Source: Chelativorans sp. J32 (GTDB lineage Bacteria > Pseudomonadota > Alphaproteobacteria > Rhizobiales > Rhizobiaceae). From it: DNA of 64,000 nt. The notes beneath the pieces were generated by a model that saw only the letters and a program-made list of their open reading frames with translations, searched no databases and was not told the DNA's origin. The stretch spans positions 248,001-312,000 of the forward strand of contig NZ_JAEQ01000002.1 in assembly GCF_000518985.1 (NCBI RefSeq), read 5' to 3'. Positions 1 to 64,000 of this stretch are shown here, one piece after another (the first letter of the stretch is position 1; every line of letters starts with the position of its first letter). The translations under genes were made by a program, and so were the position numbers.

Positions 1-145
1 CGAACCGGGCATAACGGCCAGCATGCTCGGCAAGGCCATGGTTGATTTGTACGATGCCGACCGGATTGGCCTTTGCGCGGCTGATATAGAGGCGCAATCG
101 TGACCCGGATGCGGTCTTGAGAGTCGTTGCAGTTTCGAATGCCAC
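1..145 (-). CDS. Alpha/beta hydrolase (lysophospholipase / monoacylglycerol lipase-like), N-terminal fragment
   Basis: The minus strand is open from a GTG at 145 to the window edge (48 codons). A GGAG ribosome-binding site lies four bases before the GTG. The fragment ends in GIVQINHGLAEHAGRYARF, which matches the N-terminal oxyanion-hole region (HG) of the Hydrolase_4 family (lysophospholipases and monoacylglycerol lipases). Family members are usually about 300 residues, so most of the gene, including the catalytic Ser-Asp-His triad, lies outside the window. It diverges from ettA. Substrate cannot be inferred from this piece. Confidence 0.7.
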   Translation of the reverse strand, partial: MAFETATTLKTASGSRLRLYISRAKANPVGIVQINHGLAEHAGRYARF

Positions 146-195
146 ATTGCTCCCCGGACACACTTGGCCTACATACGCGGCAACCTTTTGATCGA

Positions 196-297
196 GTGAA
201 TAGTGAATGGTCAATGGTGAATGGTTCCGGCGAGGCTTCGCCCTGATTGGCTTCCCCGCCGGCCGCTTCCATTCACCATTCACTATTGACCACTCAC
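196..297. repeat. Imperfect 29-bp inverted repeat before ettA
   Basis: The arm at 196-224 and the reverse complement of the arm at 269-297 agree at 24 of 29 positions. Both arms consist of tandem variants of the heptamer-like unit AGTGAATGG / TCAATGG. The 44-bp centre holds a second GC-rich pairing (CCGGCG at 227-232 with CGCCGG at 257-262). Repeats built from GTGAATGG-like units are common between genes in rhizobial genomes, so this may be a dispersed repeat, a transcript hairpin or both. It lies wholly before the chosen ettA start at 324. Confidence 0.6.
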
Positions 298-323
298 CTT
301 ATCCACGGAGCAGTTTCGCCCCC

Positions 324-1973
324 ATGGCACGTCAGTTCATTTACCACATGGCCGGCCTCAGCAAGGCCTACGGAGCCAAGAAGGTTCTCGATAACGTCCA
401 TCTGTCCTTCTATCCGGATGCCAAGATCGGTATTCTCGGCCCGAACGGCGCCGGTAAATCCACGGTGCTGCGCATCATGGCGGGCCTCGACAAGGAATAT
501 ACCGGCGAGGCCTGGCTGGCGGAGGGCGCCACCTGCGGATACCTGCCGCAGGAACCGCAGCTCGATCCCGCACTCGACGTGCTGGGCAATGTCATGGAAG
601 GCGTGGCGGCAAAGAAGGCGATCCTCGACCGCTACAACGATCTCATGATGAACTATTCCGACGAGACGGCGGACGAGGCTGCCAAGCTCCAGGACCAGAT
701 CGACAGCCAGAACTTGTGGGATCTCGATTCCCAGGTGGAAATGGCCATGGAGGCTCTGCGTTGCCCTCCGGGTGATGCGGATGTGACGAAGCTTTCCGGC
801 GGTGAAAAGCGCCGCGTCGCACTTTGCCAACTCCTGCTACGCCAGCCCGACCTTCTCCTTCTCGACGAGCCCACCAACCATCTCGACGCCGAGACAACCG
901 CATGGCTTGAAAAGCACCTGCGCGAATATCCCGGTGCGGTGCTCATCATCACCCACGACCGCTATTTCCTTGACAATGTCACGGGTTGGATCCTCGAGCT
1001 CGATCGCGGCCGCGGCATTCCCTATGAGGGCAACTACTCCGCCTATCTGGAAGCCAAGGCCAAGCGCATGGCGCAGGAGGGGCGCGAGGAGGCTGCGCGC
1101 CAGAAGGCGCTTGCGCGCGAGCGCGAGTGGATCGCGGCGAGCCCCAAGGCCAGGCAGGCAAAGAGCAAGGCCCGTATCCGCGCCTATGACGAACTCGTCA
1201 ACGCTGCCAACGACCGGCGTCCGGGCGAAGCGCAGATCATCATCCCGGCCGGCGAGCGGCTCGGCAATGTAGTGATCGAGGTCGAAGGAGTATCGAAGGG
1301 CTATGGCGACCGGCTGCTCATCGATGATCTCACCTTCAAGCTGCCTCCCGGCGGAATTGTCGGCGTCATCGGCCCGAACGGTGCCGGCAAGACCACCCTT
1401 TTCCGCATGATCACCGGCCAGGAACAGCCCGACCAAGGTGCGATCCGCATCGGCGATACCGTGAAGCTCGGCTATGTCGACCAGAGCCGCGATACGCTCG
1501 ATCCGAACAAGACGGTCTGGGAAGAGATCTCCGGAGGAAATGACGTCATCAAGCTCGGCAAGCACGAGGTGAACAGTCGCGCCTACTGCTCTTCCTTCAA
1601 CTTTAAGGGCGGTGATCAGCAGCAGAAGGTCGGCACTCTTTCGGGCGGCCAGCGCAACCGCGTGCATCTGGCCAAGCTGCTCAAGGACGGCGGCAACGTC
1701 ATCCTGCTCGACGAACCCACCAACGACCTCGATACCGAAACGCTTGCAGCGCTCGAGGATGCGCTGGAAAACTTTGCCGGCTGCGCCGTCATCATCTCGC
1801 ACGACCGCATGTTCCTCGACCGGCTCGCCACGCATATCCTCGCTTTCGAGGGCGACAGCCATGTCGAATGGTTCGAGGGCAATTTCGAGGAATACGAGGC
1901 GGACAAGGTGCGCCGGCTGGGCCCCGACAGCGTCAATCCGAAGCGGGTCACCTATAAGCGACTGACGCGTTAG
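324..1973 (+). CDS. ettA: Energy-dependent translational throttle protein EttA (ABC-F ATPase)
   Basis: A 549-residue soluble protein with two ABC ATPase domains and no membrane segment, as expected of ABC-F proteins. The first Walker A is GPNGAGKS at about residue 39-46, with signature LSGGEKRR and Walker B DEPTNHLD. The second half repeats [16 protein letters not shown] and DEPTNDLD. EttA binds the ribosomal E site and gates entry into the elongation cycle according to ATP/ADP level. The length matches the family (about 555). I place the start at ATG 324 ([17 protein letters not shown]) because that is where homology to EttA begins. An in-frame extension back to 207 runs through the inverted repeat and is unlikely to be coding. 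It appears monocistronic. Confidence 0.93.
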
Positions 1974-2004
1974 CGGATTTCATGAAGGAAAGGGCAGAAT
2001 TGCG

Positions 2005-2029
2005 GGAACTTAAGGCCCCTGTCTGCGTT
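2005..2029 (+). promoter_or_regulatory. EcfG (general stress sigma) type promoter
   Basis: GGAAC at 2005-2009 is followed after exactly 16 bases by CGTT at 2026-2029. This matches the alphaproteobacterial EcfG/RpoE2 consensus GGAAC-N16/17-CGTT. It points at the receiver gene starting at 2147, leaving a leader of roughly 110 bases. The match is exact at both elements. Function is inferred from the consensus alone. Confidence 0.6.
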
Positions 2030-2090
2030 TGCGTATTTAATAGCCGGAGGGCCGGGACGTATCTATGAGCAATTCTTTGTATTCAGCTAA

Positions 2091-2121
2091 AGCTGCAGCC
2101 TTGTTTTCTTCGGCTGCGGCT
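2091..2121 (+). other. Leader hairpin before the receiver gene
   Basis: AGCTGCAGCC (2091-2100) can pair with GGCTGCGGCT (2112-2121), giving ten pairs including one G-U, around an 11-base T-rich loop. It lies between the EcfG-like promoter and the receiver start. An eight-codon ORF (ATG 2131 to TGA 2157) follows and overlaps the receiver start codon out of frame. No clear Shine-Dalgarno sequence precedes 2147, so the leader could control translation, but this is inference. Confidence 0.35.
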
Positions 2122-2146
2122 CCTTCCTTCATGGCGATCCAGACCC

Positions 2147-2524
2147 ATGTCTATTGATTCAAAGAACCTCCAGGGCCTGCGAATTTTCGTTGTCGAAGAC
2201 GAGGCCTTGGTGGCGATGAATCTTGAGATGATCCTGGAGGATCTGGGATGCGCAGTGGTCGGTCCGGCAATGCGGTTCGACCGCGCCGAGGCAATGGTTG
2301 AAGGCGATCTGGCTGCCGATCTGGCGATCCTGGACGTCAATGTCGGCGGTAAGCAGGTCTTTCCCCTGGCCCACAGGCTTGTGGAGAAGATGCCGATTGT
2401 CTTTGCCACGGGCTATGACCGGACGGGAATCCCGTCCGAATGGCATGGCCGGCCGATGCTGCAGAAACCTTACACAAGTGATGAAGTCGCGCGGGTACTT
2501 TCGCAGGCGTTAGGGGATAACTAA
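2147..2524 (+). CDS. Single-domain response regulator (CheY-like receiver, FATGY type)
   Basis: A 125-residue protein made only of a receiver domain. The acidic pocket is E17-D18-E19 (VVEDEA), the phosphoacceptor is D63 (AILDVN), the switch Thr is T88 in FATGY and the conserved Lys is K107 (QKPY). There is no output domain, so it probably works by phosphotransfer or protein contact. The FATGY motif in the beta4 region is the mark of the alphaproteobacterial FAT GUY receivers such as SdrG and MrrA, which feed the general stress response. The EcfG-type promoter upstream fits that role. No histidine kinase is adjacent. The start lacks an obvious ribosome-binding site. Confidence 0.88.
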   Translation: MSIDSKNLQGLRIFVVEDEALVAMNLEMILEDLGCAVVGPAMRFDRAEAMVEGDLAADLAILDVNVGGKQVFPLAHRLVEKMPIVFATGYDRTGIPSEWHGRPMLQKPYTSDEVARVLSQALGDN

Positions 2525-2633
2525 GCCTGGCGGTGAATGAGAGCCGCAAATTAACCCTATTCGCATCCCTTTGCTCTATACATTGTAGGGACAAGACGGG
2601 GCTGAGACCGGCTCCGGAGCGCAGGGCATATGA

Positions 2634-3821
2634 ATGATGCTACGCCGGATCAGCGGGCAGGGCACGGGGGAGTTCGATCTGGCCCGGAAACGGGAGACGG
2701 CGGACCGCCTTTGCCTTTCAGGCCTGGGCGTAGAAATCCCCGCGGCCGTGATCTCAAACGAAGATCTCGTAGACAGCTTCAACCGGTGGGTCGATCAGGA
2801 GAACCGTGCCCGTGCCGCACGAGGCGAAGAGCCTTTGCAGCACTCCGATGCGGAGTTCATCCTGCACGCGTCCGGCATCAGGCAGCGCCATGTCTATGAA
2901 CGGGAGGGAATCCTGGACCCGCAGCGGATGGCGCCCTTCATTCCGCAACGTGGCGACGATGAACTGTCGGTGATGGCTGAGTTCGGGCTTAAAGCCGCGC
3001 GCAAGGCGCTCGATCACGCGAGGCTGTCGCCGCGCGATATCGACCTCGTCATCTGCTCTGCTGCGCATCACCAACGCCCTTATCCTGCGGTCGCCATCGA
3101 GATCCAGCAGGCCCTGGGGGCGGAGGGTGCTGCCTTCGACATGGGGCTTGGCTGCTCCTCGGCACTTGCCGGCCTCCATATGGCCACAAACCTGGTGAGG
3201 GCGGGTGCGCACAGGCGCGTCCTGGTGGTGACGCCTGAACTGATCACGGCACATCTCAATTTCCGCGACCGGCAGACGCATTTCATCTTCGGCGACGCGG
3301 CCGTGGCCATGGTCGTGGAGGGCATGGCCTCGGGCAGCAGCTATCCTGGTCGATTCGAGCTGATCGATACGCGGCTCTGGACCCAGTTATCGAGCAATAT
3401 TCGTTCGAATTTCGGCTTTCTCAGCCGCCTTTCCCAAGAGGACCCCTACAACTTCTCTATGGAAGGCCAACTTATCAAGCAGGTGGGAAGCAAGGTGTTC
3501 AAGGAAGTCACGGTGGCTGGCCATCAGTTCATCGTGGACTTCCTGGCCGAATACGGGCATACGCCCGGCACGATGCGGCGCTTCTGGCTACATCAGGCGA
3601 ATGCACGCATGAACAGGATGATCCTGAAGCTCGCCTTCGGCGAAGAAGTTGGGCAGGATCGTGCGCCCACGGTTCTGGAGCGCCTTGGCAACACCGCAGC
3701 TGCCGGTGCGATCATCGCGCTGGCGGAAAACCATGAGGATTTGGAACGCGGCGAATTCGGCCTTCTCTGCGCCTTCGGAGCCGGCTATTCCATCGGCGGC
3801 GCTCTCTTGAGGATGATGTGA
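2634..3821 (+). CDS. Beta-ketoacyl-ACP synthase III-like (KAS III) protein
   Basis: A 395-residue thiolase-fold protein with the complete FabH-type triad: C174 in GLGCSSALAGL, H320 in WLHQANARMN and N353 in LGNTAAAGA. These proteins condense an acyl-CoA or acyl starter with malonyl-ACP. It is longer than housekeeping FabH (about 320), with extra sequence in the first 110 residues, so it is more likely a specialised paralogue (DarB-like or similar) than the essential fatty-acid initiator. Its last codons overlap the GTG of the MOSC gene by 4 nt, so the two are translationally coupled. A second ATG at 2637 is an equally possible start. The substrate is unknown. Confidence 0.82.
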   Translation: MMLRRISGQGTGEFDLARKRETADRLCLSGLGVEIPAAVISNEDLVDSFNRWVDQENRARAARGEEPLQHSDAEFILHASGIRQRHVYEREGILDPQRMAPFIPQRGDDELSVMAEFGLKAARKALDHARLSPRDIDLVICSAAHHQRPYPAVAIEIQQALGAEGAAFDMGLGCSSALAGLHMATNLVRAGAHRRVLVVTPELITAHLNFRDRQTHFIFGDAAVAMVVEGMASGSSYPGRFELIDTRLWTQLSSNIRSNFGFLSRLSQEDPYNFSMEGQLIKQVGSKVFKEVTVAGHQFIVDFLAEYGHTPGTMRRFWLHQANARMNRMILKLAFGEEVGQDRAPTVLERLGNTAAAGAIIALAENHEDLERGEFGLLCAFGAGYSIGGALLRMM

Positions 3822-4450
3822 AAAACATTGCCCGGCATGAGGCGGCGACAGCCCTTTCGTCCGACCTTCAGATCATACCGGCCATGAAACGGTCCGGCCG
3901 TGTGGCAGGCGTCTATATTGCCGGCGGGGATAATTTTCAGACGAGCGCCGTGGACGTAATGCCGCTCACTTTCGCAGGCATTGAGGGCGACCATCATTGC
4001 GGGATCACGAGACGCTCCGGTGGGCGGGAGCCCTGGTACCGGCGCGGGACGGAAATCCGCAACGAGCGGCAACTCAGTATCGTGGCTCCCGATGAACTGG
4101 CGGAGATCGCCGCGGCGATGGAAATCTCCGAAGTGCGGCCGGAATGGATAGGCGGGAACCTTCTGATCGAGGGTGTGCCGCGCCTTTCGATGCTGCCTGC
4201 GGGAACACTGCTTTTCTTCGAGGGCGGAGCCACGCTCAAGGTCGATTTCCAGAATGGACCATGTCGCCTTTCTGGGCGGTCCGTCGCGCGCAATGCGGGC
4301 TTGGCCGATATCGAGGGCGCCGCGCTCCTTTTTGCCAAGACCGCCAAGCGGCTTCGCGGTCTCGTCGCCTGGGTGGAGAAGCCGGGCCGGATCACGGCAG
4401 GCGAGGCCGTGTCCCTGCGCATCCCGGAACAGTGGATCTACCAGCCGTAA
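3818..4450 (+). CDS. MOSC domain protein
   Basis: A 210-residue protein starting at a GTG that overlaps the KAS III stop (GTGA). It shows MOSC features: an N-terminal strand region (RVAGVYIAGG), GDHHCG at 58-62, NERQLSIV at 82-89, an IGGNLLIEG loop near 111-119, and the sulfur-carrying C149 in FQNGPCRLSG. MOSC domains occur in molybdenum-cofactor sulfurases and in YiiM/YuaD-type proteins that bind sulfur at a conserved Cys, often to detoxify N-hydroxylated compounds or to sulfurate cofactor. It has no partner N-terminal domain. Pairing with a ketosynthase is unusual and the shared job is not clear. Confidence 0.82.
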   Translation: MKNIARHEAATALSSDLQIIPAMKRSGRVAGVYIAGGDNFQTSAVDVMPLTFAGIEGDHHCGITRRSGGREPWYRRGTEIRNERQLSIVAPDELAEIAAAMEISEVRPEWIGGNLLIEGVPRLSMLPAGTLLFFEGGATLKVDFQNGPCRLSGRSVARNAGLADIEGAALLFAKTAKRLRGLVAWVEKPGRITAGEAVSLRIPEQWIYQP

Positions 4451-4453
4451 CGC

Positions 4454-4768
4454 CTATTCATCCTCTTCGTCAGGCTCGAGCAGGCGTGTCGCGCGCCATT
4501 GGGTCAGCACCCCGTTGATCTGGTCCACCACGAAGAAGCGCGCGGAATCGCGGTCATAGCCTTCGGCGAGAAGTTGATCGTAATCGGTGTGCTCGTGGCG
4601 GACATGCGTGATCGTGGCAAGCCACACAGCCACCGAGGCGGGCAAGAAGCGGAGCTTGCGGTCATTTGCAAGCGCACGGATCTTTTCCGTATCCGCGTAT
4701 GGCGCCTGCGGCAGAAGCGCGGTCAGCGCCTTGTTCACGGAGCGCTGGCGCGCGGTAGAGACCTTCAT
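4454..4768 (-). CDS. DUF2293 domain-containing protein
   Basis: A 104-residue protein of unknown function, convergent with the MOSC gene and separated from it by only three bases. The start at 4768 (MKVSTARQRSVNKALTALLP) is favoured because GGAGG lies just upstream, whereas a longer form back to 4822 lacks one. The central part (RKLRFLPASVAVWLATITHVRHEHTDYDQLL, quoted here only as its boundaries RKLRF...DYDQLL) is the conserved DUF2293 region common in rhizobia, ending in FFVVDQINGVLTQWR. It is basic and soluble, without signal or membrane segment. No function is known to me. Confidence 0.75.
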   Translation of the reverse strand: MKVSTARQRSVNKALTALLPQAPYADTEKIRALANDRKLRFLPASVAVWLATITHVRHEHTDYDQLLAEGYDRDSARFFVVDQINGVLTQWRATRLLEPDEEDE

Positions 4769-4901
4769 GCCCTTCCTCCTGCCTGTGGAATATAGGAGGC
4801 AATAGGCCACCTGAAGGGCCAAGGCGGGAGCGCGGCTCGATGTTCACCGAAATCTCGGCTGGAAGCATGAGGAAGGCTTGTCAAAATGGGCCGCGTCATA
4901 T

Positions 4902-4921
4902 AAACATATCTTTATATGTTT
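4902..4921. promoter_or_regulatory. Palindromic operator for the ArsR-methyltransferase gene
   Basis: AAACATAT (4902-4909) and ATATGTTT (4914-4921) form a perfect 8-bp inverted repeat around CTTT, ending ten bases before the ATG at 4931. Placement over the likely promoter or transcription start fits an autoregulatory site for the ArsR-family protein encoded next. The assignment of regulator to site is inferred from proximity. Confidence 0.6.
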
Positions 4922-4930
4922 CTGGAGTGA

Positions 4931-5947
4931 ATGATGCTGAAGCGCCCGAGAATTCGGCTCGACGTGATGGTCGATATCCTGAAGGCTGCCGCCGAGCCCA
5001 GCCGGCTGCGCATTCTGGTGTTGCTCTCCTATGCAGACCTCACCGTTTCGGATCTCACCGAGATATTGAACCAGTCCCAACCCAGGGTTTCGCGCCACCT
5101 GAAGCTCCTCCTCGAAGCTGATCTGATCGCACGCTATCAAGAAGGCTCCTGGGCCTTCTTCCGCCTTTCGGACGCCGAGGCGGCGCGGGAATTCATCGAC
5201 GGCGTGGTCGGGCGTGTCGATCGTGCGGATCCCGTGGCCGGCCGTGATTTGGAACGGCTGGAAGCTATCAAGCGGCGGCGGCAGGAAAGGGCGGCCGAGT
5301 ATTTCCGCAAGAACGCGGCGAGCTGGGATCAGATACGTTCCCTCCACGTAGCGGATACAGCCGTGGAAGCAGGGCTTAGGGCTCTGGTCGGGGAAAAGAG
5401 CTTCCAATCCATGGTCGACCTCGGCACGGGGACGGGCCGGTTGCTCGAACTCTTTTCGCCCCTTTATCGCCGCGGAGTTGGTGTCGACCTCTCCCGCGAG
5501 ATGCTTGCCGTCGCGCGGGCCAATCTGGAGCGGGCGGGCGTCGCCCATGCCCAGGTTCGGCAGGGGGACATCTATGCGCCGCCGGTGGAGCGTGATGCGC
5601 ACGACCTCGTGACAATCCACCAGGTGCTCCACTATCTGGAGGATCCTGCCGCGGCGATCCGCGAAGCGGCTCGGCTTCTCAGGCCCGGCGGCCGGCTGGT
5701 CATCGTCGATTTCGCTCCGCACAACCTGGATTTCCTGCGCGATGAACATGCGCATCTGAGGCTCGGCTTTGCCGACCGGCAAATCGCCGAATGGCTTTCC
5801 GAAGCCGAGCTTGATCTGGAAGCCACCCGCAGCTTTGCGCCTGAGAATGGCGGCGAGGGAGGACTGACGGTCAAGGTCTGGCTCGCGCAGGATCGGCGCA
5901 TCGCGATGGCATCTGAACAAATTTCCGCGCACAAGGAGCTGGCATAA
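4931..5947 (+). CDS. ArsR-family regulator fused to a SAM-dependent methyltransferase
   Basis: A 338-residue two-domain protein. Residues about 12-95 form an ArsR winged helix (AAEPSRLRILVLLS, recognition helix SQPRVSRHLKLLLEA). Residues about 125-325 form a class I methyltransferase with motif I VDLGTGTGR at 162-170 and a post-motif PGGRLVIVDF. No metal-binding CxC of classical ArsR is visible near the HTH. It overlaps metF by one base (TAATG), so the pair is one operon. Regulators of this architecture beside metF are common in alphaproteobacteria, and related SahR proteins sense S-adenosylhomocysteine. I infer that it senses SAM or SAH through the C-terminal domain and controls methionine genes. 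A GGAG ribosome-binding site precedes the ATG. Confidence 0.85.
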   Translation: MMLKRPRIRLDVMVDILKAAAEPSRLRILVLLSYADLTVSDLTEILNQSQPRVSRHLKLLLEADLIARYQEGSWAFFRLSDAEAAREFIDGVVGRVDRADPVAGRDLERLEAIKRRRQERAAEYFRKNAASWDQIRSLHVADTAVEAGLRALVGEKSFQSMVDLGTGTGRLLELFSPLYRRGVGVDLSREMLAVARANLERAGVAHAQVRQGDIYAPPVERDAHDLVTIHQVLHYLEDPAAAIREAARLLRPGGRLVIVDFAPHNLDFLRDEHAHLRLGFADRQIAEWLSEAELDLEATRSFAPENGGEGGLTVKVWLAQDRRIAMASEQISAHKELA

Positions 5948-6861
5948 TGACAAACTACCGATTTGCGCGGCAGGCCGACGCGGCCGAGAAGATTCGCGTC
6001 TCCTTCGAGTTCTTCCCGCCCAAGACCGACGAGTTGGCGGGCAAGCTGTGGGAAACGGTGGAGCGGCTCGCGCCGCTCAAGCCTGCCTTTGTGTCGGTGA
6101 CCTATGGTGCGGGCGGCTCCACGCGAGAGCGCACCGCGCATACGGTTCGCCGAATCCTGGGTGAGACCGAGCTGATGCCGGCAGCCCATCTTACCTGCGT
6201 GGACGCTTCGCGGGAGCAGGTGGATACCGTCATCGCGGAATTCGCAGACATGGGCGTAAAACGCTTCGTCGCCCTTCGTGGAGATCCTGTGGAGGGCGTC
6301 GGCGCCGCCTATCGTCCCTATCCGAACGGCTATATCAACGGAGCCGATCTCGTCGGTGCGCTTGCACACCACGGCGATTTCGATATCTCCGTTTCCGCCT
6401 ATCCCGAGAAGCATCCGGAAAGCCCGGATTTTGCTACCGACATCGACATGTTGAAGCGCAAGGTGGACAACGGCGCCACCCGCGCCATCACCCAGTTCTT
6501 TTTCGACAATGACGTCTACGAGCGTTATGTCGAGCGGGTGCGCCGTGCGGGCATCTATGTGCCCATCGTGCCCGGCATCCTGCCGGTTCACAACTTCTCC
6601 CAGGTGGTTCGTTTTGCCAGCCGCTGTGGCGCGCATGTGCCTGCCTGGTTGGCGGAGCGCTTTCGTGGCCTCGAAGGCGATCCCGCGACGCATCAGCTTG
6701 TGGCGGCTGCGGTTGCCGCCGAACAGGTGCTGGACCTGGTTGAGCGCGGCGTTACCGACTTTCATTTCTACACGATGAACCGGGCCGATCTTCCTTTTGC
6801 AATCTGCCACATGATTGGCATCAGGCCACCGGCGGAGAATGCGCAGCAGGCGGCTGCTTGA
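5947..6861 (+). CDS. metF: 5,10-methylenetetrahydrofolate reductase MetF
   Basis: A 304-residue TIM-barrel flavoprotein that reduces methylene-THF to methyl-THF, the methyl donor for methionine synthesis. The N-terminal VSFEFFPPKTDE carries the family Glu (E21), followed by FVSVTYGAGGSTRERT and HLTCVD. Later motifs RGDP, AYPEKHP and ITQFFFDN agree with MetF throughout, and the length is typical (about 300). The start codon overlaps the stop of the regulator gene, indicating coupling. No methionine synthase gene follows in this window; a terminator lies 18 bases downstream. Confidence 0.95.
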   Translation: MTNYRFARQADAAEKIRVSFEFFPPKTDELAGKLWETVERLAPLKPAFVSVTYGAGGSTRERTAHTVRRILGETELMPAAHLTCVDASREQVDTVIAEFADMGVKRFVALRGDPVEGVGAAYRPYPNGYINGADLVGALAHHGDFDISVSAYPEKHPESPDFATDIDMLKRKVDNGATRAITQFFFDNDVYERYVERVRRAGIYVPIVPGILPVHNFSQVVRFASRCGAHVPAWLAERFRGLEGDPATHQLVAAAVAAEQVLDLVERGVTDFHFYTMNRADLPFAICHMIGIRPPAENAQQAAA

Positions 6862-6878
6862 AAGGCAATGAACTGAAA

Positions 6879-6902
6879 AAGGCCGGGTTTTCACCCGGCC
6901 TT
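6879..6902 (+). terminator. Terminator after metF
   Basis: AAGGCCGGGT (6879-6888) pairs with ACCCGGCCTT (6893-6902) around a short loop. The T-tract after it is weak (TTCCCG), while an A-run precedes it, so it may also act for the convergent 28-codon gene at 6940. Confidence 0.7.
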
Positions 6903-6939
6903 CCCGTCTGTTCAGCTTTGGCTCTTCGGCTGTAGCTGC

Positions 6940-7026
6940 TTACGGCAGGACCCCCATGATGAGCGCTCCGACAAATGCAAACGCCGCACAAATCACAAGC
7001 GCATTCAGTGGTCGCGTCAGTCCCAT
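6940..7026 (-). CDS. 28-residue single-span membrane peptide
   Basis: The minus strand holds ATG at 7026 and TAA at 6942-6940, encoding 28 residues. AGGAGG lies eight bases before the ATG, an excellent ribosome-binding site. The peptide starts MGLTRPLN, then has a hydrophobic stretch ALVICAAFAFVGALIMGVLP that could span the membrane once. The short charged N-terminus with Arg5 suggests an N-in orientation. It is too small for ordinary gene calling. It converges on metF with a terminator between. Function is unknown; small single-span peptides often modulate membrane complexes. Confidence 0.65.
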   Translation of the reverse strand: MGLTRPLNALVICAAFAFVGALIMGVLP

Positions 7027-7347
7027 AAGCAAAGCCTCCTATGCTGACTGGAGGCTCGGATTCTAGAAATTAATGAAGCGTTGCCAAGTCCTTTAATTGC
7101 TGCAGTGCAGCGAAACTGTGGAATGGAATTCTAAAGAGGCGGCCAAAAGGCTTGATTTTCCTGGAAAATGCAGTCGCCTTCACAAAATATTTATAAGAAT
7201 GATGGAGACGTGGCCTTTACAAATGTAAACGTTTGACGCTTCGAATCGGACGATTGGCGACAAGATGGAGGGACGCCGTTCAAGAGCAGCGGAAAGGCTG
7301 CCCGGGCGGCTTCTTCACGGGGGTGCCCCGTAACGGCTGAAAGAGGC
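7027..7347. other. AT-richer intergenic region without a recognised gene
   Basis: I see no supported gene here. The segment is clearly more AT-rich than its surroundings between about 7060 and 7240. It contains a perfect TTTACA (7216-7221) / TGTAAA (7224-7229) inverted repeat with a two-base centre, which could be an operator or chance. The promoter of the 28-residue peptide gene should lie near 7040-7100. Confidence 0.4.
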
Positions 7348-7634
7348 TCAATCCCGAGGATCGTCCACGGCAGGGCCTTCTTCGACAGCAATCTTATAGT
7401 CCTTCTTGGAAACGGAGGCGCTGTCCATTTTGACGGTGATCTCCCCCCCGTGCCAATGACGACGTCGCCGGAGAGGTGCATCACGCTCATCGGTGTCGAC
7501 TTCGAACTTATCGGCACTCACCTGCAGGTCGCCGAATGGCTCGGCGGCAAGAGCGAGGTCGTTTTGGGACAGCAAGGACGCTATAACCAGCTCCAAATTG
7601 CATAAAGTACCCGGCTTGGATCTCGCCGTTTCAT
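7348..7634 (-). pseudogene. Frameshifted relic of a small secreted protein, LptA/OstA-like
   Basis: Reading the minus strand from ATG 7634 gives a signal-peptide-like start (MKRRDPSRVLYAIWSWL) that hits TAG. A one-base shift near 7585 continues as ASLLSQNDLALAAEPF and DLQVSADKFEVDTDE. A second shift near 7490 gives VMHLSGDVVIGTGG. A third, at a run of seven G near 7446-7452, gives EITVKMDSASVSKKDY and a TGA at 7348. Joined, this reads as a secreted protein of about 95 residues with the ADKFEVD...LSGDVVI...ITVKMDSA pattern of OstA/LptA beta-jellyroll repeats. It is therefore probably a pseudogene, or the assembly has several indels. The family assignment is tentative. Confidence 0.4.
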
Positions 7635-7752
7635 GTCGAATTCTTGGTTGAGTTGGCGATGGAGGATACTTTGCCATCGTGGCGTCCCATGCAGTAAATG
7701 GGGTTGGCAGCGCCAAAGTCGATTTGGGTAACCTGCGCAGTGGAGGCCCGCC

Positions 7753-8973
7753 ATGCAGCGATTTGAGACCGCGCGCGACGTCGCTCTCAACATGCGCCCT
7801 GACGAATCGGTCTATTGCTTCCGGCCGGAGGTTCTTAAAGCGGACGCCCGCCGCTTCATGAGCCTTTTCCCCGGCAAGACGGCCTATGCCGTCAAGACCA
7901 ATGGCGAGCCGCTCGTCTTGAAGACACTCGCGGAGGCGGGTGTGACGGCATTCGATGTCGCTTCGCCGGCCGAATTCGCAGCGGTGCGTGCCGTGGCTCC
8001 CTCGGCGGAGATGCTCTACATGCATCCCATCAAGGCACAATCGGATATCCGCCTCGCGCTAGAGGGATATGGGATCCGCGTCATCGCGGTCGATCATGAA
8101 GACGAAGTGACGAAGCTCACCCGGGTCGTGCGCGCTCTCGATATCGATCCGGGCACGCTCACCGTCTTCGTGCGCATCCAGACCAAAGGCCACGCGGCTT
8201 ATGAACTCTCGAAGAAGTTCGGCGCTGGGCCTGCCCATGCCGTGGAACTCCTGCAGCGTCTCCACCGCAACGGCTACAAGGTCAGCATATGCTTTCATGT
8301 CGGCAGCCAGATCGAGGATCCTGATGTCTACGAACGGGCGCTCGCCTCGTCCGATTGGGTGCGGAACCGGGCAGGCGTACCGCTGGCAGGCCTCGACATT
8401 GGCGGAGGATTTCCAGCCGAATATGGGCATGATCCCACCCGCAGAAAGCCAGAAATGCCATCCCTGGAGGAGCTGATGGGGAGGGTGAGGGCCGACATCG
8501 CCGAATGGGGCTTCGACGGAGTGCCCTTGGTGGCGGAGCCGGGCCGGGTTATCGTGGCGCGCGCGTTCTCGCTCCTCGTGCGCGTTCTCCTGCGCAAGGG
8601 CAGGCGGCTCTATATCAATGACGGGATCTGGGCCTCCCTGTCGGATTCATGGACCGGCAAGATAACGCTGCCGGCCCGTTTCATTCCCGATCCTGCCATC
8701 CGCACCCGCAACGGGAGTGCCGACAACATCGTGCCCTTCCGCGTATGCGGCGCCACCTGCGATTCCGTGGACATCCTCTCGCGGCCATTCTGGCTGCCTG
8801 AGACGGTGGATACCGGCGACTGGATCGAGATCGGCCATATCGGCGCCTATTCCATGGCGCTCAGAACCCGCTTCAACGGTTTCTACCCGGACGTCTTCGT
8901 CGAAGTCGAACAGCCCTTCGATGAGGGCAAGGCCCCCGAAGGGCTCGCGAGCCTCGAGACGATGGCCGATTGA
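7753..8973 (+). CDS. Fold-type III PLP-dependent decarboxylase (ornithine/lysine/arginine/DAP family)
   Basis: A 406-residue protein with the alanine-racemase-fold decarboxylase motifs: PLP lysine K48 in AYAVKTN, H182 in FHVGSQ, the glycine loop DIGGGFP (215-221), EPGR at 262-265 that binds the PLP phosphate, and C336-D337 in CGATCDSVD from the partner subunit. The CDSVD form, rather than the CESGD form, points to ornithine or lysine decarboxylation and polyamine synthesis rather than meso-diaminopimelate decarboxylase. GGAGG lies six bases before the ATG. It is transcribed alone and diverges from the relic at 7348-7634. The exact substrate cannot be fixed from sequence. Confidence 0.85.
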   Translation: MQRFETARDVALNMRPDESVYCFRPEVLKADARRFMSLFPGKTAYAVKTNGEPLVLKTLAEAGVTAFDVASPAEFAAVRAVAPSAEMLYMHPIKAQSDIRLALEGYGIRVIAVDHEDEVTKLTRVVRALDIDPGTLTVFVRIQTKGHAAYELSKKFGAGPAHAVELLQRLHRNGYKVSICFHVGSQIEDPDVYERALASSDWVRNRAGVPLAGLDIGGGFPAEYGHDPTRRKPEMPSLEELMGRVRADIAEWGFDGVPLVAEPGRVIVARAFSLLVRVLLRKGRRLYINDGIWASLSDSWTGKITLPARFIPDPAIRTRNGSADNIVPFRVCGATCDSVDILSRPFWLPETVDTGDWIEIGHIGAYSMALRTRFNGFYPDVFVEVEQPFDEGKAPEGLASLETMAD

Positions 8974-9106
8974 GGCACGGGAAGAGCGTGGCGATAGGGG
9001 AATCAGGCCGTAGGCACGTCGAGCGGCGCGGAGACCCTGCCCGTCATTGTCCAGCCGGACACTCATCAATGGTTCTCTTCCTACCGCTCTGATGCCTTAC
9101 CCCGCC

Positions 9107-10291
9107 TTACTCTCCCAGTCCGGTCAGCAGTGCGGGGGTAGGCCAACCATCCGCAGGTAGGCCCAGACGCAGCTGCTCCTGGCGAACCGCTTCGCGTGTA
9201 TTGAAGCCGAGGATCCCGTCCACATCACCCACATCATAGCCGAGGGATTGAAGCCTCTGCTGCAGAACTTTGAGCATCTCCGGCTGCAATCCTTCCTCAG
9301 GATTGCGGGCATCGAAAGCCGGCGCCCCTGCGTAACGCGAGGCCAGATGGGCCGCGGTCAGCGTGTAGATCAGAGACTGGTTCCATTCGAGATAGATATC
9401 GAAATTGTCGTAGGCGAGAAAAGCAGGACCCTTGTGGCCCATGGGCAGCACCAGGCCCGCCATGAGGCCGTCCGAGGGCAGGGGGCTGCCATCATGATTG
9501 GTAACACCGAGCGCCGTCCACTGGGATCGCGGGATCTTGTTGACGCGGCCGGTTTCAGCCCAGTTCAGATTGTCCGGCACGCGCACTTCGTCCAGCCACG
9601 GCTCTCCGGGTTTCCAGCCGAGCTGGGCCAGCTTGTTGGCGGCGGTGAGGATCGCGTCGGGTGCGCTCCCCTTCAAATCAACGCGGCCGTCTCCGTCGCC
9701 ATCCACGCCTTTTTCGAGGTAGTCGCTTGGGAGCACCTGCAATTGGCCGATCTCGCCGGCCCACGCGCCTGTGATATCCGTGGAAACGATTCCGCCATCG
9801 ACGAGCTTCAGAAACGCGATCAGCTCGGGCCGGAACAGTTCCGGCCTGCGGCAGTCATGCGAAAGCGTCGCCAGCGCCTTGAGTGTGTTGAAGTCCCCCT
9901 GGACCGCGCCGAAATCCGTCTCCAAAGCCCAGAAGCCGGCAATCACCGGGCCGGGTACGCCATATTCGCGTTCCCCGCGGGCGAACACATCCGCATACTT
10001 CTGCAGATTGGCGGCGCCCCGTTGCATTCGGTCGCGGCTGATCATCCGGTTTGCGAATTCGCGGAAAGTCTGCGTGAAGACACGCTGGGAACGGTCGCGG
10101 TTGAGCACCTTCTGGTCGATTCCCGCACCTTCGAGCGCCGCGATCCCTGCTGGACCCACGCCCTGGCTTTGTGCCTCCGCCTCCACGCCCGCGCGCCACG
10201 TGGCGAAATCTCCTCCGCATTGCTGGGCGGTGGCCAGCGAAGGCAGCGACAGCGCAAGAACTGCTCCAAGCATGGTGGACTTCAATTGCAT
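9107..10291 (-). CDS. MltB-family lytic murein transglycosylase with peptidoglycan-binding domain
   Basis: A 394-residue exported enzyme that cleaves the glycan strand with formation of anhydro-muropeptides. A signal peptide covers residues 1-22 (ending SLATAQQ). The SLT_2 domain contains the catalytic Glu124 in FWALETDFG and GEIGQLQVLPSDYLEKG, with a DGDGDGRVD acidic loop like the calcium site of Slt35. A PG_binding_1 repeat occupies about 330-390 (LQQRLQSLGYDVGDVDGILG). There is no lipobox, so it should be free in the periplasm. It follows the GH25 gene by 27 bases and is probably co-transcribed with it. Confidence 0.9.
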   Translation of the reverse strand: MQLKSTMLGAVLALSLPSLATAQQCGGDFATWRAGVEAEAQSQGVGPAGIAALEGAGIDQKVLNRDRSQRVFTQTFREFANRMISRDRMQRGAANLQKYADVFARGEREYGVPGPVIAGFWALETDFGAVQGDFNTLKALATLSHDCRRPELFRPELIAFLKLVDGGIVSTDITGAWAGEIGQLQVLPSDYLEKGVDGDGDGRVDLKGSAPDAILTAANKLAQLGWKPGEPWLDEVRVPDNLNWAETGRVNKIPRSQWTALGVTNHDGSPLPSDGLMAGLVLPMGHKGPAFLAYDNFDIYLEWNQSLIYTLTAAHLASRYAGAPAFDARNPEEGLQPEMLKVLQQRLQSLGYDVGDVDGILGFNTREAVRQEQLRLGLPADGWPTPALLTGLGE

Positions 10292-10318
10292 CTCTACTCC
10301 TCACCGAATGGGGCCGCT

Positions 10319-11110
10319 TCAACCGGCGTGCGCCTTGAGCCAGCCCTTCCAGGCTTCCGCATTGCCATGGAACACGTTGATGTCCGCGTTCCCTTTGATG
10401 CCGGGGAGAACCCCCGTTCCCGTATACTGCCAGAACACCCAGGGGTGGTCGTCGTATTTCCCGTCCGGGTGGCCGGCGACCGAGCGCAACCAGAACGGAT
10501 AGCCCTTGAAGCGCCACAGGCCATTGTCGTCGAAGAAGTCGATAGATGTGTAAATAATAGGGCGTTTTCCGTAATGCCTTTCGATTATGTCTAGAAACAC
10601 CTGCATTTCGGCGCGGACCGTCTCTGCAGGCGGCCGGAGCTTGCAGGAGGGCGAGAGATGGTTCCATTCCATGTCGAGCACCGGTGGCAGCGCCGATTTA
10701 TCCCGTGGGACATGCCGGATGAACCAGCGTGCCTGCTCGACGGCCGGACGGCAGAAGTAGAAGAAATGATAGGCTCCGCGGGGAATGCCGGCTGCCTTCG
10801 CACCCTGCCAGTTCCGGTGGAACATTTCATCCAACCGGTCGCCGCCCTCTGTCGCCTTTATGAAGGCAAAGCGGATGCCGCCTTGCCGCAGCGCGTGCCA
10901 ATCCACTTCGCCCTGATATTTTGAAACATCCGTGCCGTGGATGGGGTAGTGCCACGGCGCGTGGCCATCCCATTCATGCGGATTGTTGTCCGCGAAACGC
11001 GGACCTGCGGAACGGGTCGCAGCAGACGGCGCGAGGTCGGAGAAATCGTAGCTCACGGTGGAACAGCCGGCGAGCAGAAGCGACGTCAGCAAAAATGCCA
11101 TCAGGCGCAT
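10319..11110 (-). CDS. Glycoside hydrolase family 25 lipoprotein (lysozyme-like)
   Basis: A 263-residue protein with a lipoprotein signal (LLLAGC, Cys16), so it should be anchored in an envelope membrane facing the periplasm. The GH25 muramidase domain starts near residue 57 with HGTDVSKYQG (Asp61) and carries the catalytic pair in PVLDMEWN (Asp146, Glu148), then IIYTSIDFF and WQYTGTG. GH25 enzymes cut the MurNAc-GlcNAc bond. It lies just upstream of the MltB-like gene on the same strand, making a two-gene wall-remodelling unit. The divergent serine hydrolase gene starts 60 bases away and shares the promoter region. Confidence 0.9.
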   Translation of the reverse strand: MRLMAFLLTSLLLAGCSTVSYDFSDLAPSAATRSAGPRFADNNPHEWDGHAPWHYPIHGTDVSKYQGEVDWHALRQGGIRFAFIKATEGGDRLDEMFHRNWQGAKAAGIPRGAYHFFYFCRPAVEQARWFIRHVPRDKSALPPVLDMEWNHLSPSCKLRPPAETVRAEMQVFLDIIERHYGKRPIIYTSIDFFDDNGLWRFKGYPFWLRSVAGHPDGKYDDHPWVFWQYTGTGVLPGIKGNADINVFHGNAEAWKGWLKAHAG

Positions 11111-11170
11111 GTTAGAGAGAGCCTCCCGCCGGGCGAATCGCTATCGTGATCTTTTTTTGTGGGATAAGTT

Positions 11171-12580
11171 ATGCGGAGAACTCTTTCCATCGCCAAATGG
11201 CTGACGGGTTTCATCATCCTCGCCTTGGTCGCCGCTGCGGGCTGGCTCTGGTTTTCTCCACCTGAACTGATCCGCGTCGGCTCCAACTATGCCGCGAAGA
11301 TCGTTTGCTCTAATGTCTTCCTGGCCGGCCGCGATCCGGCAGAGGTTCTCGATGAGGACGTGCAGGCGCCCGGCAATCCCCTGCTCAGGCTGATGCGCGT
11401 CGAGGTCGATACTGCTCATGCGATCGTGCGCACCGGCCTTTTCGGCTCGATGGGGAACGGACTTGCCCTTTATCGCGGGGCGACGGGATGCGCCGTCGTA
11501 CCCGACGGAGATCTGGCCGCCGCGCGGGGGATCGTGATGGATGTGCCTGCTGCCGGCGGCAGCGAGGAGCTATGGCCGTTGGGTGACCGCGTCGAGCTTC
11601 CGGGCGATCCCGCCATCGCCGAGATCCTCGATGATCCCGGCATGACCGGTCCGGGCATGCGCGCCATTGTTGTCGTCCGAAACGGGCGCATCATGGGCGA
11701 GCGGTTAGGCCCGGGCGTCCAGAGCCCGGATCAGCCGCTTCTCGGCTGGTCGATGACGAAGACCGTGAATGCCGCCATTGTCGGCACATTGGCCGGGGCA
11801 GGGCGCCTTTCGGTCGATGAAGGCCATCTCCTTCCTCAATGGGCGGGCGACGGGCGCAACGAGATCACGCTTTCCCATCTGCTCGGGATGGAAAGCGGGC
11901 TCGCCTTCAACGAAAATTACGGCAATGTCAGCGATGTCACGCGCATGCTCTTCCTGGAGCCCGACATGGCAGGCTTTGCCGCCAACCAGCCGCTGCTTCA
12001 CCGTCCCGGCACGCATTTCGCCTATTCCAGTGGAGCGAGCGTGATCGTCTCGCGTATCTGGCAGAACGTGTTCGAGGACCCGGAGGATGCACTTTTCTGG
12101 CCTCGTCAGGCGCTGTTCGAACCCCTCGGGATGCATACGGCCATCTACGAGACGGATGCGCGAGGCACTTTTGTCGGCTCGTCCTATGTCTACGCTTCCG
12201 CACGTGACTGGGCCCGCTTCGGACAGCTCCTGCTCCAGGACGGTGTATGGAACGGGCGGCGCATCCTGCCGGAAGGCTGGGCCGAATGGATGCGGAGGCC
12301 GACCGAGGCTTCAGGGGGTGAATATGGCCGCGGCATCTGGCTCCACGGACCACGGGTGGGGTTCTCGCGCAATCCAGATCCCGATGCCGGTTTCGACCTG
12401 CCCGACGACGCTTATTGGCTGATTGGCCATGACGGCCAGACGGTCACGATCATCCCTTCGCGCCAACTCGTCGTGGTGCGCATGGGGCTTACGCCGAACA
12501 AGCTCGCCTACAAGCCCCAGGCATTGGTGGAGGCAGTGGTCAGGGCGTTGGATGCGCAAGGGAGCGTGGCAGGGGAGTAG
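11171..12580 (+). CDS. Serine hydrolase of the class C beta-lactamase / esterase family
   Basis: A 469-residue protein with an N-terminal membrane helix (about residues 8-28), suggesting a periplasmic, membrane-tethered enzyme. The penicillin-binding fold shows S194-x-x-K197 (SMTK), Tyr285 in FAYSSGAS in the YxN position, and HDGQ near residue 424 in place of the KTG box. This set resembles EstB-like esterases and 6-aminohexanoate-dimer hydrolases more than true beta-lactamases. An amidase, esterase or D-peptidase role is possible; the substrate is unknown. It is monocistronic and divergent from the GH25 gene. Confidence 0.85.
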   Translation: MRRTLSIAKWLTGFIILALVAAAGWLWFSPPELIRVGSNYAAKIVCSNVFLAGRDPAEVLDEDVQAPGNPLLRLMRVEVDTAHAIVRTGLFGSMGNGLALYRGATGCAVVPDGDLAAARGIVMDVPAAGGSEELWPLGDRVELPGDPAIAEILDDPGMTGPGMRAIVVVRNGRIMGERLGPGVQSPDQPLLGWSMTKTVNAAIVGTLAGAGRLSVDEGHLLPQWAGDGRNEITLSHLLGMESGLAFNENYGNVSDVTRMLFLEPDMAGFAANQPLLHRPGTHFAYSSGASVIVSRIWQNVFEDPEDALFWPRQALFEPLGMHTAIYETDARGTFVGSSYVYASARDWARFGQLLLQDGVWNGRRILPEGWAEWMRRPTEASGGEYGRGIWLHGPRVGFSRNPDPDAGFDLPDDAYWLIGHDGQTVTIIPSRQLVVVRMGLTPNKLAYKPQALVEAVVRALDAQGSVAGE

Positions 12581-12621
12581 CGACGATCGTCTTCGGGGTA
12601 GCCTTGTTTGCGGCTGCCCCA

Positions 12622-13284
12622 TCAGCCCATCTGCGCCACCGCATGGACGGCATAGCCCCCGAAACATGAGTCGAAACGTAGGCTTGCGCCGCGCTTCTCG
12701 CATTCCGATTCAAGTACTTCACGCAGTGAATCGCGGGGGCTTACATGGAAGCTGGCGAGCCAGTGACGAAGTCCCCGACGAAACCAGCCGGGAAGGTTTT
12801 CCTGCTGGCCAAAATCGACGATATGGAGCGAGCCTCCGCTTTCGACGCAGTCGAGTGCGGCCGAAACCGTCCGTTCCCAGGGCGGAATCATAGACAAGGC
12901 ATAGGAAAGGAAAACGCGGTCGAAGCGGGATCTGCCGAAGAGCGGCGCGGCGTCGAAATCAGAGGCATCGCCGCGAGCCAGCCGGACAATATCGTGAATA
13001 TGTTCGCGGTGAAGTCTCTTCTGGGCGGTTTCCAGCATCACCTGCGAGATGTCGAGACCGTAGAACAACGCTTTGGGATAGCGTCCGGCGGCGAGCGCCA
13101 GGTTCCGGCCCGTGCCGCAACCCAGCTCCAGCACCGAGCCGCCGCGCGGTACGACCAACCCGTCGATAAGATCGTCCCGTCCGAGCAGGTAGAATTTGCG
13201 CGTAAGATCATAGATGTGCCGCTGGTGGCGATAGACGCTGTCCATCAGCCGGGCATGCGAGGGGTTGTCCGCCACCGCGCTCAT
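12622..13284 (-). CDS. btaB: Diacylglyceryl-homoserine N-methyltransferase BtaB
   Basis: A 220-residue class I SAM methyltransferase with motif I VLELGCGTGRN at 51-61 and FLSYALSMIPPW near the active site. BtaB methylates diacylglyceryl-homoserine three times to give the betaine lipid DGTS, a phosphate-free membrane lipid. The identification rests on its 4-nt overlap (ATGA) with btaA upstream and on the SYALSMIP signature of the family. It is cytosolic or peripheral to the inner membrane. Together with btaA it should replace phosphatidylcholine when phosphate is scarce. Confidence 0.88.
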   Translation of the reverse strand: MSAVADNPSHARLMDSVYRHQRHIYDLTRKFYLLGRDDLIDGLVVPRGGSVLELGCGTGRNLALAAGRYPKALFYGLDISQVMLETAQKRLHREHIHDIVRLARGDASDFDAAPLFGRSRFDRVFLSYALSMIPPWERTVSAALDCVESGGSLHIVDFGQQENLPGWFRRGLRHWLASFHVSPRDSLREVLESECEKRGASLRFDSCFGGYAVHAVAQMG

Positions 13285-14528
13285 GCGTCGTTCTTCACAT
13301 AGAGATGGAAGCCGCCATAGATCGCGGAGCGGTCACCTGCGGCAAGCTCCCGCGAGCGTGCGAACTCGTAACGCCACTCGCCAAGCAGGGCATCGGAAAG
13401 GCGTCCCGTGAGCAGGGTCGGCTGCGCCGCGGTGCGGAAGATCACACGGGCGCCGGGGGCCGCCGTGCGCGTGATTTCGGTCCAGAGCGTGTTCAACTGC
13501 TGGTCGCTCATCCAGTCCTGCGCGTCGAGAAGAATGAAACGGTCGACACTGCCGGCGGGCTTTGCTGCCAAAAGCTCCACGAAATTGGCGTGATGGACGA
13601 AGACCCGTCCGCTATTGGCCCGGATTGTCGCGAAGTTCTCCCGCTTCAGATAGACCGGCAACTCGGCCTCGCCCTCGCGCGGATAGCGCCTGGCAAAGGC
13701 TTGCCAGGCGAAATAGTTCTGCTTGAGCGGAAAATGGCAGGCGAGCTTCTCGAGCCGGGTCGAAAGCACCTCGGCCATGCTGCCATTGCCGGAGCTGAGC
13801 AGGGCATCATATTGTGCGGGCGGTATGCCCAGCCCGAAGAGCGAGGCCTTTCGCGACGTTGCCCAACGGACCAGGGGTTTATCGAACAAGGGCTTGAGGC
13901 GTTCTTCGAAAAAACGGCGCTGGTCGCGCAGATTGGTCGACTGCATGATTTCGGCCGGATCGACGCCGTGAAATTTGGCCGCGCGATGGCCCATGGCGAT
14001 AAAGAAGCCGAGCAGCCCCGTGCGATAAAAGTCGCGGCCGAAGGCACAAATGCGCCGCCGTCCGAGAAGATCGCGTGTCTCCCAGTAGCGGCGAGAGCGG
14101 GCATCGAGCTTCTCGGCGATGAAGCGGTCATAAGCCGGCACATTGGAGCTGTGACCGGGCTCGCCGAAGAAACGCAGCACGTCCTCGTAGTTGGGCAGCG
14201 CAGTGAAGGCGGCGAGCTTCAACCTGTTGAGCGCCACATGTGCGCCATTGAGGTCGACCACGTCGATGCGCCCGGGCGAGCGAGTAAGATAGGCGAGCAT
14301 ATTGCAGCCGCCCGATGCGATGGTGACCACGCGGTGGCCCTCGGTGAGTTCCATTGCGGCCATGTCCACCTCAGGGTCTTCCCAGATCTGTGGGTAGACG
14401 AGGCCTGAGAAGAGCAGAGCGAACAGGCGCTCCGAAAGGCCTTCCTTCGAAAGCAACCTGTTCTGGTAGACGGCCTTGCCGATACGATGATGCGAGGAAA
14501 GGCCAATATCGGCGGAAAGATCTGTCAT
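13281..14528 (-). CDS. btaA: S-adenosylmethionine:diacylglycerol 3-amino-3-carboxypropyltransferase BtaA
   Basis: A 415-residue DUF3419-family protein that moves the aminocarboxypropyl group of SAM to diacylglycerol, the first step of DGTS synthesis. Family signatures include GLVYPQIWEDPEVDM, ASGGCNMLAYL (SAM loop), VDLNGAHVALNRLK and the C-terminal RFILLDAQDWM and RTAAQPTLL. ATG 14528 is chosen as start because GGAGG lies nine bases before it; an upstream ATG at 14555 has no such site. It overlaps btaB by four bases. A candidate Pho box lies about 33 bases upstream, matching the known phosphate control of btaAB in Sinorhizobium. Confidence 0.93.
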   Translation of the reverse strand: MTDLSADIGLSSHHRIGKAVYQNRLLSKEGLSERLFALLFSGLVYPQIWEDPEVDMAAMELTEGHRVVTIASGGCNMLAYLTRSPGRIDVVDLNGAHVALNRLKLAAFTALPNYEDVLRFFGEPGHSSNVPAYDRFIAEKLDARSRRYWETRDLLGRRRICAFGRDFYRTGLLGFFIAMGHRAAKFHGVDPAEIMQSTNLRDQRRFFEERLKPLFDKPLVRWATSRKASLFGLGIPPAQYDALLSSGNGSMAEVLSTRLEKLACHFPLKQNYFAWQAFARRYPREGEAELPVYLKRENFATIRANSGRVFVHHANFVELLAAKPAGSVDRFILLDAQDWMSDQQLNTLWTEITRTAAPGARVIFRTAAQPTLLTGRLSDALLGEWRYEFARSRELAAGDRSAIYGGFHLYVKNDA

Positions 14529-14560
14529 CGCCTGAGTCCTCCGGGCACTTGCCAAGCCCT

Positions 14561-14589
14561 AGCTCAGCTCGATGACAGCCGATTGAAGG
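14561..14589 (-). promoter_or_regulatory. Candidate Pho box (PhoB site) for btaAB
   Basis: On the minus strand a perfect Pho half-site CTGTCAT (14578-14572) is followed after four bases by CTGAGCT (14567-14561) and preceded after four bases by CCTTCAA (14589-14583). Half-sites thus recur every 11 bp as in PhoB sites (CTGTCAT-N4-CTGTCAT), but only the central one is perfect. It lies 33-61 bases before the btaA ATG. Confidence 0.45.
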
Positions 14590-14660
14590 AGATGTGACGC
14601 TGTGTGACGGCCTTGTGAATCAGCTTCGGCGAGAATCCGCCTTGTCAAAGTCACTGGTGA

Positions 14661-14682
14661 TATATAAGATATTTGTTATATA
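14661..14682. promoter_or_regulatory. Inverted-repeat operator before the ArsR-AHSA1 operon
   Basis: TATATAA (14661-14667) and TTATATA (14676-14682) form a perfect 7-bp inverted repeat with an 8-bp centre, ending eleven bases before the ATG at 14694. Its AT-rich palindromic form and position fit autoregulation by the ArsR-type protein encoded next. Confidence 0.55.
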
Positions 14683-14693
14683 AGGAACTGCGC

Positions 14694-15032
14694 ATGAAAG
14701 ATTTGGACGGAGCGTTTTCGGCGCTTGCCGACCCCACTCGCCGCGCGATTCTTGCGCGCCTTGCGGTGGGCGAAGCTACGGTGATGGAGCTGGCGGAACC
14801 GTTCGATATGTCTCAGCCGGCCATTTCGCGGCACCTGAAGGTGCTTGAAGGCGCGGGGTTGATCACGCGGCGCGTGGAAGGAACGAAGCGGCCCTGCCGA
14901 CTGGCGCCGGATGCGATCCGGCAGATCGACCGGTGGCTCGACATGCTGCGGGAAGCGCTGGCGCGCAACTATGACCGGCTCGACCAGGTGCTGGCCGAAA
15001 TGCAATCGGAAGAAGGAAAGGAAGCCCCATGA
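14694..15032 (+). CDS. ArsR-family transcriptional regulator
   Basis: A 112-residue winged-helix protein (FSALADPTRRAILARLA, recognition helix SQPAISRHLKVLEGAGL). It lacks the metal-binding Cys motif of ArsR/SmtB metal sensors, like the subgroup paired with AHSA1-domain proteins. ATG 14694 is taken as start, with AGGA upstream; a longer frame back to 14673 runs through the inverted repeat. It overlaps the AHSA1 gene by four bases (ATGA), so the two are translated together. The ligand is unknown. Confidence 0.85.
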   Translation: MKDLDGAFSALADPTRRAILARLAVGEATVMELAEPFDMSQPAISRHLKVLEGAGLITRRVEGTKRPCRLAPDAIRQIDRWLDMLREALARNYDRLDQVLAEMQSEEGKEAP

Positions 15033-15505
15033 GCCAACTGACACTCAAGACCGAGGGCGATACCCACGTCGTCGTCACCCGCCGTTTCGCAGCTCCGCCG
15101 GAAGCGGTTTATCGCGCGCATATGGAGCCCGCCCTTCTCAAGAAGTGGCTGCTTGGTCCTGAGGGCTGGACAATGCCCGTCTGTATCAACGAGGCGAAGC
15201 CGGGAGGCAAGATTCGCTATGAGTGGTCCGACGGGAAGGGCGGCGGGTTCTACCTTACGGGCGAGTTCATCTCGCTGGAGCCGTTCCGGCGCATTGTTCA
15301 TGTCGAGCGCATGCACCTGCCGGACGCGACGCCCGACAACCATGTCGAGACGATCTTCGAGCCGGACGGCACCGGGACGCTCATGACCATGCGCATGACT
15401 TTGCCGGATTCCGAGACGCGGACGGCCATGCTTGCCACAGGCATGGAGCATGGCATGGAGGCGAGCTACGCGCGGCTGGAGGAGACCCTCGAGGAGGAGG
15501 GGTAA
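15029..15505 (+). CDS. SRPBCC / AHSA1-domain protein
   Basis: A 158-residue START-like (helix-grip) protein with the AHSA1 pattern: TRRFAAPPEAVYRAHMEP at the N-terminus, LKKWLLGPEGW, then strands ending in the long C-terminal helix GMEHGMEASYARLEETL. Such proteins bind hydrophobic ligands in a cavity. Adjacent, overlapping ArsR-AHSA1 pairs are widespread, and the AHSA1 partner is usually regarded as a ligand-binding or stress-related protein whose exact job is unknown. Its 3' end faces the convergent hydantoinase gene 75 bases away. Confidence 0.85.
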   Translation: MSQLTLKTEGDTHVVVTRRFAAPPEAVYRAHMEPALLKKWLLGPEGWTMPVCINEAKPGGKIRYEWSDGKGGGFYLTGEFISLEPFRRIVHVERMHLPDATPDNHVETIFEPDGTGTLMTMRMTLPDSETRTAMLATGMEHGMEASYARLEETLEEEG

Positions 15506-15580
15506 GGCACAGCTGCCAGACCCAACGTCGTCCTCGAAGCAAGGCGAGGCTATCAGCGACTTGGCATGAGCAAAGCGTCT

Positions 15581-18500
15581 TTATGATTTTCCAAATCCCC
15601 CGGCCGTCGGCGTGGTGACAATCACCGCCTCGCCGGCGTCTATCACAGTCTGGTCCGAGGCCTTCAACACTTCGATCCGGCCATCCCTGCGCCGCACCTC
15701 GGTCTTGCCGACCTGGCCGTCACCTCCGCCGTCTATACCGCGCGGTGGCGTCGCGCGGTGGGAGGCGAGGATGGCGCATTCCATCTTCTCCAGGAAGCGG
15801 AGCGTGCGTCTCGTTCCGTCCCCCGCCTTCCAGCGGCCCTTGCCGCCGGAGCCTTCGCGGATGTGGAAGTCCTCGAGCAGTACCGGGAAACGCAGTTCCA
15901 GAATTTCCGGGTCGGTCAGGCGCGAATTGGTCATGTGCGTGTGCACGCCGGAGGTGCCGTGGAAGCCGCGGCCGTCATTCATACGGCCAGCCGGCGAGCC
16001 CGAGCAGATCGTCTCGTAATACTGATAGGTCTCGTTGCCGAAGGTGAGATTGTTCATCGTGCCCTGTGCGTTAGCCAGCGCACCCATGGCAGCGAAGAGC
16101 GCATTGGTCACGTGCTGTGAGGTCTCCACGTTCCCGGCCACCACTGCGGCCGGATAGGAGGGCCGCAGCATGCAACCCTCCGGAATGATGATTTTGACGG
16201 GCCTGAGGCATCCGGCATTCATCGGGATCGAGCCTTCGACCATCACGCGGAACGCATAGAGCACCGCCGCGCGGGTGACCGGCTCCGGCGCGTTGAAATT
16301 ATTCCTCATCACGGACGAGGTGCCGGTAAAGTCGACCGTCGCCTCGCGTTTCCCGCGGTCGACCGTGATCTTCACCCTGATCACCTGGCCGGTGTCAGTC
16401 GGGTACTCGCAGGAGGATTCGTCCGGCAGGCGCTCCAACACGCGGCGCACCGCTTCCGCGGCATTGTCCTGCACATGGCCCATATAGGCCTCGACCACGT
16501 CGAGGCCGAAATTGGCGACCATCTTCTTCAGCTCCGCCGCGCCCTTCTCGTTGGCCGCGATCTGTGCCTTCAAGTCGGCGATGTTCTGGTGCGGGTTGCG
16601 GGCGGGGTAGGGATGGTTCGTCAGGAGCTCGTAGAGTTCGTTCTCGCGGAAGCGCCCGCGCTCGACCAGCCGGAAGTTATCGAAGAGCACGCCTTCCTCA
16701 TCCACCGTCGTGGCGAGCGGAGTCATGGAGCCCGGCGCGGTGCCGCCGACATCCGCGTGATGGCCGCGCGAAGCCGCCCAGAAGAGGATCGTTTCGCCTT
16801 TCTCGTCGAAGACCGGCGTGACAACGGTTATGTCCGGCAGGTGCGTGCCGCCGTTATAGGGGGCGTTCAGCGCAAAGACGTCTCCCGGATGGATATCGCC
16901 CTCGTTGAGGCGGATGATCGTCTCGACGGAACGGTCCATGGAGCCGAGATGCACCGGCATATGCGGGGCGTTCGCCACCAGGGCGCCCTGGCCGTCGAAC
17001 ACGGCGCAGGAGAAGTCGAGCCGCTCCTTGATATTCACCGAATAGGCGGTGTTCTGCAGCGTTACGCCCATCTGCTCGGCGATCGACATGAAGAGATTGT
17101 TGAAGACCTCCAGCATCACCGGATCGGCATCGGTGCCGATCGCGGCCTGGCGTGCCTTCTTCTCCACTCGGCGCATGAGCACGTGGTCGCGCGGCGTGAT
17201 CTCGGCCTGCCAGCCGGGCTCGACCACCACTGTCTGGTTCGCCTCGATGATGAGGGCCGGGCCGGCGATCCGGTTGCCCGGCGCAAGCTCTGACCGCAGG
17301 AAAATGCCGGCGTCCCGCCACTTGCCCTCGCAGAAGATCTGCCTGACCACGTGCGGCTCTGCCGTGTTGTCGTTCACGGGCAGGAGAGACTCCTCGGGCG
17401 CAGCACGCCGCGCGTCCACGCCTTCGACATTGACCGCCTCCACGACCAGAGGCTTGTCCTCGTAGACGAAGCCGAACTGGGCTTTGTGTGCAGCCTCGAA
17501 GCGCTTCCTGGCCTCCTCCACCGAGCGGTTGTCGAAAGGGATGGAGAGGGTGGTGTCCGTGCCATCGTAGCGGATTTCCAGGCGGATGCGCCACTCGGTC
17601 GCCTCAGCCTCTATGTCCTGGCCCTTCAGCTCCTTCGAGACGTCGGCCTGGAGTTCGGAGACCATGGAAGCGATGTCCGCCACCGCGCTATGCGACAAAG
17701 GCTTTAGAAGCGCCTTCTGGCGTGAGGCGGATACGGTCGCAAGCCCGATCCCGTAAGCCGAAAGCAGGCCAGAGAAGGGATGGATCAGAACCGCCTCCAT
17801 GCCAAGCGCGTCCGCGACGAGGCAGGCATGCTGCCCGCCTGCGCCACCGAAACAGTTGAGCAGATAACGCGTCACGTCATAGCCGCGCTGGACGGAGATC
17901 TTCTTCACCGCGTTTGCCATGTTCTCGACGGCGATGGTGATGAAGCCCTCCGCCACGGCCTCCGGGCTCCTGCCGTCACCGATTTTCTGGGCCAGTTCGG
18001 AAAAGCGCTGGCGTACGATGCCGAGCTCGAGTGGTAGATCTCGTTCCGGACCGAAGATCGCGGGGAAGAAGTCGGGCTGCAACTTGCCCAGCATGACATT
18101 GGCGTCCGTCACGGCCAGCGGCCCGCCGCGGCGGTAGCAGGCCGGGCCGGGGTTGGCGCCGGCCGAATCCGGCCCGACCTTCAGCCGCCGATCCTCGTAA
18201 TGCAGGATCGACCCACCGCCCGCCGCCACGGTATGGATGCGCATCATGGGCGCGCGGATGCGGACGCCGGCAACTTCCGTATCGAAGGCACGCTCATACT
18301 CGCCATCGTAATGGGCGACGTCGGTCGAGGTGCCGCCCATGTCGAAGCCGATCACCTTCTCAAAACCGGCGATCCGGGCGGTCTCCACCATACCCACCAC
18401 GCCGCCGGCGGGCCCGGACAGGATCGCGTCCTTGCCCTGGAACATGTCTGCTGCGGTCAGCCCGCCCGAGGACATCATGAATTCGAGACGGGGAGAGCCG

Positions 18501-19216
18501 GCCCCCCCTGCGGCGTGGATTCCCAGTTCCCCCGCCACCAGTCGCACATAGCGGGAGAGAATCGGCGAGAGATAGGCGTCCACCACGGTCGTGTCGCCGC
18601 GGCCAACCAACTTGATAAGCGGCGAGGTCTCGTGGCTTACCGAGATTTGCGTGAAGCCCAGGTCGCGCGCGAGTTCGGCGGCCTTTTTTTCATGCGCGGG
18701 GTATTTCCAGGCATGCATGAAGACGATCGCGACCGCCGCGATCCCGTCGCGGCGCGCGGCTTCCATCTGGTGCCGGACGGATTCCAGATCGAGCTCCGTC
18801 TCGATCATGCCGTCCACGCGCACCCGCTCAGGTACCTCGACCACCCGCTCATAAAGCTGCTCGGGCAGGATGATCTCCTTGGCGAAGATGTCCGGCCGCG
18901 CCTGGTGGGCGATCCTTAGCGCATCCCGGAACCCCCTGGTGATAAGGAGGAGCACGCGGTCGCCCTTGCGCTCAAGGAGCGCGTTAGTGGCAACGGTCGT
19001 GCCCATCTTCACCTCACCGATCTTTTCGGAAGGGATGCGCTCGTCGGATGCAACGCCAAGAAGGTCGCGGATGCCCTGGATGCCGGCGTCGCGATAGGCT
19101 TCCGGACTTTCCGAGAGGAGCTTGCGCTGGTGCAGCCTACCGTCGGGATCCCTGCCGATCACATCCGTGAACGTGCCGCCGCGATCGATCCAGAAATCCC
19201 ATTTGCCAGAAACCAT
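15581..19216 (-). CDS. 5-oxoprolinase / hydantoinase HyuA-HyuB fusion (ATP-dependent)
   Basis: A 1211-residue protein joining the two hydantoinase/oxoprolinase subunits. The HyuA half (about 1-690) begins [14 protein letters not shown] and has the ATPase glycine signatures [32 protein letters not shown] and VAAGGGSI. The HyuB half (about 700-1205) has [48 protein letters not shown] and [13 protein letters not shown]. The single-chain form and length match 5-oxoprolinase (OPLAH type), which opens pyroglutamate to glutamate using ATP in glutathione turnover. N-methylhydantoinase activity is the alternative. GAGG precedes the ATG. It stands alone between convergent and divergent genes. Confidence 0.88.
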
Positions 19217-19440
19217 GCATTCCTCTCTGCGCGATAAAGGCTCGAATAACAGCAGTCATTTTATCACGGGTGAAGACAATATTGGCTCCTGGGCCGTTGT
19301 CTCGGCCGAAAGGCGTCCGAGCGAGGCAACGATGGGATCGATTACATTCTGTCATCCAATGTGAGGAAACCCCCTTTGTCGCCATGCATTTCGAAGATGG
19401 CTGCCCCATCGGGCTGCAACGGTAAAGGGAGACATACTCG

Positions 19441-19641
19441 ATGAAGAAGATCCTGACAGGTCTCGTCTGCGGCACCGCCCTCTTGGGCCTTGCGGCTTGC
19501 GGCGACGCCGACAACACGACCACCCAGAGCGTGGAGCCGGATGCAACGCAGACGACGCCGGCCAATCCGCCGGCTGCTACCCCTCCGGCAGATACGGGCG
19601 CTGGCGGTGGAGCAGGCACAGGCACCAACACGGCGCAGTAA
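19441..19641 (+). CDS. Small Thr/Pro/Gly-rich lipoprotein
   Basis: A 66-residue protein with a lipoprotein signal (MKKILTGLVCGTALLGLAAC, lipobox LAAC, Cys20). The mature part is about 46 residues of low complexity, rich in Thr, Pro, Ala and Gly with no predicted fold. It is probably anchored in the outer membrane or periplasmic face. It resembles many poorly conserved rhizobial lipoproteins and has no assignable function. A purine-rich AAAGGGAGA stretch precedes the ATG and a strong terminator follows 80 bases after the stop, so it is a single-gene unit. Confidence 0.75.
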   Translation: MKKILTGLVCGTALLGLAACGDADNTTTQSVEPDATQTTPANPPAATPPADTGAGGGAGTGTNTAQ

Positions 19642-19721
19642 TCCAGGAAAGTGCCCAAGGCCCCAGCGCTTGGCTGGTGTTCGGATCCTTGAGCTCGCTC
19701 GGATCGCTTTGGGAAAGGCAG

Positions 19722-19743
19722 AAAGGCCGGGATACCGGCCTTT
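19722..19743 (+). terminator. Rho-independent terminator after the small lipoprotein gene
   Basis: AAAGGCCGG (19722-19730) pairs perfectly with CCGGCCTTT (19735-19743) around GATA and is followed by a T-rich tail (CTCTTTG). The symmetric A/T flanks would allow function on either strand. Confidence 0.8.
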
Positions 19744-19880
19744 CTCTTTGTGGGCCTAACCCGCTTTAGATGATTAAATCACGCTCCCAACACAAGAAGA
19801 CCGAAATTCCGCACCAAGCGCTGTGCGACGAAAAAGCTGTCTCGAAATCAGCGCCAAATCATCTTAAGAGTGCGGATCAA

Positions 19881-20591
19881 ATGTCTATTCTTCGCCGCAT
19901 TTCCGAATATGTCGCGCGCGCCTCCGGAAGCGTGCTTTCCGCCATTGTCGAAGCGGTTCGCACGGTTTTCCAAGGCGACCCCGAATTGCGCAAGCGCGTC
20001 GCGTTTTCGATCGCCATCATCGCCCTGTCCGCCAAGATGGCAAAGGCGGACGGCATCGTCACCGCGAACGAGGTACGCGCCTTTCATGAGATCTTCGCCG
20101 TACCACGGCACGAGATGCGCAACGTTATGCGCCTCTATGACCTTGCCAAGCAGGATGTGGCCGGCTTCGAAGCCTATGCCAGGCAGATGGCCGGTCTCTG
20201 CGGGTCCGGCCACAAAAACTGTGCGATGCTGGAGGACATTCTCGACGGGCTGTTCCACATCGCCAAGGCGGATGGCGTTCTGCACGAGCGGGAGCACAGC
20301 TTCCTGGCGCGGGTGGCCGAGATCTTCTCGATCACCGAAAGCCATTATGCCCGCATACGCGCGCGTCATGTGCTCGGCGACAAAGCGGACCCTTACGTTC
20401 TGCTCGGCGTGAGCCCGGACACGCCTTTCCCAGAGATCAAGCGGCGGTATCGCCAACTGGTAAGGGAGAGCCATCCGGACCGGATGATTGCGCGTGGCGT
20501 TCCAATGGAGTTTCTGGCGCTCGCCAATGCCAGGCTTGCTGCGATCAATGCTGCCTTTGAGCAGATCGAAAAGAGCTGGGTGCCCGTATGA
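19881..20591 (+). CDS. TerB-like and DnaJ-domain (DjlA-type) protein
   Basis: A 236-residue protein. Residues about 30-165 form a helical TerB-like domain (ALSAKMAKADGIVTANEVRA and FHIAKADGVLHEREHSF are its two characteristic D-G-x-x-x-x-E loops). The C-terminus is a J domain (DPYVLLGVSPDTPFPEIKRRYRQ) with the HPD motif in ESHPDR, which stimulates DnaK. DjlA in E. coli has a membrane anchor; here none is obvious. ATG 19881 (MSILRRISEYV) is taken as start because homology begins there; an extension to 19770 looks non-coding. It overlaps the amidase gene by four bases, a pairing frequent in rhizobia. Confidence 0.85.
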   Translation: MSILRRISEYVARASGSVLSAIVEAVRTVFQGDPELRKRVAFSIAIIALSAKMAKADGIVTANEVRAFHEIFAVPRHEMRNVMRLYDLAKQDVAGFEAYARQMAGLCGSGHKNCAMLEDILDGLFHIAKADGVLHEREHSFLARVAEIFSITESHYARIRARHVLGDKADPYVLLGVSPDTPFPEIKRRYRQLVRESHPDRMIARGVPMEFLALANARLAAINAAFEQIEKSWVPV

Positions 20592-21352
20592 CCGCCTTTC
20601 CGCCCGATTTTGTAGGGGCGGTGGTGCGGCCCTCGCCGAATTTTGGCGAGAGGCGTGGCGGGCGGAAGCCGGATGCATTGATCCTCCATTACACCGGCAT
20701 GACGACCGGGCAAGCAGCGGAAGATTGGCTCTGCAACCCGGTAAGCGAGGTTTCCTCACATTATCTGGTGTATGAAGACGGGCGCATCATACAGATGGTC
20801 CCTGAAGCAGCCCGCGCCTGGCATGCGGGCAAGGGCTCTTGGAAGAGGGAGGAGGACGTCAATTCCTTCTCGATTGGCGTGGAGATCGTCAATCCCGGGC
20901 ACCAGTTCGGCTACCCCGATTTTCCCGACCTGCAGGTGGAGGCGGTGATCGCCCTTTGCCTGGATATCTGCCGACGTAACGCAATCCTGCCACAAAGGGT
21001 GCTTGCCCATTCAGACACTGCACCGGGCCGAAAGGTGGATCCGGGAGAAAAATTTCCCTGGAAGCGCTTAGCTGAGCACGGCGTCGGTCACTATGTCGCG
21101 CCGGAGCGGATCGCGGGCGGAAATGCGCTTTCCCTTGGCGATGAAGGTGACGCGGTCGCCTTATTGCAGCGCCGTTTGGCCGATTATGGGTATCGCGTTG
21201 ATGTAAATGGCATTTTTGATGCTGCGACGGAGGTGGTGGTAGCGGCATTCCAGCGTCACTTCCGCCCCGCACGCGTTGACGGGGTCGCCGATTCGTCCAC
21301 ATCGGAGACGCTCCAAAAGCTCATTTCCACCCTGCCGAAAACGACAAGTTGA
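20588..21352 (+). CDS. AmpD-like N-acetylmuramoyl-L-alanine amidase with peptidoglycan-binding domain
   Basis: A 254-residue amidase_2 enzyme with the zinc ligands H34 (LILHYTGM), H141 (LAHSDTAP) and D151 (KVDPGEKFPW), and a C-terminal PG_binding_1 domain (about 180-245). It cleaves the amide bond between MurNAc and L-Ala. No signal peptide is visible, so it may act in the cytoplasm on recycled anhydro-muropeptides like AmpD, though the wall-binding domain is more typical of exported AmiD-type enzymes. It starts inside the end of the TerB-DnaJ gene (ATGA overlap). A weak hairpin follows. Confidence 0.88.
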   Translation: MTAFPPDFVGAVVRPSPNFGERRGGRKPDALILHYTGMTTGQAAEDWLCNPVSEVSSHYLVYEDGRIIQMVPEAARAWHAGKGSWKREEDVNSFSIGVEIVNPGHQFGYPDFPDLQVEAVIALCLDICRRNAILPQRVLAHSDTAPGRKVDPGEKFPWKRLAEHGVGHYVAPERIAGGNALSLGDEGDAVALLQRRLADYGYRVDVNGIFDAATEVVVAAFQRHFRPARVDGVADSSTSETLQKLISTLPKTTS

Positions 21353-21365
21353 AATGATTTTCTCT

Positions 21366-21396
21366 TAAAGTGTTACGAACTGTAACGCCTTTTTAC
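21366..21396 (+). terminator. Possible weak terminator after the amidase gene
   Basis: GTTAC (21372-21376) and GTAAC (21382-21386) form a perfect 5-bp stem, flanked by AAAG and a CTTTTT tract. The stem is short and AT-containing, so termination would be weak. An operator-type palindrome for the next gene is the alternative reading. Confidence 0.35.
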
Positions 21397-21530
21397 TCCT
21401 CAAGCCCTTTTTGGTTCATCTTCCACCGTAAAACCCAATCCCATCGGTGGCGGGCGGTACTGTTCCGGCCCAGCAAAGAGCAACCAAGAAATGTCGTGGC
21501 GCAGGCGGCGGCAATAACAAACGGGTAACT

Positions 21531-22142
21531 ATGAAAATCAGTGTGTTTATTGCGACAGCGATCGCTGTCGGAGCGATGACTATTGCCTCGAATGCCAAGG
21601 ATGTTTCCTCCGAGGGAGGCTTGGCCGTGGCGAATGCGGAAGCGGTTCCCAGCAACCTCATGGACGCGCTAAATCAGCCGAAAAAGACCAGTGGAGCAGC
21701 AAAGAAGCAGGTGGACAAGACAGTGACGGCCTCAACCCGGGTTCCGAAGCAGTCGAACAAGCAGGGCGGACGTCCCTACCACTCTATCATCTCTCGTTAT
21801 GCAACCGAGTATGGCGTGCCGGTTTCGCTTGCCCATGCCGTGATCTCGGTGGAAAGCAACTACCGGCCGGGCGTCCGGGGCAGGGCCGGCGAGATCGGCC
21901 TTATGCAGATCAAGCCCGCGACCGCGCGCATGATGGGCTATAGCGGTTCGGCCAAGGGCCTCTACGAGCCGGAGACCAACATCAAATACGGCATGAAGTA
22001 TCTGGCTGAGGCGTTCAAACTGGGCGGCGGAAAGACTTGCTCGGTCATCCTGAAATACAATGCCGGGCATGGAGCAAAGCGCATGAATCCGGTCTCTTCG
22101 GCCTATTGTCAGAAGGTGAAGCGGCTGATCGGCGGGAAATAA
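21531..22142 (+). CDS. Lytic transglycosylase, SLT (Slt70/MltC-like) domain
   Basis: A 203-residue exported protein. A signal peptide (MKISVFIATAIAVGAMTIAS) is followed by a low-complexity Ser/Lys/Thr linker to about residue 80. The SLT domain begins RPYHSIISRYATEYGVPVSL, with the catalytic Glu108 in ISVESNYRPG, then GEIGLMQIKPATARMMGY, ETNIKYGMKYLAEA and the AGHGAKR substitute for the usual NAG box. It cuts peptidoglycan with anhydro-MurNAc formation. ATG 21531 is chosen because the signal peptide starts there; an extension to 21447 lacks export character. rnpB follows downstream. Confidence 0.88.
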   Translation: MKISVFIATAIAVGAMTIASNAKDVSSEGGLAVANAEAVPSNLMDALNQPKKTSGAAKKQVDKTVTASTRVPKQSNKQGGRPYHSIISRYATEYGVPVSLAHAVISVESNYRPGVRGRAGEIGLMQIKPATARMMGYSGSAKGLYEPETNIKYGMKYLAEAFKLGGGKTCSVILKYNAGHGAKRMNPVSSAYCQKVKRLIGGK

Positions 22143-22153
22143 ACGAACCCCAT

Positions 22154-22183
22154 TGCCTTTTCCTTCGGGAATCCCTTTATACG
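22154..22183 (+). promoter_or_regulatory. Promoter of rnpB
   Basis: TTGCCT (22154-22159) as -35 and TTATAC (22178-22183) as -10 are separated by 18 bases, and the RNase P RNA body begins six to seven bases later. The geometry fits a housekeeping sigma-70 promoter for a stable RNA. Confidence 0.6.
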
Positions 22184-22185
22184 GG

Positions 22186-22637
22186 GCTACCAGCCGGTCG
22201 GACGGCCGCACGCGCAAGCGCCGAAAGGCCGCGTGTGAGGAAAGTCCGGGCTCCACGGAAATACGGTGCCGGGTAACGCCCGGCGGGGGTAACCCTAGGG
22301 AAAGTGCCACAGAAAGCAGACCGCCCCGCCTATAAATCGGCCCCGATGCGCTGACGCAGCCTCTCGACGGACCGATTTATTGGCGGGGTAAGGGTGAAAG
22401 GGTGGGGTAAGAGCCCACCGCGCTTCTGGCAACAGAGGCGGCACGGTAAACCCCACCGGGAGCAAGACCGAATAGGAACGGCATGAAGGGAGACCTTCAA
22501 GGCGATTTCCGGCCCGCCGTTCGGGTAGGTTGCACGAGGCCGATGGCGACATCGGTCCAAGAGGAATGGTCGTCACGTCGCGCTGTCTTCGGACGGCGGG
22601 GCCATACAGAACCCGGCTTATAGGCCGGCTGGTATTT
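22186..22637 (+). ncRNA. rnpB: RNase P RNA (M1-type, alphaproteobacterial class A)
   Basis: The catalytic RNA that matures tRNA 5' ends. Ends are set by the P1 pairing: ACCAGCCGG (22190-22198) with CCGGCTGGT (22625-22633). Universally conserved blocks are present in order: GAGGAAAGTCCGGGCTCC near 22239, the GGGAAAGTGCCACAGAAA core near 22298-22316, GGTAAGGGTGAAAGGGTG near 22386, AGAGCCCACCG, GGCAACAGAGGCGGCACGG and a closing CATACAGAACCCGGC. Length of about 450 nt is normal for alphaproteobacteria. End positions are accurate to a few bases. Confidence 0.95.
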
Positions 22638-22682
22638 CTTCTTCACCCGGAAGGGGTTGCGGGCGCCTCCTCGCACAAAGAT

Positions 22683-23084
22683 TCATGCGGATCGTCCGGG
22701 TTCCGCCCGGCGTGTCGCTTCGAACAGCTCCACGGGGTTTCCGCTCGGATCTTCGACAATGATCTGTCTGCCGCCAATTCCTTCGATGATGTCGCTGCGG
22801 AAGACGCAGCCTTTGGACCTCATGTCGGCGACTGTGGCATCAAGGTCTTCCACCTCCACCTGGATGCGGTTCCAGCCTCCTGGTGAGGGCGTGGTGCCGT
22901 CGGGCATCGATTGGCCTCCGCCGCCAGCGCCCGCCCTGTTGAGCAGAAGTCTGAGGTCGCCCTTCGAAAGTGCCGCAAAGGCCGGAGCGGGATGCATTGC
23001 TACGCTGAACCCGAGTGCGTCGACATAGAACGGGATTGCCGCGTCCACATCGTCGACAATGTAACGGACGGAAACGGTCATCAT
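22683..23084 (-). CDS. VOC / glyoxalase-superfamily protein
   Basis: A 133-residue protein with paired beta-alpha-beta-beta-beta modules of the vicinal-oxygen-chelate fold (VSVRYIVDDVDAAIPFYVDALGF and NRIQVEVEDLDATVADMRSKG are the module starts), ending EDPSGNPVELFE with the conserved metal-ligand Glu. Members include glyoxalase I, dioxygenases and antibiotic-binding proteins. Here a central MPDGTTPSPGGW loop gives no specific clue. GGAGGAG lies directly before two adjacent ATG codons (23084 and 23081); either could start translation. It converges on rnpB and diverges from mraZ. Confidence 0.85.
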   Translation of the reverse strand: MMTVSVRYIVDDVDAAIPFYVDALGFSVAMHPAPAFAALSKGDLRLLLNRAGAGGGGQSMPDGTTPSPGGWNRIQVEVEDLDATVADMRSKGCVFRSDIIEGIGGRQIIVEDPSGNPVELFEATRRAEPGRSA

Positions 23085-23288
23085 CTCTCCTCCTCGGATG
23101 CTGACCTTATCATTCTAGTCCGATCACCGGCGCAAGGCGACCAGGATCGCAGCGGCCCGTTGCTGTCTGGGTCGATGCGAAGAGGGGCGGTCCTAACACT
23201 TCGTTAGCGTTAATGGCTCATAAAAGCCGCATGCTTTTGTGCGGCCAGGAGTATTGCTCAACGCCATTGACGATGGGGTCAGTTCCCG

Positions 23289-23318
23289 TTGACGCCCATA
23301 TTGTCCCATGCTATCCCA
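23289..23318. promoter_or_regulatory. Likely mraZ promoter with three MraZ-type TGGGN boxes
   Basis: On the minus strand three TGGGN pentamers occur at 23318-23314, 23308-23304 and 23298-23294, each separated by exactly five bases. This is the arrangement described for the MraZ operator in E. coli. They overlap TTGACG (23289-23294) and TATCCC (23312-23317), which are spaced 17 bases and would form the mraZ promoter on the plus strand. The boxes read opposite to the gene. The rest of 23085-23489 holds no gene I can support. Confidence 0.6.
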
Positions 23319-23489
23319 TGAACACGTCAGTTCTCGTTCCAGTCAAGTCATTGAAAGCTGTGTCGCTTGCGGGTCAGGCGGGGCGCTGGAGCGTGTTTGC
23401 GCGTGAGGGCGTGCAAGCAACTGAGGAGCCGCGATTTCCCGCGGTTGGAGCAATGCAGAGGGGCAGGGCGTCGCTAGTCGCCGCAGAAT

Positions 23490-23960
23490 ATGGACCGGTT
23501 TTTATCCAGCGCGACCAACAAGATCGATACGAAGGGGCGGGTTTCTGTGCCGGCCCATTTCCGGTCCGTGCTGCAGAAGCGGGGCTTTGTGGAGCTCTAT
23601 GCGTTACGTGCGCTGGACGTTCAGGCCATGGATGTGGGCGGCCCGGATCTTCTCGACCGGTACGAGCAGCGCATCGCGTTGGAGGATCCGTTTTTGCAGG
23701 CCGCCGACGACATGTCTTTCTTCGTGCATGGGGATGGCAGCTTCCTGAAGCTCGATCAGGACGGGCGCATCACCATCACCGACTTCATTCGCGAGCATAC
23801 GGGGATCGGCGCGGAAGTGGCTTTTGTAGGACGCGGGCTTTTCTTTCAGATGTGGGAGCCGGAGCGGTTGAAGGCTCACGCCGGTGCCGTGCGTTCAAGG
23901 CTTCTCAAGCTGCGGCAGCAGGCCTCAGAGGCTCGGGCTGCCGCCCTCCCGGAATCATGA
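23490..23960 (+). CDS. mraZ: Transcriptional regulator / cell-division protein MraZ
   Basis: A 156-residue protein with two AbrB-like swapped-hairpin repeats, each carrying the DxxGR signature: [17 protein letters not shown] at the N-terminus and [14 protein letters not shown] in the second half. MraZ forms a ring oligomer that binds TGGGN repeats and represses the dcw operon. It opens the cluster and its stop overlaps the rsmH start (ATGA). The 166-base leader from the predicted promoter is long. No strong ribosome-binding site is visible immediately before the ATG. Confidence 0.95.
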
Positions 23961-24970
23961 CCGGCGCCGGCGAAGACGGCGGCAGACCGTCCCTCCATAT
24001 TCCGGTTCTTCTGGCCGAGGTGGTGAAGGCGCTTGATCCGGCGCCCGGTAAGCTGATCCTCGACGGGACCTTTGGTGCTGGCGGCTACACGCGGGCTATG
24101 CTCGAACGAGGCGCCAATGTGATCGCGGTCGACCAAGATCCTGATGCCATCGCAGGCGGTGAGCGGATGGTTCTGGAATTCGGCGGAAGGATGCGACTAG
24201 AGCGCGGCCGCTTCTCCGAGATGGAGCGTCTAGCAGGTGAGATGCTCGATGGCGTGGTGCTCGATATCGGCGTCTCATCCATGCAGCTCGATCAGGCGGT
24301 GCGCGGCTTTTCCTTTCGCAGGGATGGACCGCTCGATATGCGCATGAGCCAGCAGGGCCTGAGTGCGGCGGATGTCGTCAACCGCTTCAAAGCGGCCGAT
24401 CTCGCCCGGATTTTCGGGCTTTTAGGCGAGGAGCGGCATGCCGGCCGCATCGCCCGTGCCATCGAGAAGAGGCGGGCGGACAAGCCGTTCCAGACGACGG
24501 GCGATCTGGCGGACTTGGTCGAACGCACCATAGGTCACAAGCCGACAGACAAGATCCATCCGGCCACCCGCGTCTTCCAGGGGCTTCGCATTTTCGTCAA
24601 TGACGAATTGGGCGAGCTCGCACGGGCGCTTTTCGCCGCAGAGCGGCTTTTGAAGCCGGGCGGCGTGCTTGCAGTCGTTACCTTCCATTCGCTCGAAGAC
24701 CGGATCGTCAAGCGCTTCTTCCAGGCGCGTTCCGGCCCGCAGGCGCAGTCGAGGCATCTGCCGGAGGCGGCAGCGGCGCAGCCGACATTCGAGAAACCGA
24801 TGAAGCCTGTTTCGCCGGGCGAGGCGGAAACGGCGGAGAACCCGCGCGCCCGCTCGGCGCATCTTAGGGCTGCGCGGCGGACGGAGCATCCCGCTGGCGT
24901 GGAAGATTTCAAACTTTTTGGCGTTCCCGCGCTGTTTGTCACAGAGCAGCTCGGCGAGAAGACGAGGTAG
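23957..24970 (+). CDS. rsmH: 16S rRNA (cytosine-1402 N4)-methyltransferase RsmH (MraW)
   Basis: A 337-residue SAM methyltransferase that modifies C1402 of 16S rRNA in the ribosomal P site. Signatures are [28 protein letters not shown] (SAM loop), [28 protein letters not shown] and [15 protein letters not shown]. The start at 23957 overlaps the mraZ stop by four bases. The frame stays open far upstream to 23213, but that part is only an out-of-frame reading of mraZ and its leader. ftsL begins four bases after the stop. Confidence 0.95.
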
Positions 24971-24974
24971 GCCC

Positions 24975-25349
24975 ATGTTGTTTCGGACCAGCGACGTCAT
25001 CCTGATTGCGGTCATGCTTTCGGCGGCCGCTTTCACCTACAAGACCAAGCATGATGCGGAAGCCATGATGGAGCGCATCGGCAAGCTGGAGACCAAGATC
25101 CAGCTCGAAAAGGACTCGATCGACGTGCTGAAGGCCGACTGGAGCCTCTTCACCCAGCCGGGACGGCTGCAGAAGCTGGCGGAGGCCTACAATTCCGAGC
25201 TGGGGCTTGAGGTAACGAAACCCCAGCAGATCGTGAATTTCTCAGCGCTTGGCGGGATTCCCTTTCCCGTCGACAAAGTGGGTGATCTGATCGCCGAACT
25301 TGGTGGCGGGGAAACCGATCCTACCGTTACCGGAGGAGTGCGGCCATGA
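24975..25349 (+). CDS. ftsL: Cell division protein FtsL
   Basis: A 124-residue bitopic membrane protein: a short N-terminus, a membrane helix (about residues 5-21, SDVILIAVMLSAAAFTY), then a periplasmic coiled coil (HDAEAMMERIGKLETKIQLE) and the conserved DWSLFTQPGRLQKLAEAY segment. FtsL joins FtsB and FtsQ and activates the FtsWI synthase. Identification rests on topology, position between rsmH and ftsI, and the WSxLTxPxRL-like motif. Its stop overlaps ftsI by four bases. Confidence 0.9.
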   Translation: MLFRTSDVILIAVMLSAAAFTYKTKHDAEAMMERIGKLETKIQLEKDSIDVLKADWSLFTQPGRLQKLAEAYNSELGLEVTKPQQIVNFSALGGIPFPVDKVGDLIAELGGGETDPTVTGGVRP

Positions 25350-27073
25350 AGCTTCCGAGCCTGAGGAAATCGAAGCAATCGCAAGCGGCTGCCGAGCCGT
25401 CTTCGATCGTGTTGCAAGGACGACGCAAGGCGACGTCCGGTCGGGCTCAAAGCCGCATCATAATGGCAATGGCGATGCTCTTCGGTATCTATGGCGCGAT
25501 CGGTGCGCGGCTTGTGCATCTGGGCATGATCGAGGAACCGCCCGTGAACCTGCCGCAAACGCGGCCGACCGCATCCCGGCCCGATCTGCTCGACCGCAAC
25601 GGCGAAGTGCTGGCCACGGATATCAAGACCGCCTCGCTATTTGCCGAGCCGCGCCGCATCGTCGACATCGACGAGGCGATCGAGAAACTGCAACGCGTCT
25701 TGCCCGATCTCGATTATGAACAGACCTATCGCAGGCTCGACAGCGATGCTGGTTTCGTGTGGCTGAAGCGGCAGCTTTCGCCGCGCCAGCAGAGCGACAT
25801 CCTCGCACTCGGTATTCCGGGCCTCGGTTTCCGTACGGAGAAGACCCGCTTCTATCCCGGCGGCGCCACGGCCTCCCACATTCTCGGCCTCGTCAATATC
25901 GACAACAAAGGCATCGCCGGCATTGAGAAATATGTCGACGACCAAGGTCTTGCCGATCTCCAGGCACTGGGACTCGCTGGGCCGGACACGCTTGAGCCGG
26001 TGCGGCTGTCGATTGACCTCAGGGCGCAATATATCCTGCATGACGAGCTGTCGCAGGCGATGGAGCGCTATCACGCGATCGCCGGTGGCGGCGCCATCCT
26101 GAACGCGCGGACCGGCGAGGTGGTGGCGATGGTGTCGCTGCCCGACTATGACCCGAACAATCCCTACAACGCGCTTGAGAAGGACCGGATGAACCGCATG
26201 AGCGCGGGCGTGTTCGAGATGGGATCGACCTTCAAGCTCTTCACGACCGCCATGGCGCTCGATTCGGGGCTCGTGAAGCTGAGCGATAGCTTCGACGCAT
26301 CCCGTCCGCTGCGCCTTGGCGGCTTCACGATCCGTGATTTCCACGGCAAGGGGCGAGTTCTTTCCGTGCCGGAGGTCTTCATCTATTCGTCCAATATCGG
26401 CACGGCCAAGATGGCGGACGTGGTTGGCATCGACGGCCATCGCGCCTTTCTCAAGAAGATCGGCCTCCTCGACAGGATGAAAACCGAGCTTCCCGAGGTC
26501 GCGCAGCCGACCGAGCCCAAGGTGTGGAAGAAGATCAATTCCGTCACCATCTCCTTCGGCCACGGCGTTGCGACCACGCCGCTCCAGACCGCCGTTGCCG
26601 CTGTGGCCATGGTCAATGGCGGCAAGCTCATCCCGCCCACTTTCCTGCCCCGCTCCAAGGAGGAGGCGCAAGCCCTGTCCACTCAGGTGATCTCGCCCGA
26701 AACCAGTGCGGCGATCCGTTATCTCTTCCGCCTGAACGTGCAGAAAGGAACGGGCGGTTCCGGCTCGCGCGCGGATGTCCCCGGCTTCTATGTGGGCGGT
26801 AAGACCGGCACCGCCGAGAAGGTTGTCAACGGCAGGTATTCGAACGACAAGCGCTTCAATGCTTTCCTCGCCGCGTATCCGATCAATGATCCGGAATATG
26901 TCGTGGTGGTGATCCTGGACGAGCCCAAGGGCGAAAAGCCCGGCATGTCTGCAACTGCAGGCCTCAATACGGCGCCGGTCGTCTCGAATGTTATCCGGCG
27001 TACTGCACCACTACTTGGCGTGGAGCCGGATTTCGGTCATGAAAGTGACGCTTTGCTGGTCTCCTACCGGTGA
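25346..27073 (+). CDS. ftsI: Septal peptidoglycan transpeptidase FtsI (PBP3)
   Basis: A 575-residue class B penicillin-binding protein. One membrane helix lies near residues 38-57; a pedestal domain starts at RPDLLDRNGEVLATD. The transpeptidase domain has the nucleophile S294 with K297 (GSTFKLF), SSNIG as SxN and KTGTAEK as KTG box. It cross-links septal wall in complex with FtsW. Start ATGA overlaps ftsL. A 46-base gap separates it from murE. Confidence 0.95.
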   Translation: MKLPSLRKSKQSQAAAEPSSIVLQGRRKATSGRAQSRIIMAMAMLFGIYGAIGARLVHLGMIEEPPVNLPQTRPTASRPDLLDRNGEVLATDIKTASLFAEPRRIVDIDEAIEKLQRVLPDLDYEQTYRRLDSDAGFVWLKRQLSPRQQSDILALGIPGLGFRTEKTRFYPGGATASHILGLVNIDNKGIAGIEKYVDDQGLADLQALGLAGPDTLEPVRLSIDLRAQYILHDELSQAMERYHAIAGGGAILNARTGEVVAMVSLPDYDPNNPYNALEKDRMNRMSAGVFEMGSTFKLFTTAMALDSGLVKLSDSFDASRPLRLGGFTIRDFHGKGRVLSVPEVFIYSSNIGTAKMADVVGIDGHRAFLKKIGLLDRMKTELPEVAQPTEPKVWKKINSVTISFGHGVATTPLQTAVAAVAMVNGGKLIPPTFLPRSKEEAQALSTQVISPETSAAIRYLFRLNVQKGTGGSGSRADVPGFYVGGKTGTAEKVVNGRYSNDKRFNAFLAAYPINDPEYVVVVILDEPKGEKPGMSATAGLNTAPVVSNVIRRTAPLLGVEPDFGHESDALLVSYR

Positions 27074-27119
27074 TTCCGGATCAAATGAGCGGACCGACCG
27101 CAGAGAATAATGGATTGCG

Positions 27120-28571
27120 ATGAAGCTGGGCGAACTTGCCGATATCCTGCCGTATAGCGGGCCCCTTGCGGGTGATACGAACATATCCGGTCTCGCATCG
27201 GATTCCCGGCGGGTGACTGCCGGGAACGTTTTCTTTGCGCTGCAAGGCTCGAAGGCGGACGGCACCGCCTATGTCGCCGACGCCGTGCAGCGCGGTGCCG
27301 TGGCCATCGTTGCCAGACCCGGCACCATCCAAGATCTGGGTGTTCCCATCATCGAGGCCGAAGACCCCCGGCATGTGCTGGCGCTTGCGGCAGCCCGCTT
27401 CTATGGCGCGCAGCCTTCAACAATGGTCGCGGTTACGGGGACCAGCGGAAAGACGTCCGTCGCCTCCTTCACCCGTCAGATCTGGGAACAAGCGGGCTTT
27501 GCCGCTGCGTCGATCGGCACGACCGGCGTCGTGGCGCCGGGACGGGAAGAATACGGCGAGCTGACCACGCCAGATCCGGTCTCTCTCCACCAGCTCCTGC
27601 GGGAGCTTTCCGATGCAGGCGTGACCCACGCTTCCATGGAGGCTTCGAGCCACGGGCTCGATCAGCGCCGTCTCGATGGGGTGAAGCTTGCTGCCGGCGG
27701 CTTCACGAATCTCGGCCGTGACCACATGGATTATCATCCGACTGTCGGACACTACCATCAGTCCAAGATGCGGCTCTTCGATACGATTCTTCCGAAGGAG
27801 GCGCCGGCCGTTATCTTCGCGGACGATCCCTGGTCGGAACCCACAGAGAAGGCAGTTCTCGCCGCCGGTCTCGATCTTCGCACCGTAGGCCGCAAGGGAA
27901 CTTTCCTCACCATCAAGCGCGTCGAGCATGAGCGCCATAGGCAGCGTACCGAGATCGAGCATAAGGGCACGATCTATGAAATCGTGCTGCCTCTTGCCGG
28001 GGATTTTCAGGTCGGCAATGCGCTGGTCGCCGCGGGGCTCGCCATCTCCACCGGTCTCTCTCCCGATAAGGCGCTCGCTGCGTTGGAGCACCTGAAGGGT
28101 GCGTCGGGCCGTCTCGAACTCACCGGCGCGACGGAAGATGGCGCGCAGGTCTATGTGGATTACGCCCACAAGCCGGACGCGCTGGAAAACGTGCTTCAGG
28201 CGGTGAGGCCCTTCACGACGGGACGAGTGATCGTCGTCTTCGGCTGCGGCGGCGACCGCGACCCCGGTAAACGGCCCATCATGGGTGAAATCGCGCGGCG
28301 GTTGGCTGATGTGGTCATCGTGACGGACGACAATCCACGTTCGGAAGACCCCGCGACGATTCGCAAGGCGATCCTCGAAGCCGTGCCGGATGCGACGGAA
28401 ATCGGCGACCGGCGCGAGGCCATCCGCACCGCCGTTTCCATGCTCCACTCGGGCGACACATTGATCGTTGCAGGCAAAGGCCACGAGATCGGCCAGGAGA
28501 TCGCGGGCCAGAAATTCCCGTTCTCGGACCATGAGGAGGTGCGACGGGCGCTAAAGGAGAGAGCGGCGTGA
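27120..28571 (+). CDS. murE: UDP-MurNAc-tripeptide ligase MurE (meso-diaminopimelate adding)
   Basis: A 483-residue Mur ligase that adds the third stem residue. It has the ATP loop [39 protein letters not shown] and [16 protein letters not shown]. The DDNPR motif in [13 protein letters not shown] is the specificity mark for meso-diaminopimelate, as expected for a Gram-negative wall. Its stop overlaps the murF GTG start (GTGA). Confidence 0.95.
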
Positions 28572-30004
28572 CGCTTCTTTGGACCTCGGATGAGCTGGTT
28601 GCTGCGGTCGGCGGCCGCCCTTTCGGGACGCTCCCTGAGGGTGTGACCGGCATTTCCATCGACAGCAGAACCTTGCAGCGCGGAGAAGCCTTCTTCGCCA
28701 TCAAGGGCGATCGCTTCGACGGGCATGACTTTGCCACCTTTGCCATGGCTGCCGGTGCCGGCCTGCTCGTCATTTCGGAAGAGAAGCTGCCGGCGCTCGG
28801 CCGCCTCACGGTGCCGAAAGTGGTGGTTCCGGACGTCCTGAAGGCATTGCGGGATCTTGCGGTCGCCGCCCGCAAGCGCAGCCATGGCAAGGTGATTGCC
28901 GTCACCGGTTCCGCCGGCAAGACCACCACCAAGGAGATGTTGCGACACGCATTGTCGAGCGTTGGCACGGTGCATGCCGCCGACCGCTCGTTCAACAATC
29001 ACTGGGGTGTGCCCCTTTCGCTCGCTCGCCTGCCTGCCGATGCCGACTACGCCATCTTCGAGATCGGCATGAACCATCCCGGCGAGATCGAGCCGCTGAC
29101 GCAGCTCGTAAAGCCGCATATAGCGATCATCACTTTGATCGCGGCAGCGCATCTCGGCCATTTCAAGAGCCTTGACGAGATCGCCGAGGCAAAGGGCGAG
29201 ATCTTCTCCGGCGTCGTGCCGGGAGGCCATGCGATCCTCAATCGAGACGACCAGCGCTTCAAACTTCTCGCCGATATGGCGGCAGAGGCCGGGATCAAGA
29301 ATATCTGGGGTTTTGGTGAGAATGTGCGCTCACATTTCCGGCTTGCGCATTACGAACCGGAAGGCAACCGTTCGGCCGTCGCGATCAAGGTGGCCGGCCA
29401 GGAACTCGTCGGGCGTATCGGCGCTCCGGGGCGGCACATCGTTCAGAACGCGCTCGCCGTGATCGGCGCCGGCTATCTTGCTGGTGCGGACGTTTCGAAG
29501 CTTCTCGCAGCCCTCGGCGATTTCTCCGCCGAAGAAGGCAGGGGCAGGATGCATCGCCTCAGCCTCGGTGAGGGCACGATCACCCTGATTGATGAAAGCT
29601 ACAATGCAAATCCCGCTTCGATGAAAGCCGCCTTGCAGGTGCTGGACCACTCTCCGGTGTCGTCCGGCGAGGGGCGCCGCATTGCCGTCCTCGGCGACAT
29701 GCTGGAACTGGGCGTTCATTCGGAGAAGCTTCATACGGCCCTCGGCGACATCATTGCGGCGACCAGGACGGATGTTCTTCTCCTAGCGGGAACGGAGATG
29801 AAGGCGCTTGCCGACAATCCGCCGGCCGGCCGGCTGGTGGAATACAGACCTTCCGTGGAGGAGTTGCAGTCGCTTCTCTTCGAGGTGCTCCGCCCGGGGG
29901 ATACAGTCATGATCAAATCGTCAAAAGGCATCGGGTTTTCCAGGCTGGTCGATGCACTTCTGAAAACATATCCGGCAGCGGTCGATGAACCGGACCGGGC
30001 TTAA
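28568..30004 (+). CDS. murF: UDP-MurNAc-tripeptide:D-Ala-D-Ala ligase MurF
   Basis: A 478-residue Mur ligase that completes the pentapeptide with D-Ala-D-Ala made by Ddl. It starts with GTG overlapping murE. Signatures are [20 protein letters not shown] at the substrate domain, [13 protein letters not shown] (ATP loop), [23 protein letters not shown] and [15 protein letters not shown]. It is followed by mraY after 28 bases. Confidence 0.95.
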
Positions 30005-30032
30005 TGGGCCGGCAGTCGCGGGGGCTATTTAG

Positions 30033-31115
30033 ATGTTGATGCTGCTTGTTGAACTCGCCGATGAGTTTTCGGTGCTGAACGTCTTTCGCTATATCACTTT
30101 CCGCACCGGCGGCGCGTTGATAACGGCGGCGTTCATCGTGTTCCTGTTCGGGCCCGCGATCATCAATTCGCTGCGTCTTCGCCAGGGTAAGGGCCAGCCC
30201 ATCCGTGCGGATGGGCCGCAGACCCATTTCAAAAAGGCCGGTACTCCCACCATGGGCGGCCTGATGATCCTTTCGGGTATCCTCGGCTCTTCCCTCCTGT
30301 GGGGCAATCTTTCCAGCGTTTATGTCTGGGTGGTGCTGATGGTCACCGTGGGGTTCGGCGCGATCGGCTTTTACGACGACTATCTGAAGGTCACCAAACA
30401 GTCGCATCTGGGCTTCTCCGGAAAATCCCGGCTCGCGCTGGAGTTCCTGATTGCAGGGTTCGCCGCCTGGGCGATCATGCGCGCCGGACAGGCTCCGTTC
30501 TCCTCCTCGCTCACCTTTCCGTTCTTCAAGGAGCTTCTGCTCAATCTAGGCATATTCTTTATTCCCTTCGCCGCCTTCGTGATCGTCGGCGCAGGCAATG
30601 CGGTGAACCTCACCGATGGCCTCGACGGACTTGCTACAGTGCCGGTGATGGTGGCGGCGGCCTCCTTCGGCGTGATCGCCTATCTCTCGGGCAACGCGAT
30701 TTTCGCGGATTATCTGCAGATCCACTTCGTGCCTGGGACGGGCGAGCTTTCGGTCATTCTCGGCGCCGTTATCGGTGCGGGTCTCGGCTTCCTCTGGTTC
30801 AACGCACCGCCTGCCGCGATCTTCATGGGGGATACCGGCTCGCTTGCGCTCGGTGGCCTGATCGGCACGGTGGCGGTAGCAACCAAGCACGAGATCGTGC
30901 TGGCCATCATCGGCGGTCTCTTCGTGATCGAGATCCTCTCGGTCGTCATCCAGGTGGCCGTTTTCAAGATGACGGGCAAGCGCGTCTTCCTCATGGCACC
31001 CATCCATCACCATTTCGAAAAGCTTGGCTGGACCGAGAGCCAGGTCGTCATCCGCTTCTGGATCATCGCCGTCGTTCTGGCGCTGATCGGGCTTTCCACC
31101 TTGAAGCTGCGGTGA
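30033..31115 (+). CDS. mraY: Phospho-N-acetylmuramoyl-pentapeptide transferase MraY
   Basis: A 360-residue polytopic membrane enzyme (about ten helices) that transfers phospho-MurNAc-pentapeptide to undecaprenyl phosphate, making lipid I. Catalytic signatures are [10 protein letters not shown], the Mg-binding DDYLKVTK loop, [22 protein letters not shown] and the histidine-rich [12 protein letters not shown]. The murD frame opens at its stop. Confidence 0.95.
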
Positions 31116-31120
31116 CGCGA

Positions 31121-32524
31121 ATGATCCCCGCCACCACCTTCCATGGCAGGAAAGTAGCGCTTTTCGGGCTCGGCGGCTCGGGTCTGGCGACTGCCCATGC
31201 GCTGGTTGCCGGCGGGGCCGAGGTGCTTGCCTGGGACGACAATCCGGAAAGCGTGGCCAAGGCCGAGGCGGAAGGAGTCGCAACGGGAGATCTCCGCGAA
31301 GCGGATTGGCACTCGATCCACACCCTCCTTCTTGCTCCTGGCGTGCCGCTTACCCATCCCCGCCCGCATTGGAGCGTCGAATTGGCCGAGGCGGCCGGCG
31401 CCGAGATCATCGGCGACGTGGAGCTTTTCGTGCGGGAGCGGCGGGCGCATGCCCCGCAGGCTCCGCTGGTGGCGATCACCGGCACTAATGGAAAATCGAC
31501 GACCACGGCGCTCACGGCCCACATTCTCAGGAATGCCGGGCGCGATACGCAGATGGGCGGCAATATTGGCCGTGCGGTGATGACGCTCGACCCACCTGCG
31601 CCCGGTCGCCATTACGTGGTGGAGTGTTCTTCGTATCAGATCGATCTTGCACCGACCCTGGATCCGACGGCCGGCGTTCTGCTCAATATCACACCAGACC
31701 ATCTCGACCGCCACGGCACGATGGAGCATTACGCCGCGGTGAAGGAGCGCCTGGTGGCAGGCAGCGACACGGCGATCATCGGTGTGGACGACGAATATTG
31801 CCGCGCCATTGCCGACCGGCTCGAGAAGGCGGGCGGTAAGGTGCTGCGGATCTCCGTCACCAGAACGCTTGAAAACGGATTTTTTTCTGAAGGCGCGCAG
31901 CTGATGCGTGCCGAGGGGGGCAGGGCAGAGCCGCTTTTCTCGCTTGAAGGCATTGGATCGCTGCGAGGACGGCACAACGCCCAGAACGCGCTTGCCGCTG
32001 CGGCCGCATGCCTTTCCTGCGGCCTCTCGCCTGCGGAAATCCAGGCGGGTTTTGCGAGCTTCCCGGGGCTCGCGCACCGTATGGAGCAGGTGGGCCGGCT
32101 CGGCCATGTTCTGTTCCTCAACGATTCAAAGGCCACCAATGCCGATGCCGCCGCGCCGGCGCTTTCGTCCTTTCCGCGGATCTACTGGATAGCTGGCGGG
32201 CTACCCAAGACGGGCGGCATCGAAAGCCTGAGGCCGTTCTTTCCGCGCATAGCCAAAGCTTACCTCATCGGCGAAGCAGCACCCGCCTTCGCGGCCACGA
32301 TCGGAGAGGCGACAAGCTACGAGATCTCGGGTACCATCGCCGCCGCTGTCGAGCACGCCGCGCGGGATGCGGCCGATGATCCTGCGGGCGACGTGGTGGT
32401 CCTGTTATCGCCGGCCTGTGCGAGTTTCGATCAATTCAGGAATTTCGAGGTCAGGGGAGAAGCGTTCCGTGATGCGGTGCGCGCCCTGCCGGGCATCGAA
32501 CTCATTGGGGAGAAGAGGGCATGA
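31121..32524 (+). CDS. murD: UDP-MurNAc-L-Ala:D-glutamate ligase MurD
   Basis: A 467-residue Mur ligase adding D-Glu. Motifs: [18 protein letters not shown] (N-terminal nucleotide-like domain), [14 protein letters not shown] (ATP loop), [16 protein letters not shown] and [18 protein letters not shown] 31121 is chosen because homology begins MIPATTF; a GTG at 31112 overlapping the mraY stop would add three residues and is possible. The stop overlaps ftsW by four bases. Confidence 0.94.
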
Positions 32525-33675
32525 TCAGCCGTACCGACCGCAGCATGGTGGCGAACTGGTGGTGGACCGTCGACCGATGGTTCCTCGCTGCCTTCCTCTT
32601 TCTCATGGGGCTCGGCATCGTGCTCTCCTTCGCGGCAAGTCCGGCGGTTGCCGAACGCATCGGCCTTGAGAGCTACCATTTCGTGACGCGCCAGATCGTG
32701 TTCATGATCCCTGCATTGATCGTGCTGATCGGCGTTTCCTTCCTCGATCCGCGCCAGGTTCGCAGGCTCGCCCTGGTGATGCTCTGCGTTGCGCTTATTC
32801 TGATGGTTGCGACGCTCTTCTTCGGGATGGAGGTCAAAGGATCCAGGCGCTGGATCCATGTCTTCGGCCTATCGATCCAGCCTTCCGAATATATGAAGCC
32901 TGCATTCGTGGTCATCTGCGCGTGGCTCTTCGCCGAACATGCGCGGCAACCGGAGATACCCGGCAATCTCTTCGCCATGCTGCTTCTGGGCCTGGTCTTG
33001 GCCTTGCTCGTCGCCCAGCCGGATCTCGGTCAGACCATGCTCGTCCTCAGCACCTGGGGCGCCATGTTCTTCATCGCCGGAATGCCGTGGCTATGGATCA
33101 TCGTGCTCGGCGCATTGGGTGCGGTCGGGGCGGTCGGCGCCTACTCCGTCTTTCCGCACGTGGCGGAGCGGATCGATCGGTTCATCACCGGCGAGGGCGA
33201 CACATATCAGGTCGACATGAGCCTTGAGGCGATGACGCGCGGGGGCTGGCTCGGCCAGGGGCCGGGCGAGGGTTCCGTGAAGCGCATCCTGCCGGACAGC
33301 CACACCGACTTCGTCTTCGCGGTTGCGGGCGAGGAATTCGGCTTGATCATGTGTCTGCTCATCCTCGCCCTCTTTGCCTTCGTCGTCCTCAGGGGGCTTT
33401 CGATCGCGCGCAAGCAGGAGGATGATTTCACCCGCTACGCTCTCTCCGGGCTGGTGGTGCTGTTCGGTCTTCAATCCATCATCAACATGGCCGTGAATGT
33501 GCGGATGATGCCGGCCAAGGGCATGACGCTGCCGTTCATCTCCTATGGCGGCTCCTCGCTCGTGGCGATGGCGATCTCCATGGGCTTCGTTCTGGCGCTT
33601 GCGCGCAGACGCCCCGAAAAGCGCCGCCCCGTGAGCTTCTCGGCCATTTCCGGTAGGGCCGCGGCAGCGGGCTGA
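32521..33675 (+). CDS. ftsW: Septal peptidoglycan glycosyltransferase FtsW (SEDS)
   Basis: A 384-residue SEDS membrane protein with about ten helices that polymerises lipid II together with FtsI. It shows [20 protein letters not shown] with the SEDS RW...Q-SE pattern, [29 protein letters not shown] (GxG...[10 protein letters not shown] signature with the catalytic Asp region) and ISYGGSSLV. Start overlaps murD (ATGA); murG follows after one base. Confidence 0.95.
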
Positions 33676-33676
33676 G

Positions 33677-34804
33677 ATGGCTGGACGGGCGATTCTTCTC
33701 TCCGCCGGCGGCACGGGTGGGCATCTGTTTCCTGCCGAAGCTCTGGCGCATGAATTGCGGGCGCGCGGGTGGTCGGTGCACCTCGCTACCGACCGGCGTG
33801 CCGCGCGCTTCGCCGCTACGTTCCCCGCCGATGAGATCCACGCCATCGAATCGGCGACTTTCGGCTCGCGCAATCCGCTTGCTCTCTTGAAGAGCGGTCT
33901 TTCCATCTGGCGTGGATTCAAGCAATCCACGGCCTTGATCAATCGCCTGAAACCAGCCGCCGTGGTGGGCTTTGGCGGCTATCCTACCTTGCCGCCGCTT
34001 TACGCCGCGACAAGGCGACGGGTCCCCACCCTTATTCATGAGCAGAACGCGGTAATGGGCCGCGCCAACAAGGCGCTTGCACAACGCGTCACTGCAGTCG
34101 CAGGCGGCTTCCTCCCTGAAGGGAACGGCCCCTATGCGTCAAAGACGGTCGTGACGGGCAATCCGGTCCGCCCAGCGGTCATTGAAGCGGCGGCCACACC
34201 CTATGCACCCGCGGCGGGGCGGAGCGTTTTCCGCCTGCTCGTCTTCGGAGGCAGCCAGGGCGCGCAATATTTCTCCCGGGTGGTGCCCGAGGCGGTCCGC
34301 CTGTTGCCCGAGGCGCTGCGCACTCGCCTTCGTATCGTGCAGCAGGCGCGGCCGGAGGACGAAAAAGCGGTGCAGGCCGCCTATGCGGAGCTCGGCGTGA
34401 AGGCCGAGGTCTCGCCATTTTTCACCGATCTCGCACGCCGGATTTCCGACGCTCACCTGATTATTTCCCGTTCAGGGGCTTCCACAGTATCGGAAATCGC
34501 AGTTATCGGCCGCCCCGCGTTCCTCGTTCCATACCCCCACGCACTCGATCATGACCAGGCCGCCAACGCGGCTGCGCTCGAACGCGAGGGCGGTGCCGAA
34601 ATCGTACCGCAGGAAAAGCTTTCGGCCGAGCGGCTTCGCGGGCTCCTGGAAGTCGCCATGGGCGCGCCGGAAAAGCTCGCCGTCATGGCTGCTGCGGCGA
34701 GAAGCGTCGGCAAGCCGGATGCATCGAGATTGCTTGCGGACCTTGCGGAAGCTATTGCGACGGGTGAAACAGTCGGAGAGTTCAAACGGAGAAGAAGCGC
34801 ATGA
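33677..34804 (+). CDS. murG: Lipid II synthase MurG (GlcNAc transferase)
   Basis: A 375-residue GT28 glycosyltransferase at the inner face of the membrane, adding GlcNAc to lipid I. Motifs: [48 protein letters not shown] and [26 protein letters not shown] with DHDQAANA. It begins one base after the ftsW stop and overlaps murC by four. Confidence 0.95.
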
Positions 34805-36198
34805 AGATGCCGCAGACAATCGGGATGGTGCATTTCATCGGCATCGGCGGCATCGGCATGAGCGGCATCGCCGAAGCTCTGCATACGCTCGGCTATCGGG
34901 TCCAGGGCTCCGACCAGTCTGAGAACGCCAATGTCCTGCGCCTGCGCGAGAAGGGCATCAGAACCTTCATCGGCCATGCGGAAGAGAATTTGGGCGAGGC
35001 CGAGGTGGTGGTGATCTCCAGCGCCATCAAGCGCGACAACCCTGAATACGTTGCCGCGCGCGAGAAGCACCTTCCCATCGTGCGCCGCGCGGAAATGCTC
35101 GCGGAGCTCATGCGATTTCGCCAGGCCGTCGCGATCGGCGGCACACACGGCAAGACCACGACGACATCCATGGTTGCCGCCCTGCTGGAGGCGGGCGGGC
35201 TCGATCCGACCGTCATCAATGGCGGCATCATCAACGCCTATGGAACCAACGCCCGGATGGGGAAGGGCGACTGGATGGTGGTCGAGGCCGATGAAAGCGA
35301 CGGTACCTTCCTCAAGCTCCCGGCCGATATAGCGGTCATCACCAATATCGACCCCGAGCATCTCGACCATTATGGCTCCTTCGACAAGGTGCGCGACGCG
35401 TTCCGCCAGTTCGTGGAAAACGTACCGTTCTATGGGTTCGGCGTCATGTGCATCGATCATCCCGAGGTGCAAGCCCTGGTCGCGCGCATCGAGGACCGGC
35501 GCGTCATCACCTACGGTGAGAACCTGCAAGCTGATGTGCGCTTCGAAAACCACCGCATGGAGGAGGGGCATTCCGTCTTCGACGTCGTCATCCGTGCGCG
35601 CAAGGGAGATGCGGTGAAGGAGATCAGGGGGCTTCGGCTTCCAATGCCCGGGCGCCACAATGTCTCCAACGCGACCGCCGCAGTGGCAGTGGCTCATGAG
35701 CTCGGCATCGGCGAGGAGGCGATCCGTAAAGGCCTTTCCGCTTTCAGCGGCGTCAAGCGGCGATTCACGCTGACTGGCAGCTGGAACGGCGTCAGCATCT
35801 TCGACGACTACGGCCATCACCCGGTGGAGATCCGCGCCGTGCTCAGGGCGGCACGCGAGGCGGCAACCGGCCGCATCATCGCCATTGCGCAGCCGCACCG
35901 CTATACGCGGCTGCGTGACCTTTTCGACGAATTCTCCGCCTGCTTCAACGATGCCGACACGGTAATGGTGGCGCCGGTCTATGCGGCCGGTGAGGCGCCG
36001 ATCGACGGTATCTCGTCGGAGGCGCTGGTGGCGAGCCTTCGCGCGGCCGGACACCGCGATGCGCGGTTCATCCAAGGCCCGGAGGCCATTGCGCCCATCG
36101 TGCGCGAGGCGGCCAGGGAAGGCGACTTCGTCGTCTTTCTCGGCGCGGGTAACATAACGCAGTGGGCATACGCCCTGCCCAAGGAGCTCGGTTCGTGA
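34801..36198 (+). CDS. murC: UDP-N-acetylmuramate:L-alanine ligase MurC
   Basis: A 465-residue Mur ligase adding the first stem residue. Signatures: [18 protein letters not shown] (UDP-sugar domain), [15 protein letters not shown] (ATP loop), [19 protein letters not shown] and [13 protein letters not shown]. Start overlaps murG; its stop overlaps the GTG of murB. Confidence 0.95.
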
Positions 36199-37160
36199 CA
36201 CGCGGCTCGGCGCTCATCGATAAGCTTGGCGACCGGTTATCGGCCCTGCGCGGCAGACTCACGCCGGATGCCGGAATGGACAAGATCACCTGGTTCCGCG
36301 CGGGCGGGGAGGCGGACGTGCTTTTCCAGCCGCAGGACGAGGAGGATCTCGCCGCTTTTCTAAAGGCGGTGCCTGAAGAAATCCCGATCACGATTGTCGG
36401 GATCGGCTCCAATCTTCTAGTGAGGGATGGTGGGATCCGCGGCTTTGTCGTGCGGCTCTCCGCCAAGGGCTTCGGCAATGCCGAGGTGATCTCTCCCACG
36501 CGAATCCGGGCGGGCGCGGCGATCCCCGACAAGCGTCTTGCTGCTGTGGCGCTGGAAGCGGGCATTGGCGGCTTCCATTTCTACCATGGCATTCCCGGCG
36601 GGCTCGGCGGAGCCCTTCGCATGAACGCGGGCGCCAACGGCGTGGAGACGCGCGAGCGCGTGGTCGAGGTGCACGCGCTGGACCGCAGGGGTGAGCAGCA
36701 CGTGTTTTCAAATGCCGATATGGGGTACTCCTACCGCTCGTCGAATATCCCCCAGGGGCTGATCTTCACCTCGGCGGTGCTGGAAGGATATGCGGAAGAT
36801 CGCATGGCGATCCGCACCGCGATGGACGCGGTGCAACATCACCGCGAAACCGTGCAGCCCATCCGGGAGAAGACGGGCGGTTCGACCTTCAAAAACCCGG
36901 AAGGCACTTCCGCCTGGAAGGAAGTCGACAAGGCCGGCTGTCGAGGCTTGATGATTGGCGGCGCGCAGATGTCGCCCATGCATTGCAATTTCATGATCAA
37001 TACCGGCACCGCGACGGGCCACGATCTCGAATATCTGGGTGAGACGGTGCGCGCACGGGTGTTGGAGAATTCCGGCATCAAGCTGGAATGGGAGATCAAG
37101 CGCCTCGGTGATTTCAAGCCGGGCCATGAAATCGATCCGTTCCTCGGGCAGTTGCTTTAG
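36195..37160 (+). CDS. murB: UDP-N-acetylenolpyruvoylglucosamine reductase MurB
   Basis: A 321-residue FAD enzyme that makes UDP-MurNAc. It has [28 protein letters not shown], the FAD segment [16 protein letters not shown] and [10 protein letters not shown] with the catalytic Ser, as in type II MurB. GTG 36195 overlapping the murC stop (GTGA) is the chosen start; an ATG at 36162 would overlap murC by 37 bases. It is the last gene before a 326-base gap that breaks the coupled string. Confidence 0.95.
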
Positions 37161-37486
37161 CTTCTCATAACGTATTGGTCAGCCAGCGCAGGCGTGGGAC
37201 GGAGCTTGCGGCAAACGCGTTGTTGCTGCCTTAAAATTGGCTGCAGCCACCCCTAGGATCGGGGGCGGAAAATGGCGCACGCGACGATCACTTTTGGCAA
37301 AATTTAGGAAAAATTGAATCCCACGGAATCTCAAGGCCTTGCCACGGAATCAACTCTCTGATTCTTTAGCTAGAAGTGTTTCCTGATTTGAGTCGGCGCG
37401 TTCGTTGCCGGGGGCTTTCATCCAAGTGGCAGTTTTTGAGTAGCGAGGGCGCCGCGCGTGTCGCGGCTGGAGAAGGGCATGGATAA
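37161..37486. promoter_or_regulatory. Gap before ddl with a cluster of five GANTC (CcrM) sites
   Basis: No gene is visible in this gap. GANTC occurs at 37316-37320, 37326-37330, 37347-37351, 37360-37364 and 37390-37394, five sites in 79 bases against one expected per 256 by chance. Two lie in a direct repeat CCACGGAATC (37321 and 37342). The segment is AT-richer than the flanks. CcrM methylates GANTC in alphaproteobacteria and, with GcrA, times division genes, so this is probably a cell-cycle controlled promoter region for ddl-ftsQ-ftsA-ftsZ. A three-codon ORF (ATG 37479) overlaps the ddl start. Confidence 0.6.
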
Positions 37487-38413
37487 ATGAAGAAGAAGCA
37501 TGTGGCCGTGCTTATGGGCGGTTTTTCGTCCGAAAGGCCCGTCTCGCTGTCTTCGGGTAATGCCTGCGCTGCTGCTCTGGAGGCGGAGGGCTACCGCGTT
37601 ACGCGCGTGGACGTCGCGCGCGACGTTGGGCGTGTGCTTGCCGAGTTGAAACCTGATGTGGCGTTCAACGCTTTGCATGGTCCTTTCGGTGAGGATGGTG
37701 CGATCCAGGGGGTGCTGGAATATCTCGGCATTCCTTACACTCACTCGGGCGTGCTTGCCTCTGCGCTGGCCATGGATAAGGATCTGGCCAAGATCGTTGC
37801 CATGTCTGCGGGTGTTCCTGTTGCTCCATCTCTGGTCTTGAGCCGGTTCGAGATCGGCAACGAACATCCGATGGAGCCGCCTTATGTGGTGAAGCCGGTT
37901 GCCGAAGGGTCGAGCTTCGGCGTCGTGATCGTTCGCGAGGGGCAGGCGAATCCTCCGCAGATTCTTGGGTCTGCCGAGTGGGTCTATGGCGACCGGGTTA
38001 TGGTTGAGCGCTATGTTCCCGGTCGCGAGCTTACCTGTGCGGTCATGGGCGATCGCGCTCTCGGGGTCTGTGAGATCGTCCCGCTCGGGCATAATTTCTA
38101 CGATTATGACTCGAAATACGAGCCGGGCGGCTCAAAGCACATTTGTCCTGCGGAACTTTCACCGAATATTTACCAAAAAATAGAAACATTAGCGCTTAGG
38201 GCACACCAGGCGATTGGCTGCCGGGGTGTTAGTCGTTCCGATTTCCGTTATGACGACCGGCTTCCCGGGGAGGAAGGGGTTGTCTGGCTGGAGATCAATA
38301 CGCAACCCGGTATGACGCCGACCTCCTTGGTGCCCGACATCGCCGCCCAGGCGGGGATCGATTTTGGGGCACTGTTGAGTTGGATGGTGGAGGACGCGTC
38401 TTGTTCGCGTTGA
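37487..38413 (+). CDS. ddl: D-alanine:D-alanine ligase Ddl
   Basis: A 308-residue ATP-grasp enzyme supplying D-Ala-D-Ala to MurF. Motifs: [47 protein letters not shown] (ATP lysine), [11 protein letters not shown] and [18 protein letters not shown] (metal ligands). Codon choice looks different from neighbours, with more T-ending codons and an A-rich stretch near 38165-38190. AAGGG lies nine bases before the ATG. Its 3' end overlaps ftsQ by 13 bases. Confidence 0.95.
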
Positions 38414-39300
38414 CCTCGGTAGGGAAAGGGCGCTTCGGCGAGGCTGGCATCGTGCTGCCGCGGTGGCTGCGCAAGCCTGCGCGCATGATGCAGCGTCTGC
38501 GGTTGGGCGAGAAGCGGCTTCCGCCATTTGCTGCGACCGGGGTAAGTCTGGCTCTGTTCATGGCGACCGGCATCTACGGTGTTATCGAGGGTGGTCATTC
38601 GGAAGAGGTGCTGAAGGCGGTCACCTCCCGGGTCGGCTTTGCGATCAATGATGTGGAGGTCGCCGGAAATCGGGAATCCTCCGAGATCGATGTGCTTCAG
38701 CAAGTGGGCCTCGATGGTTGGACGTCGATGGTGGGCTTCGACGTGCGCGAGGCCAGGCAGCGCATATCCGAGCTTCCCTGGGTCGAGAGCGTAGCCGTCC
38801 GCAAGGTTTATCCCTCGACGCTTGCGATCGAGATGGTCGAGAAGAAGCCATTCGCCCTTTGGCAGCAGGGCAGCCAGATTTCCATCATCGAAGAAGATGG
38901 CGAGGTGATCGCTCCCTTCTCCGGTGGTCGTCATGCGTCGCTCCCGCTCGTCATTGGCGAGGGCGCCGACAAGACTGGCCCGCAATTCATTTCGCAAGTC
39001 GAGAGGGTGCGGGGACTTCAAGGGCGCGTGAAGGCTTATATCCGCGTGGCCGACCGGCGGTGGGATCTGCGGCTCGACAACGGCGTCACGATCAAATTGC
39101 CGGAGAAGGGCGTGGAGACGGCGCTGGCTGAAGTCTCACGGCTCGATGCGGAATATTCGCTCCTTTCCCGCGATATTACAGCGGTTGATCTCAGACTGTC
39201 GGACCGGTTGACGGTGGCGCTCGCCCCGGAGGCTGCCGAGATGCGCAAGAAAGAGTTCGAAGAGATGGAGCGGAAGCGCAAGAAGGGAGCCCGCACATGA
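38401..39300 (+). CDS. ftsQ: Cell division protein FtsQ
   Basis: A 299-residue bitopic protein linking FtsL/FtsB to the divisome. It has a cytoplasmic tail, a membrane helix near residues 45-62 ([19 protein letters not shown]), a POTRA domain starting [18 protein letters not shown], and the beta domain with [31 protein letters not shown] choose TTG 38401, inside the end of ddl, because GGAGG (38389-38393) sits seven bases before it and translation then begins [10 protein letters not shown], like other rhizobial FtsQ. A TTG at 38380 is an alternative without such a site. Confidence 0.9.
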
Positions 39301-40610
39301 GTTGGCTCCTTGGCAATCGCGGGGCGGCCCAGCGCTCAGGCATCATCACGGTGCTCGATGTGGGATCGAGCAAAGTGTCGTGCATCATCGCCAAACTGCT
39401 GCCCGACGAAAATATGCGCGCGCTGCCCCATCGCACGCACCGCATCAGGGTTGTGGGCATCGGCCATCAGAAGTCCCAAGGCGTCAAGTCCGGCGTGGTT
39501 GTCGACCTTGATCGCGCGGAGCAGGCCATCCGGCTTGCCGTAGATGCCGCCGAGAGAATGGCCGGGCTGACGGTGGATTCGCTCATCGTCAACGTATCGG
39601 CAGGGCGTATTCGTAGCGAGACCTCTACGGCGACGATCAATCTCGGCGGCCACGAGGTGGCGAATGCCGATATCGCGCGTGTCCTGCTTGCAGGAGCGCG
39701 TCAGGCCTTGCGCGCCGAGCGTGAGGTGGTGCACTCCCTCGCGGTCGGCTTCTCGCTCGATCTCGAGCGCGGCATCCGCGATCCGCGGGGCATGATGGGC
39801 GATACGCTCGGAGTCGACATGCACGTCGTTACTGCCGACGCGGTGCCGCTCAGAAATCTCGAATTGTGCATCAACCGTGCGCATCTCTCGGTCGAGCGCA
39901 TGGTCGCGACGCCCTATGCCAGCGGGCTGGCAGCCCTGGTGGACGACGAAGCGGAAATGGGCGCTGCCTGCATCGACATGGGCGGCGGCACGACGACCAT
40001 GTCGGTCTTCGTCGAAGGAAAGTTCGTCCATGCCGACGCGATTCCGGTGGGCGGCAATCACGTGACCATGGATCTGGCACGCGGCCTTTCCATTCGGCTC
40101 GATGATGCGGAGCGCCTTAAGGTGATGCATGGCTCGGCGCTGCCGGCCAGCGCTGCCGATGATCGCGAAATGGTGTCGGTCCAGCCCATCGGTGGCGACG
40201 AAATGGACGAGCCGTTGCAGGTCCCGCGTTCGGTGATGACCCGCGTTGTTCGGGCGCGGGTCGAGGAGACCTTGGAGCTGGTGCGGGATCGGCTCAATCG
40301 TTCAGGTTATGGCGCCCTTGTCGGGCGCCGCGTGGTGCTCACGGGCGGCGCAAGCCAGCTCGCGGGTTTGCCGGAGGCCGCCCGGCGGCTTCTGGGACGG
40401 AATGTTCGCCTCGGTCGGCCTCTTGGTGTTGCCGGCCTGCCTGAGGCGGCAAAGGGGGCAGCTTTCGCGGCTCCCGTCGGCCTCTTGATCTATCCGCAGG
40501 TTGCGGAATTCGAGAGTCGGGCGGCGGCAAAGGGCGGCCTATTCATGCGCTCCACAGGGACCGGGGGCAGGTTCCAGCGTGTCGGACAGTGGTTGCGAGA
40601 TAGTTTTTGA
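39297..40610 (+). CDS. ftsA: Cell division protein FtsA
   Basis: A 437-residue actin-fold ATPase that anchors FtsZ to the membrane. Nucleotide-binding motifs are TVLDVGSSKVSCII and AACIDMGGGTTTMSVF; the adenosine loop is VVLTGGASQLAGL. The C-terminal amphipathic helix RFQRVGQWLRDSF serves as membrane-targeting sequence. Start overlaps ftsQ by four bases. Confidence 0.95.
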   Translation: MSWLLGNRGAAQRSGIITVLDVGSSKVSCIIAKLLPDENMRALPHRTHRIRVVGIGHQKSQGVKSGVVVDLDRAEQAIRLAVDAAERMAGLTVDSLIVNVSAGRIRSETSTATINLGGHEVANADIARVLLAGARQALRAEREVVHSLAVGFSLDLERGIRDPRGMMGDTLGVDMHVVTADAVPLRNLELCINRAHLSVERMVATPYASGLAALVDDEAEMGAACIDMGGGTTTMSVFVEGKFVHADAIPVGGNHVTMDLARGLSIRLDDAERLKVMHGSALPASAADDREMVSVQPIGGDEMDEPLQVPRSVMTRVVRARVEETLELVRDRLNRSGYGALVGRRVVLTGGASQLAGLPEAARRLLGRNVRLGRPLGVAGLPEAAKGAAFAAPVGLLIYPQVAEFESRAAAKGGLFMRSTGTGGRFQRVGQWLRDSF

Positions 40611-40673
40611 CGGGGGAAGAGCCATTAACACCGCAGCGGCGAGGCAGCGGGCAAGGCGGAAAGGACCAGGATT

Positions 40674-42338
40674 ATGACCATCAATCTGAAAAAGCCGGAC
40701 ATTACCGAGCTTAAGCCGAGAATCACCGTCTTCGGCGTTGGGGGCGGAGGCGGTAACGCAGTCAACAACATGATCACCTCGGGGCTTCGCGGGGTGGAGT
40801 TCGTCGTGGCGAATACCGACGCGCAGGCGCTGACCATGTCGAAGGCCGAGCGGATCATCCAGCTTGGTGCGCATGTCACCGAGGGGCTGGGCGCCGGGTC
40901 CCAGCCCGAAGTCGGCCAGGCCGCTGCCGAGGAATGCATCGACGAGATCCTGGACCATCTCTCGAACACGCATATGTGCTTCGTCACTGCCGGCATGGGT
41001 GGCGGCACGGGCACGGGCGCAGCTCCGGTCGTTGCGCGCGCGGCACGTGAGAAGGGTATCCTGACCGTCGGCGTGGTGACGAAGCCGTTCCACTTCGAAG
41101 GGCAGCGCCGCATGCGGATCGCCGATTCCGGTATCGAAGAGCTCCAGAAGTGCGTCGATACGCTGATCGTGATCCCCAACCAGAACCTCTTCCGGATCGC
41201 CAACGACAAGACCACTTTCGCCGACGCCTTCGCGATGGCGGACCAAGTGCTCTATTCGGGCGTGGCCTGCATCACGGATCTCATGGTGAAGGAAGGCCTG
41301 ATCAACCTCGATTTCGCGGACGTCCGCTCGGTCATGCGCGAGATGGGAAAGGCAATGATGGGCACGGGCGAGGCTTCCGGCGAGGGCCGCGCGATGGCGG
41401 CCGCAGAGGCTGCAATCGCCAACCCGCTTCTGGACGAGACCTCCATGAAGGGCGCGAGGGGCCTGCTGATCTCCATCACCGGCGGTCGCGACCTCACCCT
41501 GTTCGAGGTGGACGAGGCTGCGACCCGCATTCGCGAGGAAGTCGATCAGGATGCCAACATCATCCTGGGCGCCACCTTCGACGAGGAGCTGGAAGGCGTC
41601 ATCCGTGTCTCGGTCGTGGCCACCGGAATCGACAAGTCAGCGCATGATATCTCGTCGCCGCCTTCCGCGATCCGCCAGCCGCAGCGGCCCGTCCAGGTTC
41701 AGACGAAGCCTTCGGCCGGTTTCGAGACCCGCGCTCCTGCGCCGCAGCCGGTTGCCCAGGTCGCGCGCGAGACCCAGCCCGAAGCCCACGCGGACGCCCA
41801 TCACGAGATGGTTGCCGACGCTCTTCGCGTGGCGCAGGGCGGCGGAGGTGCGGCGACGGCGCATGCCATGGCTTTCCAGCCGCAGAGCAGGCTCTTCAAG
41901 CCGGCGGCTCCGGCGCCGGAAGCCGTCGTGCGGCCAGTACCCGTCGCACAACCTCAGCCACAGCCGCAGCCGGTCGCACATGTCGAACCCGCTCCTGCAC
42001 CGCGTATGCCGCGCGTGGAAGACTTCCCGCCGGTGGTTCAGGCCGAGCTTCAGGCCGGTGCTGCGCGCGCCGTCCCGGAGCAGGAGGACCGTGGTCCGAT
42101 GGGTTTGCTCAAGCGCCTGACCACGGGTCTGTCACGCCGTGAGGACGACAGCCATTCCGCTCAGGCCCCGGAGCCGCGTTTGCGCCAGCCCGATCCGCGC
42201 CGCGCCGCCGCGGAAAGCAACATTTACGCGCCGCGCAGGGGGCAGCTTGACGATCAGGGCCGTGTGATGCAGCAGCGGCCGGCCCAGGAAGACGATCAGC
42301 TTGAGATCCCTGCCTTCCTGCGCCGACAGGCGAACTGA
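40674..42338 (+). CDS. ftsZ: Cell division GTPase FtsZ
   Basis: A 554-residue tubulin-like GTPase forming the Z-ring. The GTPase domain (about 13-320) has [15 protein letters not shown], the tubulin signature [16 protein letters not shown] and the T7 loop [12 protein letters not shown] long disordered linker of about 200 residues rich in Pro, Ala and Gln is typical of Rhizobiales FtsZ1. The conserved C-terminal peptide [12 protein letters not shown] binds FtsA. AGGA lies upstream of the ATG. The 63-base gap after ftsA and the terminator after it make it the end of the coupled run. Confidence 0.97.
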
Positions 42339-42368
42339 AGATAACGCATTGTAACAGCGTGGGAGAGA

Positions 42369-42391
42369 ACGGGCGCTCAAGCGCCCGTTTT
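42369..42391 (+). terminator. Rho-independent terminator after ftsZ
   Basis: ACGGGCGCT (42369-42377) pairs with AGCGCCCGT (42380-42388) and is followed by TTTTCGTCT. It marks the 3' end of the dcw transcript and implies that lpxC has its own promoter. Confidence 0.85.
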
Positions 42392-42517
42392 CGTCTCAGA
42401 AAAAGCTTTGGAAACAAAGGATTGGTGCTGGTGGGCGAATCGTCTGACCGGTAACAAAGGGTAAAAAACCGTGATTTGGCCTGCGCCTGCCGCATCACTA
42501 TCTTCCTGCTGATTCCG

Positions 42518-42543
42518 GGCAGGGTGCCTATAGCAGGCCTGCC
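42518..42543 (+). other. Hairpin in the lpxC leader
   Basis: GGCAGG (42518-42523) pairs with CCTGCC (42538-42543), with an inner TGC/GCA pairing around CTATA. It lies 24 bases before the first possible lpxC start codon. Whether it controls translation or is an incidental hairpin cannot be told. The rest of 42392-42566 shows no gene. Confidence 0.3.
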
Positions 42544-42566
42544 GACGTACAGAGCCGGCCGAAGAG

Positions 42567-43550
42567 ATGAACAACAGGCAAAGGCTGTGGGCAAGCTTGC
42601 TGGGGGTAGATTTGTTGGAATATCAGACGACTCTCAAGTCGCGACTTATGCTGTCCGGTGTGGGTGTCCATACGGGCAAGGCAGTCTCCATCCATTTCAG
42701 CCCGGCTGATGCCGACACCGGTGTCGTCTTCCAGCGCACCGATAAAGGGGCCTCCGGGAAGCTCATCCGCGCCTTGGCGTCGGAAGTGGGTGCCACGGAT
42801 CTTTGCACCGGCCTAGGAGACGTGGCGGGTGACCATGTCGCAACCGTCGAGCATCTCATGGCGGCCCTGCTCGGCATGGGCATCGACAATGTCGCCATAG
42901 AGATCGATGGTCCTGAAGTGCCCATCATGGACGGCAGTGCCTCCGCCTTTGTCGAGGCTTTCGCTCAGGCTGGCATCGCCCAGCTTTCCGAGAAGCGCCG
43001 CTATATCCGCATCGTAAAGCCCGTTCGTTTCGAATCAGGCAGTTCGTGGGCCGAGTTTCAGCCCTATGACGGCACGCGCTTCGAGGTGGAGATCGATTTC
43101 GAAAGCCCGGCCATCGGACGGCAATCCTTTGCCACGGATTTCACGCCGGAGATCTTCGCCCGTGAAATCGCGCGCGCCCGCACCTTCGGCTTCATCAAGG
43201 ATGTCGAGCGTCTCTGGGCCGCTGGCTATGCACTCGGTTCCTCGCTCGAGAACTCCGTGGTGATCGGTGAGGATCATCGGGTCATCAACATGGAGGGCCT
43301 GCGCTATCCCAACGAATTCGTCCGCCATAAGATGCTGGACGCGGTGGGCGACCTGGCGTTGGCCGGTGCGCGCTTTATCGGCTGTTTCCGCTCTTACCGC
43401 GGGGGCCACCGCGTCAATGCGGCGGCACTTCGCCTTCTGCTCACGGACCGTTCGGCGTTCGAAATCGTGGAGGCCACCCGGCGAGGCCGCGGGCGCGGCG
43501 CAGAGATGATCGCAGTCAACGCGCCGCTCTACGCACCCTGGGTGCTGTAG
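42567..43550 (+). CDS. lpxC: UDP-3-O-acyl-N-acetylglucosamine deacetylase LpxC
   Basis: A 327-residue zinc deacetylase, the committed step of lipid A synthesis. Motifs: YQTTLKSRLMLSGVGVHTGK, the zinc His in HVATVEHLMAALLGMG, DGPEVPIMDGSA, and RHKMLDAVGDLALAG with the other two ligands. Two starts are possible: ATG 42567, and TTG 42612 which lies just after GGGGGTAGA and begins directly with the conserved LLEYQ. The 15 N-terminal residues of the longer form are not obviously conserved. Confidence 0.93.
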   Translation: MNNRQRLWASLLGVDLLEYQTTLKSRLMLSGVGVHTGKAVSIHFSPADADTGVVFQRTDKGASGKLIRALASEVGATDLCTGLGDVAGDHVATVEHLMAALLGMGIDNVAIEIDGPEVPIMDGSASAFVEAFAQAGIAQLSEKRRYIRIVKPVRFESGSSWAEFQPYDGTRFEVEIDFESPAIGRQSFATDFTPEIFAREIARARTFGFIKDVERLWAAGYALGSSLENSVVIGEDHRVINMEGLRYPNEFVRHKMLDAVGDLALAGARFIGCFRSYRGGHRVNAAALRLLLTDRSAFEIVEATRRGRGRGAEMIAVNAPLYAPWVL

Positions 43551-43723
43551 ACCGTTCTCCTGTGGATTGTGCGCATAATCGGGTTTCAATTCACAGGCAT
43601 GGGCGAACTGTCTGGTATTTCGCCACAAAAATGTGCCAATAGCGCCTGATAGCGTTGCCGCGTCTTTGCTTTCTGCATATGACTGCACATCTTGGTTCCG
43701 CCATCCAAAGGAACGGACTGCGA

Positions 43724-44590
43724 ATGTTTTTGACACGCCCTGCCAGCAGTTTCCGCCGGCCCCGGCCTCATGCGCTGGCTTTTGCGGCGATCGCCGCTCC
43801 CCTTTTGCTGGCTGGTTGCAACGCGGAGAAGGATTTGGATCTCTCGACCTATGTCGAGCAGACCGAGCCTGCCGACGTGCTTTACAACCAAGGCTTGGCA
43901 AATCTGAATGCCGGCCGCATGAGAGAGGCCGTTGCCAAGTTCGAGGCGGTCGATCGGCAGCATCCCTATTCGGAGTTCGCCCGCAAGGCGCTCATCATGA
44001 ACACCTTTGCCAATTATCGGCAAGGCAAGTACACGGATGCGATCAACGCCGGTAAGCGTTACGTAACGCTCTATCCCACCAGCGAAGATGCGGCCTATGC
44101 TCAATATCTCGTCGGCCTGAGCTATTTCCGCCAGATCAAGGACGTGACGCAGGATCAGCGTGAGGCGCGCCTGACGATCGAGACCATGCAGCAGGTGGTC
44201 GATGTCTGGCCTGACTCGGAATATGTGGCGGACGCACAGGCGAAGATCCGCTTCGCGCGCGACCAGCTTGCCGGCAAGGAGATGCAAGTTGGCCGCTATT
44301 ATCTTGAGCGGCGCGAATATATCGCTGCGATCCGCCGCTTCCGCGGCGTGGTCGAGAATTACGGCAATACGCGTCACGTCGAAGAAGCTTTGGCACGCCT
44401 GGTAGAAGCCTATCTCGCCATGGGCATCGCTTCCGAAGCGCAGACCGCGGCCGCTGTCCTCGGCCACAATTTCCCGGACAGCCAGTGGTACAAGGATTCC
44501 TACGCGCTTCTGCAATCCGGTGGCCTTGAGCCGCGGGAAGACAAGGGCTCCTGGATCTCCAGAGCCGCTTCGGTCATTACGGGGGGCTAG
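43724..44590 (+). CDS. bamD: Outer-membrane protein assembly factor BamD
   Basis: A 288-residue lipoprotein with a long signal peptide ending in LLLAGC, followed by TPR-like repeats ([40 protein letters not shown] and [19 protein letters not shown] are repeat starts). BamD is the essential periplasmic partner of BamA in outer-membrane protein insertion. ATG 43724 is chosen with AAGGA upstream; an in-frame ATG at 43679 would lengthen the signal unnaturally. recN starts 11 bases after the stop. Confidence 0.93.
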
Positions 44591-44601
44591 CGCCGGCGCC
44601 C

Positions 44602-46278
44602 ATGCTGTCGCACCTTTCGATCCGCGATATCGTCCTGATCGAACGGCTCGACATCGATTTTTCGGCCGGTCTCTCGGTGCTTACCGGTGAAACCGGCGCC
44701 GGCAAGTCGATCCTGCTTGATTCTCTCTCGCTCGCCCTGGGAGCTCGGGGCGATGCATCGCTTGTGCGGCACGGGGCGGAGCAGGGGCAGGTGACTGCCA
44801 TTTTCGACGTGCCGGTGATCCATCCGGCGCGCGAAATCCTGCGAGAGAATGCCATTGATGACGAAGGCGATATCATTCTAAGACGCACCCAGGCGGTGGA
44901 CGGCCGTACGCGTGTCTTCATCAATGATCAGCCGGCGAGCGTGGCTCTCATGCGCCAAGTGGGCCGGGCTTTGGTGGAAATTCACGGACAGCACGACGAA
45001 CGCGCTTTGGTGGATGCCTCCGCGCACCGGGAACTCCTGGATGCGTTCGGGGGGCTCGGCTCTCGTGTGAACGCCGTGCGCACGGCTTGGCGTGATTGGC
45101 GGCAGGCGGAGCAGGAGCTTGCACGCCACCGTGCCCGCGTGGAGGCAGCGGCACGCGAGGCCGATTTCCTTCGGGCGTCAGTGGAGGAATTGTCCAAGCT
45201 CGATCCGGAACCGGGCGAGGAGACGGAGCTCGCCGACGAGCGCGCGCGCATGATGCGCGCGGAGAAGATCGCGGCCGATATATCGGACGCGCAGGAAGTC
45301 TTGTCGGGGAACAATTCGCCCGTTCCGGCACTCGCAAGCCTCCTGCGTCGGCTTCAGCGCAAGTCCCAGGAGGCGCCGGGCCTGCTCGAAGAGATCGTCA
45401 CGTCGCTCGACGAGGCCCTCTTGTCGCTCGATGCCGCCCAAAGCGCCGTCGATGCCGCGATGCGGGCAAGCGAATATGATCCCGACCGTCTGGAAAAAGT
45501 GGAGGAGCGGCTGTTCGCGCTGCGCGCGGTCGCCCGGAAGCACAATGTGCAGGTGGACGACCTAGCAGCTTTGCGCGACCGGATGGATGCCGATCTTGCC
45601 GATCTCGACGCCGGTGGTGAAAGGCTCATTCTCCTGGAAAAGGAGGCGAAGGCTCGCCGTGCCGCTTACGACGATCTTGCGGCGCTTTTGTCGGAAGAAC
45701 GAAGGCGCACTGCCGAAGTGCTGGCTGATGCGGTGATGGCCGAGTTGCCGGCGCTGAAGCTGGAGCGAGCGCGCTTTATCGTGGAAATCCAGAGCGAGCC
45801 TGACGATCGCATGGAGGAGGGCATCGATCATGCCGAGTTCTGGGTTCAGACCAACCCCGGCACGCGGCCGGGCCCGATCATGAAAGTAGCCTCGGGCGGT
45901 GAGCTCTCGCGTTTCCTGCTTGCACTCAAGGTGGCCCTTGCCGATCGGGGTTCAGCCCCGACGCTGGTCTTCGATGAGATCGATACGGGCGTGGGGGGCG
46001 CAGTGGCGGATGCCATCGGCCAGCGCCTTGCACGTCTGGCAGAGCGAATCCAGGTGCTTTCCGTCACCCATGCGCCGCAGGTGGCCGCCCGTGCGAGCAC
46101 CCACTATCTGATCGCCAAGAATGGCGGCCATGACCGGGTGACCACCGGGGTTGCCGTCATGAACGCTGCCCAGCGACAGGAGGAGATCGCGCGCATGCTC
46201 GCCGGCGCCACGGTCACCGACGAGGCCCGCGCCGCCGCCGAACGCCTCCTGCGCGAGAACGCGGCACTGGCGGGGTAG
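44602..46278 (+). CDS. recN: DNA repair protein RecN
   Basis: A 558-residue SMC-like ATPase that helps double-strand break repair. Walker A GETGAGKSILLDSLSLALGA is near residue 30, a coiled-coil arm fills about 150-370, and the C-terminal lobe has SGGELSRFLLALKVAL (signature) and LVFDEIDTGVGGAVADAIG (Walker B). Length matches the family (about 553). It follows bamD closely and is probably co-transcribed with it; this bamD-recN-ligA order is common in rhizobia. Confidence 0.95.
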   Translation: MLSHLSIRDIVLIERLDIDFSAGLSVLTGETGAGKSILLDSLSLALGARGDASLVRHGAEQGQVTAIFDVPVIHPAREILRENAIDDEGDIILRRTQAVDGRTRVFINDQPASVALMRQVGRALVEIHGQHDERALVDASAHRELLDAFGGLGSRVNAVRTAWRDWRQAEQELARHRARVEAAAREADFLRASVEELSKLDPEPGEETELADERARMMRAEKIAADISDAQEVLSGNNSPVPALASLLRRLQRKSQEAPGLLEEIVTSLDEALLSLDAAQSAVDAAMRASEYDPDRLEKVEERLFALRAVARKHNVQVDDLAALRDRMDADLADLDAGGERLILLEKEAKARRAAYDDLAALLSEERRRTAEVLADAVMAELPALKLERARFIVEIQSEPDDRMEEGIDHAEFWVQTNPGTRPGPIMKVASGGELSRFLLALKVALADRGSAPTLVFDEIDTGVGGAVADAIGQRLARLAERIQVLSVTHAPQVAARASTHYLIAKNGGHDRVTTGVAVMNAAQRQEEIARMLAGATVTDEARAAAERLLRENAALAG

Positions 46279-46387
46279 GCCAACCGCATCGAACCGGTCA
46301 ATCTGTGGAGATCGATCGAGAATGGCAGGAGCGGTTGGTTGGGTTTCGTAAGCGCTTGAGCCACTCGCGTCAAAAGCCATATGGTAG

Positions 46388-48526
<2,139 letters not shown>

Positions 48527-48616
48527 GCTGTTTTATCAGCGCATCTCATCGATGCCTCAATGGAATTGATGTGACGGGTCAATCTGGCTGACCTATTTTC
48601 TGCGCGGGAGGTCCCC

Positions 48617-49342
48617 ATGAGCGCAGAGAGTCTTGCCGAGCCGCGACCGTCGAGCGAATTCCTCACCGGGGTAAGGGAGAGTGTCCCAATCGTCCTGGCG
48701 GTCGTGCCGTTCGGGCTGCTCTTTGGCGCGCTCGCGGTGGAGCACGGGCTTTCCCTTTTCCAGGCCGTATTGATGAGCGCCACGATTTATGCCGGCGCCA
48801 GCCAGATGGTCGGCATAGAATTGTTCAACGCTAACGTGGCGCCCTGGGTGGTCGTCTTATCGATCGTCTCGGTAAATTTTCGCCATGTTCTATATTCCGC
48901 GACCATTGGACGATATCTCGGCCACTGGACACCACTGCAGCGCGGCCTTGGCTTCTTTTTCCTCGTCGACCCTCAATTTGCGGAAACCGAGCGCCGGGCT
49001 GAGACCCACAGGCCGCTCACGTTCGCCTGGTATATGGGCGTTGCCCTGCCGGTTTATGCTTGCTGGGTGATCGAGACTTGGCTAGGGGCAGTCTTTGGGC
49101 GCTTTATCCCGGATGCCCGCGAATTCGGTCTCGATTTCATCCTGCCCATCTATTTTCTTGCGATGGTCATGAGCTTTCGCAAGCGTCCTCTGTGGCTGGC
49201 GGTCGTCGGGGTCAGCGCCATTGCTTCAATTGTCTCCTACCGGACAATTGGCTCCCCATGGCACGTTCCGATCGGCGCACTTGCCGGCGTGATGCTCGGA
49301 GCTGCCGTTGTCCCGGCCGCCACGGAGGAGGATCGGCATTGA
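48617..49342 (+). CDS. azlC: AzlC-family branched-chain amino-acid exporter, large subunit
   Basis: A 241-residue membrane protein with about seven helices and the AzlC signatures [32 protein letters not shown] and VNFRHVLYSATIGRYL. AzlC with AzlD (YgaZ-YgaH) exports valine and related amino acids. GGGAGG precedes the ATG. Its stop overlaps the TTG start of azlD. Confidence 0.9.
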   Translation: MSAESLAEPRPSSEFLTGVRESVPIVLAVVPFGLLFGALAVEHGLSLFQAVLMSATIYAGASQMVGIELFNANVAPWVVVLSIVSVNFRHVLYSATIGRYLGHWTPLQRGLGFFFLVDPQFAETERRAETHRPLTFAWYMGVALPVYACWVIETWLGAVFGRFIPDAREFGLDFILPIYFLAMVMSFRKRPLWLAVVGVSAIASIVSYRTIGSPWHVPIGALAGVMLGAAVVPAATEEDRH

Positions 49343-49644
49343 GTGCCACAACCATCTTCTGGATCATCATCGCGGGCGCGATCTTTACTTATCTCACGCG
49401 GGCGGGGGGCCATTTCGTGCTGTCCCGCTTCGATCGGGTTCACCCGCGTGTCGAGGCGGGCCTCAACGCAGTGCCTGCGGCGGTGCTGACGACGCTCGTC
49501 GCGCCGGCCGCCATGGAAGGCGGCCCGGCGGAGATCGCGGCTCTTGTCGCCGGCGCAATCGTCTCGCTTCTGGGCGGCGGCGTCATGTCGATCTTCTTCT
49601 CTGGCGCCGCCGTGCTGATCGCCTTGCGGCACCTTCTCGGCTAG
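49339..49644 (+). CDS. azlD: AzlD-family branched-chain amino-acid exporter, small subunit
   Basis: A 101-residue protein with three to four helices (FWIIIAGAIFTYLTRAGGHF, NAVPAAVLTTLVAPAA, SLLGGGVMSIFFSGAAVLIAL). It starts at TTG 49339 overlapping the azlC stop (TTGA), with GGAGG about ten bases upstream; no ATG is available at a sensible place. AzlD completes the AzlCD exporter. Its TAG stop overlaps the stop codon of the convergent aminopeptidase gene through the shared CTAG. Confidence 0.88.
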   Translation: MSATTIFWIIIAGAIFTYLTRAGGHFVLSRFDRVHPRVEAGLNAVPAAVLTTLVAPAAMEGGPAEIAALVAGAIVSLLGGGVMSIFFSGAAVLIALRHLLG

Positions 49645-51467
49645 AGCGGCGCTGTCGCCTGCTCCAGCCAGGCGGCTGTCTGGCCGTCGAGCAATGGGCC
49701 GATCTCCTCGAGCACCCGCCGGTGGTAGGCGTTCAGCCAATCCCGTTCCTCCGGCGAAAGGAGATCAGGCTCGATCAGCCGGCGATCGATTGGAACCAGC
49801 GTCAAGGTTTCAAAGCTGTGCATCTCGATCTCTCCGCCAGGGATGGGCTCTGGCGGCGAGACGACGATCAGGTTTTCGATGCGGATGCCGTAATGCCCCT
49901 GTCGGTAGTAGCCCGGCTCGTTGGAGAGGATCATGCCGGGCAGCAGTTTCTCCTTGCCGGTCTTGGCGATCCGCTGCGGCCCTTCATGCACGCCGAGATA
50001 GGACCCGACGCCGTGGCCCGTCCCGTGCCCGTAGTCGAGGCCGGCTTTCCAAAGATTCACGCGGGCGAATGCGTCGATATCCATGCCGCGGGTACCGGGA
50101 GGGAAACGAAGCATGGAGATAGCGATCATCCCCTTAAGCACCAGGGTGAAGCGATTGCGCATCTCTTCGCTTGGCGAGCCGAGCGCAACCGTCCGTGTCA
50201 CGTCGGTCGTCCCATCCTCGTACTGGGCACCCGAATCGACCAGAAGAAGCTCTCCGGAGGAAAGCCGGCGGTTGGTTTTCTCGGTGACGCGGTAGTGCAC
50301 GATCGCGCCATTCGGCCCGGAGCCGGAGATCGTGTCGAAGGAGATGTCGCGGAGCGGCATTTGCGCTTCCTCTCCCGCGAGACGACGAAACTCCTCCAAG
50401 TGTTTCACGACAGTGATTTCATCCAGGGCTTCGGGCTTTTGCGCGTCGACCCAGGCGAGAAAACGGGCGAGGGCCGCGCCGTCCCGCAGATGCGCGGTGC
50501 GCGCGCCCTTCAGTTCCGTCTCATTCTTCACGGCGCGGGGAAGAGTGGCCGGGTCGGTGAGTTCGATAACCGAGCCACCGCTTTCCTCGATGAGCATGCG
50601 AAGGCGCTCTGCAGCAAGTCCGAAATCGAGCCCCACCTTTGCATCGTTCGCTGAAAGCGCGGACAGAGCAGGCTCAAGCTCGTCCAGTGGGTGGAGGTCG
50701 GCGAGGCGGGCGAGATAGATCTTGGCCTCTCCCATGAGCTTTCTTGCATCAAGAAACAGCTTCGGCCTGCCTTTTGCCGAGAGAATGGCGAAGCCAAGCG
50801 TGAGCGGGGTGTGCGCAACGTCGCTCCCGCGGATATTGAAGGTCCAGGCGAGCGATGCCGCATTGGTCAAGACCGTATGGTCAACCGCCTCGTCCGCCAG
50901 TTTGCCCGCGAGGCGTTTGAGCTTTCCTTCCGCCGCTTCGCCGGCAAATTTCAGCGGGTGGATGCGAACGGGCTCTGCCGGTGGGGCGGGACGGTCTTCC
51001 CATGCGGCATCGACCAGGTTGCGATCGAGCGCCACCATTTCGACGCCGATCTTTTCCACGGCCTTTCTCAGGCTGCGGACTTCTTCAACCGTATGCAGCC
51101 AAGGGTCGAAGCCCACGCGCGCCCCCCGCGAAGCACTCGCTTTCAGCCATTCGCGCGGCGGGTTGTCGATCAAGCTGTCGATTTCGAACAAGGCCGGGTC
51201 TGTCTGTTCACGCGCCTGAAGGGTGTAACGGCCGTCCACAAAGAGGATGGCTCGATCCCGCAGGACAATGGCTGCGCCTGCAGAGCCGGTAAAGCCGGTC
51301 AGCCATGCCAGTCGCTCGGCGCTCGGCGGCAGATACTCGCTTTGATACTCGTCGCTGTGGGGAACAAGAAGCGCATCAAGGCCGGCCTCTGCCATCAGGG
51401 CGCGCAGGCGATGCAATCTCGCTCCCGCTTGATCAGGTTCGGATTTGCTTTCAAAAGATTGGAACAT
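49641..51467 (-). CDS. Xaa-Pro aminopeptidase (aminopeptidase P, M24B)
   Basis: A 608-residue peptidase that removes an N-terminal residue before proline. It has two creatinase-like N-terminal domains (start RLRALMAEAGLDALLVPHSD) and a pita-bread catalytic domain with the dinuclear metal ligands in LLVDSGAQYEDGTTDVTRT (two Asp), HGTGHGVGSYLGVHEGP (His), SNEPGYYRQG (Glu) and GIRIENL (Glu). The three-domain form of about 600 residues resembles eukaryotic APP1 and is common in rhizobia. It is convergent with azlD. Confidence 0.93.
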   Translation of the reverse strand: MFQSFESKSEPDQAGARLHRLRALMAEAGLDALLVPHSDEYQSEYLPPSAERLAWLTGFTGSAGAAIVLRDRAILFVDGRYTLQAREQTDPALFEIDSLIDNPPREWLKASASRGARVGFDPWLHTVEEVRSLRKAVEKIGVEMVALDRNLVDAAWEDRPAPPAEPVRIHPLKFAGEAAEGKLKRLAGKLADEAVDHTVLTNAASLAWTFNIRGSDVAHTPLTLGFAILSAKGRPKLFLDARKLMGEAKIYLARLADLHPLDELEPALSALSANDAKVGLDFGLAAERLRMLIEESGGSVIELTDPATLPRAVKNETELKGARTAHLRDGAALARFLAWVDAQKPEALDEITVVKHLEEFRRLAGEEAQMPLRDISFDTISGSGPNGAIVHYRVTEKTNRRLSSGELLLVDSGAQYEDGTTDVTRTVALGSPSEEMRNRFTLVLKGMIAISMLRFPPGTRGMDIDAFARVNLWKAGLDYGHGTGHGVGSYLGVHEGPQRIAKTGKEKLLPGMILSNEPGYYRQGHYGIRIENLIVVSPPEPIPGGEIEMHSFETLTLVPIDRRLIEPDLLSPEERDWLNAYHRRVLEEIGPLLDGQTAAWLEQATAPL

Positions 51468-51642
51468 GTCTGATCCTGTCGTCGAATGTTCGGGACCCTA
51501 AACGGCCTTTGTGACACAGGCAACCAGCCGGACATGAACACTACACCCGGCATTTGTGCGACGCAGCATTCTCTTCGCATATGCAAAAACCGAATGGCAG
51601 TCATGCGCAGGGCGCGCTGGCTGGAGATGCCGCGGCCGCTTA

Positions 51643-51677
51643 CCTATGGGATGTGGAGGCGACTGCAGGCCCATAGG
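51643..51677 (+). promoter_or_regulatory. Hairpin overlapping the ribosome-binding site of the DUF1127-like gene
   Basis: CCTATGGG (51643-51650) and CCCATAGG (51670-51677) form a perfect 8-bp inverted repeat with a 19-base loop. The right arm covers the first three bases of AGGAG (51675-51679), the ribosome-binding site of the ATG at 51686. In RNA the stem would partly hide it, which suggests translational control (temperature, small RNA or protein). The 51468-51642 stretch shows no gene I can support. Confidence 0.45.
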
Positions 51678-51685
51678 AGATTTAG

Positions 51686-51868
51686 ATGGCACAGGTTGGT
51701 CGGCGCGGTTATTTTCGCAGCGCCCTCGATGCATTCATTGCGGCCCGGGAGCGGCAGGCCGCCCGCTACGTCAATCATGCATTGTTGAAGCTCGATGACG
51801 AGACCCTGAAGGCGCACGGCTACGACCGCGAGACGCTGCGGCGCAATGCCATGCCCTTTAGTTACTAG
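51686..51868 (+). CDS. DUF1127-like small protein
   Basis: A 60-residue basic protein. The segment HALLKLDDETLKAHGYDRETL resembles the DUF1127 (YjiS-like) core, in which a Leu-rich helix is followed by L-x-D-x-x-L-x-x-x-G-x-x-R; I quote only the start HALLKLDDETLK. DUF1127 proteins are small Arg-rich proteins abundant in alphaproteobacteria, some controlling phosphate and carbon metabolism or binding RNA. AGGAG lies six bases before the ATG inside a hairpin. A strong terminator follows, so it is monocistronic. Confidence 0.7.
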   Translation: MAQVGRRGYFRSALDAFIAARERQAARYVNHALLKLDDETLKAHGYDRETLRRNAMPFSY

Positions 51869-51896
51869 GCCGCAAAGCGGCGAGGTCTCCTGAGAC

Positions 51897-51924
51897 AAAG
51901 GCGGCTATCTGGCCGCCTTTTTTT
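51897..51924 (+). terminator. Rho-independent terminator between the DUF1127-like gene and prmA
   Basis: GGCGGC (51900-51905) pairs with GCCGCC (51912-51917), followed by seven T on the plus strand and preceded by AAA. It lies three bases from the convergent prmA stop, so it can serve both genes. A smaller GCCGC/GCGGC hairpin at 51869-51881 precedes it. Confidence 0.85.
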
Positions 51925-51926
51925 GT

Positions 51927-52799
51927 TCACCGCTTCATATGGATGGTCACCCATTCCTCTCGATGAAGCGTTGTGATGTGCCGGAAACCCTGGCCGACAT
52001 AGCCCGCGATCACCTGACGCCGCTGGCGGTCCAGAATGCCGGACAGGATCAGCGAACCGCCTGGTGAGAGATGGTGCGCCATCGCCGGGGCCAACCGGAT
52101 CAGCGGCCGGGCTAGAATATTGGCGACAATGAGATCGAACGGCCTCCGGTGTGCGAAGATGGGATGATGAAAGCCGGGCGCGGTAACCGCCTCGACCCAT
52201 TCTCCCGCTCTGTTCAGCCTGATGTTCTCCCGCGCAACGCGCACCGCGACCGGGTCGATATCGGTGGCAAGAACGGGAATCCGGGCCAATCGCGCAATCG
52301 CAATCGCGAGCACCGCGCTTCCGGTGCCGAGGTCGAGCGCATTTCGCGGGCGCTCTCGCGGGATGATGCGGCTGATCATTTCGAGACAGCCCGAAGTGGT
52401 GCCGTGGTGGCCGGTGCCGAAGGCGAGGCTTGCTTCGATCTCGATGGGGATCTCGCCTGGCCGTTGCTCCCCTCGTTCATGTGAGCCATGAACGAAGAAA
52501 CGGCCGGACCGCACGGCCCGCAGGCCGGCAAGCGAATAAGAAACCCAGTCGATCTCCGGCAGTTCTTCCACCGCGATCTTCGGTGCATCGGCCATGAAGG
52601 ACATGACCGCGCGCATACGCGACATCGCCTTGTCCGGGTGTTCCGGGGCATAGACGGAGATTTCGTGTATGTCCTGCGCTTCATCGATCTCGATCAAGGC
52701 GAGGGGAAGCCCATCCTCTTCGAATTCGGTTTCGAGGCGGGAGTAGGCTTCTCTGGCGAGCGCACCGCTCGAGCGAAAAAAGAGGCGTGTCTGAGGCAT
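51927..52799 (-). CDS. prmA: Ribosomal protein L11 methyltransferase PrmA
   Basis: A 290-residue SAM methyltransferase that trimethylates L11. The N-terminal substrate domain is followed by EIEASLAFGTGHHGTTSGCLE, motif I ALDLGTGSAVLAIA, NIRLNRAG, DLIVANILARPLIRLAP (NILA motif) and GGSLILSGIL. The middle FGTGHHGTT is a slight variant of the family FGTGxHxTT. It is preceded on its strand by the SCO gene 22 bases upstream and may be co-transcribed. Confidence 0.92.
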   Translation of the reverse strand: MPQTRLFFRSSGALAREAYSRLETEFEEDGLPLALIEIDEAQDIHEISVYAPEHPDKAMSRMRAVMSFMADAPKIAVEELPEIDWVSYSLAGLRAVRSGRFFVHGSHERGEQRPGEIPIEIEASLAFGTGHHGTTSGCLEMISRIIPRERPRNALDLGTGSAVLAIAIARLARIPVLATDIDPVAVRVARENIRLNRAGEWVEAVTAPGFHHPIFAHRRPFDLIVANILARPLIRLAPAMAHHLSPGGSLILSGILDRQRRQVIAGYVGQGFRHITTLHREEWVTIHMKR

Positions 52800-52821
52800 T
52801 GGAAAACGGTTCGAGGGCGGA

Positions 52822-53400
52822 TCAGCCCTCGTTTATCAGCCGACGCAGCTTGGCGATAGCGGTCTCCGAATTCTCTTCATACGAAATCGTGCCGAAGAAA
52901 TCGCCCTTGCGGTTGAGGAGCATCACCGAAGCCGTGTGGTCCATCGTATAGCCGCCATCCTCCAGTTCGACCTTGCGAAAGTAGATGCGGAACGCCTTGG
53001 CCATGGCCGCAACCTTTTCAGGATCGCCTGTTATGCCCGTGACGCGATCCGAAAAATTGCTCAGATAGGTCTTCATCACCTCGGGCGTGTCTCGCTCCGG
53101 ATCGACCGTGACAAAAAAGGCCTGAAGGTCCTTCCCTTCTTCACCGAGCTGATCGAGCCAGCCCTGCATTTCGAAAAGGGTGGTCGGGCAAACATCCGGG
53201 CAATGGGTGAAACCGAAGAAGAGGGCGGTGGGGCGGCCCTGGAACGCCGCTTCCGTGATCGGCTGACCATTATGATCGGTGAGTTCGAAGGGCGCGCCGA
53301 AGGCAACCGTCTGGTTCTGGCCGCGATACCATTCGAAGGACAGAAGACCGGCGGCAACAGCCATCATCGCGAGAATGCCGACCAGAATATAGCGCATCAT
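52822..53400 (-). CDS. SCO1/SenC-type copper chaperone
   Basis: A 192-residue membrane-anchored thioredoxin-fold protein. Residues 3-23 form the membrane helix; copper ligands are C67 and C71 in THCPDVCPTT and H155 in YTMDHTAS. FFVTVDPERDTPEVMKTYL is the usual family segment. SCO proteins insert copper into the CuA site of cytochrome c oxidase. ATG ATG at 53400/53397 gives two equal starts. It is followed by prmA and preceded by a 52-residue membrane protein, all on the minus strand. Confidence 0.92.
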   Translation of the reverse strand: MMRYILVGILAMMAVAAGLLSFEWYRGQNQTVAFGAPFELTDHNGQPITEAAFQGRPTALFFGFTHCPDVCPTTLFEMQGWLDQLGEEGKDLQAFFVTVDPERDTPEVMKTYLSNFSDRVTGITGDPEKVAAMAKAFRIYFRKVELEDGGYTMDHTASVMLLNRKGDFFGTISYEENSETAIAKLRRLINEG

Positions 53401-53424
53401 GGGATCACCCGAGAAAAGAGAATT

Positions 53425-53583
53425 CTAGAAGCACCAGGCCATGCCAGCTTCTGCAAGGGAGAGGAAAAGTGCCGCCCCATTCTCTACCCACATGGCAACT
53501 CCAAGCCCGCCAAGGCCGGCCAAAAGCATGCTCGCCGCGGCAAACTTGAAAAAAACCGGGTAATTTCCGGGTGCTGGCTTCAT
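53425..53583 (-). CDS. 52-residue membrane protein upstream of the SCO gene
   Basis: A short ORF starting MKPAPGNYPVFFKFAAAS with one strong hydrophobic segment (SMLLAGLGGLGVAMWV) and an aromatic C-terminus ending MAWCF. It ends 24 bases before the SCO start on the same strand, so it could belong to the cytochrome-oxidase assembly unit. The ribosome-binding site is poor (AGGGA about 13 bases upstream). I do not recognise a family. Confidence 0.5.
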   Translation of the reverse strand: MKPAPGNYPVFFKFAAASMLLAGLGGLGVAMWVENGAALFLSLAEAGMAWCF

Positions 53584-53681
53584 GAGACGAACATAGTCCC
53601 TGGAAGCACCGTAGCAAAGACGCAAACTGTCGCAAATCTGCGGAGGCTTGCCTGCGGCCGCAAGCCTTCCTAGAGAGGGAC

Positions 53682-54305
53682 ATGGACGATCTGCGTTTCA
53701 CCGATCCCAAGCCTCGCATTCATCCGACAGCGGAGCTGAAATCCTGCCGGCTCGGCCAATATACCGCGATTGCCGAGCGCGTTATCCTGCGCGAGGTCAA
53801 GGTGGGTGACTTCACCTATTTCGAGCGGCATGCGGAGGGCATCTACGCCACCATCGGCAAGTTTTGCTCGATCGCGGCGAACACCCGCATCAATGCCCTG
53901 GAGCACCCGGTGGAGCGCATCACAACCCATAAACTGAGCTATCGTCCGAATGAATATTTCCGCTATCGCGGCATCGACGCAGCCTTTCTCGAGCGCCGCC
54001 GCGCAAAGCACGTTACGATCGGTAACGACGTCTGGATTGGACATGGAGCCGTAGTCCTGCCGGGTGTTCGTGTGGGCGACGGCGCGGTAATCGGCGCCAA
54101 TGCAGTGGTGACCCGCGATGTGGAGCCGTACACGATTGTGGCCGGTGCGCCAGCGCGGGTCATTCGCCGGCGGTTCGAGGCGGAGGTGGCGGAAATGCTT
54201 CAGTCGCTTACATGGTGGGATTGGCCCCTTGACCGCCTGTTCGAAGCGGTCCCGGACATGCAGACGCTTTCAGTTGGGGAATTCCTGCGCAAATGGGGCG
54301 GATAA
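53682..54305 (+). CDS. Left-handed beta-helix acyltransferase (hexapeptide repeat, phosphonate-associated type)
   Basis: A 207-residue hexapeptide-repeat protein. It starts DPKPRIHPTAELKSCRLGQY and has IYATIGKFCSIAANTRIN, RITTHKLSYR and the second repeat run VTIGNDVWIGHGAVVLPGV, VGDGAVIGANAVVTRDVEPY, IVAGAPARVIRRRF. This matches the xenobiotic/chloramphenicol acetyltransferase group and, in its N-terminal half, the transferases found with phosphonate (phn) genes. No phn gene is nearby, so the substrate is open. It diverges from the 52-residue protein. Confidence 0.82.
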   Translation: MDDLRFTDPKPRIHPTAELKSCRLGQYTAIAERVILREVKVGDFTYFERHAEGIYATIGKFCSIAANTRINALEHPVERITTHKLSYRPNEYFRYRGIDAAFLERRRAKHVTIGNDVWIGHGAVVLPGVRVGDGAVIGANAVVTRDVEPYTIVAGAPARVIRRRFEAEVAEMLQSLTWWDWPLDRLFEAVPDMQTLSVGEFLRKWGG

Positions 54306-54380
54306 CGCCCTATTTCGGGATCGGAACACTTGCTCGCGCCAGAAGTTGGGCCCGGTGTAACCCGGAGCAAGGATGCAGCC

Positions 54381-54833
54381 ATGACGCGCTTTCTTGCAGC
54401 TTCAGTTTTTGCGCTGGCAATCGCGGTGACCCCGCTATCATCGTCCGCTCAGGATTCTGCAAGGTCGAACGCGGACACTCTTTCGCAGCACGATCCAGTC
54501 GAGCAGAACACGACCGCGGGCGTGGGCGCAGCTGCCGATTTCGGTACGGTAATCTCCGCAATCCAGAACAGCGGCGAGATCGCTCGCCAGATCAGGACGC
54601 TCGGTGACGTCTCGAATCTGAGGATCGTCCGCGTAAGCGATATCGCGAATGCGGCAAGCGCACCGGCGCTCGAAAACGCGATCAGGCAAAATCTACGACA
54701 GGTGGAGGAATTGCGCTCCGCTATGAAAGAGAACACTATCCTGTTCGAACACCTGCAACAGGAAGGTATCCAAGCCGACGATGCGGTGGCTGCAACGGAA
54801 ACGGGTGGTCAGCTCGTCGTCTATATCCGCTAA
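54381..54833 (+). CDS. Exported protein of unknown function
   Basis: A 150-residue protein with a signal peptide (MTRFLAASVFALAIAVTPLS, cleavage near SSAQD). The mature part has FGTVISAIQNSGEIARQIRT and a helical C-terminal half with ALENAIRQNLRQVEELRSAM, ending in a hydrophobic strand LVVYIR. The central VSNLRIVRVSDI segment looks conserved in rhizobial hypothetical proteins, but I cannot name a family. ATG 54381 is chosen because the signal peptide starts there; an earlier ATG at 54330 adds a non-export leader. It follows the acyltransferase by 75 bases. Confidence 0.65.
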   Translation: MTRFLAASVFALAIAVTPLSSSAQDSARSNADTLSQHDPVEQNTTAGVGAAADFGTVISAIQNSGEIARQIRTLGDVSNLRIVRVSDIANAASAPALENAIRQNLRQVEELRSAMKENTILFEHLQQEGIQADDAVAATETGGQLVVYIR

Positions 54834-54939
54834 GCTGCTGTAAGTGCATCGGATCCAACTGTATGGATTGCGGCCGGGTGTTTAAGGTTCATGCGTCGTT
54901 AGGCAAACATATCTTCACATTGTATTGACTTTTATGCGG

Positions 54940-54959
54940 TTTGTATTGCCATATACAAA
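54940..54959. promoter_or_regulatory. Inverted repeat and likely promoter before the coiled-coil protein gene
   Basis: TTTGTAT (54940-54946) and ATACAAA (54953-54959) form a perfect 7-bp inverted repeat with a 6-bp centre. TTGACT (54925-54930), a good -35 element, lies just upstream, so the palindrome would cover the -10 region. This looks like an operator, possibly bound by the protein encoded at 55003, which has a winged-helix-like C-terminus. Confidence 0.5.
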
Positions 54960-55002
54960 ATGCTTTACCGTGCCGCGGCGCGGTTGCAGATGGGGCGACT
55001 AC

Positions 55003-55476
55003 ATGCAAAAGAATTTCCAGGAACTGAAGAGGCAGCTCGCCGAGCTTTCGGAGACGATCAACAAGTTCGAGTCCGAGGCGGTGCAGCTTCGGATTGTGGA
55101 GCTCCTGTTCGACCAAACCCGTGACACGAAGCTTGCGCTCGAGGAGGGGGCCGCGGCTTATGAGCCGGGCCCGAGCCGGAGCAGGCGCAGCGAGGGCGCG
55201 GAGAAGCCGCGCCCGGCGACGTCCAGGGCAGCCAAGCAACGCGGCGCAGACAGCCTTCCCAGCGCCAGCGGCGCAGTCGCTGCCCTCGCGAAGCTGGTCG
55301 ATAGCGATTACTTTTCCAAGAAGCGCACGATCGGCGATATCGTCAAGCAGTGCCAGGAAGAATATGGCGTCCAGTATAAGTCGAACGCCTTTTCCGGCCC
55401 GCTATCGCGCCTTGCCAAGAAGGGTGCGCTGAAGCGCGAGAAGAGCAGCGAAGGCAACTACGTTTACTTCAAATAG
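55003..55476 (+). CDS. Coiled-coil protein with a winged-helix-like C-terminal domain, unknown function
   Basis: A 157-residue basic protein. Residues 1-45 form an amphipathic coiled coil (KNFQELKRQLAELSETINKF). Residues about 55-85 are a flexible Ser/Arg/Ala-rich linker. Residues about 95-157 (DYFSKKRTIGDIVKQCQEEY, then SGPLSRLAKKGALKREKSS, ending GNYVYFK) read like a small winged-helix domain with a beta hairpin at the end. The start at 55003 is chosen because the coiled coil begins there and the region before it is promoter-like. I do not recognise the family; DNA binding is inferred from pattern only. Confidence 0.6.
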   Translation: MQKNFQELKRQLAELSETINKFESEAVQLRIVELLFDQTRDTKLALEEGAAAYEPGPSRSRRSEGAEKPRPATSRAAKQRGADSLPSASGAVAALAKLVDSDYFSKKRTIGDIVKQCQEEYGVQYKSNAFSGPLSRLAKKGALKREKSSEGNYVYFK

Positions 55477-55497
55477 CGTAGAAGGAACGCTGCAACG

Positions 55498-55518
55498 AAA
55501 GGCCTGCTTCAGGCCTTT
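55498..55518. terminator. Bidirectional terminator
   Basis: AAAGGCCTG (55498-55506) pairs perfectly with CAGGCCTTT (55510-55518) around CTT. It lies between two convergent genes that end at 55476 and 55524, so it can stop transcription from both sides. Confidence 0.8.
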
Positions 55519-55523
55519 CGTCG

Positions 55524-58079
55524 TCAATTCGGGAGACGCTCCACGAATCCGTCCAGGACGCGTTTCTGTCCCGCTTTGTCGAAGTCGACGGTGAGCTTGT
55601 TGCCGTCCACGGCCGCGACATTGCCATTGCCGAATTTCAGGTGAAATACCCGGTCGCCCACTTTGAACGCCGAGGGACTGTCGGACACGGATTTCGCGAC
55701 AAGCTCACCCTCGATCGTGCGGCCTTTGACCGAGCCGCGGCCCATGCCATAGCCCGAGTCCGGTTCTCCATAACCGATCCGTTCAACCTGATGGCCTGAG
55801 CGCGTGCCCCAATTTCTCGCGGTCGCCTCAGTGCGGTTCTTCTGCGCGCGCTGCCAGCCGGGTGTGGCATAGCTGCTGGAAAACACTTCTCCCATATTGT
55901 CAAAACGGGAGGAGCCATAGGGATTGGGACGGCCCGGCTGCCGGTCGGCAATCGGTCGTCCATAGCCTCCGTAACCGCCTCCGTCATCAACCACCTCTAC
56001 ATGCGCTTCCGGCAGTTCGTCCAGAAAGCGTGAGGGAATGGTGGATTGCCACAGGCCGTGGATACGGCGATTGGAGGTGAACCAGATATGCAGGTTCTTC
56101 TTTGCCCGGGTAACGCCGACATAAGCAAGGCGGCGCTCTTCTTCGAGCCCCGCTCGCCCACCTTCGTCGAGTGAACGCTGGTGGGGAAAAAGCCCTTCTT
56201 CCCACCCCGGCAGGAAGACCGTGTCGAATTCCAGCCCCTTGGCCGAGTGAAGCGTCATCAGGCTGACGGCATCCATCCCCTCGTCGCGCTCGGCGTCCAT
56301 CACCAACGCCACATGCTCGAGGAAAGCGCGCAAGCTCTCATATTCCTCCATGGAGCGGATCAGCTCCTTGAGGTTTTCAAGCCGCCCGGGCGCTTCGGGG
56401 GAGCGGTCGTTCTTCCACATGTCGGTATAGCCCGACTCCTCCAGGATAAGCTCGGCAAGCTCGGTATGTTTGGTGCGGTCGAGAAGGCCTTGCCAGCGCT
56501 CAAAACTCTCCACCAGCGTGCGGAGCGCCGCGCGTGGCTTCGGTTTCATCTCCTCGGTGCCGACCAAGTCGCGAGCTGCCTGGAGGAGGGGCGCGCCCCG
56601 CAGGCGCGCCACGTCATGGATCTGTCGTACGGCGGATTCGCCGAGGCCGCGCTTGGGCACATTTACGATACGCTCGAAGGCGAGATCGTCGGCCCCTTGG
56701 GCCACAACACGGAAATAGGCGAGGGCGTCGCGGACTTCCTGCCGCTCATAAAAGCGGGGGCCTCCGATGACCCTGTAATTCAGGCCGAGCGTGACGAAGC
56801 GATCCTCGAATTCGCGCATCTGAAAGGAGGCGCGGACCAGGATGGCCATGTCATTCAAAGCATGGCCCTTGACCTGAAGCGCCTCGATCTCCCCGCCGAC
56901 GGCCCGTGCCTCCTCCTCGGAATCCCAGGCGGCATGTACCTTCACCTTGGGAGCGTCGGGATCCGCGTGCTCGGTGAAGAGGGTCTTGCCCAGCCGGCCT
57001 TCATTATGGGCGATGAGATGGGAGGCAGCACCCAATATGTGAGCGGTCGAGCGGTAATTGCGTTCGAGCCGGATAACGGTCGCCCCGGGAAAATCCTTCT
57101 CGAAGCGGAGAATGTTGTCCACCTCCGCCCCGCGCCAGCCATAGATGGACTGATCGTCGTCACCCACGCAGCAGATATTGACGGTCGTCCGCCCGATCTC
57201 TTCCCTTGCGGAGGGCTGGGAACTGCCATCTCTCGGATTGGGGTCGCGTTTCTGGGCCAACAGCCGCAACCACATATATTGGGCGGTGTTCGTGTCCTGA
57301 TACTCGTCAACGAGGATATACTTGAACTTGGCGTGGTATTCGCGCAGCACGTCCGGGTGCTCCCGGAAGATGCGGATGGGATGCAGCAGCAGGTCGCCGA
57401 AATCGCTCGCATTGAGTGTCTTCAGCCGCGCTTGATAGGCGCTGTAGAGTGCGCGGCCCTTGCCATTGCCAAAGGCGCGGGCGTCGCCTTCGGGTATGTC
57501 GGCAGGGCCTAGACCCTTGTTCTTCCAGCCATCGATCATCATGGCGAGCTGCCGGGCCGGCCAGCGTTTGTCGTCCAGCCCCTCTGCCTGGATGAGCTGC
57601 TTGAGAAGCCGCACCTGATCGTCGGTATCGAGAATGGTGAAGGAGGAGGTGAGGCCGACGAGCTCGGCATGGCGGCGCAGCAACTTCACGCCGATGGAAT
57701 GGAAGGTGCCGAGCCACGGCATACCCTCGACCGCCTGGCCGACAAGAACGCCGACGCGCGTCTTCATCTCGCGCGCCGCCTTGTTGGTGAAGGTGACTGC
57801 GAGGATCTGGGATGGATAGGCGCGCCCGGTGGCGAGAATGTGCGCGATGCGCGTTGTGAGCACCCTTGTCTTGCCGGTGCCCGCTCCCGCAAGCACGAGG
57901 ACAGGACCCTCCGTCGTCTCTACGGCGAGGCGCTGTTCCGGGTTCAAGCCTTCGAGATAGCGCGGCGCCTGGGAGTGGCGTGCGGCCATGGCGCGAGCGG
58001 CGATGCCACCTTCGCGCGGGGCAGGACGGGGTGGTTCATCATCGCCGAAAAAGGGCAGATCGTCTGGGAAGCCTGACAT
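55524..58079 (-). CDS. uvrD: ATP-dependent DNA helicase UvrD/PcrA
   Basis: An 851-residue superfamily 1A helicase acting in nucleotide-excision and mismatch repair. Motifs in order: Q-like LEGLNPEQRLAVETTEG, Walker A VLAGAGTGKTRVLTTR, Walker B DEYQDTN, CVGDDDQSIYGWRGAEV, ERNYRST, MTLHSAKGLEFDTVFL and EERRLAYVGVTRA. A C-terminal Tudor-like tail (SAFKVGDRVFHLKFGNGNV) ends the protein, as in PcrA. An unusual Gly/Tyr/Arg-rich stretch lies before it (about 720-790). It is alone on its strand. Confidence 0.93.
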   Translation of the reverse strand: MSGFPDDLPFFGDDEPPRPAPREGGIAARAMAARHSQAPRYLEGLNPEQRLAVETTEGPVLVLAGAGTGKTRVLTTRIAHILATGRAYPSQILAVTFTNKAAREMKTRVGVLVGQAVEGMPWLGTFHSIGVKLLRRHAELVGLTSSFTILDTDDQVRLLKQLIQAEGLDDKRWPARQLAMMIDGWKNKGLGPADIPEGDARAFGNGKGRALYSAYQARLKTLNASDFGDLLLHPIRIFREHPDVLREYHAKFKYILVDEYQDTNTAQYMWLRLLAQKRDPNPRDGSSQPSAREEIGRTTVNICCVGDDDQSIYGWRGAEVDNILRFEKDFPGATVIRLERNYRSTAHILGAASHLIAHNEGRLGKTLFTEHADPDAPKVKVHAAWDSEEEARAVGGEIEALQVKGHALNDMAILVRASFQMREFEDRFVTLGLNYRVIGGPRFYERQEVRDALAYFRVVAQGADDLAFERIVNVPKRGLGESAVRQIHDVARLRGAPLLQAARDLVGTEEMKPKPRAALRTLVESFERWQGLLDRTKHTELAELILEESGYTDMWKNDRSPEAPGRLENLKELIRSMEEYESLRAFLEHVALVMDAERDEGMDAVSLMTLHSAKGLEFDTVFLPGWEEGLFPHQRSLDEGGRAGLEEERRLAYVGVTRAKKNLHIWFTSNRRIHGLWQSTIPSRFLDELPEAHVEVVDDGGGYGGYGRPIADRQPGRPNPYGSSRFDNMGEVFSSSYATPGWQRAQKNRTEATARNWGTRSGHQVERIGYGEPDSGYGMGRGSVKGRTIEGELVAKSVSDSPSAFKVGDRVFHLKFGNGNVAAVDGNKLTVDFDKAGQKRVLDGFVERLPN

Positions 58080-58275
58080 TACCTTCGCATATGGTGATTC
58101 GTGGGCCGAGCCCCAAGTGTTTTCTTTTTGTACCGGTTCGCGGTGCGTGGGCCAAGGCCGGCGGCGAGAATTAGCGCGTCTGAGCGCTCACAGGGGCTTG
58201 ATTGGACCAGATCCGGTGCTTTCGCGCATTCTCTTGCCTGGGAAAGAGACGAAGTCAACATCGGGAGGAGAAGCG

Positions 58276-59151
58276 ATGTCCAGGCCCCGGATCACACAGG
58301 CGATGATCAACGCCTATGACGAATATACACATCTGACCCTCGACCGCCGAGGCTTCATGGAAAAGCTTACGAAGCTGGCGGGGTCGAGCGCAGCCGCCGC
58401 GGCCATCGCACCTTTATTGGCCGCCAATGCGGCCCGGGCGGCGATCGTGCCGGAGGACGATAGCAGGCTTCATGCGGAGGACATCACTTATCCCGGAGCG
58501 GACGGCGAGATGAAGGGATATCTCGCGCGGCCCGCCGACGCGCAGGAGACTCTGGGCGCGGTCATCGTCATTCATGAAAACCGCGGCCTCAACCCGCATA
58601 TCCGCGATGTGGCGCGGCGAATGGCGCTTGAAGGTTTTGTGGCTCTCGCGCCGGACTTCCTGTCGCCGCTCGGCGGTACTCCGGAAAACGAGGACGAGGC
58701 GCGGCAGCGGATAGGCCAGCTCGATCGTCAGCAGACGGTGGCCAACGGCGTTGCCACGGTCACCTTCCTGGAAGGGTATGAGGGTACGAACGGCAAGGTG
58801 GGCGCCATCGGCTTCTGCTGGGGCGGCGGCACGGTCAATCAATTGGCCGTCAGCGCGGAAACGCTGGACGCTGCGGTAGCATATTACGGTTCGCAGCCCG
58901 ACCCGGAGCAGGTGGAAGACATCAGAGCACCGCTGCTGTTGCATTATGCCGGGTTGGACGAGCGTATCAATGCGGGTATCGACGCGTTCCGCAACGCCTT
59001 GGATGCGGCCGGAAAAGAGTACACGATCCACATCTACGAAGGCGTGAACCACGCGTTCAACAACGACACCTCCGAAGCCCGCTACGATAAAGAAGCCGCG
59101 GACCTTGCCTGGAGGCGCACCGTGGATTTCTTTAAGGAAAAACTCGGCTAG
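58276..59151 (+). CDS. Dienelactone hydrolase-family protein, exported
   Basis: A 291-residue alpha/beta hydrolase. The N-terminal DRRGFMEKLTKLAGSSAAAA has a twin-arginine pattern with a hydrophobic stretch and AARAA cleavage site, so export by Tat is likely. The catalytic Cys lies in GAIGFCWGGGTVNQ, the Asp in LLHYAGLDERIN and the His in GVNHAFNND. Tat-exported dienelactone hydrolase homologues are common; the natural substrate is unknown. GGGAGGAG lies five bases before the ATG; the frame open back to 57988 is antisense to uvrD and not coding. Confidence 0.88.
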   Translation: MSRPRITQAMINAYDEYTHLTLDRRGFMEKLTKLAGSSAAAAAIAPLLAANAARAAIVPEDDSRLHAEDITYPGADGEMKGYLARPADAQETLGAVIVIHENRGLNPHIRDVARRMALEGFVALAPDFLSPLGGTPENEDEARQRIGQLDRQQTVANGVATVTFLEGYEGTNGKVGAIGFCWGGGTVNQLAVSAETLDAAVAYYGSQPDPEQVEDIRAPLLLHYAGLDERINAGIDAFRNALDAAGKEYTIHIYEGVNHAFNNDTSEARYDKEAADLAWRRTVDFFKEKLG

Positions 59152-59165
59152 GCGAGGCAGCCCGC

Positions 59166-59363
59166 TTAGATGCGCTCCCGCTCCTGCCGCGCGCGCCTCA
59201 GTATGGCGCGCGCGAAGATAAGGTCGATCGGGATCGGGTCTCCTGAAACCCTGATGCGGTGGAGTTCGTCCTCAAGCGACTGCAGGGCACGCCAAAAGTC
59301 ATAGTCGCTGATGCTGGCGTCGCGTGCCAGCCGGTCCGACATTTGATGGATATCCACTCTCAA
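59166..59363 (-). CDS. Small protein of unknown function (65 residues)
   Basis: A convergent ORF ending 12 bases from the dienelactone hydrolase stop. TTG 59363 is the preferred start because AGGAGG lies seven bases before it; TTG 59366 and an internal ATG at the eighth codon are alternatives. The product is charged and helical ([20 protein letters not shown], then [20 protein letters not shown] and a basic tail [10 protein letters not shown]). No signal or membrane segment. I do not recognise a family. Confidence 0.5.
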
Positions 59364-59582
59364 CAAGAGCCCTCCTGAGCAGGACCGATAGCAGGCCGGC
59401 GAATCGTCCCCTGAAGACGGCCCAATTGTGCGGGCGCGCGCCCCTGCTTCAAGGAAGGGGGAGGTGGTAAGCTGTGCAAAGAACCTTATGGTAAAAGATG
59501 GGTTAACGAGCCTTTCCGGATGGTACTGGACAAGCCGGTCGTTTGCTGAACATTGAAGAAAAGCCTCTAGCCGGAGGAAGAC

Positions 59583-60992
59583 ATGAACACAGCCATACCG
59601 CCCCGCGATGACGCCCGAATTGCCGCTGCGCTGGAACGGCTCAGCCTGCGCTTCGGGCCGAGGCTGCAGGCCGGAAAAGCGGTGCGCGAGCAGCATGGCC
59701 ACACGACCACCTACATTCCCAACCAGGCGCCGGATGGCGTGTTTTATCCGGAAAGCCTTGAGGAGGTGCAGGAGGCGGTGCGGCTCTGCGCCGAGTTTCG
59801 CGTGCCGATCATTCCCTTCGGAACGGGCTCATCGCTGGAAGGGCACGTGAACGCTCCGGCAGGCGGCATCTCCTTCGACATGTCGCGCATGAAACGGGTT
59901 CTGGCAGTCAATCAGGAGGATCTCGACTGCACGGTAGAAGCGGGGCTGACGCGGGAGGAGCTGAATCAGTATCTGCGCGATACCGGACTTTTCTTTCCGA
60001 TCGATCCGGGCGCCAATGCGAGCCTTGGAGGGATGGCGGCCACGCGCGCGTCGGGAACCAACGCCGTGCGCTATGGCACGATGCGCGAGAACGTTCTGTC
60101 CTTGACGGCGGTTTTGGCCGACGGGCGGGCGATCAAGACGGCGCGGAGGGCGCGCAAATCCTCGGCGGGGTACGACCTCACCCGGCTTCTGGTGGGATCG
60201 GAAGGCACGCTCGGCGTCATCACCTCGTTGACAGTGAAGCTTTACGGCATACCCCCTGCGATCTCCGGCGGCCTTTGCCCGTTCCCGAGCGTGGAGGCCG
60301 CTTGCAACGCTGTGATCATGACAATTCAGATGGGAATACTCGTCGCACGGATCGAATTGGTCAATACCCTCGGCATGCGTGCCATCAATGCCTATTCCAA
60401 ACGCGATTATCCAGAGGGCCCGTGCCTCTTCGTGGAATTTCACGGCACGGAGGCCGGCGTTCGGGAGCAGGCGGAGATGTTCGGCGAAATCGCAGGCGAA
60501 TTTTCCGGCGGACCTTTCGTCTGGGCGACCGCCGCCGAGGAGCGGCAGAAGCTCTGGAAGGCCCGCCATGACTTTTACTGGGCAGGCTTCGTGCTCAGAC
60601 CCGGATGCAAGGCACTTTCGACGGATGTATGTGTGCCGATCTCGCGGCTGGCGCAATGCATTGTCGAAACCGAGGCGGATATTGCCGAAAGCGGACTGAT
60701 CGCCCCGATCGTAGGCCATGTGGGGGACGGCAATTTTCACGTCTCCGTCCTGATGGATATAGATGACCCGACAGAGATCAAGCGCGCGGAAGCGTTCGTC
60801 GCCCGGCTGAACGCACGCGCGCTGGCGATGGATGGAACCTGCACCGGTGAGCATGGCATCGGCCAGGGCAAAATGCGCTATCTGGAACAGGAGCACGGGG
60901 AGGGGGTTGATGTCATGCGAACCATAAAGCAGGCGCTCGATCCGCTGGGCATCCTCAACCCTGGAAAAATCCTGGCCTTGAGTGGCACATAA
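59583..60992 (+). CDS. FAD-linked oxidoreductase, D-lactate dehydrogenase / GlcD-like
   Basis: A 469-residue VAO-family flavoprotein. The FAD-binding part has [40 protein letters not shown] and [19 protein letters not shown]. The cap domain ends with the catalytic [12 protein letters not shown] and [15 protein letters not shown]. This pattern is typical of D-lactate dehydrogenase (cytochrome) and of glycolate oxidase subunit GlcD; without glcE or glcF neighbours a single-subunit D-lactate dehydrogenase is more likely. GGAGGAAG precedes the ATG. An AsmA gene follows about 80 bases downstream. Confidence 0.88.
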
Positions 60993-61071
60993 CATGTAAG
61001 TCGGGTGATGAGATGGGTGCTGCACTCTTTGCTGAAAACGAGGCGGGAAAAGGGAGGTAGGGCTGGCGCGG

Positions 61072-64000
61072 GTGTTCGTCATTGTCGGTGGACTGCTGGT
61101 GCTGGTGCTGACGGCAGCACTGGTCGCACCCTATTTCATCGATTGGACATCCTATCGAGCGGCTTTTGAGCGGGAAGCCGGCCGCATCCTCGGGCGCGAG
61201 GTGCAGGTGCAGGGCTCCGCAAGGGCGCGCCTTCTTCCGTTTCCTTCCGTCACCTTCACCGATGTGGTGGTGGCCGGCTCGAAACCCGGCGATGAGGCGA
61301 TGACGGTCGATGAGTTTTCGATGGACGCGGAACTCGCGCCTTTCCTGAGGGGAGAGCTGCTGATATTCGATATGCGCCTTGTTCGGCCGAGCGCAAGCAT
61401 CGAGATCGCTCCTTCCGGCCAGATCGATTGGGCTGTGCGGCCTTCTTCTCCGTTTGATCCACGGCAGATCACCCTTGAAAAGGTCACGATTTCTGATGGC
61501 AGCATCACCATTCATCAGCAGGTGAGCGGACGCACCGTTACGCTTACCGATATCGACACCGAAATCTCCGCAAAGAGCCTGGCCGGTCCCTGGCGTCTGG
61601 CGGGGGCTCTGCAGATGGACGGGTTGCCGATTTCGCTTACCGCTTCGACCGGAATCGCCTCGAGTGGGGCTATGCGCGTGCGCATCGCCGCACAGCCGCA
61701 AAGCTATCCAGTTCAGATCGAAACGGATGGCGAAGCGCGGTTCGAAGGGGAGCAGGGGATCTATTCCGGCACCTTTCGCTTCGCGACGATTGAAAACCCG
61801 AACGAGGGCAGGGCACAGCAAGCGACGGAGAAGAACAAGAGCATCAACCGCGTGACAGGTCGCTTCTCGCTCGACCATCTGCGTCTTGCGATCGACGAAT
61901 TCCGGTTCCAGACCGGCACGGAGGAAGCGCCTTATACGGCCGACGGGAAAGCAGTGGTCGAACTCGGCGCCGATCCCTCCTTTTCCATCACGGCCGAAGG
62001 CGCGCAAATCCGGCTCGACGGCCCCGATGCGGAGGCGGGCGTCATCCGCGGTCTTTCGGCAGACGAACGCTTTGCCGCCTTGACGGCTTTTATCACAAAC
62101 CTGCCGAAACCTGCGATCCCCGGGACCGTCGCTCTGAACTTGCCGGCAATCGTCGCAGGCGACACCACAATCAGGGACATTCACATCCGGGCACAACCCG
62201 TTGAAGAGGGATGGAATATCGGTTCCATGGCAGCAACGCTGCCGGGCCGTACCCGCTTCGAAGGCGACGGACTGCTGGCAACCGGCGAGGCGCCCTCGTT
62301 TACCGGAAAGATAATCTTGGCGGTCGGCCAGCCTTCTGGGTTCGCTGCCTGGGTGGCCCGCGATGTGGACGAGGTGATCCGCCGGCTCCCCGCCGCCGGT
62401 TTCAGCGCGGATGTGGTGTTGGCAAAGGAGCGGCAGCGGTTTGAAAATCTCGAGCTTATTCTCGGCGATGCACGGTTTCGTGGCGCTATAGACCGTGAGA
62501 GCCCGGAAGGGACGCGCCCGTCGCTGATGCTCAAGCTGGATGGAGACCGGCTGGATTTCGAGGGGATGAAGGCATTCACATCCCTGTTCATCAGTGACGC
62601 GGGCCAGAACAGGCTCAATGATCACAATGTGGATCTGGAGATCGCCGCCGGCCCCGTTTCAGCGCTCGGATTGACTGCCGGACACCTCGATACGGCGCTG
62701 CGTCTGCGTGAGGGAACGCTTGAGATCGACCGTTTCACGCTGACGGGACTTGCGGAAGCGAGCATCAGCGCAACGGGCACCCTCAGCAATCTCGGTTCCG
62801 ATCCGAGGGGAAAGCTCGATGCCGCGGTGATCGCGGTTGACCTCGCGCCTCTCGTGGCACTCCTTCGCGAGCGGTTTCCGAACGATCCGCTGGTTTCGGC
62901 GCTCGACAGGAATGCATCGGCCTATCCCGGGTTGTTGTCCGATAGCCGGCTCGACATCATCGCAAGCACCGAAGACGGTCTTTCCGCCAGCGTCCGCGGA
63001 ACCTTGGGAGGAACCGCCCTGGATTTCTCTGTCCTCGGCAATGGCTCCCCCGCCGACCTGGCCAATGCCGAACTCACGGCTAATTTCAGCGCCCGCAACG
63101 AGGCGGCTTCCGCCATTTATGCGCTTCTCGGCCTTCCCGCATTGCCGCTCGGCCTCACGGGGGCCGCACAGGTCGAGCTTGCCAGCAATGGCACCCTGAC
63201 GCAGGGAATGCAGACGAGGTTCAGCTTCTCGGGTACCGGGGTCGAAGCGAATTTCGACGGGCAGATCGCACGCGCGGACGGAAAGTTCGCGCTCAAGGGC
63301 GCTGCCCGGCTTGAGAGCGCGGACTTGGAGCCCTGGCTGGCCGAGGCGGGAATCTCGCTCCCCGGCTTTGGTTACGGCCTTCCGGTGACCTTATCCGCCG
63401 AACTTGATGCCGGCGATGGTCTGGTCGTCGTCAATGGCCTGCAAGGAAACGTGGCCGATAAAGCGGTAAATGGCGATCTCAATGCCGAACTTCGAGACGG
63501 CGTGCCTCATCTGACCGGCTCCCTTGCTATCGCGGGACTGGATCTCGGCCTCGCGGCGGAGATGGTTGCGGGTGGGTCGGCCTTCCAATCCGGCAGCGGA
63601 ATCTGGCCGCAACAGCCATTCACTGAAAGCGGCAGCGCGCCGTTCACTGCCGATGTGGAGGTCACAGCCGACCAGCTTTGGCTCGGGAAGTCGATCACCG
63701 CAGAGGGCGCGCAACTGCGGCTGAAAATCGATCCACGAGGCTTTGCCGTGTCCGATTTCACCAGCCATTTGTTCGGTGGCACGGCGAAGGGATTGGCAGA
63801 ATTCAGGAACGATGCGGGAACCGGTTTGCTCTCCGCACAGCTTTCGTTGAACGGGGCTCCCATCGAGACAATCCTGCCTGATAGCGGGCTTTCGGGGCAT
63901 TCCGATATCAGCGCAAGCGTCACGGCAAGCGGCAAATCGGTCGAGGCGCTCGTGGCCGCTCTGTCCGGCTCCGGGTCGGCCTCTCTCGAGAACCTGACCA
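61072..64000 (+). CDS. AsmA-family protein, N-terminal part (runs off window)
   Basis: The frame is open from 61036 to the window edge, about 976 codons so far. It begins with a membrane helix (FVIVGGLLVLVLTAALVAPY) and the AsmA hallmark FIDWTSYRAAFEREAGRIL with GREVQVQGSARARLLPFPS. Repeating beta-rich segments follow, and the last visible part, LSGSGSASLENLT, belongs to the AsmA C-terminal domain. AsmA proteins are inner-membrane anchored, span the periplasm and affect outer-membrane lipid traffic. GTG 61072 is the first ordinary start, but GGGAGG (61052-61057) is 14 bases away; CTG 61063 is five bases from it and gives the family-like start (M)ARVF. Confidence 0.85.
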   Translation, partial: MFVIVGGLLVLVLTAALVAPYFIDWTSYRAAFEREAGRILGREVQVQGSARARLLPFPSVTFTDVVVAGSKPGDEAMTVDEFSMDAELAPFLRGELLIFDMRLVRPSASIEIAPSGQIDWAVRPSSPFDPRQITLEKVTISDGSITIHQQVSGRTVTLTDIDTEISAKSLAGPWRLAGALQMDGLPISLTASTGIASSGAMRVRIAAQPQSYPVQIETDGEARFEGEQGIYSGTFRFATIENPNEGRAQQATEKNKSINRVTGRFSLDHLRLAIDEFRFQTGTEEAPYTADGKAVVELGADPSFSITAEGAQIRLDGPDAEAGVIRGLSADERFAALTAFITNLPKPAIPGTVALNLPAIVAGDTTIRDIHIRAQPVEEGWNIGSMAATLPGRTRFEGDGLLATGEAPSFTGKIILAVGQPSGFAAWVARDVDEVIRRLPAAGFSADVVLAKERQRFENLELILGDARFRGAIDRESPEGTRPSLMLKLDGDRLDFEGMKAFTSLFISDAGQNRLNDHNVDLEIAAGPVSALGLTAGHLDTALRLREGTLEIDRFTLTGLAEASISATGTLSNLGSDPRGKLDAAVIAVDLAPLVALLRERFPNDPLVSALDRNASAYPGLLSDSRLDIIASTEDGLSASVRGTLGGTALDFSVLGNGSPADLANAELTANFSARNEAASAIYALLGLPALPLGLTGAAQVELASNGTLTQGMQTRFSFSGTGVEANFDGQIARADGKFALKGAARLESADLEPWLAEAGISLPGFGYGLPVTLSAELDAGDGLVVVNGLQGNVADKAVNGDLNAELRDGVPHLTGSLAIAGLDLGLAAEMVAGGSAFQSGSGIWPQQPFTESGSAPFTADVEVTADQLWLGKSITAEGAQLRLKIDPRGFAVSDFTSHLFGGTAKGLAEFRNDAGTGLLSAQLSLNGAPIETILPDSGLSGHSDISASVTASGKSVEALVAALSGSGSASLENLT

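Follow-up and report, generated by a model that had tools for sequence, protein, structure and literature searches.

The gap between murB and ddl in the division gene cluster of Chelativorans sp. J32 probably holds a CcrM-marked, methylation-sensitive promoter that serves ddl and the genes following it. Judged by sequence, this reading is carried by a recurrent unit of GANTC sites, by its conservation, by the selection that appears to act on the GANTC letters of one site (S3), and by a block that the ddl and gcrA promoters have in common. The cluster of methylation sites before ddl suggests a possible way for DNA replication to time cell division.

GANTC Sites Are Clustered in the murB-ddl Gap

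CcrM methylates GANTC in alphaproteobacteria. The preliminary description had placed five such sites within 79 bp in the only large gap of the division cluster, two of them sharing a direct repeat. The positions (S1 to S5, Table 1) and the span were reproduced exactly, the repeat was found as CCACGGAATC at 37321-37330 and 37342-37351, and the gap, which separates the murB stop from the ddl ATG by 326 bp, is the only large one between murG and ftsZ, the range over which gaps were measured. The upstream neighbor of the gap was named murB by its Pfam match, and on the other side ddl overlaps ftsQ and ftsQ overlaps ftsA. The 63-bp gap between ftsA and ftsZ contains no GANTC, that is, no site of the Caulobacter type directly upstream of ftsZ, and one GANTC is located at 40514, within ftsA. 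Just before ddl, at 37480-37491, ATGGATAAATGA contains a three-codon ORF, the stop of which overlaps the ddl start codon.

Table 1. Features of the murB-ddl gap and of the genes that follow it (positions in the window).
Feature	Position	Strand	Remark
murB-ddl intergenic gap	37161..37486	+	From ORF ends and Pfam names
S1, GAATC	37316..37320	+	
S2, GAATC	37326..37330	+	10 bp after S1
CTTGCCA, putative -35 element	37338..37344	+	TTG at constant distance from S4
CTTGYCASSGARTC block, common to ddl and gcrA promoters	37338..37351	+	
S3, GAATC	37347..37351	+	2 bp after putative -35 element
TCTGATTC with S4 (37360-37364)	37357..37364	+	Possibly -10 region
Expected transcription start, if CTTGCCA is a -35 element	37375	+	Inferred, ~36 bp after first T of TTG
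S5, TGAGTCG context	37390..37395, T at 37389	+	Fits YGAKTCG; reverse complement CGACTCA
ddl, D-Ala-D-Ala ligase	37487..38413	+	Pfam PF07478, PF01820
ftsQ	38380..39300	+	Pfam PF03799, PF08478; start from mechanical ORF listing
ftsA	39297..40610	+	Pfam PF14450
ftsZ	40674..42338	+	Pfam PF00091, PF12327

In the window, the whole 64,000-nt stretch that was analyzed, 105 GANTC sites were observed vs. 340 expected from dinucleotide shuffles, indicating that the motif is depleted. The murB-ddl array is the sole five-site cluster of its kind there, and the next tightest span of five sites having none in common with it measures 682 bp. For the composition of the gap, 1.05 GANTC would be expected, and five within 79 bp had a P of about 1e-4 (20,000 Markov sequences). 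The gap is in this respect above background, as would be expected of a promoter regulated by CcrM and GcrA. A 644-kb sample of the same genome (14%) contained 1,217 sites, or 1.89 per kb. In two places of this sample, the murB-ddl gap and C1:2946-3035, five sites fell within 84 bp, and the third densest cluster was the gcrA promoter (148 bp). Comparable clusters throughout the genome, which the preliminary description had named as an argument against itself, were reduced in this sample to that one other place. The murB-ddl cluster is unusual, though not unique. Sites phased at about 21 bp were also seen, GAATCG at C1:2946, 2967, 2989, and 3010 (L183; further sites at 2757-2804) and GATTC at C2:12552, 12573, 12594, and 12615 (L248; region C2:12552-12619), the latter shortly upstream of an ORF without a Pfam hit.

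A Fixed Unit Precedes ddl in More Than Half of the Family Genomes

The DNA before ddl was compared in 101 genomes of the family, as the database itself groups it, covering 100 genera with one genome each except for the window's own genus. A 58-bp footprint recurs before ddl, with the form CTTGYCA-N2-GANTC (S3)-N5-TCTGATTC (S4)-~25-TGAKTCG (S5). The strict pair of S4 and S5, defined as TGATTC-N22..26-TGAKTCG within 350 bp of ddl, was present in 55 of the 101 genomes, against 0.03 predicted by Markov sequences of these regions. More widely defined, S4 and S5 occurred together in 59 genomes, 38 of which also have S3. A model of the footprint, built from 58 of the genomes on which it was later run, matched at ddl in 59 of 101 (two not used in building it, with one used genome unmatched). 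Its only off-target matches at E<=0.01 were two weak ones, both in the genome G050, and in the window's own genome it found the ddl copy only (E up to 10; 150 of 557 candidates scored). By strict pair and by model match alike, the sites are conserved upstream of ddl orthologues. The preliminary description had looked to relatives for the same number and spacing of sites. This held for the core of S3, S4, and S5 across many genera, but not for the full five-site array, which was complete in 13 of 101 genomes.

Outside the family, the strict pair was found in 1 of 40 genomes (35 families), a chosen subset of 116 non-family genomes. The murB end was located in 32 of them and lies at most 10 bp from ddl in 17 of these 32, so much of the upstream DNA of the outside set is murB. 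The 350 bp upstream of ddl contained on average 4.22 GANTC in the family vs. 1.69 expected, and 0.73 vs. 1.71 expected in the 40 outside genomes. A cluster formed by chance or inherited neutrally would fit the restriction of the full array to a subset of genomes. However, the frequency of the S4-S5 pair far above expectation, with flanks that have changed freely, makes this explanation highly improbable.

The window's own genome encodes GcrA (PF07750) and also a CcrM-like protein, a 383-aa ORF with the RAMA domain PF18755 that reads DPPY, which we take to be a methyltransferase motif. The CcrM-type RAMA domain and the GcrA domain were each detected in 101 of 101 family genomes. The unit is dispensable in many relatives, because the S4+S5 pair is missing in 42 of the 101 genomes, all of which have both domains. 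The idea that the unit disappeared because CcrM or GcrA had been lost was rejected on the same count.

Selection Differs Among S3, S4, and S5

Some alignment rows had been preselected by TGATTC and GAKTC at 28-33 bp, and the 71-row alignment additionally required at least two of TTG, TCT, and S3; a recount left the N of S4 and S5 unfixed. TTG stands 21 bp before S4 in all 58 of the 58 genomes with S4 and S5, and it was not a criterion of their selection. With the N of S4 unfixed, TTG-N18-GANTC occurs 80 times upstream of ddl in the family, and 65 of these occurrences read TCTGATTC. The distance between S4 and S5 is 28-32 bp, most often 30, and sequence conservation stops sharply after the G following S5. 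The place of S2 holds GANTC in 36 of 60 aligned loci.

Changes were then mapped on a tree of ddl DNA for 60 loci with TTGYCA. At S3 they numbered one each at G, A, T, and C and eight at N, while the two bases preceding the site changed 11 and 14 times and bases further on up to 14 times (neighbors 10-14). Under equal constraint on the five letters, at least 8 of 12 changes at N would have a binomial P of about 6e-4. S3 is intact in 57 of the 60 loci, where all four bases are found at N, and in all 71 rows its five letters changed 3, 5, 12, 5, and 3 times. Since G, A, T, and C are held and N is free, the CcrM motif itself seems to be selected, and S3 looks like a site selected for CcrM. S4 showed zero changes in the 60 loci, N included; this invariant N sets it apart from a bare methylation site, and S4 looks selected as a fixed sequence that may belong to the promoter. 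At S5, N alone changed, twice. S5 looks selected as YGAKTCG, the form read in 56 of 59 S5 partners that had been chosen without use of N.

These letters also bear on the reading that the unit is an ordinary promoter or the site of another regulator, the GATTC/GAKTC letters being part of it and methylation playing no role. The fixed N of S4, which methylation does not need, agrees with this, as do the TCT before S4 and the conservation of non-GANTC letters elsewhere (for example TTG and CTGATTT). However, S3 holds only its GA and TC, and S1, S2, and an extra pair in other genera add GANTC where the genome is otherwise poor in it. On balance, a unit in which methylation plays no role is conceivable and somewhat unlikely.

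A scan for consensus sigma-70 promoters (TTGACA/TATAAT-like, at the scan thresholds) gave none in 37100-37520, and the same scan gave no terminator; no Rfam family reached its gathering score in 37000-37600. TTCTTT 17 bp after TTGCCA and GATTCT 15 bp after it were tried as the -10 element, and neither was convincing. With GATTCT as that element, methylation would fall on its second base, the A of S4. A CtrA-bound promoter was also considered and set aside: with the CtrA motif assumed to be TTAA-N7-TTAA (at most one mismatch), the window contains two matches, none of them in the murB-ddl gap.

The ddl and gcrA Promoters Have a Block in Common

The 4.70-Mb assembly contains CTTGYCASSGARTC exactly twice, once upstream of gcrA and once upstream of ddl. 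The 101 family genomes contain 104 copies, of which gcrA has 60 and ddl 26 at a distance of up to 400 bp; the remaining 18 lie elsewhere, the same number as for a reversed control pattern (18 occurrences). Both genes have the block in 22 genomes, and 34 of 101 genomes lack it altogether. Both promoters were already known when the pattern was drawn up, and what counts is that there is no excess elsewhere.

The gcrA promoter of the same genome (C1:333228-333375, L001) has five GANTC, with GACTC and GAGTC flanking TTGTCA. Among the 21 upstream regions of gcrA from this genome and 20 chosen others out of the 101, 19 keep two GANTC at a distance of 13 bp, and 20 contain TTGNC-N3-GANTC, the same block as around S3 of ddl. 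The flanked TTGTCA layout was kept in most of the 20 others. In the Rhizobiaceae, the gcrA promoter resembles that of ddl in the CTTGYCA-N2-GANTC block and in its clustering of GANTC. Unlike ddl, it has GACTC directly before TTG in most sequences, and it has neither TCTGATTC at the ddl spacing nor the S4-S5 pair. In the 644-kb sample, CTTGNC-N3-GANTC was not enriched (8 vs. 7-11 in shuffles), and a general regulon signature, sought as TTG at fixed distances from GANTC, was rejected with no enrichment at the ddl spacing. In S. meliloti, gcrA transcription is reported to start 122 bp before the AUG (PMC4414408). The gcrA TTG lies 151-174 bp before the ATG in 20 regions, or 29-52 bp before this start, which was taken from another species. 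The distance of 36 bp that a -35 element would have falls inside this range.

The common block suggests that full methylation beside the -35 element might hold the ddl promoter down, that hemimethylation on fork passage would fire ddl-ftsQAZ together with gcrA, and that GcrA would then activate at S5. In favor of such de-repression are the 86 of 104 copies at gcrA or ddl, the near-constant block upstream of gcrA, and the gcrA promoter of A. tumefaciens, which is reported to be less active when methylated, even in E. coli with CcrM (PMC11514494). On the other hand, the pattern derives from the two promoters themselves, only 26 copies at ddl match it, with both genes matched in the 22 genomes, and the ddl and gcrA sequences diverge after the block. 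De-repression of this kind is accordingly put forward only tentatively.

Comparison With Caulobacter and Proposed Mechanism

In Caulobacter crescentus, CcrM methylation of CGACTC activates ftsZ and mipZ, as indicated by mutation and methylation tests (PMC3708114). The ddl unit is similar in that it precedes division genes and has GANTC in a conserved extended context, including CGACTC on the other strand of S5. It differs in the place of its sites, before ddl and three genes ahead of ftsZ, in having a second, fixed site of the form GATTC, and in the -35-like element next to one GANTC. GcrA-dependent sigma-70 promoters are described as carrying YGAKTCG/YGAKTCK (PMC7987155); GcrA is encoded in the genome and S5 fits this motif, whereas the other sites of the gap do not. 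Methylated GANTC may recruit GcrA with sigma-70 RNA polymerase and turn ddl-ftsQAZ on, promoter activity then falling when CcrM is absent, a possibility that we consider doubtful. The form of S5 on either strand and the presence of GcrA agree with it. However, S5 lies about 15 bp downstream of the start expected from the -35-like element, and the common block points to gcrA, which is repressed by methylation in A. tumefaciens. In addition, depletion of CcrM in A. tumefaciens alters ftsZ by less than a factor of two (PMC11514494). The last result says little here, because the sole Agrobacterium locus among the best 80 named loci has no unit.

Our preferred reading remains a CcrM-marked promoter built as a fixed unit: a -35-like CTTGYCA, S3 two bases on, the fixed S4 sequence, and a GcrA-type YGAKTCG about 30 bp further. 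RNA polymerase would start in the murB-ddl gap, CcrM would methylate the sites, and passage of the replication fork would leave them hemimethylated. RNA polymerase at S3/S4 and GcrA at S5 may sense the methylation state, whose change would alter transcription of ddl-ftsQ-ftsA and perhaps ftsZ. S1 and S2 would be accessory, as would the GAYTCGGAYTC pair located downstream in other genera. The preliminary description had inferred a cell-cycle timed promoter that starts ddl and the FtsQAZ genes separately from the mra-mur genes, a reading that is supported in part, through the site and its conservation. Because the unit combines a GcrA-type site with a gcrA-type block, its sign is left between activation and release by replication. 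Repression relieved by replication would be as likely as activation of the Caulobacter kind, because methylation represses gcrA in Agrobacterium.

A more specific and rather unlikely extension is that the promoters of gcrA and ddl-ftsQAZ make up a set of two in this family. Methylation next to the -35 element would keep both of them down until the passing fork releases them at the same time, and GcrA would then reinforce the division genes through S5. If true, this would be a feed-forward link from replication to division. Its methylation sign would be the reverse of that in Caulobacter, and it might partly explain the importance of CcrM and GcrA for division in species that carry the unit. 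S. meliloti is reported to stop dividing when GcrA is depleted (PMC4414408); in Brucella the same depletion yields branched, division-defective cells, and GcrA ChIP peaks are rich in GANTC (PMC6813329). The published argument against CcrM control of ftsZ in Rhizobiales deserves a second look in unit carriers, because the unit heads ddl-ftsQAZ and is kept in over half of the family genera examined. The block common with gcrA gives a sharp prediction on the sign of methylation.

CcrM-marked promoters are already known as a kind. The arrangement of the unit, its place at ddl, its spread in the family, and the two-gene block with gcrA appear to be new within the literature searched, where no description of a ddl promoter unit was found. 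The scan of operon heads in PMC7987155 reported likely regulation of ftsZ by GcrA for some of the 13 species covered and could include this unit.

Distribution of the Unit Among Named Relatives

Species without the unit, such as the one Agrobacterium locus, may serve as natural controls. Named loci were taken as the best 80 of at least 587 relatives, a set biased to near ones, and all counts that follow refer to these 80. The strict pair was present in 49 and the full five-site array in 23. All 19 Mesorhizobium loci carried the pair, as did 9 of 26 Rhizobium loci and, among others, Aminobacter, Chelativorans, Nitratireductor, Aquamicrobium, Phyllobacterium, Ochrobactrum, Brucella, and Shinella. 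It was not found in the one Agrobacterium, four Ciceribacter, and two Ensifer loci, and six Sinorhizobium loci had no unit or a partial one.

In several loci with a murB-ddl distance of 0.5-2 kb, the unit stays with ddl (e.g., L010, L028, L033, L074, and L075). A distance of 1-2 kb was seen in L017, L028, L033, L061, L074, and others, and the unit, where present, keeps to ddl. A GACTCG-GACTC or similar pair about 60-50 bp before ddl was seen in L003, L008, L012, L021, L036, and others; GAYTCGGAYTC occurs in 18 of the best 80 named loci and is absent from the window. In the Brucella/Ochrobactrum-type loci L018, L078, L092, and L098, the spacer between S4 and S5 contains GGTTAACC, which we take to resemble a CtrA half-site; L092 is a Brucella locus with the unit.
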